Assembly (NCBI RefSeq): GCF_027887165.1
Contig: NC_077231.1
Coordinates: forward strand, 194,668,334-194,732,333
Source: Monodelphis domestica
Taxonomy: Eukaryota > Chordata > Mammalia > Didelphimorphia > Didelphidae
Reading direction: 5' to 3'
Length of the DNA: 64,000 nucleotides
Part shown: positions 1-64,000 of the stretch, in pieces
Layout of the letters: the number at the start of each line of letters is the position of its first letter
Numbering within the stretch: position 1 is the first letter of the stretch
Translations under genes and position numbers: made by a program
The notes under the pieces: model-generated
The model's input: only the letters and a program-made list of their open reading frames with translations
What the model was told of the DNA's origin: nothing
Database searches by the model: none

Positions 1-185
1 TCAAAGCCTGGGCAAATTGACTTAGGACTCCACCTGGTGGTTAAATACTTATGTATCAACTCTATGGGATATTTTGCTATAGATAGAGAAATATCAATAT
101 ATAATATAATGAAACACACATGTATATATAAACATACATGCATGCTCACATGTATATGTGTATATACATTTAAAAATTAAAATAT
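1..185. other. AT-rich low-complexity DNA, no gene
   Basis: Alternating TA/CA-rich sequence (tatata, catacatg, cacatgtat). No coding signal or recognisable repeat family. Confidence 0.6.
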
Positions 186-189
186 ATAG

Positions 190-480
190 GACTATAGATC
201 TGGGGTTAGAAGGGATTTTGGAGGTGATAGAAGTGATCTAGTCCCAATCTCTCTTTTTCAAATAAACCCGTCTTAAATGAGTTGTTTAAGATCACTAAAA
301 TCATTTTGGTCAGCAGTGATTTGAACTCAGATCTTTTTATTCCAGAACTAATGATTTTTCCATACACACATGAAGTCTTAGAAAATTATTTAGAGGACTT
401 AGAGGTTAGGTATCTTTACCCAGGTCACACAGTCAATATATTTCAGAGAAAGAACCCAAACCCATCTTCCTGGTTCTGAG
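190..480 (-). repeat. MIR-like ancient SINE, diverged
   Basis: The stretch follows the minus-strand MIR pattern loosely: a 'tagaaggga...ttttggaggt...gatctagtccca' block, then 'agtgatttgaactcagatct' and an end in a run where MIR has its tRNA-like head. It is heavily mutated, so limits are approximate. The short open frames here are not genes. Confidence 0.45.
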
Positions 481-485
481 GCTAC

Positions 486-780
486 CTCTCTCCCCATGCC
501 TTCCCTTTCTCTGTCTCTGTCAGTCTGCCTGCCTGCCTGCCTGTCTGTCAGTCTATCTGTATCTCTCTCTCCCTCCCTCCCTTCCTCCCTCCCCCCCACC
601 TCTCTCTTCCCCTTCCTCCCTCTCTCCTTCCCTCCCTCTCTGTCTCTCTCTTTCCTTTGGTCTCTTCGATCTCTCGTTCCCATTTTCTCCTTTCCCCATT
701 CTCTCTATCTCTCTACCTTCTTCCCTAACCCCATCTTTCTCTCTTTTCCTTCTGTTTTTCCTTATTTCCTGAGCTTGGAG
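486..780. repeat. Polypyrimidine (CT/CCTT)-rich tract
   Basis: About 300 bases almost purely C and T on the plus strand (ctctgtctctgtcagtctgc, ccctccctccctt and variants). It creates spurious Ser/Leu/Pro-rich and Arg/Glu/Lys-rich frames on the two strands. It may adopt triplex (H-DNA) structure; that is inference. Confidence 0.85.
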
Positions 781-1033
781 AGAGAGAAATCATTATGATC
801 ACCTTAGAAACCTTTCAAACTACAGTAAGTATCTCATGGGTTGATGTGAGAGTGTACAGTGTTTTGCAAAACATCTAATAATAAATACCAATTGCCAGTT
901 TTGATGGTGATGAAATAAGTAATTTCTCAGTTGTGACCTTTAAGTCTTATGACCCAATCCATGCTAGACTTCCTGATGCCACCATCTGCCCTGCCTTTCT
1001 TGGGTGACCCATTTCCAACTGGCCTCAAAGAAG

Positions 1034-1590
<557 letters not shown>

Positions 1591-1599
1591 CTCTCTGAC

Positions 1600-2820
1600 T
1601 CCCTTTCCCTCTTCCTTTTATTCTCTCTCCTTCCTGAAAATGCTGTGAATATCTTCTTGGATGTTTTAAAGGAGAATTTTCTATTAAGCATTATAATAAA
1701 TCAGGATAAAAAATAATAACAAATAGCAAAAGAGACAGATTAAACTTGACTCTAAGCATCAACATAAGTTGGCAAGGTCATTTTACCAAAGGGAAATCAA
1801 CCCTAATTATAAGACTCCTTTAGCTTTATTTGGAATCATTCTTTTCCACTGCAAGATAACAATTCACTTTAAGTTGCCTGGATTTTACCCACTGCCTTCC
1901 ACTTGCCTCTTAACATACAGCTTGACTTTTGTAAGAATGCTACTTCTCCAGGGAAAGTCAGCATTCTTTCCTTCCCCATTCCTTTTATTTTTTTTTGAGC
2001 CCCAAAATCACCCTGGTAGATTCCTGCTGAATTGAGAATCACATGTGAAAATGCACTCTAGCTAGGATTTACCAGTAGCCCTATTCATGTAGGGCTAAGC
2101 TGTCATATCTATACTAAATGTAAACCAACTCTATCTCAGTAATGGTCATAAAATATCTCTTATTAGTCTCCTGGTGGCACCAAAATGAGTTATGGAGGTA
2201 AAACAGGATACTGCTGTTTGCAGGACCACTAAAAATGGCATAAAAAATTGTCCCACTAATTGCAATCTGGATGAAACTGCTGTCACATTTCTATGGTAAG
2301 CAGGCAGTGTGACCCCCACTGGTAGTTAACAGCTGTTTAAGTCCAATTTAGGCAGTAATAAAGTAGATCCTCATTATGTTGCTGGTGCTGGGGACCAGGA
2401 TAATACCTGTATTACAGGGAGATGTGCTATACATCACTGCATATGTGGTTGGAGGCATAATATACTGAAGCTGCTACAGTAAAGCCATTTATGGAATGAT
2501 TCTACTGTAATTATATTTTAGCCATTTTAAATTAGGAAGAACCAACAACGATTCATTCATCCATTCAACAAACATACATTGAGTGTTGATTATGCACAAA
2601 GCAAGGGCAAGAATAGGTCTGGAGGCTGCTGGTGGCACATATTTAAGTCAGGGATGTGACAGCTTGAAGTCTGGTGCCTTATTCTTAAGCCAAAGGAAAT
2701 TGAAGCATTCTGTACTCAACTGGGAGAGGTGGGACTATCTCAATGGGGCCCACTCAATATTAATAGCTGATAATTCTATAATAATTCATCTATATGATAT
2801 CATTTGAACTTCAAAACAGC
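1600..2820. other. No gene or repeat recognised
   Basis: Ordinary AT-rich sequence with stop codons in all frames at short intervals. The last part (from about 2,750) grades into a diverged MIR-like fragment ending near 2,884 ('cattttatagaccagaaaa'). Confidence 0.5.
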
Positions 2821-2884
2821 CCTATGAAGTAGATCTTAAAACTTCCATTTTATAGACCAGAAAACAGGAGCTCACAAAGATTAT

Positions 2885-3627
2885 TGTGAAAGAGAATTCT
2901 TCATTCTCTTTGTCTATTTTGAGTTAATCAATCTAAAAAAACCCTACTTAACACTTTGCTATAAAGTAAGAGAATTCACAAGTCACTTACTTGAAGAGCT
3001 CCACCCTTTTAACCCAATCAATCAGAAACTTGTGAATCCTTTGATAAGAGTGGACACCTTCAGAGGATGAGAGGAGGATCCCACAGACATTCCTCCCTTC
3101 CCAACCCCCCTGGCAGTGTTAGGCAATTTGGAAGCTGTTATTGGCCCCTATGAACAGGGTAAGAGACAAGAAAGGACTATAAAAAGTCCTGAACTTCTGT
3201 GGCTGGGGCCCAGCTTGAATGTTGGGCTTGGAGCTTCTGCTGGTGTCCTGCCTCTTGGAGGTGACTTTGGACTTGGACCTCAGCTTCGACCTTGGCTCTT
3301 GGACTGTTTCTTGGGTGAGTGAGTACCTGGTCTACTTTTCCTAGCTTCTGGAGAGGTTAGTTCTAGAGAGTCCTTCCCATCTTGGAGGAAGCCACCTGGG
3401 TGGAATACAGGTTCCTCTGGTCAAGGGTTAACAAGTTCTGCTGGACTGAGCCTAGCACCAGAGCAATATTAGCAATAGGTTAGACATCTTCTCTACCCTC
3501 TTTTTGCATTTCTCTACTTTTACTCTTTCTACCTCTTTGTAAATAAAAGCTATTAAAAGTTATTTTGACTTGAGCTATAATATTTTAAATTGGCAACCAC
3601 CATATTATTTTAGAATTCTCACATATT
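2885..3627 (+). mobile_element. Solo LTR of an endogenous retrovirus-like element
   Basis: The sequence starts TGTGAA, as the other LTRs in this window do. It has a TATA-like box 'gactataaaaag' (about 3,176-3,187) and, some 360 bases on, a polyadenylation signal 'aaataaaagc' (about 3,541). It then has a U5-like tail 'aattggcaaccaccat' shared in pattern with the LTRs at 44.7 and 53.2 kb. No gag, pol or env follows, so it is a solo LTR. The right edge and target duplication are not clear. It interrupts a MIR-like repeat on its left. The small open frame at 3,116-3,322 lies inside the LTR and has no recognisable product. Confidence 0.65.
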
Positions 3628-3894
3628 TAGGCAAACCCCTAAATTTAATTCCTTTCATTTTATAAAAGACTATGATTACATTTAGTAACATCAAAGGTAA
3701 GAATTAAATCAGGTTTTCATGATCTTCATGTACAAGACTATATCAATTCCTTCATAATGTCTTTTCTCTAAGACTCCCAAAGCACAAATTTGTTTGAATC
3801 ATATAGACCTTTTATGAACTAACTCATTTAATTATTGAGATTGGGTCTACAAATGCAAATTGGTTAGAAAATTAAGGCCAAAATGTACTTAATT

Positions 3895-4085
3895 TTTAAA
3901 AGATGCTTACCTTTTTTCTTAGAATATTAAGTATCCATTCCAAGGCTGAAGAACAGTAAGGGCTAGGCAACTGTGATTAAGTGACTTTCCTAAGTTCACA
4001 CAGCTAAGAAGGGTCTGAGATCAGATTTGAACTCAGGACCCCTAATCTCCAGACCTGGATCTCTATCTACTGAGAAAGCTAGTTG
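3895..4085 (-). mobile_element. tRNA-derived SINE, SINE1/WSINE1 type
   Basis: Read on the minus strand it matches the family pattern: head with 'gatagagatccaggtctgga', B-box region 'gagttcaaatctgatctca', then 'acagctgtgtgaac', and a 3' 'gatactt...aaggtaagcat' end. It is older and more diverged than the copies at 6.5, 15.1 or 39.8 kb. Confidence 0.7.
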
Positions 4086-4439
4086 CTCCTTCACACTTTC
4101 TTTTCTCCCAAACTCCCAAAGTACAAATTTGCTTGATCATTCAGACCTTTATGAGGTGTCTTGTTTAATTATTGAGATAGGGTCTACATGTAGAAATTGG
4201 CTAGATAATTAAGGCTAAAATATATTCCTTGATTAAATTTTACAAATGTTTTCTACAAAAAAACCAAGATAACTCAGATAGGATAATTCAATAATTGTGA
4301 GTATTTGATAAGGCAAATAAGAAATCAGGCTATCTAATGATCATTATTCTTTTTGTCTATGGACCCTACCAAAAATCTACTTTCATATTTTCTTTGAGGA
4401 AGTAATATATAATATGTAAACTTTTTTATATAGACTGTA

Positions 4440-4570
4440 TGCATTAGAAAGACCTCATTTAAGTCCTCCTATGACACCACATAGCTTAGGAAAGTCTCTT
4501 CTCTTCTCTGGACCTCAGGGACCTTATAAATGAAATGAAAGAATTAGACTAGATTCATAAATTCTTAACA
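4440..4570 (+). repeat. MIR/Ther-type ancient SINE fragment
   Basis: Shows 'agaaagacctcatttaagtc' head-like sequence, 'ggaaagtctcttctcttctc' where MIR has its core, then 'tgaaatgaaagaattagact', the usual 'taaaatgggggattggacta' block in diverged form. Confidence 0.5.
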
Positions 4571-4681
4571 TAGGATCCCTAATCCTGTTAATTTTTTTAA
4601 AGAATTGTGTTTAAATATATGTTGGTTTTCTTCATAAAACTGTATGTTCATATATAAGATATAAACTATGCACATATAGTT

Positions 4682-4683
<2 letters not shown>

Positions 4684-4712
<29 letters not shown>
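4684..4712. repeat. (CA)n microsatellite
   Basis: Uninterrupted alternating A and C (acacacac...) of about 30 bases. Confidence 0.95.
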
Positions 4713-4714
4713 TT

Positions 4715-5060
4715 CTCTTGGCATGTTTTGCTCAGACCTTCTCCCACTGTAGTGTCCTTCCACCATGCTAATCCCTTCATCTCATGGCTGAGTTCCTTCC
4801 AGGGCATCTGTTTGGGGATGAGCCCATTGCTTTCCTGGATGTACTTCTGAATCTCTAATTTTACCACCAAGACTCAGCTGCCTTCTTACCTTGGAATTTC
4901 CTTCAGAACTCAGAGCATTCTCACTTTGGAACATCTCTTTACAGTCCTGACTCCCAGTTCCTTCCAGAGTCTCTGTAATGGGACTGGGTCCCACTTGCCA
5001 TGTTTAATTCTCCTCCTGGCTATTCTTCTAACTCTACAGACATTGCCACTATGCTGCCAT
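4715..5060. other. No gene recognised; pyrimidine-rich sequence
   Basis: C/T-rich on the plus strand, with several 60-100 codon frames that lack any recognisable domain. It may be the diverged body of the L2 whose 3' end follows. Confidence 0.4.
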
Positions 5061-5205
5061 GTAGGTATATTCCCCTTTTTAGCACCTTTTCAATGTTATC
5101 TGCCACACTGTCTTCTTTGCATGTATTTTGGATCTCCAGTGCTGAGCATAGTGTCTGGCATATAGTAAGTACTTAATAAATTTTTATTGCCTGCCTATAT
5201 TTAAA
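5060..5205 (+). repeat. L2 LINE 3' end
   Basis: Carries the typical L2 tail: 'agtgctgagcatagtgtctg' followed by 'gcatatagtaagtacttaat' and 'aaatttttattgcctgcc'. Confidence 0.75.
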
Positions 5206-5297
5206 AACACTACTTTGAGAAGGGGAGGAGAATAAGGATGTATATAGCACCTACTATATGTCAGACACTATGCTGAGGGCTTTACAAATTTCTCTCT

Positions 5298-5498
5298 CTT
5301 TTTGAAAAAAAATTCTTACCTTCTGTCTAGAATCAAGACTGTATATTGGTTCCAATATTCCAAGAGTGGAGAGGGTGAGGCAATGGGGGCTAAGTGAGTT
5401 GCCCAGGGTCACACAACTAAGAAGTATCTGAGGCCAGATTTGAACCCAGAATCACTGGTCTCTAGGCTGGTTCTTAATCATTGAGCTAAAAATATCTC
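5298..5498 (-). mobile_element. tRNA-derived SINE, SINE1/WSINE1 type
   Basis: Minus-strand copy. From its left (3') end: 'ttaccttctgtctagaatca', 'actgtatattggttcc', 'gggctaagtgagttgcccag', 'ggtcacacaactaagaag', 'ggccagatttgaacccaga' (B box) and 'ctggttcttaatcattgag' (head). Moderately diverged. Confidence 0.85.
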
Positions 5499-6166
5499 TT
5501 TTGATCTGAGTGTAGAGATTTTCTCACACTGCCAAAGGGGTCCATGATACAAAAAAAAATTAGGAACTCTAGACTGTATATAGATTTTCATGATTCTGTG
5601 AATAAGATCCTTCTAGTCAGGTAACCAGGGTGTAGGAAGCTTCTTTTCTCATGTGGGGCTCTTATGTGACAAGTGATGTGATTTTTCCCACAATCAATCT
5701 AAATCCATGCCATAACTGTCCTTGTTATCCTCTGATGAAAGGTGCTCTATGAACACAGAACGCCATTGTCCACTGCAACACAGATAAGCAAAATCCCAGA
5801 ACTCCCCATTCTGTCAGATGTCCTCCTCCAAAGACTTTGGAATTCAGGACAAATGGCACCTGGGGAATCAGTCGCCAGACTTCATCGTGATTGATTTCCA
5901 CCTACTGTTCTACATGGCACATGGAGATGACATTACATAGCTGACATTTTTTACACTTTAAAAATACTAGATGTTCTCTCTACACTTTCTATACCTATTA
6001 GGCAGCTGAAATTTTAGCCCTTGGAAACAAAAACGTGCTCATTTCAACACTCAGCCGTGCTAGATGCTATGCCAAACTCATAAAAATAAGTTCACCCTTT
6101 ATTGCATTGACTCCAAAAAAGCCTGGAGTAGTATTTATTTGTTTTATTTCCTTATATGTTAAATTA

Positions 6167-6430
6167 GGGGCAGTTAGGTCGCACAGTAGATAGAGTGCGA
6201 GACATGGAATCAGGATGATCTAAGTTCAAATATGACTTCAGACACTTACTAGCTTTGTGAAGTTGAGGAAATCACTTAACCCTATTTGCCTCAGTTTCCT
6301 CATTTGTAAAATTAACTGGAGAAGGAAATGGTAAAGCACTTCAGTATCTTTGCCAAGAAACCCCCCCCCCCTTCCCAAATGGATCACAAAGAATTGGACA
6401 TGACTGAAACAACTGAATAACAACAACAAA
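6167..6430 (+). mobile_element. MAR1-type CORE-SINE with RTE/Bov-B tail
   Basis: A full-length SINE: tRNA-like head 'ggggcagttaggtcgcacag', B-box 'aagttcaaatatgacttc', CORE region 'tgcctcagtttcctcatttg', then 'ggagaaggaaatggtaaagc' and 'agtatctttgccaagaaa'. It ends 'ttggacatgactgaaacaac' plus a CAA-rich tail. That tail is the shared RTE/Bov-B-type 3' end, which implies mobilisation by an RTE LINE rather than L1 (family knowledge). A C-run (12 C at about 6,361) replaces the usual CCCCAAAT segment. Confidence 0.9.
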
Positions 6431-6463
6431 ATATTAAAATTAATTTTATAAATATAGCATCCT

Positions 6464-6667
6464 GGGGGCAGCTGGGTGGTTCATTGGATTGAGAGCCAGG
6501 CATAGAGATGGGAGGTCCTAGGTTCAAATCTGGCCTCAGACACTTCCCAGCTGTGTGACCCTGGGTAAGTCACTTAGCCCCCATTGCCTAGCCCTTACCA
6601 CTCTTCTACCTTGGAGCCAATACACAGTATTGACTCCAAGACAGAAGGTAAGGGTTTTAAAAAACAA
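6464..6667 (+). mobile_element. tRNA-derived SINE, SINE1/WSINE1 type, with 15-bp TSD
   Basis: Nearly consensus copy: 'gggggcagctgggtggttca' head, B-box 'ggttcaaatctggcctcaga', then 'agctgtgtgaccctgggtaa', 'ccattgcctagcccttacca' and 'gacagaaggtaagggtttt' followed by an A-rich tail. It is flanked by the exact 15-bp duplication ATAAATATAGCATCC (6,448-6,462 and 6,668-6,682), which shows target-primed insertion by L1 machinery. Confidence 0.95.
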
Positions 6668-7284
6668 ATAAATATAGCATCCCCCTAGTTCAGAACAAAA
6701 CAGAATATTAGACCAATGCCCACTCTCCTTCAGAGCTACTGACCCTTCTGTTTCTAGGTCCTCTGTAACCTGGGATAGAGCATCATGGTGAATTTTAATG
6801 GACCTACCTGAATTTTTACTATCACAGAACAAAATATGGAATAGTGGATTAGACAATATCCCTGAAGCCTCATTCAAGTTATTTTTAACTTTCTTCTCTA
6901 AAAACACTTTAGTAGAAATAAAGGCAAAGTCATTACCCAGAAGAATGTATATGATTTGGGGGCCAAAGATTCTTATATAGCACGAAGGATTTCATTCCAT
7001 TGGGGATACTTTAGGACAGATTTCACATTTCTTGCTCATGTTCTCCACCCAGAAAAACCTGTAACCTAATTTATGTAACACTATTTAATGAGTTGCTATT
7101 GTCTCATTACAAGCACACAGTTCAGAAAGCTGAAAGTAAAAATCTTATTTATAGGTCAAGCCAAATAAATAGATCTAAAAACAAGAGCTTAATTATCAAT
7201 AAATGATGCTTTCAGAGGGAGCTGTGATATCACTGACCACTTTGTCATGAAATTCCAGCAAAGGCCGACTCTTAAGAACTCTAA

Positions 7285-7484
7285 TGGGGGCAGTCAGGTG
7301 GCTAAATGGATAAAGAGCCAGTCCTAGACACAGAACGTCTTGGGTTCAAATTTGACCTCAGATACTTCTTAGCTGTGTGACTCTGGGCAAGTCAGCTAGC
7401 CCCCATTGTCTGGGTCTTACTGTTTTTCTGCCTTAAAATTGATATTGAGTCTAAGAAAGAAGGCAAGAATTGAAAAAAAAAAAG
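7285..7484 (+). mobile_element. tRNA-derived SINE, SINE1/WSINE1 type
   Basis: Starts 'gggggcagtcaggtggctaa', has B-box 'gggttcaaatttgacctcag', 'agctgtgtgactctgggcaa', and ends '...gaaggcaagaattg' with an A-tail of about 11. Diverged at about the level of the copy at 8.7 kb. Confidence 0.88.
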
Positions 7485-7489
7485 GTTTC

Positions 7490-7980
7490 TTCTTTACAGT
7501 AGATGGCCATTGGGGCCTCTCTTTCTCTGGATTTCTATGACTTCCAAAATGGTGTTGCTAATCTCTCCTCCTGGTACTTTTCAGTAATATGGAATTGCTC
7601 TTCCTGCAGTTCTCCACAACTCCCAGAAAGTGGTGCCACTAGTCTATTTTCCCAGAGGGATGTGGAGACTCTTGGTGTAAAGGACATGATGGTGGAGGCA
7701 TGGACCAATGGACAGTGGAAAGTGCTGTATGTGTATCAGAGCTTTCCTGCCCCTGTGGCATTACTGGTCAGCTTCTAGGTCATATCGGGATGCCTCTCTC
7801 CTTCCACCTTGCTCTCTGTTCAAGTCAAATTTTGGCCTTACAAAAAAATCCAAAAAACAAAAACAATTCAATAGTATAAACCCATTCCTGTCATCCTAAA
7901 ATGGATGACTCTGACATTGACACTGGAGTAGGTCAGAGTCAATCCAGTCTCATGGTTTTCCCCTTCAACATGATGTGTTT
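7490..7980. other. No gene recognised
   Basis: Two overlapping frames (7,503-7,778 and 7,708-7,899) are open but contain no recognisable domain, splice structure or homologous pattern. I treat them as chance. Confidence 0.5.
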
Positions 7981-7989
7981 CTTGGACTT

Positions 7990-8325
7990 TGCAGAGGACT
8001 TCTCCTCCTGACTGGAATGGATTCCTTCCTCACTCTAACTCCAAGAATATTGGTTTTGTTCAAAATTCAGCTCAAAAATTACCCCTTACACAGGAACTTT
8101 CTTAATTCCCTTGGCTGCTAGTGCCTCCCTTCTTCATGTTATATATTTTGCATGTATTTCATAGACTCATTTCATTAAGTGTATTTGGGTGCCATAAGGT
8201 CTCCCAGGATAGACTCATGATCTCTTTGAGGGCGGGGACGATTTCAATTTTGTCTTTGTATCATTAGCACTCAGCAGAGTTTTGGGCATATATTAGGAAT
8301 TTAATGAATCTTGGTTAGTTGATTT
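7990..8325 (+). repeat. L2 LINE 3' portion
   Basis: Follows the L2 3' pattern: 'caaaattcagctcaaaaatt', 'aggaactttcttaattccc', '...ctctttgagggcggggacga', 'tttgtatcattagcactcag', 'atattaggaatttaatgaa'. Confidence 0.7.
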
Positions 8326-8539
8326 AATTAATATCTTACACTATATAATCTCAAGAGGTCTTGACATTAGACAAAAAAAGGTTGGCAGGGAGGATGGAGG
8401 AAAGGAATAGATAGAAAAGAGAATCAGAAGGAAACCCTACAAATAAAGGGCCAGAGATTTAGCCTGAGTGCAAGCTACCTGGGAGACCCAGCTAATCTCT
8501 TTTTCCTCTAAACTCTGATAGGACTTGCTCTTTTCACTG

Positions 8540-8935
8540 TTCACATACCATGTGGATAAAATATTGGTCCTAGGGTGAGGAATACCCAAGTTAAAATCAG
8601 GCCTCAGATACTTCCTCCTGGTGTGACCTTGAGCAGCTCACTTCTATTTGTCTCAGTTTCCTCAATTGTAAAATGATGATAATAATAGTACCTGCCAGGG
8701 GAAATTGGTGCCTCTGTGAATAGAGAGCCAGGTCTAGAGATGAAAGGTCTTGGGTTAAAATCTGGCCTCAGATATTTCCTGTGTGACCTGGTCAATTCAC
8801 TTAACTCCCGTTGCCTAGCCTTTATTTCTCTTTTGCCTCAGAATCCATTGCCAATATTGATTCTAAGATGGGAGGTAAGGGCTTTAAAAACAAACAAAAA
8901 ATAGTACTCACCTCTCAGGGTAACAACATGTACAC
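8540..8935 (+). repeat. MIR-like SINE split by a younger SINE
   Basis: The left part (8,540-8,698) has the MIR/CORE pattern 'cctcagatacttcctcctgg', 'gtctcagtttcctcaattgt', 'aaaatgatgataataatagt'. After the inserted SINE (8,699-8,890) the MIR resumes with 'atagtactcacctctcaggg'. 'atagtac' is present on both sides, as a target duplication would be. Confidence 0.75.
8699..8890 (+). mobile_element. tRNA-derived SINE, SINE1/WSINE1 type, inside a MIR
   Basis: 'ggtgcctctgtgaatagaga' head, 'gggttaaaatctggcctcag' B-box region, 'ttgcctagcctttatttctc', and end 'gatgggaggtaagggctttaa' plus CAAA-rich tail. It is nested in an older MIR-like element. Confidence 0.85.
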
Positions 8936-9069
8936 ATGTAAATGAAAAATGTATGGATTGTAAACTTATGGAGACCAAAGACCATGCATTTCTTTGATAC
9001 AGCACCACCAAACACAGAATAGACAGCTTGAATTACTCAGTTTGGAACAGGAAATTAGATGATTTAATT

Positions 9070-9275
9070 TTTTAAATTTTATTTATTTATTTAAAGATAT
9101 TTTTTCATGTTCACATGATTCATTTTCTTTCCCTCTCGTCTTCTCTCCCCCCTCCCAGAACCAATAAGCAATTTCACTGGGTTGTACAAATGTTGTCACT
9201 TGATACCTCTTTCCATATTATTCACTTTTGCTACAGAGAAATTTTTTTTGAGACCTAAACTCCAAATCACATACT

Positions 9276-9317
<42 letters not shown>

Positions 9318-11458
9318 TGTGTGTGTGATCAGTGATGTCATATTATATTTCTACTCTCATAGTTCTTTCTCTCAGTGTAGTCAGCATTCTTTCCCAAAAG
9401 TCCTTCAGGAGTGTCCTGGTTTGGTGCATTGTTACTAGTTTTAAAGTCCATTACATTGGATTGTTCCACAATGTTTTACTTTCTGTGTACAATTTTCTCC
9501 TGGTTCTGCTCACTTCACTCTGCATCAGTTCATTTAGATTCTCTCAGTTCATATGGAAAGCCTCCAGATCATCAATCCTTACAGCACAATAATATTCCAT
9601 CCCCATCAGATACCACAATTTGTTCAGCCATTCCCCAATTGAGGGACATCCCCTCATTTTCCAATTTTTTTTTTTGCCACCATAAAGAGCAAGACTATAA
9701 ATATTTTTAATCAAGTATTTTCCCTTATGATCTCTTTGGGATACAAACCCAGAAGTGATATGGCTGGATCAAAGGGTATGCATTCTTTTAAAGCCCTTTG
9801 GGCACAATCCCAAATTGCCCTCCAGAATGGCTGGATTAATTTACAACTCCACCATCAATGCATTAGTGTCCTGATTTTGCCACAACTCCAGCAACATTTG
9901 TTATTTTCCTTTACTGTCATATTGGCCAATCTGCCAGGTGTGAGGTGGTACCTCAGCACTATTTTGATTTGTGTTTCTCTCATTATAATATATTTAGAAC
10001 ACTTTTCATGTGCTTATTGATAGTTTTGATTTCTTTATCTGAAAACTCTCTATTCATGTCCCTTGACCATTTGTCAGTTGGAGAATGGCTTATTTTTTGT
10101 ACAAATGACTTAGCTCCTTATAAATTTGAGAAATGAGATCTTTTTCAGAGGTTTTTGTTATAAAAAAAAATTCCCCTCCAATTTGTTGCTTTACTTCTAA
10201 TTTTGGTTTGCATTGGTTTTGTTTGTACAGAAACTTTTTAATTTAATGTAATCAAAATTATCCACTTCACATTTTGCAGTCTTATCTATCTCTTGCTTGG
10301 CATTAAATTCCTCCCTTTCCCATATATTTGATGGATATATTATTCTATGTTCATCTAATTTGTTTATGATTTCCCTCTTTATATTTATTTACCTACTTTG
10401 AGTTAATCTCGGTTTAGGATTTAAAACCAATTTCCTATTCTCTCAGCAGCTTTTGTCACATAGTGGGTTGTTGTCCCGAAGGCTGGGACCTTTGGGTTTA
10501 TCAAACACTATCTTGCTCCTATCAAACACTATCTTGCTCCTGTCAATTACTCCAAGTCTACTCCATTGATCTCCCCTTCTATCTCTAATACATTAGCATA
10601 TAGTTTCAATGATCACTGCTTTATAGTAGAACTTGAGATCTGGTAAAGCTAGGCCTCCATCCTTAATTTTTTTTTTCATTATTTCCCTTGATATTCTTGA
10701 TCTTTTGTTCTTCCCAGTGGACTTTGTAATATTTTTTTCTAATTCTACAAAAAAGTATTTTGGTAGTTTGATAGGTATAGCACTGAATAAGTAAATTAAC
10801 TTAGGAAGGATTGTCATTTTTATTATATTACCTCATGCTACCCAGAAGCAATTGATGTTTTTTACAATTGTTTAGATCTAGTTTTATTTGTGCGAAGAGT
10901 GTTTTGTATTTATGTTCATACAATTCCTGATTTTGTCTTGGCAAGCAGATTCCCAGGTATTTTATCTTTCTAGAGTAACTTTAGATGGAGTTTCTCTTTC
11001 TAACTATTCCTGCTGGATTTTATTGGAAACAAATAGGAATGCTAATGATTTATGTGGGTTTATTTTGTACCCTGCCATTTTGCTAAAGTTATTGATTGCT
11101 TCTACTAGTTTTTTAGTTGATTTTCTTGGATTCTTTTCCTATACCATCATGTCATCTGCAAAGAATGATATTTTAGTTTCCTCACTGCCCACTTTGATGC
11201 CTTTAATTTCTTTTTCTTTTCTAACTGCTACTGTTAATATTTCTAGTACAATATTAAATAGTACTGGTGATAATGGGCATCCCTGCTTCACTCCTGATTT
11301 TATTTAGGAAGGTTTCTATCTTGCCCGCATTGGAGATGATACTTGTTAATGGTTGGTTTTAAATAAATACTGTTTATTATTTTGAGGAATCCCTTCTATT
11401 CCTATGCTTTCTAATGTTTTCAATAGGAATGGGTGTTGTAAATGAATTTTTTGAAAAG
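9070..11458 (-). mobile_element. Old L1, 5'-truncated, 3' half of ORF2 plus 3' UTR
   Basis: Aligns collinearly, with many substitutions and indels, to the 3' part of the young minus-strand L1 at 33-35.4 kb. The 3' UTR is at about 9,070-9,330, the ORF2 C-terminal region at 9,330-10,590, and reverse transcriptase C-terminal sequence at 10,593-10,817, readable as a 74-codon piece with '[20 protein letters not shown]' and 'GGLALPDLKFYYKA'. Further RT sequence runs to about 11,456, including the antisense of the FADD-type catalytic block near 11,150. Frames are broken throughout. Its 5' end lies at about 11,458, next to a SINE. At 9,276-9,314 it holds an (AT)n run, and at about 10,499-10,545 a short tandem duplication. 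Confidence 0.92.
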
Positions 11459-11468
11459 CTCTAATTAG

Positions 11469-11685
11469 GGGACAGCTGGGTGGCTCGGTGGATTGAGAGC
11501 CAGAGCTAGAGATGGGTGATCCTGGATTCACATTTGGCCTCAGACACTTCCTAGCTGTGTGACCCTGGGAACGTCACTTAACCCCCATTGTCTAGGCCTT
11601 ATCACTCTTCTGCCTTGGAACCAATACACAGTATTGATTCTAAGATGGAAGGCAAAAGTTTTAAATTAAAAATTTTAAAAATAAT
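11469..11685 (+). mobile_element. tRNA-derived SINE, SINE1/WSINE1 type, with TSD
   Basis: 'ggggacagctgggtggctcg' head, 'ttcacatttggcctcagaca' B-box region, 'cctagctgtgtgaccctggg', '...accaatacacagtattgat' and 'gatggaaggcaaaagtttt' with A-rich tail. The flanks repeat CTCTAATTAG (11,459-11,468 and about 11,692-11,701). It inserted at or just beside the 5' end of the old L1 on its left. Confidence 0.92.
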
Positions 11686-11701
11686 AAACATCTCTAATTA
11701 G

Positions 11702-12240
11702 CTTGAAGGGGCAAGAGAAATTGTTCTTAGGAGCATGATTTTTGAGCTGGGGACACTCACTTCCTCCCCAGAGTGGAAAGTTTTCTCCTATGAGCTCACC
11801 TCAATTTTCTTGATCATTTCTGGTCCTCTGACCCACCTGGTGCTGGAGCCAAGGCATCCCTCCCTCAGGCTTTCCTCACCCCTTTTACTCCTATGGGCAG
11901 GGCACTTAGTCTTATTATCTGGGTGATGGGCTGTCCCCGTCCTCTCACCCCAACAAGAGTCCAACTGTCCTGTGACATAATTCTGCTCTAGGTTAAAGTA
12001 TTTCTAGTTTCTCCTCTGAGGTCACCTTATGTGCTTGTATGGTGATGTCCCAAGGTGAAATTCCCTTGATGTCAGCACTTTCTTATTACCCTGGTGGGCA
12101 GGAGCTTAGTTTTCCACATGAGAATTAAGATGACTCCAGCCGGGGGAGGAGGCAGACAGGAGAAGGATGGTGGTGCTAATGAGGAATAATTGGTTTAATT
12201 CCTACAACACCCTTGTCTGTATGGTGGAGTGGGGGGTGGT
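11702..12240. other. No gene recognised
   Basis: Somewhat higher GC than the surroundings, with C/T-rich runs. The 63-codon frame at 11,735-11,926 has no recognisable feature. No repeat family is evident. Confidence 0.45.
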
Positions 12241-12254
12241 TGAATTACTCATTC

Positions 12255-12736
12255 AATCAACATGCATTTATTAAGCACTTAATGTAGATGAGCTCTGATC
12301 TAAGAGATTTTATATACATAATAAAATGTGCTCAAATATGTGTCTAGACAAATATATATTCATACCTATTACTACATACATACGTACATGTGTGTATTAT
12401 AAGGGTGTTTGCATAGCATATAGCCAGTGGAGAGTATGTATAAAACACACATATTATGTATAAGTATACATATGTGTATACATATAGCATCCATGTACAT
12501 ATCTACATATAAACATATATATTTAATAATAAATACTATTATATTTATCACCTATATTATTTACAATATATAAATAGTACAATAAAATAAAATGCTCATA
12601 CATACATATACACATATAAATATGTAATGCATATGTAGAGTTTATATGTATGTACATCCATACATACACATATGTATATATACATACTACATGTGCATGC
12701 ATGTATACATATTATTTTGTACTATTTACATATTTT
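12255..12736. repeat. Alternating purine-pyrimidine AT/CATA-rich tract
   Basis: Opens with a short L2- or ancient-repeat-like piece ('atgcatttattaagcactta') and continues as nearly 400 bases of tatacatacatgtgta-type sequence rich in TA, CA and TG steps. Confidence 0.75.
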
Positions 12737-13486
12737 TGGCAGCAAGATGGCATAGTGGATAGAATGTCAGGCCTGGAGTCAGGAAGGTTCCTCTTCCTGA
12801 GTTAAAATCTAGCCCTAGACACTTATTAGCTATGTGATCCTGGACAAGTCACTTAACCCTGTTTGAATCACTGTCCTTGTCTATAAAAAAGCCAGAGAAG
12901 GAATTGGCAAACCTTCCAGTATTTTTATCAAGACAACTCCAAACAGGGTCACTGTAAGAATTTATTTTTCACATATTCTTATTAATTCCTGAATATTAGC
13001 TAGTATTTTTGCATCTGGGATCTGGCTCAGAGATACCGTCTAGTCTGCTGCTTTTTGCTTTTTCTTTATCTTTGAGAATCCTAATCCTTTTTTTAGCAGA
13101 ATTTAGTTAATAAGTGAAGGGGGAAAGGGTTGGTTTGTTTTTCTGGTGTATGCATCCATTTGGGGAAGAGCTGAGGGTCACCTCTTATAGCTACCAGCAA
13201 TTAAAGATGTCTTGGGATGTTCAGGGGAGTAGCTGAATAAACAGCTCCCCAAAATGTATATTTGTACCTGGGCCAGGAGTTTCTTTTCATCTGATAATGG
13301 TTGAGAGGGTTACTTGATCACAACTAGAATGTGTTGACTGGTCAATTAATAAAATATTTAATAATAAATAATAAAATATATTAATAAAATATTTAAAAAT
13401 TAAGAACAATCCTTCTCTCAAGATAATTTTAATCACTAAGTTACAAAGAGTCGGATACAGCTGAAACAACTGAACAACAAAACATA
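12737..13486 (+). mobile_element. MAR1-type CORE-SINE split by an LTR
   Basis: The left part, 12,737-12,952, runs from the head 'ggcagcaagatggcatagtg' through 'gcaaaccttccagtattttt' to 'ccaaacagggtcac'. The right part, 13,437-13,486, resumes exactly with the family's 3' tail 'acaaagagtcggatacagct' and 'gaaacaactgaacaacaa'. The sequence between (12,953-13,432) is an LTR with a TCAC duplication, so one SINE was interrupted by one later insertion. Confidence 0.85.
12953..13432 (+). mobile_element. LTR-like element, ~480 bp, 4-bp TSD (family copy 1)
   Basis: Starts TGTAAGAATTTATT and is flanked by TCAC on both sides (12,949-12,952 and 13,433-13,436). It has an AATAAA-type signal at about 13,234 ('ctgaataaacagctcc'). 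It aligns end to end with the element at 60,665-61,132; shared blocks include 'gagggtcacctc'/'gagggtctacctc' and 'gatgttcaggggag'/'gatgttcaagagag'. A TG start, 4-bp duplication and no coding sequence fit a solo LTR. The 3' terminus here reads TTAA where CA is expected, presumably by mutation. Confidence 0.7.
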
Positions 13487-13499
13487 CTCTAGATACTAC

Positions 13500-13640
13500 A
13501 TAGAAATACACATCCATATATATGCACATGTATATAGATGTGTATACATGACATATAATACATATTGATATATGCATTCATTATACATACATATATAGAC
13601 ATACGATATAGACACACACATAAATACATATACACGCACA
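13500..13640. repeat. AT/CA-rich low-complexity tract
   Basis: Runs of atacacatcc, tatatg, catacat and acacacac; no coding potential. Confidence 0.7.
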
Positions 13641-13900
13641 CACAGAGTACAAGGTAGTTTGAAGAGAGACAGTACTAGTAGCTAGGAAAATCAGGACAGG
13701 TTTCCTTTAGAAAGTGGTCCTTGAGCTTAGTCTAGTAGGAGACAAGAGGTTCCTAGCCAATGGGCTGAGGAGAGTGAATGCTAGGGACAGGCAATTGAGG
13801 CAAAGGCACAGAGATGAGAGATGGAATAAACTATATGCAGAGCAGCCAGGAGGCTGGCATGCCTGGGGGAAAACAAGTAAACAAACATAGAAACAACCTT
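13640..13900 (+). repeat. Ancient dispersed repeat, middle segment
   Basis: Shares its order of blocks with the element at 43.7-45.8 kb: 'gtttcctttagaaagtggt', 'ccttgagcttagtctagtag', 'gggacaggcaattgaggcaa', 'aggcacagagatgagagatg', 'gcagagcagccaggaggctg'. The family is widespread here; I do not assert a name. It probably explains the antisense frame at 13,707-14,000. Confidence 0.55.
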
Positions 13901-15100
13901 TCTTGTATAAATGGAGGTAATGTGCCATGCAGTGTGCTGCTAGCAAAAAGGAGACCCAGAACCAGAACTGCTCAATGCCGGGAGTCATCCCCCAACTCAT
14001 TGAACTTCTCCAAAGAGCTGCCCTCCAAGATCAAAATAATATTCACTCCATTTGAAATCTAGGCACTCTGAACAATAGCGACAGGATCACAACAGTGCTT
14101 TTCATCACATAAAAAATGGATGGTTCCCTAAAGTGGATACATTTTAAAGGAGAAGCTCAACCACATTCTCTACACATATAGCTTGTACATTATGAAGAAT
14201 GGTAAGCTTTCTGTTTGTTGCACAGTTTACATATTTTTATTATACATTGTGACATCCATTACTTTCTAGTCCTTAGCCTGAAGTAAAGTAAAGTAGCTAT
14301 TGCTTGAATTTATGGAAACACTTTTGACAAGTATTCTTACCGGAGAAGTCCTTAAGTTGTTTTATGGTCTATCCTCCTTGGGAGATAACTAGGCTGAAGA
14401 AAACAGATTCATTTTGATGACTAAGAGAGAACGTTTCTTCCAGGGGTCGCTCAGGCAACACTAGTTATTTTTACTAAGAAGTCCAGATGCTGTAATCTCA
14501 GCTTTATTTTTTGTTATAAAGATTGAATCAGTTGTTGGTAGAATCAAGAATTAACCAGTGTTTTCTCATTTTCATTTGCTGACTCTATCTATGGGGTGCT
14601 TAGAACTACACTAAGACTTTTGGAACACCCTGGATAAGGCATCATTATTAGCCTAATATGACTTGTGAATTAATGTAATTAAAATTTAAATAATTATCTC
14701 TAATACTTAGGATCTAGCATATTGGAAAAACCCAAGATGTCAGAGTTTTAAATACAGTGGCACCCCACCCTTCCCTATCCCAAGACCTTAAACAAAGAAG
14801 GTCCTTAGGCAGCATCATCTCCCTGAGCAGCCCTTCCTGCTTTTGGACAACTAATTGTTAGGAGCTTTTTCTTGACATGGAACCTAAACATCAGGACTAT
14901 CTGCATCTTCTACTCTTTACTCTTACTTCTGTCTTTTAGAACCAAGTAGAAAAAAGTAAAAAAAAAACAAAACAACTTTTATACTACCAGCCCCCAAAAC
15001 ATTTAAAGACAACACTCAAGCATGTTCCTTTCTCTTACCCCCCCCCCAACTGTTCTTTTTTGCTAAATACCATTCAGTTTCTCCAGCTGATTCTGTGCTG
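13900..15100. other. No gene recognised
   Basis: Mostly unique-looking AT-rich sequence with no domain, splice or repeat pattern I can name. A C-run (10 C) lies near 15,040. Confidence 0.5.
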
Positions 15101-15117
15101 ACAGAATATAATCTTAA

Positions 15118-15313
15118 GGTGACAGTTGGGTATCTCAGTGGATTGAGAGCCAGGCTTAGAGATGGCATAGGTTCAAATCTGGCCTCAGATCCTTCCCAGC
15201 TGTGTGACCGTGGGCAAGTCACTTAACCCCCATTGCCTAACCCTTACCACTCTTCTGCCTTGGAACCAATATGCAGTATGGATTTCAAGATGGAAGGTAA
15301 GGGTTTAAAAAAA
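15118..15313 (+). mobile_element. tRNA-derived SINE, SINE1/WSINE1 type, with 15-bp TSD
   Basis: 'ggtgacagttgggtatctca' head, 'ggttcaaatctggcctcaga' B box, 'agctgtgtgaccgtgggcaa', 'gatggaaggtaagggttt' and an A-tail. It is flanked by the exact 15-bp duplication AGAATATAATCTTAA (15,103-15,117 and 15,314-15,328). Confidence 0.95.
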
Positions 15314-15334
15314 AGAATATAATCTTAAAAGCTT

Positions 15335-15420
15335 TTGATTTTTGTACTCCTAGTGCCTAGTACAATGCTTGGGACACAGCAGGCATTTAATAATTACTTT
15401 TGAATTATTGATACTGCAGT
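15335..15420 (+). repeat. L2 LINE 3' terminus
   Basis: 'cctagtgcctagtacaatgc' followed by 'cagcaggcatttaataatta', the standard L2 end pattern. Confidence 0.7.
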
Positions 15421-15885
15421 TTGCATTTGTGCCTTGAACCATGTTGTCCACCTGTAATTATATCCATATCTTTCCTAAGCTTTGGTGCTCAGATATAGTC
15501 TAACAAGGGCAGAGTATAGCTGAACTTTCATGGATATGACATTGCTATTAATGTGGCCCAACTCCTTTTAGTTTTTTTTTAATATGTCACTTCATTAACT
15601 CATTTTAGAATTAAAGTCCATTAAAACTTCTACACCTTTCCCTCTTCTCCAGAAAATCATTGTCTATGATCCCTTTCTTTTGTGCTTGATTGTCTAAACT
15701 CAAGTTCAAGAGTAAAGCAAGACTTTATATTTGTTTCCTCTTAAACTTAATTTTATTGATTATATCATTCTAGCCTACCAGAGACTTGTTGGAGCTTCAC
15801 TCTGTCCTCTAGTAAGCAAGAGATCTTTCTCAGCTTTGTATCTCCTGCCTGTTTGATAAGAACACCATCTCTTCCTCATTCAGGT
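15420..15885. other. No gene recognised
   Basis: AT-rich sequence without coding potential. 'ctttcctaagctttggtgct' through 'ctaacaagggcagagtatag' has an old-repeat look but cannot be assigned. Confidence 0.4.
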
Positions 15886-15889
15886 CATT

Positions 15890-16535
15890 GAAAAAAAAAT
15901 TGGTAGGTTTATATCCCAGAGAGAACAAAGATAGAGGGAAAGGACTACAGGTACAAAAAGCATTTAAAAGCAGTTATTTTGTGGGGGCAAAGAACTAGAA
16001 ACTGAAGGGAAGTCCATCAGTTGAGGAACGGCTGAACAAGTTGTGGTGTATGATTGTAATGGAATACTACTGTGTCATGAGATATGGCAAACAGGACAAT
16101 CACAAAAGCAAATATACCTGCAGAGACTTAAATGAAATGACACAAAGTGAACATTGTACACAGTAATAACAAAAATGTATAATGATCAGCTCTGAATATA
16201 AACCATTATCAGCAAGGCAAGGATCCAATACAATTCCAAGGGACTGGGTATGTAAAAGGCTATCCACCACCATAAGAAGGAACTGAAGGAGTCTAAATGC
16301 AGATTTTGAAGCATAGCATTCTTCACTTTATTTCTTTCATGAATTTTTCTTAACTGGAAGCAATATAAGTCTTCTTTTACAACATGATGAACATGGAAAT
16401 ATGTATTGTCTGATAGCACATATTTAACCTATTTCACAACATTTGCCATCTTGGTGGGGCAGAGAGAGAAAACGGATCACAAAATATCAGAAAATAATTG
16501 CCAAATTTGAATATACATATACAAAAAAATAAAAA
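15890..16535 (+). mobile_element. Old L1 3' end (ORF2 C-terminus and 3' UTR)
   Basis: The plus-strand translation around 15,995-16,110 recalls the L1 ORF2 C-terminal block seen intact at 22.65-22.8 kb: a 'PSVEERLNKLWCMIVMEYYC'-like string, then 'EMTQSE' and a 'CTQ' stretch. Stops interrupt it. The 3' UTR runs to an A-rich tail at about 16,522-16,535. This is an L1 much older than the one beginning 360 bases downstream. Confidence 0.8.
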
Positions 16536-16875
16536 ACCCATTGGATTGCACAAGGTCAAGGATAGATCCCAGAGGCAACTCCACTAAATACGTTTCTCTC
16601 ATTTGATGTTAACCTATTAATATCTTTTCTTTGGGTCTGAGAAGTCAACCTATTCTAAACCTACTCCAAATGTCCTAACATCTAGCCAATAGTAGACTTT
16701 TGTTCATGAGCAGAATATGAGATTTTTTTTTGTTACTACTAAAAATCTAGTTCTTGACCAAATCTATACACTGTCTGCTGATGTGTTAGTCTAGTTATTA
16801 TGCTAAACAAAGAAAGCAGAATGATGTTAGTCTGACATAGCTTCTTCTTGAAGTAATTTTTGTATCTTATTTCAT

Positions 16876-16891
16876 AAAATTAATTTGGAGG
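16876..16891 (+). repeat. Target-site duplication, 5' copy, of the plus-strand L1
   Basis: AAAATTAATTTGGAGG, repeated exactly at 23,196-23,211. The 16-bp direct repeat fixes both ends of the L1 and shows it inserted by target-primed reverse transcription. Confidence 0.97.
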
Positions 16892-17593
16892 GGACTTCCG
16901 GTTAAGATGGTGGCTTAGAGAAAGCTGAAGTTCAGATCTCCGGAAAACCCTTCCCGACCGATCTCAAACTAGAAGCTCCTAAGGCGCCGAAATTCAAAAC
17001 GATCAACAGCACAGACCCTGGGAACCCTCCTCCTGGACCTGGACCCGGTTCAAAAGGTACGGCTCCCCTTAAAAGCCAGAACCCGAGATCCCTCGGACCT
17101 CAGGGGTAGGAGCGCAGAGTCCAAGGCTCCCGGAAGCGGCAGCCGCGCCAGGCTCAGAGAGCAGGGTCTGAGGAACAACAACCCTCAGGGTCTTCTACCC
17201 AAGTCCCAGTCCTGGTGAAAGTTACTGCCTGGGGCCTCCACTGCAGAGAGCTGGTCAAAACAACAGCAACCCTCAGGGCGGGCAAGACAGCCTCACGGGC
17301 TGGATCCTGCTATCCAAGTCTCAGTGAAAGTCTGTGCTCTCGGAGCTTGGGGAAGCGGCAGCCCATCCCCCCGCAGGCCGACGAAACAGCCTCACGGCCA
17401 GGGATTCTGAAGGCAACTTCCGGAAATCGAGCCAGGGGGAGAGTGTGGCCTCGTGGTCCGACCCTTCCATTCCAGTTCCAGTGAGGCATATTCAGTTTAA
17501 CCCAGGGAACGCTCATAGAACCAACATCTGCCCAGGACTAAAGCCTCTGATCACCAGACAAAGACAAGAAAAGCCAATCCTCCACGTTCAGAG
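16892..17593 (+). promoter_or_regulatory. L1 5' UTR / internal promoter region
   Basis: About 700 bases, much richer in GC and CpG than the surroundings ('gcggcagccgcgccaggctc', 'ccccccgcaggccgacgaaa'), directly upstream of ORF1. L1 5' UTRs hold the internal promoter (family knowledge). Imperfect internal repetition is visible: 'acaacaaccctcagggtctt' near 17,175 and 'caacagcaaccctcagggcg' near 17,262, each followed by 'ccaagtc(t/c)cagt' and 'gaaagt', as if it were built from diverged monomers. Confidence 0.85.
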
Positions 17594-18517
17594 ATGACAA
17601 ACTCCACAGAAGCACAGAAGCCCCAAAATACCAAGAAAAATAAGAAGAAAGGGGCGACTCTGGACACATTCTATGGAGCCAAAATACAAAATACAGAGCA
17701 GATAGAAGAAGATATACAAGAAAATTCTCCAAAATCTTCCAAAGGAAATAGAAACTCTCCACAAACCCATGAAGAATTTGAATCAGAAAGGACCAAAAAG
17801 ATGGAAGCCCTCTGGGAGGAAAAGTGGGAAATGATGCAAAAGAAATTCACGCATCTACAAAACCAGTTTGACCAAACTGTAAAAGAAAACCAGGCTTTAA
17901 AGCAAGAACTAATAAAGCAAAGCCAAAACACCAAGAAATTAGAAGAGAACATAAAATATCTCACCGACAAGGTGATAGATCTGGAAAACAGGGGGAGAAG
18001 AGAAAATTTAAGAATAATTGGACTCCCAGAAAAGCCAGAAATAAACACCAAACTGGACATGGTGATACAAGATATAATCAAAGAAAATTGCCCAGAGATT
18101 CTAGAACAAGGGGGCAATACAGCCACTGACAGAGCTCACAGAACACCTTCTACACTAAACCCCCAAAAGACAACTCCCAGGAATGTAATTGCCAAATTCC
18201 AAAGCTATCAAACAAAAGAAAAAATCCTACAGGAAGCCAGAAAAAGACAATTTAGATATAAAGGAATGCCAATCAGGGTCACACAAGACCTTGCAAGTTC
18301 TACGCTGAATGATCGTAAGGCATGGAACATGATCTTCAGAAAGGCAAGAGAGCTGGGTCTCCAACCAAGAATCAGCTACCCAGCAAAACTGACTATATAC
18401 TTCCAAGGGAAAGTATGGGCATTCAACAAAATAGAAGACTTCCAACTTTTTGCAAAGAAAAGACCAGAGCTCTGTGGAAAGTTTGATACCGAAAATCAAA
18501 GAGCAAGGAATACCTGA
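17594..18517 (+). CDS. L1 ORF1 protein (RNA-binding chaperone), intact
   Basis: 307 residues, unbroken. ORF1p coats L1 RNA and is needed for retrotransposition (family knowledge). Visible parts: a Lys-rich N-terminus (K14-K19, in 'KKNKKKG'); a charged, heptad-like coiled coil at about residues 60-132 ('KKMEALWEEKWEMMQKKF' to 'YLTDKVIDLENRGRRENL'), which in the family mediates trimerisation; an RRM-like domain starting 'NLRIIGLPE' (138-146); and a C-terminal domain with 'IRVTQDLASSTLNDRKAWN' (about 227-245). It differs from the minus-strand copy at five residues (T2A, A7P, A177S, S261N, A264S). The start lies about 700 bases into the element in both copies. ORF2 follows after a 528-nt spacer. 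Confidence 0.96.
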   Translation: MTNSTEAQKPQNTKKNKKKGATLDTFYGAKIQNTEQIEEDIQENSPKSSKGNRNSPQTHEEFESERTKKMEALWEEKWEMMQKKFTHLQNQFDQTVKENQALKQELIKQSQNTKKLEENIKYLTDKVIDLENRGRRENLRIIGLPEKPEINTKLDMVIQDIIKENCPEILEQGGNTATDRAHRTPSTLNPQKTTPRNVIAKFQSYQTKEKILQEARKRQFRYKGMPIRVTQDLASSTLNDRKAWNMIFRKARELGLQPRISYPAKLTIYFQGKVWAFNKIEDFQLFAKKRPELCGKFDTENQRARNT

Positions 18518-18689
18518 AAAGGTAAATATTAAGGAAAGGGGAAAAATGTTATCTTCTTTTACTCAAACTCTCTTCTATAAGGACTACATTTATATCAACC
18601 TATGTATACTAATATGTGGGGAAAATGTAATGTATAAATAGGGGGTAAAGAAAGACCAAATAGAATAATGGTTCTCACACAAAGATTCA

Positions 18690-19000
18690 CAGGGGAAGGG
18701 GAGGGGAAGAAAACTCCTATAAGAAGGAGAGGAAGAGGGGGGGGGTTTACTTAAACCTCAATCTCAGGGAAATCAACTCTGAGAGGGAAAAACATCCAGA
18801 TCCATTGGGATCTTGAATTCTATCTTACCCAACAAGGGTAAGGAGAAGGGAAAACCAAGGGGGGGAGGGGGAGAGGGAGAACAAAAAGGGAGGGAAAGAG
18901 AGGGGGGAGGGGGAGGGAACAAAAAGGGAGGGACTAAAAAGGGAAACATCAAGGGAGGGGACAAGGGGGACTGATTCAAAGTAAATCACTGGACTAAAAG
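18690..19000 (+). repeat. Polypurine G-rich spacer between L1 ORF1 and ORF2
   Basis: Runs such as 'agaggggggggg', 'ggggggagggggagaggg' and 'gaggggggagggggaggg' on the coding strand. The spacer (18,518-19,045) is long for an L1 and is conserved in the second copy (37,107-37,636). G-quadruplex or R-loop formation is plausible but inferred. Confidence 0.8.
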
Positions 19001-19045
19001 GTAGAGCCGAAGAAGAAAAGGTTAGAATTAGGGAAGGCAATCAAA

Positions 19046-22000
19046 ATGCCAGGGAGTCCACAAATGACAATCATAACTTTGAACGTGAATGGGATGAACT
19101 CACCCATAAAACGTAGACGAATAGCTGAATGGATTAGAATCCAAAACCCTACCATATGTTGTCTTCAAGAAACACACATGAGGCGGGTTGACACCCACAA
19201 GGTCAGAATTAAAGGATGGAGTAAGACCTTCTGGGCCTCAACTGATAGAAAGAAGGCAGGAGTGGTAATCATGATATCTGATAAAGCCAATGCAAAAATA
19301 GACCTGATCAAAAGGGATAGGGAAGGTAATTATATTTTGTTAAAAGGGACTCTAGACAATGAGGAAATATCATTAATCAACATGTATGCACCAAATAATA
19401 TAGCACCCAAATTTCTAATGGAGAAACTAGGAGAATTGAAGGAAGAAATAGACAATAAAACCATACTAGTGGGAGACTTAAACCAACCATTATCAAATTT
19501 AGATAAATCAAATCAAAAAATAAATAAGAAAGAGGTAAAAGAAGTGAATGAAATCTTAGAAAAATTAGAATTAATAGACATATGGAGAAAAATAAATAGG
19601 GATAAAAAGGAATACACCTTCTTCTCAGCACCACATGGCACATTCACAAAAATTGACCATACATTAGGTCACAGAAACATAGCACACAAATGCAAAAAAG
19701 CAGAAATAATGAATGCAGCCTTCTCAGATCACAAGGCAATAAAAATAATGATTAGTAATGGTACATGGAAAACCAAATCTAAAACCAATTGGAAATTAAA
19801 CAATATGATACTCCAAAACCGTTTAGCTAAAGAAGAAATCATAGAAACAATTAATAATTTCATCAAGGAAAATGACAATGGCGAAACATCCTTTCAAACC
19901 TTTTGGGATGCAGCCAAAGCGGTAATCAGAGGCAAATTCATATCCCTGAAAGCTCATATTAACAAACAAGGGAGAGCAGAGATCAATCAATTGGAAATGC
20001 AATTGAAAAAACTCGAAAGCGATCAAATTAAAAACCCCCAGCAGAAAACCAAATTAGAAATCCTAAAAATTAAGGGAGAAATTAATAAAATCGAAAGTGA
20101 TAGAACTATTGATTTAATAAATGAGACAAGAAGCTGGTACTTTGAAAAAACAAACAAAATAGACAAAGTACTGGTCAATCTAATTAAAAAAAGGAAGGAA
20201 GAAAAGCAAATTCACAGCATTAAAGATGAAAAGGGGGACAGCACCTCCAATGAGGAGGAAATTAAGGCAATCATTAGAAATTACTTTGCCCAATTATATG
20301 GCAATAAATACACCAATTTAGGAGAAATGGATGAATATATACAAAAATACAAACTGCCTAGACTAACAGAAGAGGAAATAGAATTCTTAAATAATCCCAT
20401 ATCAGAAATTGAAATCCATCAAGCCATCAAAGAACTTCCTAAGAAAAAATCCCCAGGGCCTGATGGATTCACCTGTGAATTCTATCAAACATTCAGAGAA
20501 CAGTTAACCCCAATACTATACAAACTATTTGACATAATAAGCAAAGAGGGAGTTCTACCAAACTCCTTTTACGACACAAACATGGTACTGATTCCAAAAC
20601 CAGGCAGGTCAAAACAGAGAAAGAAAACTATAGACCAATCTCCCTAATGAATATAGATGCAAAAATTTTAAATAGGATACTAGCAAAAAGACTCCAGCAA
20701 GTGATCAGAAGGATCATTCACCATGATCAAGTAGGATTCATACCAGGGATGCAGGGCTGGTTCAACATTAGGAAAACCATCCACATAATTGACCACATCA
20801 ACAAGCAAACTAGCAAGAACCACATGATTATCTCAATAGATGCAGAAAAAGCCTTTGATAAAATACAACACCCATTCCTATTAAAAACACTAGAAAGCAT
20901 AGGAATAGAAGGGTCATTCCTAAAAATAATAAACAGTATATATCTAAAACCAACAGCTAATATCATCTGCAATGGGGATAAACTAGATGCATTCCCAATA
21001 AGATCAGGAGTGAAACAAGGATGCCCATTATCACCTCTACTATTTGACATTGTACTAGAAACACTAGCAGTAGCAATTAGAGAAGATAAAGAAATTGAAG
21101 GCATCAGAATAGGCAAGGAGGAGACCAAGTTATCACTCTTTGCGGATGACATGATGGTCTACTTAAAGAATCCTAGAGATTCAACCAAAAAGCTAATTGA
21201 AATAATCAACAACTTTAGCAAAGTTGCAGGATACAAAATAAACCCACATAAATCATCAGCTTTTCTATATATCTCCAACACAGCTCAGCAGCAAGAACTA
21301 GAAAGAGAAATCCCATTCAAAATCACCTTAGACAAAATAAAATACCTAGGAATCTATCTCCCAAGACAAACACAGGAACTATATGAACACAACTACAAAA
21401 CACTCGCCACACAACTAAAACTAGACTTGAACAATTGGAAAAACATTAACTGCTCATGGATAGGACGAGCCAATATAATAAAAATGACCATCCTACCCAA
21501 ACTTATTTATCTATTTAGTGCCATACCCATTGAACTACCAAAATACTTCTTCACTGATTTAGAAAAAACCATAACAAAGTTCATTTGGAAGAACAAAAGA
21601 TCAAGGATATCCAGGGAAATAATGAAAAAAAAAACACATATGATGGGGGCCTTGCAGTCCCAGACCTCAAACTATATTACAAAGCAGCAGTCATCAAAAC
21701 AATTTGGTACTGGCTAAGAAACAGAAAGGAAGATCAGTGGAATAGACTGGGGGAAAACGACCTCAGCAAGACAGTATACGATAAACCCAAAGATCCCAGC
21801 TTTTGGGACAAAAATCCACTATTCGATAAAAACTGCTGGGAAAATTGGAAGACAGTGTGGGAGAGACTAGGAATAGATCAACACCTCACACCCTACACCA
21901 AGATAAATTCAAAATGGGTGAGTGACTTAAACATAAAGAAGGAAACCATAAGTAAATTGGGTAAACACAGAATAGTATACATGTCAGACCTTTGGGAGGG

Positions 22001-22853
22001 GAAAGGCTTTAAAACCAAGCAAGATATAGAAAGAATCACAAAATGTAAAATAAATAATTTTGACTACATCAAACTAAAAAGCTTTTGTACAAACAAAACC
22101 AATATAACTAAGATCGGAAGGAAAACAACAAATTGGGAAAAAATCTTCATAGAAACCTCTGACAAAGGTTTAATTACTCATATTTATAATGAGCTAAATC
22201 AATTGTACAAAAAATCAAGCCATTCTCCAATTGATAAATGGGCAAGGGAAATGGATGGGCAGTTCTCAGATGGAGAAATCAGGGCTATTAACGGGCACAT
22301 GAAGAAGTGTTCTACATCTCTTATAATCAGAGAGATGCAAATCAGGACAACTCTGGGGTATCACCTCACACCTAGCAGATTGGCTAACATAACAGCAAAG
22401 GAAAGTAATGAATGCTGGAGGGGATGTGGCAAGGTAGGGACATTGGTTCATTGCTGGTGGAGCTGTGAACTGGTCCAGCCATTCTGGAGGGCAATTTGGA
22501 ACTATGCCCAAAGGGCGACAAAAGAATATCTACCCTTTGACCCAGCCATGGCACTGCTGGGTCTGTGCCCCAAAGAGATAATGGACACAAAGACTTGTAC
22601 AAGAATGTTCATGGCTGCGCTCTTTGTGGTGGCCCAAAACTGGAAAACGAGGGGATGCCCATCAATTGGGGAATGGCTGAACAAACTGTGGTATATGTTG
22701 GTGATGGAATACTATTGTGCTCAAAGGAATAATAAAGTGGAGAAGTTCCATGGAGACTGGAACAACCTCCAGGAAGTGATGCAGAGCGAGAGGAGCAGAA
22801 CCAGGAGAACATTGTACACAGAGACTAATACACTGTGGTATAATCGAACGTAA
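19046..22853 (+). pseudogene. L1 ORF2 (endonuclease / reverse transcriptase), two frame breaks
   Basis: ORF2p nicks target DNA and reverse-transcribes L1 RNA. Three frame segments, 19,046-20,647, 20,647-21,717 and 21,585-22,853, cover the usual domains in order. Endonuclease: LNVNG (residues 12-16), QETH (41-44), VGDLNQP, SDHKAI. Reverse transcriptase: [30 protein letters not shown], and the catalytic FADDMMVY near 21,137-21,160. C-terminus: a Cys/His motif C-x3-C-x8-H-C-x3-C near 22,415-22,470. Break 1: four A at 20,611-20,614 where the minus-strand copy has five, a private 1-nt deletion. Break 2: ten A at 21,625-21,634, shared with the minus-strand copy. The endonuclease and N-terminal RT region are in one frame; the rest is out of frame. 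An A-to-G cluster changes many C-terminal residues (R/K to G, I to V or M, Y to C). Confidence 0.96.
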
Positions 22854-23195
22854 TGGACTTCTACATTAGGGGCAGTGTAATGTCCCTGAACAACTTTCAG
22901 GGATCCAGGAGAAAAAAAAAACACCATTCATAAGCAAAGGATAAACTATGGGAGTGGAAACACCGAGAAAAAGCAACTGCCTGAATACAGAGGTTGAGGG
23001 GACATGACAGAGGATAGACTTTAAATGAACACTCTAATGCAAATACTAACAACAAAGCAATGGGTTCAAATCAAGAAAACATCTAATGCCCAGTGGACTT
23101 ACGCGTCGGCTATGGGGGGTGGGGGGAGGAAAAGAAAATGATCTATGTCTTTAACGAATAATGCTTGGAAATGATCAAATAAAATATATTTAAAA
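22854..23195 (+). other. L1 3' UTR and poly(A) end
   Basis: From the ORF2 stop to the A-tail. It includes an A-run (10 A, about 22,912), a G-rich segment 'ggggggtggggggagg' (about 23,115) and the signal 'aataaaatatattt' just before a short A tail and the 3' target duplication. Confidence 0.9.
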
Positions 23196-23211
23196 AAAAT
23201 TAATTTGGAGG
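23196..23211 (+). repeat. Target-site duplication, 3' copy, of the plus-strand L1
   Basis: AAAATTAATTTGGAGG, identical to 16,876-16,891. The first A residues overlap the end of the poly(A) tail. Confidence 0.97.
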
Positions 23212-23695
23212 ATTTCTTATTTGCCTTTTGCTTTGAGGAAAAAAAAACATGTTTTTCCTATGTAGAATGATTATACTAGTCCTTGCTGTCTAGTAAAGAG
23301 GTTACAACCTTGAATAAGGAGTTAATTGAGTTTTATGACCATTTAATTAAAACTTTTGACATTAACTTGCAAATCTATATCTTAATCAAGTGGCTCGGGA
23401 GCAAGTATTAGAGTCAGGGGGAGAATAAACAAAGAGGATGAGTTATAGAAGGGAATTACATCTTGTAGACTGAAAAAACAAAACTTTTTTTAATGGGAAG
23501 AAAAAGAAGGGGTAGAGGTGGAGATGCAACTTAATGAGAGAAACATGGTCCTAATTCAGAACTGGTTCAAAAAGACACTATACTTATATACCTACAACAA
23601 ACATTTGGGATAGAGACAGGACTTATAATTTCATTGGTATATGTAAATCCTAGGTAAGGAAAGTCACTCTCCTAATATTGCATTTTGTCTCTAGC
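23212..23695. other. No gene recognised
   Basis: AT-rich unique-looking sequence continuous with the DNA left of 16,876 before the L1 inserted. No coding signal. Confidence 0.5.
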
Positions 23696-23699
23696 TTAT

Positions 23700-23830
23700 A
23701 CTCCTATATTCTTAGAGCATTAAGAGGTTAAGTGATGCTCAGGCTCACACAGCCAGTGTATGTCAGAGGTGTGATATGAACCCAGATCTATTCGGCTTTC
23801 TATATCCATTGTACCATGTTTCCTCTAAGG
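23700..23830 (-). repeat. MIR-like ancient SINE
   Basis: 'ttaagaggttaagtgatgct', 'caggctcacacagccagtgt' and 'tgtgatatgaacccagatct' match the reverse complement of the MIR head and core. Confidence 0.65.
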
Positions 23831-23929
23831 ACTACTGTTGCAGCCGGATAATGAACTTGGCTCAGAACAAAATAGGAGGAACAACACAGGCCAGATTGTA
23901 TTTTGGAAACTGTGCTAGGCTTTTAATGA

Positions 23930-24265
23930 CCCCAAGCTTCTCTTTCAAACAAAGGCTCACCTTTTCAAGATCAATACACTTCCTGTGATGTTATATGGGC
24001 TGTGAATCTTGAATACCATGGTTAACACAGAATTAAGATTCTGGGTCATACAAAGGGCAGTGAAGAGGGGCCGAGTAGGCATTAGTAGCTTGAATCATAT
24101 TGCCAATGAAAAATTATATGGAGAGAGTTGGCACAGAGATGTGATGAAAAAAGGAGAAACAAAGGAAAAAACAGAAAGGGAAGGGAAAAAGAGACTTAGA
24201 TGGCAGAGACAAATGGTAGGACAACTCTTGAGGGTCACAATCCAGATTTAATTTCAGTGTTTGAT
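23930..24265 (+). mobile_element. Degraded non-LTR retrotransposon fragment, RTE-like ORF2
   Basis: Plus-strand translation across stops and shifts gives a 'LPVMLYGCES'-like string near 23,978-24,010. It is followed by an acidic/basic helix region ('GRDKW.DNS') in the order expected near the end of RTE/Bov-B-type ORF2. An RTE LINE is the expected partner of the MAR1 SINE tails found here. Assignment is tentative. Confidence 0.5.
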
Positions 24266-24269
24266 GTCA

Positions 24270-24790
24270 TCCTCTCCCCACCACCAATTGTTCTACAAGT
24301 TCCTAGGCAGGATACCAGGCTCTATCTTATGAGAAAGGAAACACCGAATGCTGATTCTTACCTAAGCAGAGACGGATTTTATCTATCTACCCTGGCATGC
24401 TTCTAGGAAGTTATAACATTGTGGGAAGTTGATAGTGAGAAAGTGATTTATTAGTCAGAGATATTAAAACAGATGCTGTGTAAGAAATGGGGAAATAGTC
24501 TAAAACAGCTGTGGCAATTCAATTGCCACTTTCTAATTTATTTAACAGCTATTTGTTCCACACCCTACTAAAGGTGATGTTTTCTGTGGAGAGAGATACT
24601 AAAATGTGGAAGATGCAGTCCTCATTTTATAGGATTTTATGTTATAGATGGTGAGAAAAAGCAGAAATGATTTAGAGAAGAGGGAGAGCAATGTGGACTA
24701 GAGTTGGGGAGGCTTTCTAATAGTGGTTTGACTGAAACCTATAAGAACAGATAAAATTTAGTCTCTGAAATGACACAGGATCACCAAATC
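24270..24790. other. No gene recognised; old repeat debris
   Basis: Contains a possible diverged piece of the ancient dispersed repeat ('tattttgttccaca...ctactaaaggtg', 'agtcctcattttataggatt') and, at 24,775-24,810, the start of a MIR-like element ('aatcatagaattaggctaga'). Confidence 0.4.
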
Positions 24791-24829
24791 ATAGAATTAG
24801 GCTAGAAGGGTTAGTTTGTTGGTTAGTTC

Positions 24830-25050
24830 TTGTCTTTTATTCTCAAAGAGGACCAAAATCTCTCGAGATAAACTGTCAAGCATTCTCTATTGTAGAGAAT
24901 GTAACTTGGATGGACTGGCCATGTTATTCAAATGCCAAACACACTTTTGCCTAAAAGACTACTTAATGGAGAACTCACAGATGGCAAGTGCTTTTATGGA
25001 AGTCAGAAGTGATACAAGGACACCCTAAAGGCTAAAAGGGGCTTAAAAAG
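24830..25050 (+). mobile_element. Degraded non-LTR retrotransposon fragment
   Basis: The frame at 24,816-25,028 reads 'LDGLAMLFKCQTHFCLKDYL' and 'MENSQMASAFMEVRSDTRTP'. This recalls the C-terminal 'GH..RM...R.PK.LLYGEL..GKR..G....R.KD' pattern of some vertebrate LINE ORF2 proteins. I cannot assign it firmly to RTE or L2/CR1. Confidence 0.45.
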
Positions 25051-25420
25051 TCAGTGTTCCCCTCCCTGGGAGACAATTATCTCCTTAGGTTGAGCTGTCT
25101 TGATTATAAAATAAATTCAAACCTCCCCAACACTAAATATATCCAGCTGCACTTCACATCTCTTAAAATTTGTCTATCCCAGATATTTTGCCATCTACCC
25201 TGCCACCACTGACTCCTAGAATACCCTGTATCTCCTGTCTCCTTTCCCCAACAAACTTTGTATTCCATTGATCTGCAAACAGTAATCAAATCAATACTGT
25301 CATTTCTTCTAGAAAGGGCATAGCAACTGACTGTCCTTTGACTCCACTCATCAGCCTAGTTACTACTTAGACAACAAACTTCCTTCCTTGGCCATCACTT
25401 GATATGTTTGTTTCCCTCTT
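25050..25420. other. No gene recognised
   Basis: C/T-rich sequence that may be the diverged body of the L2 whose end follows. No coding feature seen. Confidence 0.4.
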
Positions 25421-25545
25421 CCATTAAAAGTTAAGTTTCATGAATGTAGGGACTGTCTCAGTTTTATTTTTGTGTCTACAGGGCCTAACACAGTGTCTGG
25501 CACATAGTAGGTATTTAATAAATATTCATTCATCCATCCTTCTAC
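25420..25545 (+). repeat. L2 LINE 3' end
   Basis: 'agtttcatgaatgtagggac', 'tgtgtctacagggcctaaca' and 'cagtgtctggcacatagtag' followed by 'gtatttaataaatattcatt'. A clear L2 terminus. Confidence 0.85.
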
Positions 25546-25554
25546 AATAATTTG

Positions 25555-25650
25555 CTTATTTTATAGTTGAAGAAACTGAGGGTTAGGGAAGTTAAGTGAC
25601 ATGTCCAAGACCCCAAAGATATTAATTATGGAATGCTGAATGAAGTTTGG
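25555..25650 (-). repeat. MIR-like ancient SINE fragment
   Basis: 'tagttgaagaaactgagggt' and 'gttaagtgacatgtccaaga' match the reverse complement of the MIR CORE. Confidence 0.65.
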
Positions 25651-25659
25651 AAGTGAGGG

Positions 25660-26325
25660 AAGGGATTGTGTTGCAAAAAGGAGGAACAAGGTCTTGACAG
25701 CCTCCTATTAGAGTTTAGGTATGTTGTTTTCCATTCCTCCTATATTACCTAGGTGGTAAATTGATTTTTATTCCTCACATCTTAGCAGTAGCCAGTTCAT
25801 GGCTAAAGAAAATAGAGATACATTCTTAAATGTCAAGGAAGAAGTTTCCTTCGTAGGTAATTCAAGCAACAACAGTTATTTTTATTGAAAAAATCCAAAT
25901 GATTTTCTTAAATATCTGCTTTATATTTGACCATGATGTGCATCATTGTTGAATATATAGACCAGGACCAAATTATGAAAGGCCATGAGTTCCACGCCAA
26001 AATTTTGATTAGATCTTCTGCATAAGAAGAAATTATGAGTTTGCTTCTTTGTTTGTTTTAAGCAGGAAAATGAAATGAAGATTAATTTATTGCTCATTTG
26101 CAGAATAGGTAGGAATAAGAGACTAGAAACAAGAGATAGGAATGAGGAGACGCTAGCATACTAGTGTAATTGTTTAATTGAGATAATGAAACCTTTGACT
26201 AGGCTAATTGTAGGACTCAGTGATTACATGTAGGAGCTCAAGGAGGAGTGCTGAAGATAGTTAGCTGGTTTTGATCTCCAATGCTTGGAACTAATGCAAA
26301 AAGGAAGTTGGGCAGAGCTAGAGTG
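25660..26325. other. No gene recognised
   Basis: AT-rich. A block near 25,970-26,330 ('gaaaggccatgagttccac', 'gcaggaaaatgaaatgaaga') may be a worn piece of the ancient dispersed repeat. Confidence 0.4.
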
Positions 26326-26329
26326 GTAT

Positions 26330-26500
26330 GAGGCAGCAAAAGGACAATCAGAGAACTCAGGTTTAAAATGTGATTTTGCAATTTATGCGACTGGAGTTAA
26401 ATAATTTAACCCCTCTGACACACTTTCCTGATCTGTAAGAAGAATTAATTACTTGAGTTGACCACTAAAGTCCCTTGTAACTCAAATTCTATGAGCCCAT
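26330..26500 (+). repeat. MIR/Ther-type ancient SINE
   Basis: 'aataatttaacccctctgac', 'acactttcctgatctgtaag' and 'agtcccttgtaactcaaatt' follow the MIR core and 3' order. Confidence 0.6.
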
Positions 26501-26604
26501 TATTCTGATATTCATATATTTGAAGACTGGGGTATCAGGTGATCCTGCCTTTCCTTGACCTTTACAATATAATGCCTCTGAATTGCTTTCCTGTAACCTT
26601 CTCC

Positions 26605-26850
26605 TCAGGGCAGCTAGATAGCACAGTGAATAGAGTTCAGGCCCTGGAGTAAGGAAGACTCATTTTCATAAGTTCTGATTTCAGACACTTACTAGCTGTA
26701 TGATCCTGGACAAGTCACTTAACTCTGTTTCCTTCCATTTCCTCACCTGTAAAATAAGCTGGAGAAAGAAATGGCAAACTATTACAGTATCTTTGCCAAG
26801 AAAAACCCAAAGAAGAATTAAATGACTGAACAACTTCCTCCTTCTTAAAT
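26605..26850 (+). mobile_element. MAR1-type CORE-SINE
   Basis: Head 'agggcagctagatagcacag', 'gacttactagctgtatgatc'-like core, 'acctgtaaaataagctggag', 'agaaatggcaaactattaca', 'gtatctttgccaagaaaaac' and a short RTE-type tail 'aaatgactgaacaactt'. Confidence 0.88.
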
Positions 26851-27169
26851 CTCAAAGCAATATGCCATTAATATTAGTTCAAATTTTGACCTCCTAGAAA
26901 AAAGCAAAATCAATATTTGAATCCCAATCTTCTGGCCCTAAGGGCAGAGCTCTTTTCATTGAATGGGATTGGAAAAGGAGATGATAGCTATTCTAATGGT
27001 TGTCTTCTAGAAAATGCTATACCACTCAGTAAAATTTCCCAGGTTGGGGTTCCAGTTTAACTAACTAACTTCTCATTGGTTTAAAGGTTGTTTGGATAGC
27101 AGGGTAACCTTTTTTAAAAAATAAAGAACAAAATTTAGTGATAAACTGAAAGTATCCCAGGTCTTTGAT

Positions 27170-27320
27170 TTAGAATTGGAACCTCAGAAGTCACCTAGTC
27201 CAAACCCCTCATTTTAAAGATGAGGTAACTGAGGAACAGTGTGGTTAAATAACTTGTTCCAAGTCACACAGTAAATGACAAAGTCAGGATTTGAACTCGT
27301 CTTCTAATGTCAAATTGGAC
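27170..27320 (-). repeat. MIR-like ancient SINE
   Basis: 'gatttagaattggaacctca', 'tcacctagtccaaacccctc', 'ttaaagatgaggtaactgag' and 'gtcaggatttgaactcgtct': the reverse-complement MIR pattern in order. Confidence 0.75.
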
Positions 27321-27329
27321 TTTTTGTAC

Positions 27330-27925
27330 TCTACTATCATTTTAGAATATGGAGCTAGAATTTTATAAGATCATTAAAAAAAACCCCAAAGAATTGCTTG
27401 GGCCTTTTACCAGCTCCAGATGCTCCATTTAAAATTCTACCACATTTGTTATTTTTCTAATCTCTTTCCATTACCTGGTGAAAAGCAAAATCAGGCAAAT
27501 CTAAGAAATACAAAAGCATAAATTGTAAAATTAATGATCAGTCCAAATTTCTAAGTAGCCTGGGGAATGCCATGACATGAAATATGAGGGAAAATATATA
27601 AACTACAAAAAAAACTCATTAAAATGCTTTTACTCTAATTCTTCCCTTCCCTCTCCAGGGGGAAGCATCACACCATGCATTACTTAGGGAAAGATTCTTC
27701 TCCATACCCATCCAAACTTGTCCATTGGGTTTGAAAATATTCTGATTGAAACAAAGAACCAGTTTCCTACAGCTGGTAGCAATATTCACTGGCTCTAATA
27801 TTTCTGACATTGCTTTAGAAGTATTATTGAAAAGTTTTTTAAAATGGCACAGTAACTATCACTGATTATATAAGGGAAAGTATAGTAATGTACATGACCC
27901 CAACTGAACTTAGAATGAAACATTT
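27330..27925. other. No gene recognised
   Basis: AT-rich. The antisense frame at 27,619-27,810 has no recognisable domain. Confidence 0.45.
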
Positions 27926-27929
27926 GCAG

Positions 27930-28080
27930 TGGAAAGAGCTTTGATTTTTAATTAAAAAATTTGGGTTCAAATACTGGCCTTGCTACATGTTTATCCTTGG
28001 GCAATCACTTCACCTTGCAGGGAGCTGGTTTCCTCACCTGATGATCTCTGAAGCAGCTTAAGGAGCTCACATTTCTATAG
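27930..28080 (+). repeat. MIR/Ther-type ancient SINE
   Basis: 'agtggaaagagctttgattt', 'tgggttcaaatactggcctt', 'cttgggcaatcacttcacct' and 'ggtttcctcacctgatgatc'. Confidence 0.7.
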
Positions 28081-28162
28081 TGTCTTTAGTTTTAAAGGTT
28101 CTTCAAACTTTAAATTCATGATACAATGAATGTCTCCAAAAACTTGTTCCTCCTTTTTACTT

Positions 28163-28165
<3 letters not shown>

Positions 28166-28206
<41 letters not shown>
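28166..28206. repeat. (TA)n microsatellite
   Basis: About 40 bases of uninterrupted TA. A second (TA)n of similar length lies at about 28,372-28,407, following a short (GT)n. Confidence 0.95.
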
Positions 28207-28209
<3 letters not shown>

Positions 28210-28210
<1 letters not shown>

Positions 28211-28361
28211 GAGGCTATAATTCAACCATTCAACCAATCCAAAACCTTGAAGTTAGCTTTGACATTTTTCTGAAGTAACATAACTTAAAGGATGTCATAG
28301 CCAGTTAGTTATTAGATATTGTCAATTCTATCATCCCCAAATCATTCCACATTCCTCTCTC

Positions 28362-28416
<55 letters not shown>

Positions 28417-28590
28417 ATGCTTTCCTCTCTATTTCTCATTACTACAATTACCTTGGTATTGAAACTCTATTATCCACCTAGATTATTGTAATATCTTCCT
28501 CATAGGTCTTGTGTTAAATTCTCAAACACATTCTTTATGCTGATAACAGACTATTCAAGAAACTCATTGACCTAAGACACCTCAAGGGTA
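28210..28590 (+). repeat. L2 LINE internal fragment, interrupted by (TA)n
   Basis: Matches the L2 order upstream of its 3' end: 'aaccattcaaccaatccaaa', 'ttagatattgtcaattctat', 'tctatttctcattactacaa', 'ccacctagattattgtaata', 'tcttcctcataggtcttgtg'. Confidence 0.65.
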
Positions 28591-28689
28591 TCCAGAATGG
28601 GGTATGAGAACCCCAGGTGGTATAGAAGATGGTCACTGGGGGCATATAAAAGAAATATGAGTCCAAGGGGACTTTGGGCTCAAGCACAA

Positions 28690-28840
28690 TCAGTTTCTAG
28701 TAGAGGCCACTTGTATGTGTGTTTTTGATAGAAATAGAGATACAGAGACAGAAAGATAAAGAGAAATAGTTATATAGAGACAGACAGCGATAGAGACAGC
28801 TATACAGATGGAGAGAGACAGAGACAGAGAGAGTATTAAG
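28690..28840. repeat. GA/GACA-rich purine tract
   Basis: Repeated 'agagacagagacagaaag'-type units on the plus strand. Confidence 0.7.
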
Positions 28841-28924
28841 CATTTAATTATGTAAGTCCTGGGCACAAAAATTCAAGCAAGCAATAGAATCCCAGTCCCA
28901 GTCTTCAAGGAAGCTCTGTCCCAA

Positions 28925-29025
28925 ACTTCACTGAAGGCAGGGATTATTTCCTTTCTGTCTGTCCACATGGCCTAATATAGTGCTTAACAGAGTGCTTAAT
29001 AAATGCTTTATGTATGTTAGATGAC
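28925..29025 (+). repeat. L2 LINE 3' terminus
   Basis: 'ggcagggattatttcctttc', 'ggcctaatatagtgcttaac' and 'agtgcttaataaatgcttta'. Confidence 0.75.
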
Positions 29026-29209
29026 TTGTTTCCATTTTACAAGTTCTTTGGGGGCAGATACTATGTCATAGGCATGTTTTATTATTTTTTTTCTGTGCTG
29101 GGTTGTGTTTTATTGGTCAACATTGATTCCAATATCTATAGGGATTCTTTGATAGAATTTAGAGTTTGGAATGACAACAGAAGTAGTGTAGTGAGTGTTA
29201 CAGGGAATT

Positions 29210-29620
29210 AGCATTCTCTAAAGTCACACAACTAGTATATAACAGAAGTGGGAATTGTACCTATGTCTTCTGATCCCAGATGTAGTGTTCATTAATTAAA
29301 ACTTTGTATATTTCACAACATACATCGATACTACATGTATTAAAAATACATATATATTACATATATATTATAGCTAGCATTTATACTGTACTGTGAACTG
29401 TAAGTTCACAAAACACTTAGAATACATTATCTCATCTGATCCTTATAAGAAGTCTATGAAGTGGGTGCTATTATTACCCTCTTCTTATAGATGAGGAACC
29501 TGAGGCTGAGACAGATTTGCTCATGGTCACACGGATATCTTCCAAGAGATTTCAACTTAGATTTTCCTGACTCCAAGTCCCATGTTCTATCTACTATTCC
29601 ACCCAACGGGCTCCTAGTAT
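29210..29620 (-). repeat. Two MIR-like ancient SINE pieces
   Basis: First piece near 29,215-29,295 ('taaagtcacacaactagtat', 'tgtagtgttcat'). Second piece near 29,370-29,620 ('tagctagcatttatactgta', 'tatctcatctgatccttata', 'tagatgaggaacctgaggct', 'ctccaagtcccatgttctat'). Both are in MIR reverse-complement order, separated by AT-rich DNA. Confidence 0.65.
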
Positions 29621-29639
29621 ACACATGCACACTCTGCCC

Positions 29640-30995
29640 CAAATGTATCATGAGGCACTAATATAGAAATTTATTAAAAAGCATACATATTAAATATATA
29701 AAAGTATATGATGTTATAAAATATTGTATATTTGCTTATCTACATATATTGTAAAGATTAAAATTTAGGGGGAAACTGATAGAGGTAGAAATTAGTTTCT
29801 CTCTGCAAGGAGTATTATATTTTTAGAGGTTTATTGAAGATTAAAATATAAAGAAAATACAAGTAAGAGAGGCACACACACATATATACACAAATACATA
29901 CACAAACTTAGATGTTATCAAACCCGAGAGATTTTAAGTATGGCCTAATGATCAATGGCCTATCTGTCAACTGGACTCCAGCCTAACTAATTTCTGAGAG
30001 ACTCATCACTAGAGATTAATTTTTTGGCTATAGTAACTCATAAAGAGCATACACTAAGGTCTGGAGCACTGATGGACAACAATGGTATAGGAAGAATCAG
30101 CACTGATAAAATTATTGGTCCTTAAAATAATACTGTATATTTCATATATATACCTACACACACCCACGTACACACAGTCACTACCCCTCATATTTGAAAG
30201 AAACAAAATATCAAAGAAACACTTTTCTGACCTGACTACGACATCGCTCTCTAAGAACTTACATCTTTACATTTCCTTGCATCTGTCTGTAGCTCTTTGA
30301 ATATTTTTCTCATTTATAATTTATCAAAGAATTCCCACAGATCTAAGAGCCAGGGAATTCAAAACACACCTAAAGAAGGTGTACTTGGGTACACAATGAA
30401 ACCACTGAAAAGGAAGGAAAACCCCTCACATTTCCTTCCACATTTGAAAGGCTTCATACTGAATCATTTTTACTTCTTGCAAGAAGAAGACTCTTTGAAG
30501 AAATGGAAAAACCTCTTTCCCCCCTCACAGATGACTTGGTGCTCAGCTGACCTGTCAGAAACAGACACAGAAATTGGGCCATAGTATATATTCCCTAAAA
30601 TACATGTTATTTTAGTGTTTTCCTTTTGAGGGGAAATATTTGAACATGGGAATAGGAGAGAGCTATAGTTGTTAGTAAATTACTATGAGAACAGTGGACC
30701 TACTTCTGTAGAACCAGAAAGGGGAGGCATGAAATTTAGTATAAAAACAAGCTTAGCTTTGTTGACAAATAACCTATGATAGTCATTTGGATGGAGATGA
30801 TGATTCAACCAGATGAATGTGAGACAAACCAGATTTAATCTTTCTGGTTGGTGGGAGGAAAGAAACAGTATGACAGGTAAAGATGAGAGGGGGAAGAAGC
30901 TAAGATGTAATTTTTTTATTCAGGAACTTGGCAATTTGAGTAGAGACAACTAGAGAAGAAATAACAGAGGAAGTTCTGAAACATATCGAAGCCCA
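29640..30995. other. No gene recognised
   Basis: AT-rich with TA/CA-rich patches at 29,650-29,900 and 30,130-30,180. Two short frames (30,115-30,300 and 30,297-30,584) abut but show no domain or splice pattern. Confidence 0.45.
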
Positions 30996-30999
30996 TATT

Positions 31000-31240
31000 C
31001 ATCTAGGTGATGCAGTGAATAGAGTGCTGGGACTGTAGTTAGAAAGACCTGAGCTCAAATCCAGCCTCACAAGCTTATTAACTATGTGATCTTGAACAAG
31101 TCCCAACACTGTTTGCCTCATTTTCTCATCTGTAAAGTGATCTGGGGAAGCAAATGGCAAATCATTCCATTATCTCAGACAAGAAAAACCCAAATGGGTT
31201 CATGAAGTCAGAAGATTAGAATTGATTAGTGCTGAGGGAC
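31000..31240 (+). mobile_element. MAR1-type CORE-SINE, diverged
   Basis: 'tctaggtgatgcagtgaata', 'tgagctcaaatccagcctca', 'gtttgcctcattttctcatc', 'agcaaatggcaaatcattcc' and 'agacaagaaaaacccaaatg'. The RTE-type tail is mostly lost. Confidence 0.8.
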
Positions 31241-31244
31241 AATA

Positions 31245-31920
31245 CATGAAATTCATTGGTCTTAACCACCTCTAAGCTAAATTGTAGAGAATAAAGTTTC
31301 CCCAGGTTGTAAGCAGTGAGGTCGCACTATAATGGCATCAGATGTGTATGACATGTTCTCTAATGGATTCATGTAACTTCTAAATGAGGGAGATACCTTC
31401 CAATCAGAGTACTTATTTTTTTTTATCAAAAGATCACCATCAGAACTGATCTGAAATGGAATAATTTGAGTACTTCCTTTTGAAAGCCTATCCCATTTCT
31501 GCCAACTTCCACTATTCACAGTGAGATATTCTATCTTTTTCACTTCCTGGAGGGTACAAGAGCAAATCCAAAAAAATTGAAAGCAATTAAAGAAATGAAA
31601 AAATAATTGAGAAGAATTGACTGAAAATCACTTGTTTATAAAACATTAATGTGAATTATGAGGGTAACTAACTCCCCTTGCTATCCTTTATTTCTCTAAA
31701 GCAAACTCCTCATCAGCATATAGCCTGTGTAAATATTAATGGATGGAGTCAGGGGCACTCAGAGCACTAGCAATTCAGTTCACTGAAGATGGTGTTACTG
31801 ATTTAGAAAAGAACAAAGTTCTCATCACTATTCAGGTGAAATGTTTAGGACTGACTTTTGGTTTTGTCTTAGCCATGTATCTTGCCAATTCAGTTTTTAT
31901 TTCTTATTCATTTGTCAAAA
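31245..31920. other. No gene recognised
   Basis: Frames at 31,277-31,543 (minus) and 31,743-32,012 (plus) are open but show nothing recognisable. The second runs into the old L1 that follows. Confidence 0.4.
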
Positions 31921-32936
31921 TAAATTTTGGTTGTTTTATTTTGCTTTTATATTGCTTTAGCTATTTCTTAGGAAAAATCTCTCCCTCTTCCCCATCCCCA
32001 GCCCTCTATTAAGGCAAAGAAAAATAAGCAAAACACCTAATAAAGTTCCTGGATAAGATAGATTGGATAGTTTTCTATTCTGGTAATTCCCTTCCGCTCT
32101 GTCATGAGGAGGATATATATTTCATTATCTCTATTATGGATCATTATTGATTTTTTAATTCATGGTTTTGCTTCTTTTTTTGTGATGTTTTCATGTTTTC
32201 CCTGGGTATACTCCTCTTTTATTTCTGCTTATCTCACTCTGTATAACTTCATGCAAATTTTCTTGTTTCTCTGGATTCCTTATGTTCATCATTTCTTACT
32301 ATACAATGAAAAGTTATTGTATTAATATGCCACAGTTTTTTCCAATTATCCTCCAGCTGATGAGTACTTTGTTTCTAGTTCTTTACCATCACAAAAGTGC
32401 TTATATGTTTAAACACATAAATACTGCAATATATTTTGGCATATTACATATTTGTTTCTGTCTTTGATATCCTGAAGAAATATTACCAATAATGGACTCA
32501 CTGGTTCAAAGGATATAAACAATTCAGCCTCTTGCAGAATTCCAAAAGTTTCTGCCAAATGATCAGACAGATTTACAGGTCAACCAAAAATGTATTAGTG
32601 AGCCAGTTTTCCCAGGGTTCCTGCAATATTCATCATTGCAACTTTTTGTCATCTTTGCCAATTTTCAGGGTGTGAAATGATACTTTCATTTCTCTTATGA
32701 TTAGGGATTTAGAGCACTTTTTACATTGCTATTTGTAGTTGTAATTTTCCATTAGTATATTATTGAGAAATGGCTCTTGCTGTTACATATTTTTTTAAAT
32801 AACTCAGTTTTTTGTGTATCTTTGATATGACTTTTCTCATTGATAGTTGATGCAAATGATTTACATATCTAGTTTTCCTTTCCTTCATTATTTTTATTTA
32901 AGCAAAAGTTTCTAAAATGTCTTTAATTTAAATGAT

Positions 32937-32950
32937 CCATTTTGTCTTTT
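32937..32950 (+). repeat. Target-site duplication of the minus-strand young L1
   Basis: CCATTTTGTCTTTT, repeated exactly at 39,303-39,316. It lies within old L1 sequence. Confidence 0.95.
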
Positions 32951-33297
32951 TTTTTTTTTAATATATTTTATTTGATCATTTCCAAGCATTATTCGTTAAA
33001 GACATAGATCATTTTCTTTTCCTCCCCCCCACCCCCCATAGCCGACGCGTAAGTCCACTGGGCATTAGATGTTTTCTTGATTTGAACCCATTGCTTTGTT
33101 GATAGTATTTGCATTAGAGTGTTCATTTAAAGTCTATCCTCTGTCATGTCCCCTCAACCTCTGTATTCAGGCAGTTGCTTTTTCTCGGTGTTTCCACTCC
33201 CATAGTTTATCCTTTGCTTATGAATGGTGTTTTTTTTTTCTCCTGGATCCCTGAAAGTTGTTCAGGAACATTACACCGCCCCTAATGGAGAAGTCCA

Positions 33298-36200
33298 TTA
33301 CGTTCGATTATACCACAGTGTATTAGTCTCTGTGTACAATGTTCTCCTGGTTCTGCTCCTCTCGCTCTGCATCACTTCCTGGAGGTTGTTCCAGTCTCCA
33401 TGGAACTTCTCCACTTTATTATTCCTTTGAGCACAATAGTATTCCATCACCAACATATACCACAGTTTGTTCAGCCATTCCCCAATTGATGGGCATCCCC
33501 TCGTTTTCCAGTTTTGGGCCACCACAAAGAGCGCAGCTATGAATATTTTTGTACAAGTCTTTGTGTCCATTATCTCTTTGGGGTACAGACCCAGCAGTGC
33601 TATGGCTGGGTCAAAGGGTAGATATTCTTTTGTCGCCCTTTGGGCATAGTTCCAAATTGCCCTCCAGAATGGTTGGATCAGTTCACAACTCCACCAGCAA
33701 TGAATTAATGTCCCTACTTTGCCACATCCCCTCCAGCATTCATTACTTTCCTTTGCTGTTATGTTAGCCAATCTGCTAGGTGTGAGGTGATACCTCAGAG
33801 TTGTTTTGATTTGCATCTCTCTGATTATAAGAGATGTAGAACACTTCTTCATGTGCTTGTTAATAGTTTTGATTTCTTTATCTGAGAACTGCCTATCCAT
33901 TTCCCTTGCCCATTTATCAATTGGAGAATGGCTTGATTTTTTGTACAATTGATTTAGCTCATTATAAATATGAGTAATTAAACCTTTGTCAGAGGTTTCT
34001 ATGAAGATTTTTTCCCAATTTGTTGTTTCCCTTCTGATTTTAGTTATATTGGTTTTGTTTGTACAAAAGCTTTTTAGTTTGATGTAGTCAAAATTATTTA
34101 TTTTACATTTTGTGATTCTTTCTATATCTTGCTTGGTTTTAAAGCCTTTCCCCTCCCAAAGGTCTGACATGTATACTATTCTGTGTTTACCCAATTTACT
34201 TATGGTTTCCTTCTTTATGTTTAAGTCACTCACCCATTTTGAATTTATCTTGGTGTAGGGTGTGAGGTGTTGATCTATTCCTAGTCTCTCCCACACTGTC
34301 TTCCAATTTTCCCAGCAGTTTTTATCGAATAGTGGATTTTTGTCCCAAAAGCTGGGATCTTTGGGTTTATCGTATACTGTCTTGCTGAGGTCGTTTTCCC
34401 CCAGTCTATTCCACTGATCTTCCTTTCTGTTTCTTAGCCAGTACCAAATTGTTTTGATGACTGCTGCTTTGTAATATAGTTTGAGGTCTGGGACTGCAAG
34501 GCCCCCATCATATGTGTTTTTTTTTTCATTATTTCCCTGGATATCCTTGATCTTTTGTTCTTCCAAATGAACTTTGTTATGGTTTTTTCTAAATCAGTGA
34601 AGAAGTATTTTGGTAGTTCAATGGGTATGGCACTAAATAGATAAATAAGTTTGGGTAGGATGGTCATTTTTATTATATTGGCTCGTCCTATCCATGAGCA
34701 GTTAATGTTTTTCCAATTGTTCAAGTCTAGTTTTAGTTGTGTGGCGAGTGTTTTGTAGTTGTGTTCATATAGTTCCTGTGTTTGTCTTGGGAGATAGATT
34801 CCTAGGTATTTTATTTTGTCTAAGGTGATTTTGAATGGGATTTCTCTTTCTAGTTCTTGCTGCTGAGCTGTGTTGGAGATATATAGAAAAGCTGATGATT
34901 TATGTGGGTTTATTTTGTATCCTGCAACTTTGCTAAAGTTGTTGATTATTTCAATTAGCTTTTTGGTTGAATCTCTAGGATTCTTTAAGTAGACCATCAT
35001 GTCATCCGCAAAGAGTGATAACTTGGTCTCCTCCTTGCCTATTCTGATGCCTTCAATTTCTTTATCTTCTCTAATTGCTACTGCTAGTGTTTCTAGTACA
35101 ATGTCAAATAGTAGAGGTGATAATGGGCATCCTTGTTTCACTCCTGATCTTATTGGGAATGCATCTAGTTTATCCCCATTGCAGATGATATTAGCTGTTG
35201 GTTTTAGATATATACTGTTTATTATTTTTAGGAATGACCCTTCTATTCCTATGCTTTCTAGTGTTTTTAATAGGAATGGGTGTTGTATTTTATCAAAGGC
35301 TTTTTCTGCATCTATTGAGATAATCATGTGGTTCTTGCTAGTTTGCTTGTTGATGTGGTCGATTATGTGGATGGTTTTCCTAATGTTGAACCAGCCCTGC
35401 ATCCCTGGTATGAATCCTACTTGATCATGGTGAATTATCCTTCTGATCACTTGCTGGAGTCTTTTTGCTAGTATCCTATTTAAAATTTTTGCATCTATAT
35501 TCATTAGGGAGATTGGTCTATAGTTTTCTTTCTCTGTTTTTGACCTGCCTGGTTTTGGAATCAGTACCATGTTTGTGTCGTAAAAGGAGTTTGGTAGAAC
35601 TCCCTCTTTGCTTATTATGTCAAATAGTTTGTATAGTATTGGGGTTAACTGTTCTCTGAATGTTTGATAGAATTCACAGGTGAATCCATCAGGCCCTGGG
35701 GATTTTTTCTTAGGAAGTTCTTTGATGGCTTGATGGATTTCAATTTCTGATATGGGATTATTTAAGAATTCTATTTCCTCTTCTGTTAGTCTAGGCAGTT
35801 TGTATTTTTGTATATATTCATCCATTTCTCCTAAATTGGTGTATTTATTGCCATATAATTGGGCAAAGTAATTTCTAATGATTGCCTTAATTTCCTCCTC
35901 ATTGGAGGTGCTGTCCCCCTTTTCATCTTTAATGCTGTGAATTTGCTTTTCTTCCTTCCTTTTTTTAATTAGATTGACCAGTACTTTGTCTATTTTGTTT
36001 GTTTTTTCAAAGTACCAGCTTCTTGTCTTATTTATTAAATCAATAGTTCTATCACTTTCGATTTTATTAATTTCTCCCTTAATTTTTAGGATTTCTAATT
36101 TGGTTTTCTGCTGGGGGTTTTTAATTTGATCGCTTTCGAGTTTTTTCAATTGCATTTCCAATTGATTGATCTCTGCTCTCCCTTGTTTGTTAATATGAGC

Positions 36201-37106
36201 TTTCAGGGATATGAATTTGCCTCTGATTACCGCTTTGGCTGCATCCCAAAAGGTTTGAAAGGATGTTTCGCCATTGTCATTTTCCTTGATGAAATTATTA
36301 ATTGTTTCTATGATTTCTTCTTTAGCTAAACGGTTTTGGAGTATCATATTGTTTAATTTCCAATTGGTTTTAGATTTGGTTTTCCATGTACCATTACTAA
36401 TCATTATTTTTATTGCCTTGTGATCTGAGAAGGCTGCATTCATTATTTCTGCTTTTTTGCATTTGTGTGCTATGTTTCTGTGACCTAATGTATGGTCAAT
36501 TTTTGTGAATGTGCCATGTGGTGCTGAGAAGAAGGTGTATTCCTTTTTATCCCTATTTATTTTTCTCCACATGTCTATTAATTCTAATTTTTCTAAGATT
36601 TCATTCACTTCTTTTACCTCTTTCTTATTTATTTTTTGATTTGATTTATCTAAATTTGATAATGGTTGGTTTAAGTCTCCCACTAGTATGGTTTTATTGT
36701 CTATTTCTTCCTTCAATTCTCCTAGTTTCTCCATTAGAAATTTGGGTGCTATATTATTTGGTGCATACATGTTGATTAATGATATTTCCTCATTGTCTAG
36801 AGTCCCTTTTAACAAAATATAATTACCTTCCCTATCCCTTTTGATCAGGTCTATTTTTGCATTGGCTTTATCAGATATCATGATTACCACTCCTGCCTTC
36901 TTTCTATCAGTTGAGGCCCAGAAGGTCTTACTCCATCCTTTAATTCTGACCTTGTGGGTGTCAACCCGCCTCATGTGTGTTTCTTGAAGACAACATATGG
37001 TAGGGTTTTGGATTCTAATCCATTCTGCTATTCGTCTACGTTTTATGGGTGAGTTCATCCCATTCACGTTCAAAGTTATGATTGTCATTTGTGGACTCCC
37101 TGGCAT
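33298..37106 (-). pseudogene. L1 ORF2 (endonuclease / reverse transcriptase), one frame break
   Basis: Two frame segments. 34,434-37,106 (890 codons) includes the whole endonuclease (LNVNG, QETH, VGDLNQP, SDHKAI) and reverse transcriptase through the catalytic FADDMMVY (near 35,000-35,020) and beyond. 33,298-34,566 (422 codons) holds the C-terminal domain with the Cys/His motif C-x3-C-x8-H-C-x3-C. They join at a ten-T run (34,517-34,526; ten A on the coding strand) where a -1 shift moves from the first frame to the second. All catalytic motifs lie before the break, so a truncated endonuclease-RT protein could be made in one frame. Lacking the C-terminal domain, it would probably not retrotranspose well (family knowledge). 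Confidence 0.96.
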
Positions 37107-37636
37107 TTTGATTGCCTTCCCTAATTCTAACCTTTTCTTCTTCGGCTCTACCTTTTAGTCCAGTGATTTACTTTGAATCAGTCCCCCTTGTCCCCTCCCT
37201 TGATGTTTCCCTTTTTAGTCCCTCCCTTTTTGTTCCCTCCCCCTCCCCCCTCTCTTCCCCTCCCTTTTTGTTCTCCCTCTCCCCCTCCCCCCCTTGGTTT
37301 TCCCTTCTCCTTACCCTTGTTGGGTAAGATAGAATTCAAGATCCCAATGGATCTGGATGTTTTTCCCTCTCAGAGTTGATTTCCCTGAGATTGAGGTTTA
37401 AGTAAACCCCCCCCCTCTCTTCCTCTCCTTCTTATAGGAGTTTTCTTCCCCTCCCCTTCCCCTGTGAATCTTTGTGTGAGAACCATTATTCTATTTGGTC
37501 TTTCTTTACCCCCTATTTATACATTACATTTTCCCCATATATTAGTATACATAGATTGATATAAATGTAGTCCTTATAGAAGAGAGTTTGAGTAAAAGAA
37601 GATAACATTTTTCCCCTTTCCTTAATATTTACCTTT

Positions 37637-38560
37637 TCAGGTATTCCTTGCTCTTTGATTTTCGGTATCAAACTTTCCACAGAGCTCTGGTCTTTTCTTT
37701 GCAAAAAGTTGGAAGTCTTCTATTTTGTTGAATGCCCATACTTTCCCTTGGAAGTATATAGTCAGTTTTGATGGGTAGTTGATTCTTGGTTGGAGACCCA
37801 GCTCTCTTGCCTTTCTGAAGATCATGTTCCATGCCTTACGATCATTCAGAGTAGAACTTGCAAGGTCTTGTGTGACCCTGATTGGCATTCCTTTATATCT
37901 AAATTGTCTTTTTCTGGCTTCCTGTAGGATTTTTTCTTTTGTTTGATAGCTTTGGAATTTGGCAATTACATTCCTGGGAGTTGTCTTTTGGGGGTTTAGT
38001 GTAGAAGGTGTTCTGTGAGCTCTGTCAGTGGATGTATTGCCCCCTTGTTCTAGAATCTCTGGGCAATTTTCTTTGATTATATCTTGTATCACCATGTCCA
38101 GTTTGGTGTTTATTTCTGGCTTTTCTGGGAGTCCAATTATTCTTAAATTTTCTCTTCTCCCCCTGTTTTCCAGATCTATCACCTTGTCGGTGAGATATTT
38201 TATGTTCTCTTCTAATTTCTTGGTGTTTTGGCTTTGCTTTATTAGTTCTTGCTTTAAAGCCTGGTTTTCTTTTACAGTTTGGTCAAACTGGTTTTGTAGA
38301 TGCGTGAATTTCTTTTGCATCATTTCCCACTTTTCCTCCCAGAGGGCTTCCATCTTTTTGGTCCTTTCTGATTCAAATTCTTCATGGGTTTGTGGAGAGT
38401 TTCTATTTCCTTTGGAAGATTTTGGAGAATTTTCTTGTATATCTTCTTCTATCTGCTCTGTATTTTGTATTTTGGCTCCATAGAATGTGTCCAGAGTCGC
38501 CCCTTTCTTCTTATTTTTCTTGGTATTTTGGGGCTTCTGTGGTTCTGTGGAGTTTGCCAT
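37637..38560 (-). CDS. L1 ORF1 protein (RNA-binding chaperone), intact
   Basis: 307 residues, unbroken, same layout as the plus-strand copy: basic N-terminus, coiled coil at about 60-132, RRM-like domain from 'NLRIIGLPE', C-terminal domain. It differs from that copy at five residues: A2, P7, S177, N261 and S264 here. The spacer to ORF2 is 530 nt. Two intact ORF1s with so few changes support recent insertion of both elements. Confidence 0.96.
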   Translation of the reverse strand: MANSTEPQKPQNTKKNKKKGATLDTFYGAKIQNTEQIEEDIQENSPKSSKGNRNSPQTHEEFESERTKKMEALWEEKWEMMQKKFTHLQNQFDQTVKENQALKQELIKQSQNTKKLEENIKYLTDKVIDLENRGRRENLRIIGLPEKPEINTKLDMVIQDIIKENCPEILEQGGNTSTDRAHRTPSTLNPQKTTPRNVIAKFQSYQTKEKILQEARKRQFRYKGMPIRVTQDLASSTLNDRKAWNMIFRKARELGLQPRINYPSKLTIYFQGKVWAFNKIEDFQLFAKKRPELCGKFDTENQRARNT

Positions 38561-39302
38561 TTCTGAACGTGGAGGATTAGTTTTTCTTGCCTCTGTCTGG
38601 TGTTCAGAGGCAGTCCTGGGCAGATGGTTCTATGAGCTTTCCCTGGGTTAAACTGAATATGCCTCACTGGAACTGGAATGGAAGGGTCGGACCACGAGGC
38701 CACACTCTCCCCCTGGCTCGATTTCCGGAAGTTGCCTTCAGAATCCCTGGCCGTGAGGCTGTTTCGTCGGCCTGCGGGGGGATGGGCTGCCGCTTCCCCA
38801 AGCTCCGAGAGCACAGACTTTCACTGAGACTTGGATAGCAGGATCCAGCCTGTGAGGCTGTCTTGCCCGCCCTGAGGGTTGCTGTTGTTTTGACCAGCTC
38901 TCTGCAGCGGAGGCCCCAGGCAGTAACTTTCACCCGGACCAACCGGCTCTCTGCAGCGGAAGCCCCAGGCAGTAACTTTCACCCGGACTGGGACTTGGGT
39001 AGAAGACCCTGAGGGTTGTTGTTCCTCAGACCCTGCTCTCTGAGCCTGGCGCGGCTGCCGCTTCCGGGAGCCTTGGACTCTGCGCTCCTACCCCTGAGGT
39101 CCGAGGGATCTCGGGTTCTGGCTTTTAAGGGGAGCCGTACATTTTGAACCGGGTCCAGGTCCAGGAGGAGGGTTCCCAGGGTCTGTGCTGTTGATCGTTT
39201 TGAATTTCGGCGCCTTAGGAGCTTCTAGTTTGAGATCGGTCGGGAAGGGTTTTCCGGAGATCTGAACTTCAGCTTTCTCTAAGCCGCCATCTTAACCGGA
39301 AC
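38561..39302 (-). promoter_or_regulatory. L1 5' UTR / internal promoter with an extra 49-bp unit
   Basis: GC- and CpG-rich, like the plus-strand copy. Here 'gctctctgcagcgg(a/g)(a/g)gcc' with 'ccaggcagtaactttcaccc' occurs twice in tandem (about 38,894-38,942 and 38,943-38,991), a 49-bp period. The plus-strand L1 has one such unit (near 17,212-17,252). Confidence 0.88.
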
Positions 39303-39777
39303 CCATTTTGTCTTTTATCTCCCTGTGTGGTTAAGAATTCTTCTTTTTTTTGATGGCACCAAAAATATTTGGGATTAACTTCATAATGTCATTTCTGTAG
39401 TTGATGCTGCTGGTGAATTTTTTTTTAAATGCTCTTGTTTGCCACTCTCTCCAATATATTCCTAACTATTATTTGGCTTAATCTTATGATACATATCTGA
39501 CTGATACAGCTTTTTCAAAAAACCTTATTAGTTATTTAGTATTGAATAAACAATATTACTGGAGGAATTTCTGCACTTTCCACATTTCAATAAAACATTT
39601 TGGTATTGTGTTATTTCCCAAAGCCTAGTAACCAGACTAACTGAGGCAGGAAGACTATAAAAGATTTTTGTCCTCAACTAAACACCATGTTTAAAGCTTG
39701 TCGATCTTTAGTCAAACTAAAATAAGTGAACTTCATCAAAGAAGTCGAGATTTAAAGATTAAAGAACTCTAAGTTTT

Positions 39778-39978
39778 TTTTTTAAACCCTTACCTTCCGT
39801 CTTGGAGTCAATACTGTGTATTGGCTCTAAGGCAGAAGAGTGGTAAGGGCTAGGCAATGGGGGTCAAGTGACTTGCCCAGGGTCACACAGCTGGGAAGTG
39901 TCTGAGGCCAAATTTGAACCTAGGACATCCCGTCTCTAGGGCTGATTCTCAATCCACTGAGCTACCCAGATGCCCCCT
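39778..39978 (-). mobile_element. tRNA-derived SINE, SINE1/WSINE1 type, with 16-bp TSD
   Basis: Minus-strand copy: T-run, 'ttaccttccgtcttggagtc', 'aatactgtgtattggctcta', 'ggtcacacagctgggaagtg', 'aaatttgaacctaggacat' and head 'tcaatccactgagctaccca'. Exact duplication AAGAACTCTAAGTTTT at 39,762-39,777 and 39,979-39,994. Confidence 0.95.
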
Positions 39979-39994
39979 AAGAACTCTAAGTTTT

Positions 39995-41730
39995 AATGCC
40001 CATCCTTGATGAACTTATTTCTTGTCTTACTTGTTTCTTTAAATTCAAATAGGAAACTACCCTTTGGGAAGAGGGGAGAGAATGCTTTTACTTTTATGTT
40101 TCCTCCATTAGTGTATATTCTATTGGTACTAGATAATACTAAAAATAACTATTGCTAGCTCTTCCCTGTCTCTTGGTGCTAAACCTGTGTTTCTTTGTGA
40201 TAAAATGCAGAGAATTAGATTATTGGTCTGCATTTATTATGTAATGAAATGAATTGAAAATGCCACATAGACTTTGCATGATAACCAGTTAGCAGGCATT
40301 TATTAAACACCCCTTAAGTGCCAGATATTTTGCTAATGGAGGAACATACAAAGAAAAGAACAGTCATTTCAAATAACTTAACCTCTAATGGATAAAGATT
40401 AATTATAATAATTGGATAGTAGCACTCCTGAGTCACTGGAAAACAAAGCTATTTTCATTGAAAATATTTTCAGTGGGAAAACAATTAGGATGATTTCATC
40501 CTTAGTTTTTGTTCTTTTTGCAGAGTAGAAATCTATATTCTGGGCTTTGATCTAATAACAAATAGTACCTACTACATGCATATTTGAGGGGTTGAGTTTT
40601 GTCTCAAGTGTCTCCTTTTCAAAGGAATCCACTCTTCATATTTCAATGTCTGGAAATATCCTCATCCCTAGAAATACCTCTCTCTTCTTTCCTGGCATCT
40701 TCTTGGGTGGCACCTACATATTTGCTTTGTGGTAGTGTTAGTTTGTTAGTAATGCAGTTGGGTAAACACTAACCATATTATTGTAATAGTGCTATTAAAG
40801 AGATATCAGTGCTTTTACTATTATGGTTTATATAATTACTTGGAAGTACATATCTTTATAGTGCATTCACACTCTCACAAGTTTTCTGTTTACCTTTCTC
40901 CCTTCCTACTGTATGGGCAGGGTGATGATTTATTATTGTATCTAGTGAAGATCTCTTATGTTCCCTATACTTCTTTCCAAGTCATTTTACTCCCAGAAAG
41001 CTCTGGCTCATCTTCAAGATTACTCTAATTCTTGGTCTTCATCCAGTTGGACATAAACACATACCATTTATAAGTGGATAAAAAAATTTGGGGAGGTGGG
41101 ATTGTTCCTTATCATATTTGGATAAGTATAGCATTTTGAGAAACCATGTCAGATGCTATCAATATTTTGTAATTGTTGTATTCATAGGGGAACAGTCAAA
41201 AAAGTTTCTGAGAAGATGTACTTGGAAGTAGATTTTGGAAAGCCAAAGAGTGAACATTTTAAAAAGATTTTCAACAACTATAACTTCTTTATACTTTGGA
41301 GGAGAATCATAGAGAGGTAGTGAGGTTTTTTAGATTTACACAATGGGAACAAAATGTAACACTAAAGTCAAGGAGGTCTGCTGTTTACATAAACAATCTA
41401 GTCAGGGATATATGCCAAATAAGAGGAATGTGATCATTTTGCCTCCTTTACTTAGCCTTCCTTCTACATCATATTCATTTGTGTGGTATGCCAAAGGAGA
41501 ATTTTGGGAAATTCTAATCCCCAATATGATAGTTATCTGGGGAAAAGGACATTGCCAGATGAAAAGAGTTAAAAAGAAAGCATTGCTGCTACGATGTTGC
41601 TCAGAGATCTTACACTAGAAGCTGTGCAAATTTTGGCCAAAAAGAGTTATTATAATGTGAAAGGATCCTAGAGAAAATTGATTTGGGAGAACCCAAGTAT
41701 TACTGAACTTTATAATGTGAGGTAGTGTCA
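39995..41730. other. No gene recognised
   Basis: AT-rich. 40,285-40,400 has the opening of the ancient dispersed repeat ('ggcatttattaaacacccct', 'agtgccagatattttgctaa'). Frames at 40,789-41,028 and 41,343-41,618 have no recognisable domain. Confidence 0.45.
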
Positions 41731-41734
41731 ACAA

Positions 41735-41990
41735 GAAGTATTTATTATTTATTTTCTAAAAACAATCCCTGCCCTCAAGGACTTTACAATCTAATAGGGA
41801 ACACAACACACAAATAACTATGTACAAAGAAGATAGATGCAGGATAAAACTGTAGCTAATCAACCATGGGAAGACATTAATATTAAAAGAGATCAGTAAA
41901 GGCTTTTGGTAGAAGGTGGATTTTAGCTGAAACTTCAAAGAAATCTCAAGCTATAGCATTCCAAATGTAGGTCAGTCAGTGAAATGCTTA
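41735..41990 (+). repeat. Ancient dispersed repeat, 5' segment
   Basis: Blocks 'ccctgccctcaaggacttta', 'caatctaatagggaacacaa', 'ataactatgtacaaagaaga', 'aggcttttggtagaaggtgg', 'attttagctgaaacttcaaa' and 'attccaaatgtaggt' occur in the same order in the copies at 13.6, 43.7 and 57.4 kb. Confidence 0.6.
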
Positions 41991-42179
41991 AAGTGGGAAG
42001 ATATGAAGAAAATTGAGGGGTTCAGTGTCATGGGATTGAAAAGAATAGGTAGGTGAATGCATTATACTCTACAAATTAGCAATGAACCACTTTAGTGACA
42101 TGACTGAGAAGGGATTATGATAATTGATGAAGGACTAAAGTCATAATTTCTAGAATCCAATTTTTTAAAGTTCAAAAAT

Positions 42180-42420
42180 TTATGGACCAGAAGGAGTATG
42201 GCCATATAACTCCTGTTCAAGACCAAGTATGAAATTAAGAGCACCATCAGAGAAACTACTTGAGATGATTAGTAGTTTCAGTAAGCCAGCATAGTATAAA
42301 ATAAATACACCGACATCATCACCACTCTACAGAATCTAGGACAAGAAATGATAAAAGAAATTTCATTCAAAATAATATCAAAACACATAAAGCATCTGAG
42401 TTAGCCTGTCAAGACACACT
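42180..42420 (+). mobile_element. Old L1 ORF2 fragment
   Basis: The plus-strand translation, with stops, parallels the ORF2 stretch that follows the RT catalytic motif in the young L1s (SFSKPA.YKIN..., then ...KKFHSK..). The underlying DNA 'gatgattagtagtttcagta' and 'atttcattcaaaataatatc' aligns with it. Confidence 0.7.
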
Positions 42421-42439
42421 TTTGATTTAAGTAACTGCA

Positions 42440-42605
42440 GATAGTATGGTAGAGTGGAAAGAGGATTGAATCTGCAGTCATTTACTAGAATTTAAATTGG
42501 ATAAATCACTCTTTGGCTTTGGTTTCCTCATATGTAAAATAGAGTTGAACTAAACAATCTCTATTGTCTTTTCTAGCTCTCAATCTATGATCTTTTGAAA
42601 AGACA
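42440..42605 (+). repeat. MIR/Ther-type ancient SINE
   Basis: 'tatggtagagtggaaagagg', 'gctttggtttcctcatatgt', 'aaaatagagttgaactaaac' and 'ctagctctcaatctatgatc'. Confidence 0.75.
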
Positions 42606-42609
42606 GTCC

Positions 42610-43640
42610 TACCCTAGCAGAATTTTGGCTGGCTTTTATTAGATGAGTGTGGTGGTTTATAGTCTGTGGATATGACTATAAAGATTTATCTGTAGTCTCT
42701 TATCAAGGAGAGGCTTTTTAGCTGTTGTCTCAAAGAAGATGGAAGCTGAGATAGTCAGCAGGTGGTCCTGAAGAGGAAAAACTTAGTCTCTTTACTAAGA
42801 GAAGCTTGGTAGTCATACACATAACAGATCCAACCAGTTGTGACCGACAAAGCAAGACCCAGCTGAGATACTTCAACAATGATGATAGAATGAGCCATAG
42901 CCATGAAATCAGCTATCACCATGAAAACAGCTGTAACTCAGGCCAAGCTCAACTCACTCATGGGAAATAAAAGAAATGGGGTGGCAGAGAATAAATAACA
43001 TGATGAAATTACTAAAGGACATTGGCAGCCTTGTAGCTTTGGAAGACAACCTGAAAAATAATCAGAACTACTAGAGTAGTTATAACAAGTCTTTAATCAC
43101 CGCGAGGGAGACTATAATAAAAAATGCAACACAGAGCCACCACCCTAGAAGGACAATGGTTTTGGGAAAGACATATGACAATGAAATACTAGGAATTTCT
43201 GCTGATCTATAAAAAGTGGAATCCCTTAAGGATCTTAGGAGAGGGTAAGGACAACTGTTTCATAGTATGAATTCACTGAGTAGACAGAGTCTAGGGTACT
43301 TGAGAACTGGCTAGGTGTATTAAGAGAGGTTAAAGTAGTTGAAGAGGTTCTTTAAGGTTTGATTGTCTTTAGCCATTCCTGTCTAGGGTGATTGAGAGTA
43401 TTAGGAGAATTGATAGTCTTCTTTCAAATTAGGTCCTCTGGGGTAGAAATCTTCTGGGATGTAGGTGAAACCAATTCACAGGCAATTTAGGCAATTCATA
43501 CATGTGAGTTCTTTCTTTTAACCTCTGGGAGAATCCGTAATGGAATTAACTAAAATAATATTGTCACCCCTCTACACATATCTGTTGGCCACATATGATC
43601 CTCATGTATGTACCTTTTAAAATGTGTAATAGGTACACTT
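42610..43640. other. No gene recognised; unassigned sequence
   Basis: About 1 kb with no coding pattern. It could be another worn LTR or ERV fragment, given 'gatctataaaaagtggaatc' near 43,208, but I find no defining ends or duplication. Confidence 0.35.
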
Positions 43641-43740
43641 GTGCCCTGCCCACGTGTTCTCTATATGTGTGCATATATATGATATACACACATATTTGTG
43701 TATATATATATATACACATATATGTTAATTAATCAATAAG
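43640..43740. repeat. AT/CA-rich low-complexity tract
   Basis: 'tgtgcatatatatgatatac', 'acacatatttgtgtatatat' and similar. Confidence 0.75.
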
Positions 43741-45770
43741 TATATATTAAATGATTATTATGTGTTAGGCATTTAACGAAATGTTACAGGCACATTTTTT
43801 GAGGTCCCTGCCCTCATGAATCTCACATTTGAATGAATCTAGATAACCTGCAAATAATTATATAAATGATGCATATTGTATAAATGAATTATAATTTCAG
43901 AGAGAGAAGATGCCTTTGCATGTGAAGAAGGGGGTTACTGAAGGGGTAGTGGTAGGGGAATTGGGAAAGACCTTTTGCAGAAGGTATATAAGTTAAGTCT
44001 TAAAGGACCCAGGAAGAGTCAGAGGTAAGGAGGAAGAGAACCTTTTTAGGCATGGGGAATAGCTAGGGAATAGACATGTAGTTGGGAGATGTAAGTTTGT
44101 GTGCAAGAAACAGCTAGAAAGCCAGTGTTGCTGGACCAGAGTATATAAAATGTAAGAAGACTCAAAAGTTGGGAAGGTATCAGATTGTAAAGAGCCTAAA
44201 ACCCAAACAGAAGATTTTATATTTGATTCTGCTGGTAATAAAGAACAAATGGAGTTTATTGAGAGGAAGTGGTGGTGGTGGTAGTAGGGGAAGTGACATA
44301 TTCAGACTTGTCCTTAAGAAAGATACCTTTGCTGCTGAGTGGAGGATGGATTGCAGGAGACAGAGATAAGAAATAAGGGTGCAAACCATCATGGTGGTTG
44401 TGTGAGTAGAGAGAAGAGGATGTATAAGAAATGTTTTGAAGGTAAAAATAAGACTCATCAACAGACTGAATATATGGCGTGTAAGAGTGAGGAGCCACGG
44501 GTGACACCAAAGCTTTAGACTTCGGTATTAAGAAGATGGTGATGCCCTTGACCTTTTGATAGAAGTTTAAAAGAGAAAAATATTTTTGAGGAAAGAGAAT
44601 ACATTTTGTTTTGCATATACATACATAATATAATATATATATATGAATTTTCTAAATGGGGATGATAGTCAATTACCACAAAGTGAGATAATATAGAGTG
44701 TGAATTTTAGATTTACTCCACCCTGCTTAGTCTAATAAAACAGGAATGCCTACACCCCTAACTTAAGGATTAAGTATTTAGAAGGATGGCCTATGACAGA
44801 CATGTGCTAGCAAATGACAAATCAGAAACAACTGACAGATGCCCTAGGCTGTCCTAAATCAAGCTTAAGCTACCATTGGTGCATGTGAGATACGGGAAGT
44901 GATGTAAAACAGTCTATATATTTCACGTCACTTCCTCTCTCCAGGCTCTTTTTGGGGAGAGGTGGCTCTGGCTCTTGTGGCGAACAGGTGGCTAGTGGCA
45001 GCGTGCTGGGCATCTTGGCATCTTGGCATGACTGCAGCTATTGTCTGGTTTTTGGTGGTGAGTGCTCTTGATACAGTACTGAGAGAAGCTTAGTAGCCTA
45101 GTTCAGGTGAGGTATCTTCACTGAGCTCTCTCGGAGTTTAGGCTGATTTTTTTTCTCCTTAGTTTTCCTAAAAATGCCATCCTCCTAGGAGGCCCCTCAT
45201 CTCAGAGGAGGTCTTTGTGGTTCAGGCTAGGCCAGAGAAATCCTATACCCTTTTCCCTCTCTCTTCTTCTTAATTCCTTCCCTCTATATTAATTAAACCA
45301 CCATAAAATTTCCAAACTGACTTGAGTATTTTATTTGCGATTTTGAATTAAATCCCTGGCAACCAATTAAATTGATATTCAGTCTCAACCCTAAATTTAC
45401 CCTTACAAGAGGAAGGAGAGAAGGGGACCCAGGACTAAACCTTCAGGGGGACACCCACAGTTAGCAGGCATGACTTGAATATAGAATGAGCAAAGGAGAC
45501 TGGGGAGGGAAAGATATCTAACAGAGAACCAGGAGAAAGCAGGATCATGAAAGTCTTATAAGAGGGCACACAGAAAGAAAAGGTTACATACAGTGCCAAT
45601 TGTGCTTGAGCAATCAAGAAGGGGTAGATTAAGAAAAGATCATTAGGTTTGGCAATTAAAAGATCATTGTTTATTTTGGAGGGGGCAATTTCAGTTGAAT
45701 GTTGGGATTAAAAGCAGATTATAGAGTTTAGAAGAGATAAAGAAGAGAGGAATCAGAGGTACCTAGGAAA
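43740..45770 (+). repeat. Ancient dispersed repeat, long copy, split by an LTR
   Basis: Left part 43,740-44,694: 'ttatgtgttaggcatttaac', 'tgaggtccctgccctcatga', 'accttttgcagaaggtatat', 'aacagctagaaagccagtgt', 'ttttatatttgattctgctg', 'ggagtttattgagaggaagt', 'gctgctgagtggaggatgga', 'gaagatggtgatgcccttga'. Right part 45,412-45,770: 'gggacccaggactaaacctt', 'gggggacacccacagttagc', 'aaccaggagaaagcaggatc', 'aaaagatcattaggtttggc', 'gaagagataaagaagagagg'. Together they read as one element interrupted by the LTR at 44,699-45,407. I do not assert a family name. Confidence 0.65.
44699..45407 (+). mobile_element. Solo LTR, 709 bp, 4-bp TSD AGAG
   Basis: Starts TGTGAATTTTAGATT, ends CCCTTACA, flanked by AGAG (44,695-44,698 and 45,408-45,411). 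It shares order and sequence blocks with 49,461-50,157: 'ctgtcctaaatcaagct'/'ctgtcctaagtcaagct', 'cattggtgca'/'cattggtaca', 'caccataaaatttcc'/'caccataaaatttgg', 'ttcagtctcaa'. A TATA-like 'gtctatatattt' lies near 44,912. No internal retroviral genes are present, as after LTR-LTR recombination. Strand is assigned from the TATA-like box and U5-like end. Confidence 0.85.
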
Positions 45771-45894
45771 TAGGGCTTTCTCAGAGACTTCAGTTGCAAA
45801 GGAGAGGAGAGATCTAGAATTTAATGCTAGTGTCTTTCCTCTTTATTTCCAATTTATCACACACACATATCTATCGTGTTTGTACATGGAGGTT

Positions 45895-46022
45895 CTCTTG
45901 CTGTTGACCCCATAAGACTGGGAGCTTCTTGAGAGATGGGACTGTCTTTTGCCTTTATTAGCATCCCCAGCACTTAGCAAAGTGCCTAGCAATTAATACA
46001 AGCTTATTGACTGACTGATAAT
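45895..46022 (+). repeat. L2 LINE 3' end
   Basis: 'gggagcttcttgagagatgg', 'gcatccccagcacttagcaa' and 'agtgcctagcaattaataca', ending 'ttgactgactgata'. Confidence 0.8.
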
Positions 46023-46024
46023 AG

Positions 46025-46450
46025 TAGGGATAGGAAAATCAAAGGAGAGTTTGATTTTTTATCCCTTCTTCCTGGACTTATAGGATTTTGAACAGCAGTG
46101 ACCCGTGTCTCTTAGGGGATGGCTGGGTGCCAGTACCCTGTTAATTCAAGTTTGAGATTGGTTGGAAATGAAGCACTCATAGATCATTGAATAGTTAACA
46201 AAGGAAGGTTTACTTAGCCTTGACATAGCAAGGGTTTACAATGATGTTTCAGTAGCATGGACCTTCTACAGACCCAGCTCCCTCACCTCTATATGGAAAT
46301 GCATATGACTGTCAACACCTCAATCATAATAGGCAAGCAAGCAATCTTGCTGTCATTCCCAGGTCTTCATTCTTACTCACACTCTGGATCCAATCATCTC
46401 CCAGATTTGTAGTCCTCCCTACCTCCCGTTATATTCAGTATTAAAGATAA
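46025..46450. other. No gene recognised
   Basis: No coding or repeat signal I can name, apart from a possible diverged retroelement stretch near 46,090-46,270. Confidence 0.4.
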
Positions 46451-46454
46451 ACAT

Positions 46455-46925
46455 TTTTGTTTGGCATTTAAAAACTCTTTATGACTTGCTCCTTCCTACC
46501 TTTCCAGTCTTCTTACACATTGTTCCCTAATAGGCATTCTGCATTCCTGTAACAATTAGCTTGTGTATACTTTATCATATACAAGATTCCATTTCCTTCT
46601 CTCTGTATTTGCATAAATTGTCCCCAGAACCCAGAATACTTTGCCTGCTCACTTCTTTCTTCACTTCCTTCAGAATCAACTGAAATCCTACCTACTCTTG
46701 GATACTTTCCCCATATCTTCCTAGCTGTGAATGCCTTTCCATTTACTCTGCATTTATGTTTACCTGCCTAATTATTTACATCCACTGTTATTTTATATTA
46801 CATAGAATGTAAGTTCCTTGAGGTCAGAAAGTATTTTTTTGCTTTTCTTTGTAACGGTAGAACTTAACACAGTGCTTGGCACATAAAAAATGCTTAATAA
46901 TACTTGTTGACTTTACTTGAAAATG
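46455..46925 (+). repeat. L2 LINE, long 3' portion
   Basis: A well-ordered L2 3' half: 'ttggcatttaaaaactcttt', 'cttcctacctttccagtctt', 'ccccagaacccagaatactt', 'cttcagaatcaactgaaatc', 'aatgtaagttccttgaggtc', 'cacagtgcttggcacataaa', 'aatgcttaataatacttgtt'. Confidence 0.85.
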
Positions 46926-46929
46926 AATG

Positions 46930-47585
46930 GGACACATTTTAGATTATTAGAAGTCTGGGATACTTTCTTCTTTTGACTCCATTAGCATTTTTCAGTGTTC
47001 ATCAGAGTTATATTTCAAATATCCAAATGCCTGATTCCTCTCTTCAGTGCAATTAGCCTATATGTGATAGCTAGTCCACATTTAAAAAATGAGATACACT
47101 GATCTCTTTGGATTTGCTATATTGGAGTTATTCCTTCATCAGAGTGTTTTGGCTTCTGGTTGCAAACCTCTTTTTCCTTCTTGAAGTGGTCCATACCTGG
47201 GAAGATGTGTACCCAGCAAAAGGAACATAAGCTTCTTGGAAATGAAGACCATCTAGTTTTTGCCTATTTGTCCCTAGTACCTAACTCAGTGCCTGGAATG
47301 TGCTCAATTGGATCTCCTAGATTTGGATCTTCTGTCTAAGGTGGAAGATCTCAATCTTTGATGCCTACCTATCTCTTTAAGCTCTCATTCATGTCCTTCC
47401 ATAAGTTCAACAGAAAGGGTCCATCCATTGTTCAAGAAGACTTCTTCATTTTCTCTCTACATTTCCCAGTAATAGAGGAGGCTTCTACCAGTTGTGTCTC
47501 TCCCCTCCCCAGATAAGTAGTATCTCTTCTTTTCTGGAATGCATTTCCTTGATGATATCTTTCACTCTTGGTAATCTCTGAAATT
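46930..47585. other. No gene recognised
   Basis: Mostly unassigned. 47,230-47,310 has an L2-terminus-like piece ('tttgtccctagtacctaact', 'agtgcctggaatgtgctcaa'). The antisense frame at 47,432-47,626 shows no known domain. Confidence 0.4.
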
Positions 47586-47589
47586 TCTT

Positions 47590-48010
47590 CCTGGTTATGT
47601 AGCAGTCCACACCTAGCTATGGGCAAAGGAAACAGAATGTACAGAGTGGCTTAGAAGAGAGCATGCTCAGTCTTGTGCATGGCTAGGAAAGCCTCTGACC
47701 CTTGACCCCAGCTTCCCCCAGGTGAGGCGGGAAATCAGGTTTCTTTGTGTTCACCTGGCTAAGATAAACCACACCTATACCTTGTCATTAACCAATGATA
47801 ATCATCCCTATGTATTGTGTATATTTGCATAGCAAAGACATTAAAAGCAGAGCCATAGCAATCTCCACCCTCTCTTGAATCTTAGCTCTCACCATGTCTG
47901 TCTTTGCTGGAGCTTGGCCTCTGGCTAAGCTCCATCTTTAATTCCTTTCCTCCTCCATCTCTCTCACCTGGGACCTGGCCTTCGGCCAGGCACTTTCTTT
48001 TCTCTATCAT
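47590..48010 (+). mobile_element. Possible LTR fragment (weak)
   Basis: Promoter-like layout: 'aaccaatgataatcatccct' (CCAAT-like), 'gtatatttgcatagcaaag' (octamer-like), 'acattaaaagcagagcca' (TATA-like), then C/T-rich sequence. This resembles U3-R organisation, but ends and target duplication are not visible. Frames at 48,022-48,445 beyond it are not recognisable genes. Confidence 0.35.
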
Positions 48011-48743
48011 GTCACTGACCTGTGTGGTATAAATTTGGGATCACTGGATGGATGATGCCTTGTGTCATCCAGATAGATTGGGGTTTGCTGTGGCTCCATT
48101 ATAATCAATATGGCCTTGTTTCTGACTCATTTCTGCCAACTCATATCTCTAACTTGGCTCCACCATGTCCCTCGCAGAATCCTAAAATTTCTATCCCTTT
48201 TCTATCTTTCTACCTTGTGGCTTCTCGCCCTAGAGGCCACAGGTTACAAGCTGCTAATAGGCCATACCCATCATAGAATTCTATGTTGCACTGTGCAACA
48301 TTTGTTCTCATTTTTTGGAAGTGGTGCTATTTCATATTTTTTACCATACAACTATACTGATAGACTATTAGTAATAAAAAAAGTCTTTGGTTTTAGTAGA
48401 AACCTGGAGTCATTAAGGAAGCTTTGCAATTCAGTAAACACTTAATAAATATGTCTTGCACTGAATTGAACTGGATGTCTTGGAGCCTTGCAGGGCTGTT
48501 TTCTGTTGCCTCAGCATGTTCTCCATTCTCACACAGTCTTTATCTGCCAGATCAATTGTACTAGTAGCTGGGGGGCTGTTCCTTTCACTCACACAATCAC
48601 AGATTATCAATAGGAAAACATCAAGTGCAGGCACCCCTAAGAACTTAAAATAGTCTAGCTGAGATCTATATTCTCCATGGGCACTGTACCACTGGTCATA
48701 GCCTTATGCAACAGCTTTTGCAGACAACAAAGAGTTAGGGACT

Positions 48744-48980
<237 letters not shown>

Positions 48981-49187
48981 GACTTATTTTTTTAAAACCC
49001 CTACCTTCCATCTTGGAATCAATACTGTGTATTGGTTCCAAGGCAGAAGAGTGGTAATGCTAGAAAATGGGGGTTAAATGACTTGGCCAGGGTCACATAG
49101 CTAGGATGTGTCTGAGGCCAGATTTGAACCCAGGACTTCCCATCTCTAGACCTGGCTCTCAATCCACTGAGCCACCCAACTGCCCCC
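48981..49187 (-). mobile_element. tRNA-derived SINE, SINE1/WSINE1 type
   Basis: 'ttaaaacccctaccttccat', 'cttggaatcaatactgtgta', 'gggtcacatagctaggatgt', 'gatttgaacccaggacttcc' (B box) and 'ctcaatccactgagccaccc' (head). Tail extended into the adjoining CTTT array. Confidence 0.95.
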
Positions 49188-49460
49188 AGGAACCTTCTTT
49201 CTCATGCTAGGAGAGAGTTATAAATCTCACATAAGTGTCATTGACACAGTATATTCCAACAGTGATGATCCAATATAATGGATCCATTCAAGTACAAAGC
49301 CTTGTTGTAGGATTACATTTTCAAACTATGTTCAACACATCATAAGCAGGTCTCCAGAAGCACCCCAATAATTACTTATATTTCTATGCTATTCTTGGAT
49401 CACATCTGTATCACGTTTTAGCCAGCATTCAAAGGAATCTTCCTTTGGGAGATGCAGTGG

Positions 49461-50157
49461 TGTGAATTTTAAAACTATTCCACCCTAATCAGACCATTCA
49501 TTAGAAGATCTGATTTAGCTATTTCCTGATCAATAACAATGGAGATACTTGGAATAACAGAATCAGGTCTGGGAAACTCCACATTCTCCACCCTACTCAG
49601 TTTAACAAGATTTTGAAAGGTCTGCATCAAACTCAAGATTTAATTATCTGAGAAGATGGCCTTCAACAAGACATGTGAAAAAAAAAAGACAGACCTCTGG
49701 GCTGTCCTAAGTCAAGCTAAGTCCTCATTGGTACAGATGAGATTCAGTAAAGTTATGTAAAAACGTCCATATGAGGCACGTCAGTTTCTGCCTCTCTCTC
49801 TTTCCCTGGAGAGACAACTCTGGCTGGCAGTGTGCTAAGTGTTCTAACATCTTGGAGTGTTGGGTGGTGAGTTTTTCCCTGGAACTGATTTCAGGTTCGG
49901 GCATCTTAGCTAAGCCTCTTTGGAGGTCAGGCTGATTCTTTCCTCCTTCACACTCAAAACCTTACTTTCTAGATCTCCTATCTTCCTGCCTGGTACTAGC
50001 TCTTTCCTTCCTCCTTCTTAAAATCTTCTCTACTATATCAATTAAATCACCATAAAATTTGGCAGTTGACTTGGTATTTTATTATTTGGGATTCCCCTTG
50101 GTGACCACTTAAATTTAGATTCTTTTTTCAGTCTCAATCATAATTTCATCCTTTACA
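49461..50157 (+). mobile_element. Solo LTR, 697 bp, 4-bp TSD GTGG
   Basis: Starts TGTGAATTTTAAAAC, ends CATCCTTTACA, flanked by GTGG (49,457-49,460 and 50,158-50,161). Clearly the same family as 44,699-45,407. 'ggtattttattatttgggat' and 'tggtgaccacttaaatttag' match the pattern of the LTR at 53.2-54.2 kb as well. No internal genes. Confidence 0.85.
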
Positions 50158-50164
50158 GTGGGTA

Positions 50165-51220
50165 GATCTAGTCCCTGAAAAAGCATGCAGTTTTTTTTTC
50201 CATTGGGTTTCCTACAGTAAGTCTGTTAAGTCTGTTGTCATAGGTGGGGTTCTAACACTAGCACCTTCTTAGATCATATTTGGTTTGGGGTTAGAATGAA
50301 GTGTTTATGAGTCATTGAACATTTAGTGAAGGTTTAAAGGATAAACAGTGACACTTATCTTTGACTTTGATATGATCTCCATGGCCTCTTCAGAGAAACA
50401 CATCTAATCAGTGCCATGTTGGTGAACCTATAGCATGTATGCTGGAGCATGCTGCAAGGGGATGCTCCCTTTCTCCTCTCCATGCACACCTCAGGACATT
50501 TCTCACATCACCAGTCCCACTGCCTGGCAACTCAATGGGAAAATGTGAGATTCCTCCCTCCCCTGTCTGGGGCAAGACTGGAGTGGGGTGGGAGCTCACA
50601 TGCATTGTGAGGGGTGTAGTTTGAGTATTCAGTCTCTAAAACTTCACCATCTATAGGATATAGTGACTTATTGGTCTTAGTCTACTAAAACTGAAAGACA
50701 CCAATTGACTACTTGTGGCTAGTATTTTTGGTACACAGAGACCAGAAAGCTGCTGCATCAGGGAAGTTGGAGTCAATCAGGTTGCATGTGTATGGGTGTA
50801 TGGGAAGAAGTTGAGTCAGAGAAGCTGAGGGTGTCTATTAAAGAAGCATTGTCAGGAAGATGCTGGTTCAATCGCACCTGCATTCTCTCCTTAATCATCA
50901 TTGATACACCTGGAATTACTGGTCTTGCTAATGTCACTGGATCATAAACAGATGAGATAACATCCGCTTTCTTTTAGTGACACTTACTACCAGTGTATTC
51001 CCCATGTTATGCTCAGTTATTTTCTTCTTCTTCTTCTTCTTTTTTTTTTTTGCTTCAGAAAAGCTCTAAATTTTCTTGATAGCTCCTGGTCATTGTCTTT
51101 GTTTGAAGATTATCTAAGTCATTCCCATTAGTTGTTAATTCTTTGGGAGTACTAGACAGTATCACTGTTTTAGACAGTGTATTTAATATTGTGTCTGTTT
51201 TCCCCATTCCTATATTCCTT
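50165..51220. other. No gene recognised
   Basis: Frames on both strands at 50,408-50,624 are mirror images over moderately GC-rich DNA and have no recognisable domain. A (TTC)n/T-run lies at about 51,024-51,051. Confidence 0.45.
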
Positions 51221-51225
51221 GGCTT

Positions 51226-51485
51226 GGGGTATCTTGATGGTGCAGTCGATAGAATGATGAGCCAAGCATCAGGAAGACTCATTTTCTTGAATTCGAATCT
51301 GGCCTCAGATGTTTAGCTAGTGTGACCTTGGGCAAGATGTTTAACCTTGTTTGCCTTTGTTTCATCATTTGTCAAATGAGCTGTAGAAGAAAATGGCAAA
51401 TCACTCTAATATCTTTGCCAAGAAAACCCTAAATAGGTTCCCCAAAGCATCAGATACAAATGAAAAATGATTGAACACACACACC
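51226..51485 (+). mobile_element. MAR1-type CORE-SINE
   Basis: 'ttgatggtgcagtcgataga', 'cttgaattcgaatctggcct', 'gtttgcctttgtttcatcat', 'aaaatggcaaatcactctaa', 'tatctttgccaagaaaaccc' and a worn RTE-type tail 'atgaaaaatgattgaacac'. Confidence 0.85.
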
Positions 51486-51489
51486 CCTT

Positions 51490-51780
51490 CATATTTTGCA
51501 ATATCCTAAGATGTTATCAGAATTCTATAAAACCCATATAATATTATAGTATAATGAAGCAGTACTTCTAGTAGTCTTTGGTGTGGGGGTCAGTTCTGAT
51601 AAAAGAAACACTAGTCTTCCAAAATATGAAAAAAACATGGTAGCTATTTAACCTGATACTCAGTCATAATGTGCTATAAAGACGTCTAAATGCTGTTAAA
51701 ACACTTCATTGCATTTTACAGAATTTAGTATAACCATTATTTTATGCTTTCGGGCTGACTTATAAAATTTGTTCTGGACT
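51490..51780. other. No gene recognised
   Basis: AT-rich, no feature. Confidence 0.45.
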
Positions 51781-52115
51781 CCTGTTTCTTGGCTGGGCAT
51801 TTTCATTGTCTTTCTCTAATGATCAGAATTATTTATTTTCTTACCTATGCCTCCCACTTTCCCTGGCTTCCTTCAAATCTCATATAAAATATCACCTTCT
51901 TTAAAAGCCTTTCCCTGTTTTCCATGATGGTCATTTTTCCCATTGAAGTTATTTCTAATTATAACTATATCTTATTTGTACATAGTTACTTCCATGTTAT
52001 CTTCTCTATTAGATTATGGGCCTCTTGAGGGCAAGGGCTTTTTGTATCCCCTGTATTTGGCACAGCCTGGCACACAATGCCTAATAATATACTAAATGCT
52101 TCTTGACTTGCTTAC
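51780..52115 (+). repeat. L2 LINE 3' portion
   Basis: 'ctttccctggcttccttcaa', 'aaaagcctttccctgttttc', 'ttatgggcctcttgagggca', 'cctgtatttggcacagcctg' and 'actaaatgcttcttgacttg'. Confidence 0.8.
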
Positions 52116-52149
52116 AAGAGATATTGTAGGAGTAGAATTGATGAGAGCA

Positions 52150-52345
52150 CATTTTACAGTCATTAATTTTTGGAACCAGAGGACCTAGCTTTTAACTCTT
52201 GGCTCTGTCACTTAATGACCATGTGTAAATAAGTCATTTCTTTCAGGATCTAATTTTCCTTATCTATAAAATGAGGGAGGTAGAGCCGATGACCCTAACA
52301 ATCCTTCTGTCTCTAACTCTAGAATTTTGTGATTCTCAATTTTGG
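52150..52345 (+). repeat. MIR/Ther-type ancient SINE
   Basis: 'ggaaccagaggacctagctt', 'ttggctctgtcacttaatga', 'ttttccttatctataaaatg', 'aggtagagccgatgacccta' and 'ctctaactctagaattttgt'. Confidence 0.8.
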
Positions 52346-52349
52346 TACA

Positions 52350-53000
52350 GGATTTGAATGAACTGAAATTCATTTAAATGAAAATAATTTTGAAGTTATC
52401 ATAGTTTTAAAAACTTAGCTAAAGGTAATATTTTATTCTGAGGATAAATAAATCATATATGCAATAATAAACCTGACTGGAATTTGGATCTGTCTTAAAA
52501 TAGATAAATCTTCTGACTTATTGAAGATCAATTTCTTAGCTAGTTGAGAGTTGAGATAAAAATGTGAAAGAAAGAAGACTTTTCCAGCCAGTTCTTTTAT
52601 TTCCTTTGTAAATATATATATTGTCCAAAGAATCCTAACATGGTAGAAGGGGAGATATGTTTATTTTGCAATTCAATGTCAGAATGGAGATTCTCTCAGA
52701 AAATATGCTTGAGGAAATAGAATTTAATTTTTACTTGTTTGCTTGTTGAATTAATTAATATATTCATTTAGGTTTACTTAAGCTTAAATTTCCTCAAATT
52801 ACCAACAAACCTCTTTTTCATTTAAGGCAAAACATTGTCTTTTTGTCTATATTTGTCTATATGAACTGCTTATGGCAGAAATGTATTAAATGATTTCCCC
52901 AGCCTAATTGTGTTACTTGTCAAGTATGAACACAAATGTTATTGTTTTTACCTTCAGATTATCAATCAAACACATCTCCTTTGTTTCATATAAACAACAT
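52350..53000. other. No gene recognised
   Basis: AT-rich, no feature. The frames at 52,908-53,162 overlap L2 sequence. Confidence 0.45.
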
Positions 53001-53238
53001 TCTTGGAGAGGCTCCTTAGCACCTTTCCCCTGGACAACCATAATAGTCTGTAGACTCCTTGTCTTGTCTCTCATCATTACAATCCATTCTCCACTAGATG
53101 CCAAATATAGAGCCAAACATGTGTCCTCTCTTCCCTCCCGTCCACTCAAAAAATTTCAGTGATACTCTTTTCTCTGGGATCAAATATAAAATAATGTGTA
53201 TGAATTTCATATTTTTAAACCCTTCTCAACTTGGATCC

Positions 53239-54164
53239 TGTGAAGATTTAGCTATCTCCTCATTGTAACAATGAAGATACTCAGCTCTTCCTTTATTGTG
53301 AAGATTAAATTGTAATCCCCTGATTGTAACAATGAGGTTACTTAGCTCTTCCTTTAAAGGGAAGATTGAATCGTAATCCACAATCTATTTTTAGATTTTA
53401 ATCCCCAGAAGTTGGTAACTCAATATTTGAAGTAGATCTACCCATTTTGATCTACAAAAATGTGTTAACTAACTACAAAAGGTGAACTAACCAAAAATAA
53501 TGTTAACTAACAACAAAAGGTATAACTAATCACAAAAAGGTGTGAACACCCATTTCATGCATTGAGTGGGAGGTCTATGACCTACATGTGAATTAGTGGG
53601 CAGTCCTGGAGAGGAACATCTGCTGTGATTGGTAGACATAAAATTTAGGGGAGGTGACACAAGAGAAAAAGTTCGTTAAAAAGAGGAAACAAAGACTGAA
53701 GAGAACAGTCAGTCACCCGGGCTTGGATTGAAGGATCAGTCACTTGGAGCTGGAGAGAATACAGACACTTCAGAGACTAGAAGATGGACACTCGGACTTG
53801 ACTGTGGAACTGGACCCCTGGAAGAGCTCATGCCGGAGACCTCAGATTGCTTTCCTTTTAGACAGTCACTGTTGGTGAGTGAAAGGCTGACTTAGTGACC
53901 CCGCCTTTCTGGAGGTGTGAGACTCTTTTCCCTGATTAGGGCCTTAGAATTTCTACCTGGCTCTGAGGAAGCCAGAGCTTGCTATTCTCCCTCTCTACCC
54001 TTTCCTCACTTTTTAAATATATTTTCTTTATTGTAAATAAACTACTATAAATTTACATTTTACTTTAATAATTCATTTTGGGATTTAGAAATTAATTTCC
54101 TGGCGACCACCAATTTCAACCACCAAATTTAATATATCCAGTCCAACCACATAAAAATTTAACA
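53239..54164 (+). mobile_element. Solo LTR, ~926 bp, inserted in L2
   Basis: Starts TGTGAAGATTTAGC, ends AAATTTAACA. Flanking tetramers are ATCC and ACCC (one mismatch). It contains near-tandem blocks 'gtaacaatgaagatactcag' and 'gtaacaatgaggttacttag', and repeated 'aactaacaacaaaagg' units (53,465-53,540). It has a TATA-like 'gttcgttaaaaagagg' (about 53,671), a polyadenylation signal 'gtaaataaactac' (about 54,034), and a U5-like end 'cctggcgaccaccaattt' comparable with the LTRs at 2.9, 44.7 and 49.5 kb. No internal genes. Confidence 0.8.
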
Positions 54165-54429
54165 ACCCTTCCTAATTTTCCAGTCTTATGTTTTACTCTT
54201 TCATGTGCTCTACCATCTGACTACCCTGGAAATTGATATTCATCATATAGAATACTCTGGCTTCTGTACTACTGTCTATCTTCTATGCATGGGATTTTCT
54301 CCCATATTTCCTCTGATTGCTAGTTTCACTGGCTTTTTTCAAAACATAACTAGCATCCTATCTTTTTCATGAGACTTTTCTTATTCCCACCAGCCCTTTT
54401 ATTTTTCTAAGATCATTAACCTTCTATTT

Positions 54430-54720
54430 ATATCAGGTGTAAATATATATATATATATATATATATGTACATATATATACATACATATGTGTAAAATACA
54501 CATAAATATATAAACTCTCTATTGGTATGTATATATTTATATACATCATTTTATATAATATATGGGATATAAATAGATCCAATAATGCCCACTTAAGAAA
54601 AACTGAAGTCAGATAGTGAAAAAAAGCATTTTTCATCTCACTCATATATTATATATATTAATTGTGACAATTATATATATGATTAATTATAGACAAATAG
54701 AGAGTTGTATACATATATAT
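54430..54720. repeat. AT-rich low complexity with (AT)n
   Basis: 'aaatatatatatatatatat', 'acatacatatgtg' and similar; short frames here are artefacts. Confidence 0.8.
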
Positions 54721-54849
54721 GTTGTCTCCCCTATTAGAATATGAACTCTTTTAAAGCCAAGACCATGACTTGTATCCCCAGTACTTTTTCCAGTGCTTGG
54801 CATATAGTAAGCAGTTAATAAATACTCATTGCCTGAGTGACTGACTTAC

Positions 54850-55480
54850 ACTTTTCTAACCCCATAATTGGCTCATACTGGTCCCCTCACCAGGACTGTC
54901 ATTGTCAAATCTTACCTATCCTTTAAATCCCAATTTAAATGCCATCTCCTTCTTGAAGTCTTCTCTGGTCCTTCTAGACAAATGAGATCTCTCCTTTCTT
55001 AAAGTTGTCATAATTTATTATTTTTTCCCTCTTGAAATTACCTAATATATGCATACTTGATTTTTGGATAAATGAATGATGGAGAGAATGAATAAACAAA
55101 TGGTTGACTTTTTTGGTGAAGTATATTATTATGAAGGTGCTTCTAAACACTTTTATAGACAAATAAGCTCAACCAGGAAATCTCAAAACTATAGTTCATG
55201 AACCTTGTAGCCCACTTAGGAATACTGTGTATGTAATCCTTATGCCTTTTAGTTCATATGAATATTTTCAGATTAATCAATTAATCAATCATTGAGCATT
55301 TATACAATAACTTTTATGTGCCAAGAACTGTGTGTTATGTTAGGGATACAAAGGCAGAACTAAAACATTGCCCTCAATGAATTTATGTTTGAATGGATTA
55401 ACAAGGCTTTGTGAATAGAAACAAAGATTTAAAGAGAACAATCTACAAATGAGTCATACTTTTATGTTATAGTGGAGAAG
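54850..55480. other. No gene recognised
   Basis: 55,270-55,400 holds an opening segment of the ancient dispersed repeat ('catttatacaataactttta', 'agggatacaaaggcagaact', 'cattgccctcaatgaattta'). Confidence 0.45.
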
Positions 55481-55484
55481 GATC

Positions 55485-55635
55485 ATATAAACTATCTAAT
55501 GCAAACCCCTTAATTTACAACTAGGGAAACAAGGAGATTAAATATATCTCTTGCCCAAGGCCAAATAGTTGGTGTATAGGAGTCTTGATTTCAATTTAGG
55601 TCCTTTGACCTGCTTTCCAACATTCAACACTGTAG
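55485..55635 (-). repeat. MIR-like ancient SINE
   Basis: 'aaactatctaatgcaaaccc', 'ttacaactagggaaacaagg' and 'ggtcctttgacctgctttcc' in reverse-complement MIR order. Confidence 0.6.
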
Positions 55636-55859
55636 TTAGAGACTGAAACTACCATTTAAGGCAGAAAATTAAGAATCAATGAACAAAAATGTATTACTTG
55701 CCTTCTATGTACCAGGTATTGTGCTAGGGCTGGGGGAAAAATTCAATGAATGAAATGATCCCTATTTGCAAAGGGATGACTTTCCATTTTGATGAAAGAG
55801 AGCAAGTAGATCTGTCCAAAACTGTAGCAACTAGGGTTATGATGATAACAACAACAATA

Positions 55860-56130
55860 ATGATGATGACAATAATAATAACTAACATTTATTATATAGC
55901 TTTCTGTGTGCCAGGGTCTGGGCTAATCACTTTACAGTTATTATCTCATGTGATCCTTACAACAACTCTGGGAGATAGATTTTCTATTATTCCTGTTTTA
56001 TAGATGAAACTTGAAATGTTGTGCCCAGGCTTGTATAGCTGCTATTAAGTATTTGAATCTAGATTTGAACACAGATTCTCCTGATTCCAGGTCAGGCATT
56101 CCATCCATTCACTGCATAGCACCTAGCTGC
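55860..56130 (-). repeat. MIR-like ancient SINE
   Basis: 'ataactaacatttattatat', 'gtgccagggtctgggctaat', 'ttatctcatgtgatccttac', 'aacaactctgggagatagat', 'tttatagatgaaacttgaaa', 'gatttgaacacagattctcc', 'catagcacctagctgcttc'. Confidence 0.75.
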
Positions 56131-56149
56131 TTCAGACCATACCTGATTT

Positions 56150-57120
56150 TTCTGTTTGTCCTTCCACTGCTTAGCAGGCTGCTTGGTGGATACCAAGACT
56201 TAATTTTTTTCCTATTCTTGATTTTCATATCATAATTTTTCACATTCTTAATTTCTGATTATAGTCAGGTCTGCTGTCCTAAACTTTGGTTTCCTAGACC
56301 ATACAAATTAGACTTCTTAAAAATCCAATGCTTGGTCCTGAGAGGTATTTCAGAATGTTTTATGGGACAGGGAGTGGAAGGGTTTTCTTGCTTTTTGGCC
56401 TCAGTGAGAAATTCCATTGGCAGCAGTAGTAACTCCATCTCCTGGAGTTCAAAAGCACTAGAGAATTCAGCTTAAAAGAAGTCTGTTTCAGCTTTTGGGA
56501 CACAGAACACTATCAAGTCTCAGGCAGTAACACACATAGAGCAAACAAAGACTTACAAAGGCATTTGCTGCCGGTTGGGATAGGATCTGACAATGTAACT
56601 GTAGTTCCAGTCTCTCATTATAGAAAACCTTTCTGATTAGCAAGAATACCTTTATTTAAAAAAAAATATGAGGGTGAGAAAAATATGCCTACCTTTTCTC
56701 ATCCTTTAAGCCAATATGTTTATTATGCAGCCTTAAGAATTAGTTTGAACCTTCATTGGAGGATGAATGAGGCCAGTTTCAGAGCTTTATTTGAATTCTA
56801 GTCAGTGGATAATAGAAGCTTCTAATGGATCACCATTCAATGTCTTTGGTATTTCTATGGGAATCAGCATTGGGTTACTTAATAGGACAATTGCTTATTT
56901 GCTCAGAAACCAGACTGGAGGGAGGAGGTTTGGGTGTTAGAGACAGGGAATCCATTTGGTTTGTATTTTTCTGGGGCAGTTGCTAATGCCAAAACAGTTG
57001 TTGCCCCTGTTCACTTTACCATATGTTCTAATATCTTTTGTATTTGTTCAACCTATTTTGTGGTGGCAGCTCATTGGATATTTGAGAACTTCTTTAAAGA
57101 ATCTACAAGTCTCATAATAA
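56150..57120. other. No gene recognised
   Basis: No domain, splice or named-repeat signal. The frame at 56,934-57,164 is not recognisable. Confidence 0.5.
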
Positions 57121-57124
57121 TAAA

Positions 57125-57295
57125 TAGAACCCATATTAGCACTTCAAAGTTTGAAAAATGCTAGATATCTATTATTTTATCAGATCCTCAAACACCTCTG
57201 GGAGGCAAGTGCTATGGTTATCTCCATTTTACAGATAGGGAAATTGACACTGAAGGGGATTAAATGACTTGTCCACTATCAGATTCCTCATCATT
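57125..57295 (-). repeat. MIR-like ancient SINE
   Basis: 'ttttatcagatcctcaaaca', 'cctctgggaggcaagtgcta', 'ccattttacagatagggaaa' and 'attaaatgacttgtccacta'. Confidence 0.75.
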
Positions 57296-57409
57296 CTAGC
57301 AGTGGTGATGAACTTGGATGGGAACTTGGATGGGAAAGCAGAAAGTAAAAAGCAATGGATGCAGTGATTTCTGGTTTTATCAGCCTTGCCAAGTGTGTTG
57401 CTTATAAAA

Positions 57410-57525
57410 ATCAGACAAGAGGCATTTACATGCACAGTGCTAAGAACTGAGGATACTAAGAAAGACAAAAGATAGACTCTGCCCTCAAGGAGCTCACAAT
57501 CTGATGAGATAGTTATACAAAGTGG
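57410..57525 (+). repeat. Ancient dispersed repeat, 5' segment
   Basis: 'gaggcatttacatgcacagt', 'gctaagaactgaggatacta' and 'ctgccctcaaggagctcaca', the same block order as at 41.7 kb. Confidence 0.6.
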
Positions 57526-57529
57526 CTAC

Positions 57530-58685
57530 TGAAGTTGTACCACTGGGATTCCCTGATAATCTTGGTCTGGAACCCCTTGATAATGTCTCAGGTTCAGTAA
57601 TGTGTGTTTTGAATATTTAGTTATATAAAACACAGCTAAGCCTCCATCAATGCAACTTTCTTACCTCAGAGATCATGCAAAATACATATATAATTCAACA
57701 CATAAAGATATGAATTCAATGTAAGCAATAAGAGAGAAATGATCAGGCAATAGCTCCAATTTGGTCATATATCTACAAATAAGTACAATCCCTTACTTGT
57801 TCCTGAGGGATGATAACATAAGCCCTCTTAATCCTTACTGATTCTCAAAGAATACCTAGAGTTGGACTAAGTTATCTCTGAACTTGGCTCCCAATGATTA
57901 AAAATAAATTGTTTCAATGTCACCAGCCTCAAGATAAGCCCAAGTCCCTTGGCTCATTAAAATTCTGTCTGCATTCCTGGATTTGGGATGTCATGAAAGA
58001 ACTACATGTTCCTCACTATTTCATCACTCCAAGCTTACTCAAAATTTATCTTCCTATCTCTACACATAGCAGCTTCCCAACACCCTACTTTTACCACTTT
58101 TCTTTGTCCTTGGCTTGTGATGCCATTGTCCTAGGGCCAGATATATAGTCTTTTTGAAAATGAAATTCTTAGAATTTCTCCTAAAATACAGTTTCCTGGA
58201 TATTATAGACAGTAATGGGCAATATTCTCCTCAACTGTGCTTCCTACAAAGATTTTTCCAGGACTCTTGATTTGACAATAATCTTAGGTCCCAGAAAGAA
58301 ACATCTTCAGAAACATGACATTAAGCAGAAATTTGTTAGTAACACCTCAGTTCCTGCCTGAAGCAGTGGAAGAGCCCTGATATCTAAAACTTCCACAATT
58401 TAAACCTACCCAGAGTATAGTCAGTCACTTTTCAATTAATTCCATTTTTGTTTGTCTAAAAGTATCACAAGACAATGGAATATATAATTGTGGTAAAGGC
58501 TTCTAGAGTTACCTCTCTTAAGTTTAGTTATCTAAATAGTCAACAGACCACTTCCTTGTCAGGGTGGAACTGGAAATAAGGTATATGATTTTAATATAAA
58601 AGTATGGGAGATGGTATCTGAGAAATTTGGCTCTTATATTAAGAGAAAATAAAACTTTCTCCGAACCATGCTAAAAAAGGGCAAA
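57530..58685. other. No gene recognised
   Basis: AT-rich. The frame at 57,894-58,148 has no recognisable domain. Confidence 0.5.
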
Positions 58686-58689
58686 GGAC

Positions 58690-58800
58690 ATAGAATCATA
58701 GATTTAGAGTTGACAAGAAGCTTAAAAGCCATCTGGTCTACCCTTCCTTAATTTTACAGATGAAAAAATTGAGGCTCAAAATAGATTTGTCTATGGTCAT
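58690..58800 (-). repeat. MIR-like ancient SINE
   Basis: 'agaatcatagatttagagtt', 'catctggtctacccttcctt' and 'acagatgaaaaaattgaggc', interrupted or ended by the MAR1 SINE that follows. Confidence 0.75.
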
Positions 58801-59065
58801 GAAAGGGCAGCTAGGTAGTCCAGTGAATAAATTACCAGTTCTAAAGTCAAGAAAACTCAACTTGTGTAGTTCAAATATGGCCTTATACCCTTACTTGCTA
58901 TGTGACCATGGGTAAATCATTTAACTCTGTTGGCCTTAATTTCCTCATCTATAAAATGAGCCGAAGAAGGAAATGGTAAACCACTCTAGTATCTTTGCTA
59001 AGAAAACCTTAAGTGGAGTCATGAAAAGTCAGACAGAACTGAAAATGAGTGAGCATATACATACA
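58801..59065 (+). mobile_element. MAR1-type CORE-SINE
   Basis: 'aaagggcagctaggtagtcc', 'gtagttcaaatatggcctta', 'taatttcctcatctataaaa', 'ggaaatggtaaaccactcta', 'gtatctttgctaagaaaacc' and tail 'aagtcagacagaactgaaaa'. Confidence 0.92.
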
Positions 59066-59105
59066 CATTCCTTGGCTCATTTTTTTTGTGAAACCTAGTG
59101 TGTTT

Positions 59106-59352
59106 ATCAGGGTAGCTAGGTGGTACAGTTGATGGAGTACTGGGTCTGGAGTTAGGAAGACATTGAGTTCAAATCTAGTCTCAGATTAGCTGTGTGATGT
59201 TGGGCAAGTCACTTAACCATATTTTCCTCAGTTTCTTCATCTGTAAAATGAACTGGAGAAAGAAATGGCAAACCACTCCAGTATCTCTGCCAAGAAAACC
59301 CCAAATGGAGTCATGAAGATACAGACAACTGAAATGACTGAACAGAAATAAG
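59106..59352 (+). mobile_element. MAR1-type CORE-SINE
   Basis: 'agggtagctaggtggtacag', 'gagttcaaatctagtctcag', 'tcctcagtttcttcatctgt', 'aaatggcaaaccactccagt', 'atctctgccaagaaaacccc' and tail 'actgaaatgactgaacag'. Nearly head-to-tail with the previous copy. Confidence 0.93.
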
Positions 59353-59359
59353 GTGACAA

Positions 59360-60655
59360 AAGTATTGAATGACAGAACTATTATTTGAACTCAACTCCTC
59401 TCTAAATATAGCATTCTTCCATGCCTTCACATTATACTTTTAAACACATTTTCTGAAAATCTATTGTAGCAATAATCAGAAAGTTGTCTTCTTAGGTGAT
59501 TATGAGAATATTGCTTGTTTTTATTGGATTTCCTTTATTCTGTGGATTTCTGTGGATAAATAGGATTAGTAGGTAAGCATCACACTCACTTCTATCTAGA
59601 GAAAAACTTAGAAGGCATTGATTAATTCTATGAATAGTAAACATATGTTGCAAGAACAGATCCATTAGAACTTGAGTAGGATGGACACCATTATTTTTGG
59701 GCACAGATCCTAAGGTCAGGATTGGTTCTACTTTATCCTTGGTGTAAGGACTGTTGTATGGTCTGCTCAAGACTTTGCCAACCAATCCTATAGTAGATGT
59801 GAACACTGGGACTGGCTATGGCACCAGTTATGACACAGTGATTGGTTAAAAGTGTCCTTTCTCCCATCTTTTTATATGCAGAGTTAGGATTTTAGATTAT
59901 TGTAGTTCTTAAATTATTTCAGGTCTATGAACCATCTTTTATCATTGACTATGAATGGGAACAACATTAAGGAACTTCCAATTACCAAAAGTACTCAGAG
60001 ATAAATGGGACCACACAACAAATGAAATCTTTATGTTCTAGTAACATAATGATGTTATAACCTCATTCATTGCTATCCTGGAGTAAGTTACAAAACATTC
60101 TCAAAATAGGAAGAAGTTGTTCAAAGTTGCTAACACTATACTTCATGGGTTAGAAAGTCCAATGCCAGAGTATTCTCAAGAGCTTCACCCTACTGAGACT
60201 AATCTTCTGGTTTGATAAGCAGGCATCATTTGCTTTCACCATACTCTTTGACAGAGCCACCTTATTGATCAAAGATGGAACTAGCTTAGGGCAACCAGAG
60301 TTTTGCCTCAGGTGTCAACATTTTTTACTATCTACCTTCAGGGGACTTTTGCCTTCCTGATTGGCTCCCCTGTCTACCACCCTCATGATCTCCTGGCTCC
60401 CACGCTCTCTTGAAGATGCCTTCCAATAGTTTAGACTGACCCATCCCACCATTTATCCCTTATACCTACACCATATAGAGTGACTAGGGTCAGCAGGGAA
60501 TCAGCAGCAAATGTGTCTGTCCCCACCATGTTTTCTCTTTACTCAAATAGTAAACTCAACTCTAACTCTCCATAGTCCCTAAGTTCCCTTGTATTTACTT
60601 TTTATTGTACTATCTGGAACATCTCTCCTTTGTTAACAAGTTTCCAAAATTCTTC
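59360..60655. other. No gene recognised
   Basis: The antisense frame at 59,492-59,806 (104 codons) contains no recognisable motif. No named repeat is evident. Confidence 0.45.
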
Positions 60656-60664
60656 CATTTATAT

Positions 60665-61132
60665 TGTGAAATTTTATATTTATATACAATATTAATCCTA
60701 TATCAGGGTCCAGGATAAGAGGCTCTGATCAACCTGTTGACTTTTAAATTTTCTTTTTTCTTTGGAATTCCCAGGAATTCCCTCTTCCCTCCACAATAAG
60801 ATCTGATTAATTGATAAGTGAAATAAAGTTCTTCAGATCAAATATATTTGCCATTGGGAATGGGCAGGGATAGGTAGGGATTGAGACTTTTGAGGGTCTA
60901 CCTCCCAATTAGCTATTTACCACTTAGAGATGTTTTAGGATGTTCAAGAGAGGAGATGATTAATGAGTTCTCAAATTTATATTTGGAGACCTATGCTAAG
61001 GGAATTGGGGGTCTTTGATTATTGAAAGAATCAGTTCACCAGATTTAATTTGACTTGTCTGGTAAATTAGTAAATTAATTTAGTACCCAGAAATACTGCC
61101 TCTTAAAATTTCTGCTGCCACAATATTCTTTC
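60665..61132 (+). mobile_element. LTR-like element, 468 bp, 4-bp TSD ATAT (family copy 2)
   Basis: Starts TGTGAAATTTTATA, ends CTGCTGCCACA, flanked by ATAT (60,661-60,664 and 61,133-61,136). It aligns over its length with 12,953-13,432. Its TG...CA ends and exact tetramer duplication make the LTR call for both copies firmer. No coding sequence inside. Confidence 0.75.
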
Positions 61133-61334
61133 CATCTTCTAGTGCTCAATGAAATACCTTTTTCTTTCTCTTGAAGATATCATTATCACACTCTCAAAAA
61201 CTAACTACTTTTTTGTTCATGTCCTCTGACATACAAGGACAGAAGAAGGAATTGGCATAGTCTTAGCTCTCCACTATCACTTTAAGAATCTCTCCATGTC
61301 CCAGAAACTAAATCTAGTCCTTTCTCATTCTTCC

Positions 61335-64000
61335 TCTTTTTAAAAAAATTTTTTAAATCAATTAATTAATTAATTTTTTTAGTTTTTAAAACATTATTTT
61401 ATTTGGTCATTTTCATACATTGTTCATTGGAAACAGATAATTTTCTTTTCATTCCCCCCTCAAATTCCACCCCCCCACCACCCCTTCCCTAGCCGATGGG
61501 CGATTCGTCTGGGTATCACATGTGTCCTTGCTCTGACCCCATTTCCTTGTTGGTATTTGCATTAGGGTGCTCATTTAGCATCTCTCCTCGATCATGTCCC
61601 CTCAACCTCTGTAGGCAAGCAGTTGTTTTTCCTTGGTGTTTTTACTCCCTCAGTTTGTCCTCTGCTTGAGGATAGTTTTTTTTTTTTCTCGTAGATTGCT
61701 GCAGGTTGTTCAGGGACATTGTAAAGCCATTACTGGAGAAGTCCAGTACGTTCTCTTGTACCACAATGTGTCAGTCTCTGTGTACAATTTTCTCCTGGTT
61801 CTGCTCCTTTCGCTCTGCATCACTTCTTTGAGGTTGTTCCAGTCTCAATGGAATTCCTCTACTTTATTATTCCTTTTAGCACAATAGTATTCCATCACCA
61901 ACATATACCACAATTTGTTCAGCCATTCCCCAATTGAAGGGCATCCCCTCATTTTCCAATTTTTGGCCACCACAAAGAGTGCAGCTATGAATATTCTTGT
62001 ACAAGTCTTTTCCCTTATTATCTCTTGGGGAACAAACCCAGCAGTGCCATGGCTGGATCGAAGGGCAGACAGTCTTTTAGTGCCCTTTGGGCATAGTTCC
62101 AAATAGCCCTCCAGAATGGTTGGATCAATTCACAACTCCACCAGCAAGGCATTAATGTCCTTACTTTGCCTGCATCCCCTCCAGCATTCATTACTTTCCA
62201 TAGCTGTAATGTTAGCCAATCTGCTTGGTGTGAGCTGATACCTCAGAGTTGTTTTGATTTGCATTTCTCTGATTATAAAAGATCTAGAACACTTTTTCAT
62301 GTGCTTATTAATAGTCTTGATTTCTTTAACTGAAAATTACCTATTCATGTCCCTTGCCCATTTTTCAATTGGAGAATGGCTTGATTTTTTGTACAACTGG
62401 TTTAGCTCTTTATAGATTTGAGTAATTTGGCCTTTGTCAGAGGTTTTTGTTATGAAGATTGTTTCCCAATTTGTTGATTTCCTTCTAATTTTAATTACAT
62501 TGGTTTTGTTTGTACTGAAAAATTTTAATTTGATGTAGTCAAAATTATTTATTTTGCATTTTGTGACTCTTTCTAAGTCTTGCTTGGTTTTAAAATCTTT
62601 CCCTTCCCAAAGGTCTGACATGTATACTATTCTGTGTTTACCTAACTTACTTATAGTTTCCTTCTTTATATTCAAGTCATTTTCCCATTCTGAGTTTATC
62701 TTGGTGTAGGGTTTGAGATGTTGATCCAAACCTAATCTCTCCCACACTGTCTTCCAATTTTTCCAGCAGTTTTTATCAAATACTGGATTTTTGTCCCAAA
62801 AGCTGGGACAAAAGCTTTTTTTTTTACAAGGTAGTACCTATTTAATCAACTTTTGAGGACAGAGCCCAAACCCCTGTACAAAAACCACCAAAACTTGTCT
62901 TTGGGAAAATAATGAAATGTACATAAAAACCAACGGGGGTGGGGGAAGGAGAAAAACTTATCAATTTGTTGGTGGAGGAGGAGGAACATTTCCAGGTCCT
63001 TCTGAGGGAAGAGGGGGCTGCAACATTGGGGGCATAGGAGTTGGGGGATGTACTCCTGGGTTTGGGGGGTGTACACCTGGGGCTTGGGTATGAATCCCTG
63101 GAGCTTAGGGATGAACCCCTGGAGCCTGAGGGTGAACCCCTGGAGCCTGAGGGTGAACTCCTAGAGCCTGAGGGTGAACCCCTGGAGCCTGGGGATGAAC
63201 CCCAGGAGCCTGGGGGTGTACCCCAGGTGCTTGGGGATGAACCCCTGGAGCTTGAGTGTAAACTCCTAGAGCTTGGGCGTGAACCCCAGGTGCTTGGGGG
63301 TGAACCCCTGGAGCCTGAGGATGAACCCCAGGTGCTTGGGGGTGTACCCCAGGACCTTGAGGGTGAACCCCAGGTGCTTGGGGATGAACTCCTGGAGCCT
63401 GAGGATGCACCCCAGGTGCAGGGGGGTGTACCCCAGGAGCCAGGGGATGCACCCCAGGAGCTGAGGGATGTACCCCAGGAGCTGGGGGATGCACTCTTGG
63501 AGCAGGAGGGTGCACCCCTGGAGCAGAAGGATGTACTCCAGGAGCAGGGGGATGTACCCCGGGAGCAGGAGGATATACCCCAGGAGCAGGTGGGTGAACT
63601 CTAGGAGCTGGAGGGGGCATCTGAGGAGGCCCGGGAGGGCCAGGACGTGCAGGCCCACTGGGAGGTATGGGTGGCAGAGGCATGCCACCTGGAGGTGGGG
63701 GTGGCAAAGACTCTGGCAGAGGTGGTCGAGGAGGCAAACCATTCATCAGTGGGAGTGGGGGCCACTTCACTCCAGGAGGCCCAGCAGGGAGGGCTGGAGG
63801 CACAGGAGGCTTCTCCATCTTAAAATGGAACTGGAAAAAAAACTGCTTAGTTTCTCTGTTCCATTGGGTCCAAAACTTCCCTTCTGCCTTGTCAAAGACT
63901 GTCTTACTGAGGTCATTTACCCCAAGTCTATTCCACTGATCCTCCTTTCTGTCTCTTAACCAGTACCAAATTGTTTTGATGACCTCTGCTTTGTAATATA
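61335..64000 (-). mobile_element. Older L1 3' part, interrupted by an SF3A2 retrocopy
   Basis: Aligns in order to the young L1 3' UTR and ORF2 C-terminus: 3' UTR at about 61,335-61,850, the ORF2 end, then a 136-codon readable block at 62,337-62,747 ('SKLGKHRIVYMSDLWEGKDF'). It continues to 62,808, breaks for the retrocopy, and resumes at 63,894 ('gactgtcttactgaggtc') to the window edge. Several stops and indels break ORF2. It is more diverged than the pair at 17-39 kb and less than the one at 9 kb. It serves as an outgroup for the A-to-G cluster. It continues past the window. Confidence 0.93.
62816..63893 (-). pseudogene. SF3A2: SF3A2 processed pseudogene (5'-truncated retrocopy)
   Basis: SF3A2 is a subunit of the SF3a complex of U2 snRNP. 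This copy has no introns and reads on the minus strand from an internal codon (D-K-A-E-G-K-F-W, at 63,893) through 'WNRETKQFF', 'QFHFKMEKPPVPPALPAGPP', a proline-rich stretch and about 24 heptads of the type P-x-A-P-G-V-H (21-bp units). A TAA at 63,105-63,107 interrupts the repeats. The same frame then stays open for 47 more codons to the normal C-terminus ('PSEGPGNVPPPPPTN') and TGA at 62,961-62,963. A 3' UTR with ATTAAA (62,841-62,846) ends in a ten-A tail (62,816-62,825). The N-terminal zinc-finger half is absent. It lies inside an old L1. No promoter is visible, so function is unlikely. Confidence 0.93.

Follow-up and report, generated by a model that had tools for sequence, protein, structure and literature searches.

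Clusters of A-to-G changes of the type left by ADAR have already been described in retroviruses (PMC12925331; PMC8586724). In Rous-associated virus and avian leukosis virus, hyperediting by ADAR is described as leaving A-to-G clusters in a reverse-transcribed element, as is seen at the locus presented here (PMC12925331; PMC8586724). These avian cases concern retroviruses with LTRs, and the account of them centers on the U3 LTR and an inverted-repeat region with nearly half of its adenosines changed (PMC12925331). Beyond the retroviruses, a 2016 review states that the roles of ADAR editing in the evolution of Alu subfamilies have "not yet been determined" (PMC4982230). Among the matches listed from the open-access literature, none was seen to report an ADAR scar in an L1 inserted in a genome, and the excerpted text of PMC5974252, PMC6669771, PMC7006430, and PMC6497032 contains no genomic A-to-G case. 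In high-quality DNA traces from human and Xenopus, clusters of A-to-G or T-to-C changes are reported not to be in excess (PMC2873906). This null result speaks against a frequent process, although a comparison of traces with their own reference would miss fixed insertions.

The locus considered here is a block of A-to-G changes in the ORF2 of a young L1 element of the opossum Monodelphis domestica. It lies in a stretch of 64,000 nucleotides, referred to as the window, whose L1 type looks marsupial. Compared with the avian retroviruses, the opossum block belongs to a non-LTR genomic element, has 12% of its adenosines changed, and is accompanied by just an 18-bp inverted pair. Most likely, the RNA of an L1 formed a duplex, underwent editing by ADAR, and was then inserted at this locus.

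The L1 copies and the A-to-G block

The window holds four L1 copies, two of them young and two older (Table 1). The young copies are 98.9% identical over 5995 aligned columns and were aligned with MAFFT, the minus-strand copy serving as the reference with A and the plus-strand copy being the one with G. A search of the PDB with 431 C-terminal ORF2 residues from the minus-strand copy matched human LINE-1 ORF2p chains with an E-value of 2.7e-131. Pfam assigned no family to the two ORF2 pieces, and their identification as L1 ORF2 is based on the PDB matches. Forty residues of PDB 9d2f chain J (cilia- and flagella-associated protein 61, residues 287-326) also match L1 ORF2 (E 3.5e-11), and an exon or the gene model may thus contain a piece of L1. 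Rfam gave nothing at the gathering score, and at the sensitivity of the searches used, other L1 copies had no match in phage records by blastn or in viral contigs with six peptide patterns. In bacterial genome contigs, seven stretches matched a pattern, and none of the seven proved to be a relative by tblastn.

Table 1. Positions in the window of the L1 copies, the A-to-G block, and associated features
Feature	Position	Strand	Remarks
Young near-full-length L1 with the hypermutated block	16892..23195	+	ORF2 frame broken; from alignment
Open stretches of the plus-strand L1	17519-18514, 18998-20644, 20533-21714, 21558-22850	+	
5' target-site duplication of the plus-strand L1	16876..16891	+	16-bp repeat
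3' target-site duplication of the plus-strand L1	23196..23211	+	16-bp repeat
A-to-G hypermutated block	22112..22613	+	23/195 A's changed; MAFFT alignment
T-to-C, sole other plus-strand-derived change in the block	22463	+	
Reverse difference (G-to-A)	22122	+	A in both outgroups
Predicted stem, 5' arm	22218..22235	+	18 pairs, one G-U; 0/5 A's changed
Predicted stem, 3' arm	22661..22678	+	0/5 A's changed
Tract with only 2 differences between the young L1s besides the 23 A-to-G sites	20791..22862	+	Boundaries post hoc
Young near-full-length L1 without the G states (reference copy)	32951..39302	-	From alignment
Target-site duplications of the minus-strand L1	32937-32950 and 39303-39316		14 bp
Older L1 3' fragment (outgroup, 62-kb copy)	61472..62808	-	
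Still older L1 piece (second outgroup, 9.4-kb copy)	9444..11440	-	

The target-site duplications of the two young L1s, one of 16 bp and the other of 14 bp, differ from each other, and the two copies are therefore separate target-primed insertions and did not arise from a single locus duplicated in inverted orientation. In both copies the ORF2 frame is interrupted, at 21558-21714 in the plus-strand L1 and at the corresponding place in the minus-strand one. The source L1 may already have been defective and mobilised in trans, or a like change may have arisen twice. Near 20.6 kb, the plus-strand copy alone has an additional frame break. Nine mixed substitutions separate the young L1s within some 100 bp around the ORF1 start (17510-17612), and two 3-base indels are interspersed with the first few of these. 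Close to the 5' end of the minus-strand L1, a 49-bp unit occurs twice (38893-38988), at a point where the plus-strand L1 lacks 49 bases. The window also contains CTTT tetranucleotide arrays at 1034-1596 (about 140 copies) and 48742-48980 (about 60 copies), and a minisatellite at 63036-63615 with periods of 21 and 42 bp, in which the 42-bp unit is repeated about 13 times with a match of 78%.

An earlier note on this DNA, made by eye, had counted 23 sites at which the plus-strand L1 carries G in place of A, and the MAFFT alignment recovered the same number. Its list of positions was right at 22 of the 23, the site given as 22606 being 22607, and the lone T-to-C and lone reverse difference that it had named were both found in the alignment. 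Elsewhere, where a few mixed differences had been claimed, the 5796 aligned bases outside the block differ by 31 substitutions, which are of 11 kinds and include 6 A-to-G and 7 G-to-A. The rate of A-to-G per A is 0.118 in the block and 0.0025 outside it (23/195 against 6/2375), and the proposed enrichment yields a Fisher p of 1.6e-21, a somewhat generous value given that the limits of the block are its first and last sites. Within these 502 bp, the plus-strand copy has acquired 23 A-to-G changes and one T-to-C, and other kinds are absent.

The changed A's are unevenly spread along the block, with 2/64 at 22112-22256, 11/44 in the densest part at 22257-22356, and then 5/40 and 5/47. No change is seen at any of the 61 consecutive A's between 22117 and 22256 (P 0.0005 if the rate were uniform), so either the editing was discontinuous or the first two sites do not belong with the rest. 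Flanking sequence is free of A-to-G through 81 A's on the 3' side (22614-22862) and 574 A's on the 5' side (20791-22111). When the sites were examined for helical periodicity, a period of 10 had p 0.03 with random draws and p 0.07 with rotation, and the other four periods gave p > 0.1.

The polarity of the changes is given by the outgroups. In the 62-kb copy, the states at the 23 sites are those previously reported, with A at 19, G at three, and T at one. The 9.4-kb copy, an outgroup that had not been considered in the earlier note, has A at 22 sites and G at one. The minus-strand copy and both outgroups agree on A at 18 of the 23 sites, and the remaining five have A in one outgroup. With A in at least one of the two outgroups at every site, the view that A is ancestral and the change directional is borne out. 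Since both outgroups carry A at 22122, the reverse difference arose on the side of the minus-strand L1. The 62-kb copy has G at 3/23 changed sites in comparison to 5/171 unchanged A's (p 0.055). Editing by APOBEC, which had been judged inconsistent with the direction, is ruled out by it, as both outgroups give A-to-G and not G-to-A.

Sequence context, codons, and RNA pairing

The bases 5' of the changed A's had been counted as A 12, T 7, C 2, and G 2, and these figures are exact. That count lacked a background, for which the block's 172 unchanged A's are used here. A or T precedes 19/23 changed A's in comparison to 95/172 unchanged A's, a moderately significant difference (p 0.013, from 23 sites only, which are partly adjacent), in line with the neighbor preference of ADAR that had been proposed. 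Sorted by the 5' base, the changed share is highest after T (7/32, 0.22), followed by A (12/82, 0.15), G (2/35, 0.06), and C (2/46, 0.04). Sorted by the 3' base, it is 0.19 before G (7/36), 0.12 before A (10/81), 0.10 before C (3/30), and 0.06 before T (3/48). Tests of single bases are weak, with p 0.07 for 5' T and p 0.15 for 3' G, despite the latter having the highest share on its side. A combined preference score was also used, ranking T, A, C, and G in this order on the 5' side, and G, then A or C, then T on the 3' side, which we take to be the preferences of ADAR. This score, composed after the counts were known and thus not blind, gave p 0.0014 in random draws of A's and p 0.005 under rotation, in which the spacing of the sites is kept.

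The 23 changes fall on codon positions 1, 2, and 3 in 8, 6, and 9 cases, respectively, and six of them are synonymous when taken singly, compared with 6.4 expected. As there is no synonymous excess, the changes look as if they had arisen without selection, unlike those of a functional subfamily. Fifteen residues are altered in total. Seven of these lose a residue common to the minus-strand copy and human ORF2p, five become the human ORF2p residue, and three do neither.

When 1590 nt of RNA spanning the block are folded on themselves by prediction, the changed A's are paired less often than the others (0.19 against 0.35, p 0.009), and this holds when trinucleotides are matched (p 0.023). A predicted stem of 18 pairs surrounds 21 of the 23 changed sites, and its 10 A's are all unchanged. 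The 18-base inverted match on which it rests is the longest found in the plus-strand L1. With G-U pairs allowed, a helix of that length occurred in 1/150 shuffles, a figure that applies to a stem picked after the fact, and with Watson-Crick pairs only, the longest helix is 10, which is ordinary. All 18 pairs are preserved in the 62-kb copy, where one has changed at both bases, and 16 are preserved in the 9.4-kb copy. The stem may be due to chance or be a by-product of coding. A local hairpin is not favored as the substrate, given the lower pairing of the changed A's in the predicted self-fold and the unchanged A's of the stem. Because the changed A's lie mostly outside the predicted helices, we think that a partner in trans is likelier than a self-fold. 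Antisense L1 RNA could come from host promoters (PMC8208052).

Origin of the block

In the history proposed here, sense L1 RNA would have been double-stranded over about 0.36-0.5 kb toward the 3' end of ORF2, and pairing in trans with antisense L1 RNA is more likely than the RNA's own fold. ADAR would have deaminated about 12% of the adenosines of this duplex to inosine, and the edited RNA would then have undergone target-primed reverse transcription at this locus, with inosine read as G. First-strand cDNA is antisense, and by the known mechanism its deamination would show as T-to-C. A-to-G on the sense strand therefore points to editing of the RNA, or else of the second DNA strand. Editing by ADAR, which the earlier note had put forward, is favored because the direction of change, the strand purity, the clustering, the neighboring bases, the codon pattern, which is free of constraint, and the separate insertions with their own target-site duplications all fit this enzyme. 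The lower predicted pairing of the changed A's, the run of 61 unchanged A's, the G states of the 62-kb copy, and the five residues that become those of human ORF2p count against it. The data show the cluster of one direction and one strand, its polarity, the neighbor preference, and the two independent insertions, and from these ADAR as the enzyme, the partner in the duplex, and editing in the RNA cycle of this very insertion as opposed to that of an ancestor are inferred.

A broader reading, to which about even confidence is given, holds that in the germline edited L1 RNA can complete retrotransposition, that ADAR thereby mutates L1 lineages, and that the lasting scars mark the L1 stretches that formed dsRNA in germ cells. 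At this locus, the duplex would have formed by pairing in trans or within a 0.46-kb domain closed by the stem, and the 3' tract may have been joined to another 5' part by template switching.

Among the alternatives, the one that survives best, while itself unlikely, places the editing earlier, with an edited L1 having founded a small lineage or having donated its tract by gene conversion or template switching. The ordinary differences between the young L1s number 2 in the 2072 bp of 20791-22862 in comparison to 31 in 4226 (p 0.0005, with the boundaries set post hoc), as if this tract had a distinct and more recent history. However, the contrast is 5 in 1793 against 2 in 2060 when only ORF2 is considered (p 0.26), and the low-difference tract could reflect template switching or conversion, or only that the untranslated ends and ORF1 change faster. 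Furthermore, with seven of the 15 altered residues being shared with human ORF2p before the change, such a lineage would not easily have been self-mobile. Even this alternative still requires ADAR at its origin, and editing of the RNA that gave rise to the present insertion is preferred.

Much less probable is an ordinary subfamily difference, or conversion from a divergent L1. L1 subfamilies are known to differ in blocks, and the G states of the 62-kb copy at three of the 23 sites, together with the five of 15 altered residues that equal those of human ORF2p, would suit such a donor. Mixed changes would be expected from it, however. A-to-G makes up between 0.19 and 0.27 of the four ordinary spectra measured here, and under each of them the probability of at least 23 A-to-G among 24 changes is at most 1.6e-12. 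In addition, a sliding scan of 500 columns for stretches of a single type of change was run over the 3' 2.4 kb, taking in all six pairs of the window's four L1s with p values left uncorrected. The best p was 3.8e-12 for the edited copy against the minus-strand young L1, 0.0011 and 0.037 for the edited copy against the two other L1s, and 0.36, 0.054, and 0.65 for the three pairs without the edited copy; a comparable stretch is thus absent from the other pairs in this region. The number of synonymous changes, which is close to expectation, likewise speaks against this origin. Even with a group of copies sharing the G states, the one-type spectrum asks for an ADAR-like origin further back.

The likelihood is smaller again for misincorporation by the reverse transcriptase, with C placed opposite A under, for example, unbalanced nucleotide pools. 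Such errors would likewise be expected to give A-to-G on the sense strand, but the patch is internal, with every A unchanged in the 3' and 5' flanks described above. A slippage mechanism would favor A after G, whereas A in this context changed at just 2/35 positions. An artefact of sequencing or assembly is equally hard to credit. One trace error is described that yields clusters of same-type mismatches and can enter reference genomes (PMC2873906), but that error is G-to-A, whereas here the odd copy has G, the three other copies in the window all have A at 18/23 sites, and the order of neighboring bases would be unexpected.

Relation to known deaminase marks

If genome-wide scans reveal more copies of this kind, the rate at which edited L1 RNA is re-inserted would become measurable, and the L1 regions that form dsRNA in germ cells could be mapped. 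In lineages with poor transcriptome data, the neighbor preference of ADAR could also be read from such copies.

APOBEC scars in genomic retrotransposons likewise preserve the mark of a deaminase, and for L1 in the lizard they are reported in 85/32872 elements (PMC3880073). They differ from the opossum block in that the change is G-to-A, the substrate is cDNA and not RNA, and the enzyme belongs to another family. Hyperediting of repeat-derived dsRNA in transcriptomes, as described in PMC5625713, shares with the block the base change, the neighbor preference, and repeats as targets. It is found in RNA and mostly in SINEs (PMC5625713), whereas the block is in DNA and in the coding region of an L1. 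In the restriction of LINE-1 by ADAR1, ADAR acts on the L1 ribonucleoprotein (PMC8208052; PMC12925331). This restriction is reported to be independent of editing (PMC8208052; PMC12925331), whereas in the block the editing itself seems to be recorded.

The preference described for ADAR is for U or A on the 5' side, with 5' G depleted and 3' G enriched (PMC5663115). A depletion of 5' G is also given in PMC5625713, along with a preference for 3' G in mammals, and the editing motif of the opossum itself is noisy in that account. The order of neighboring bases in the block agrees with the first of these descriptions (PMC5663115) and, for G on either side, with that of mammals in the second (PMC5625713).
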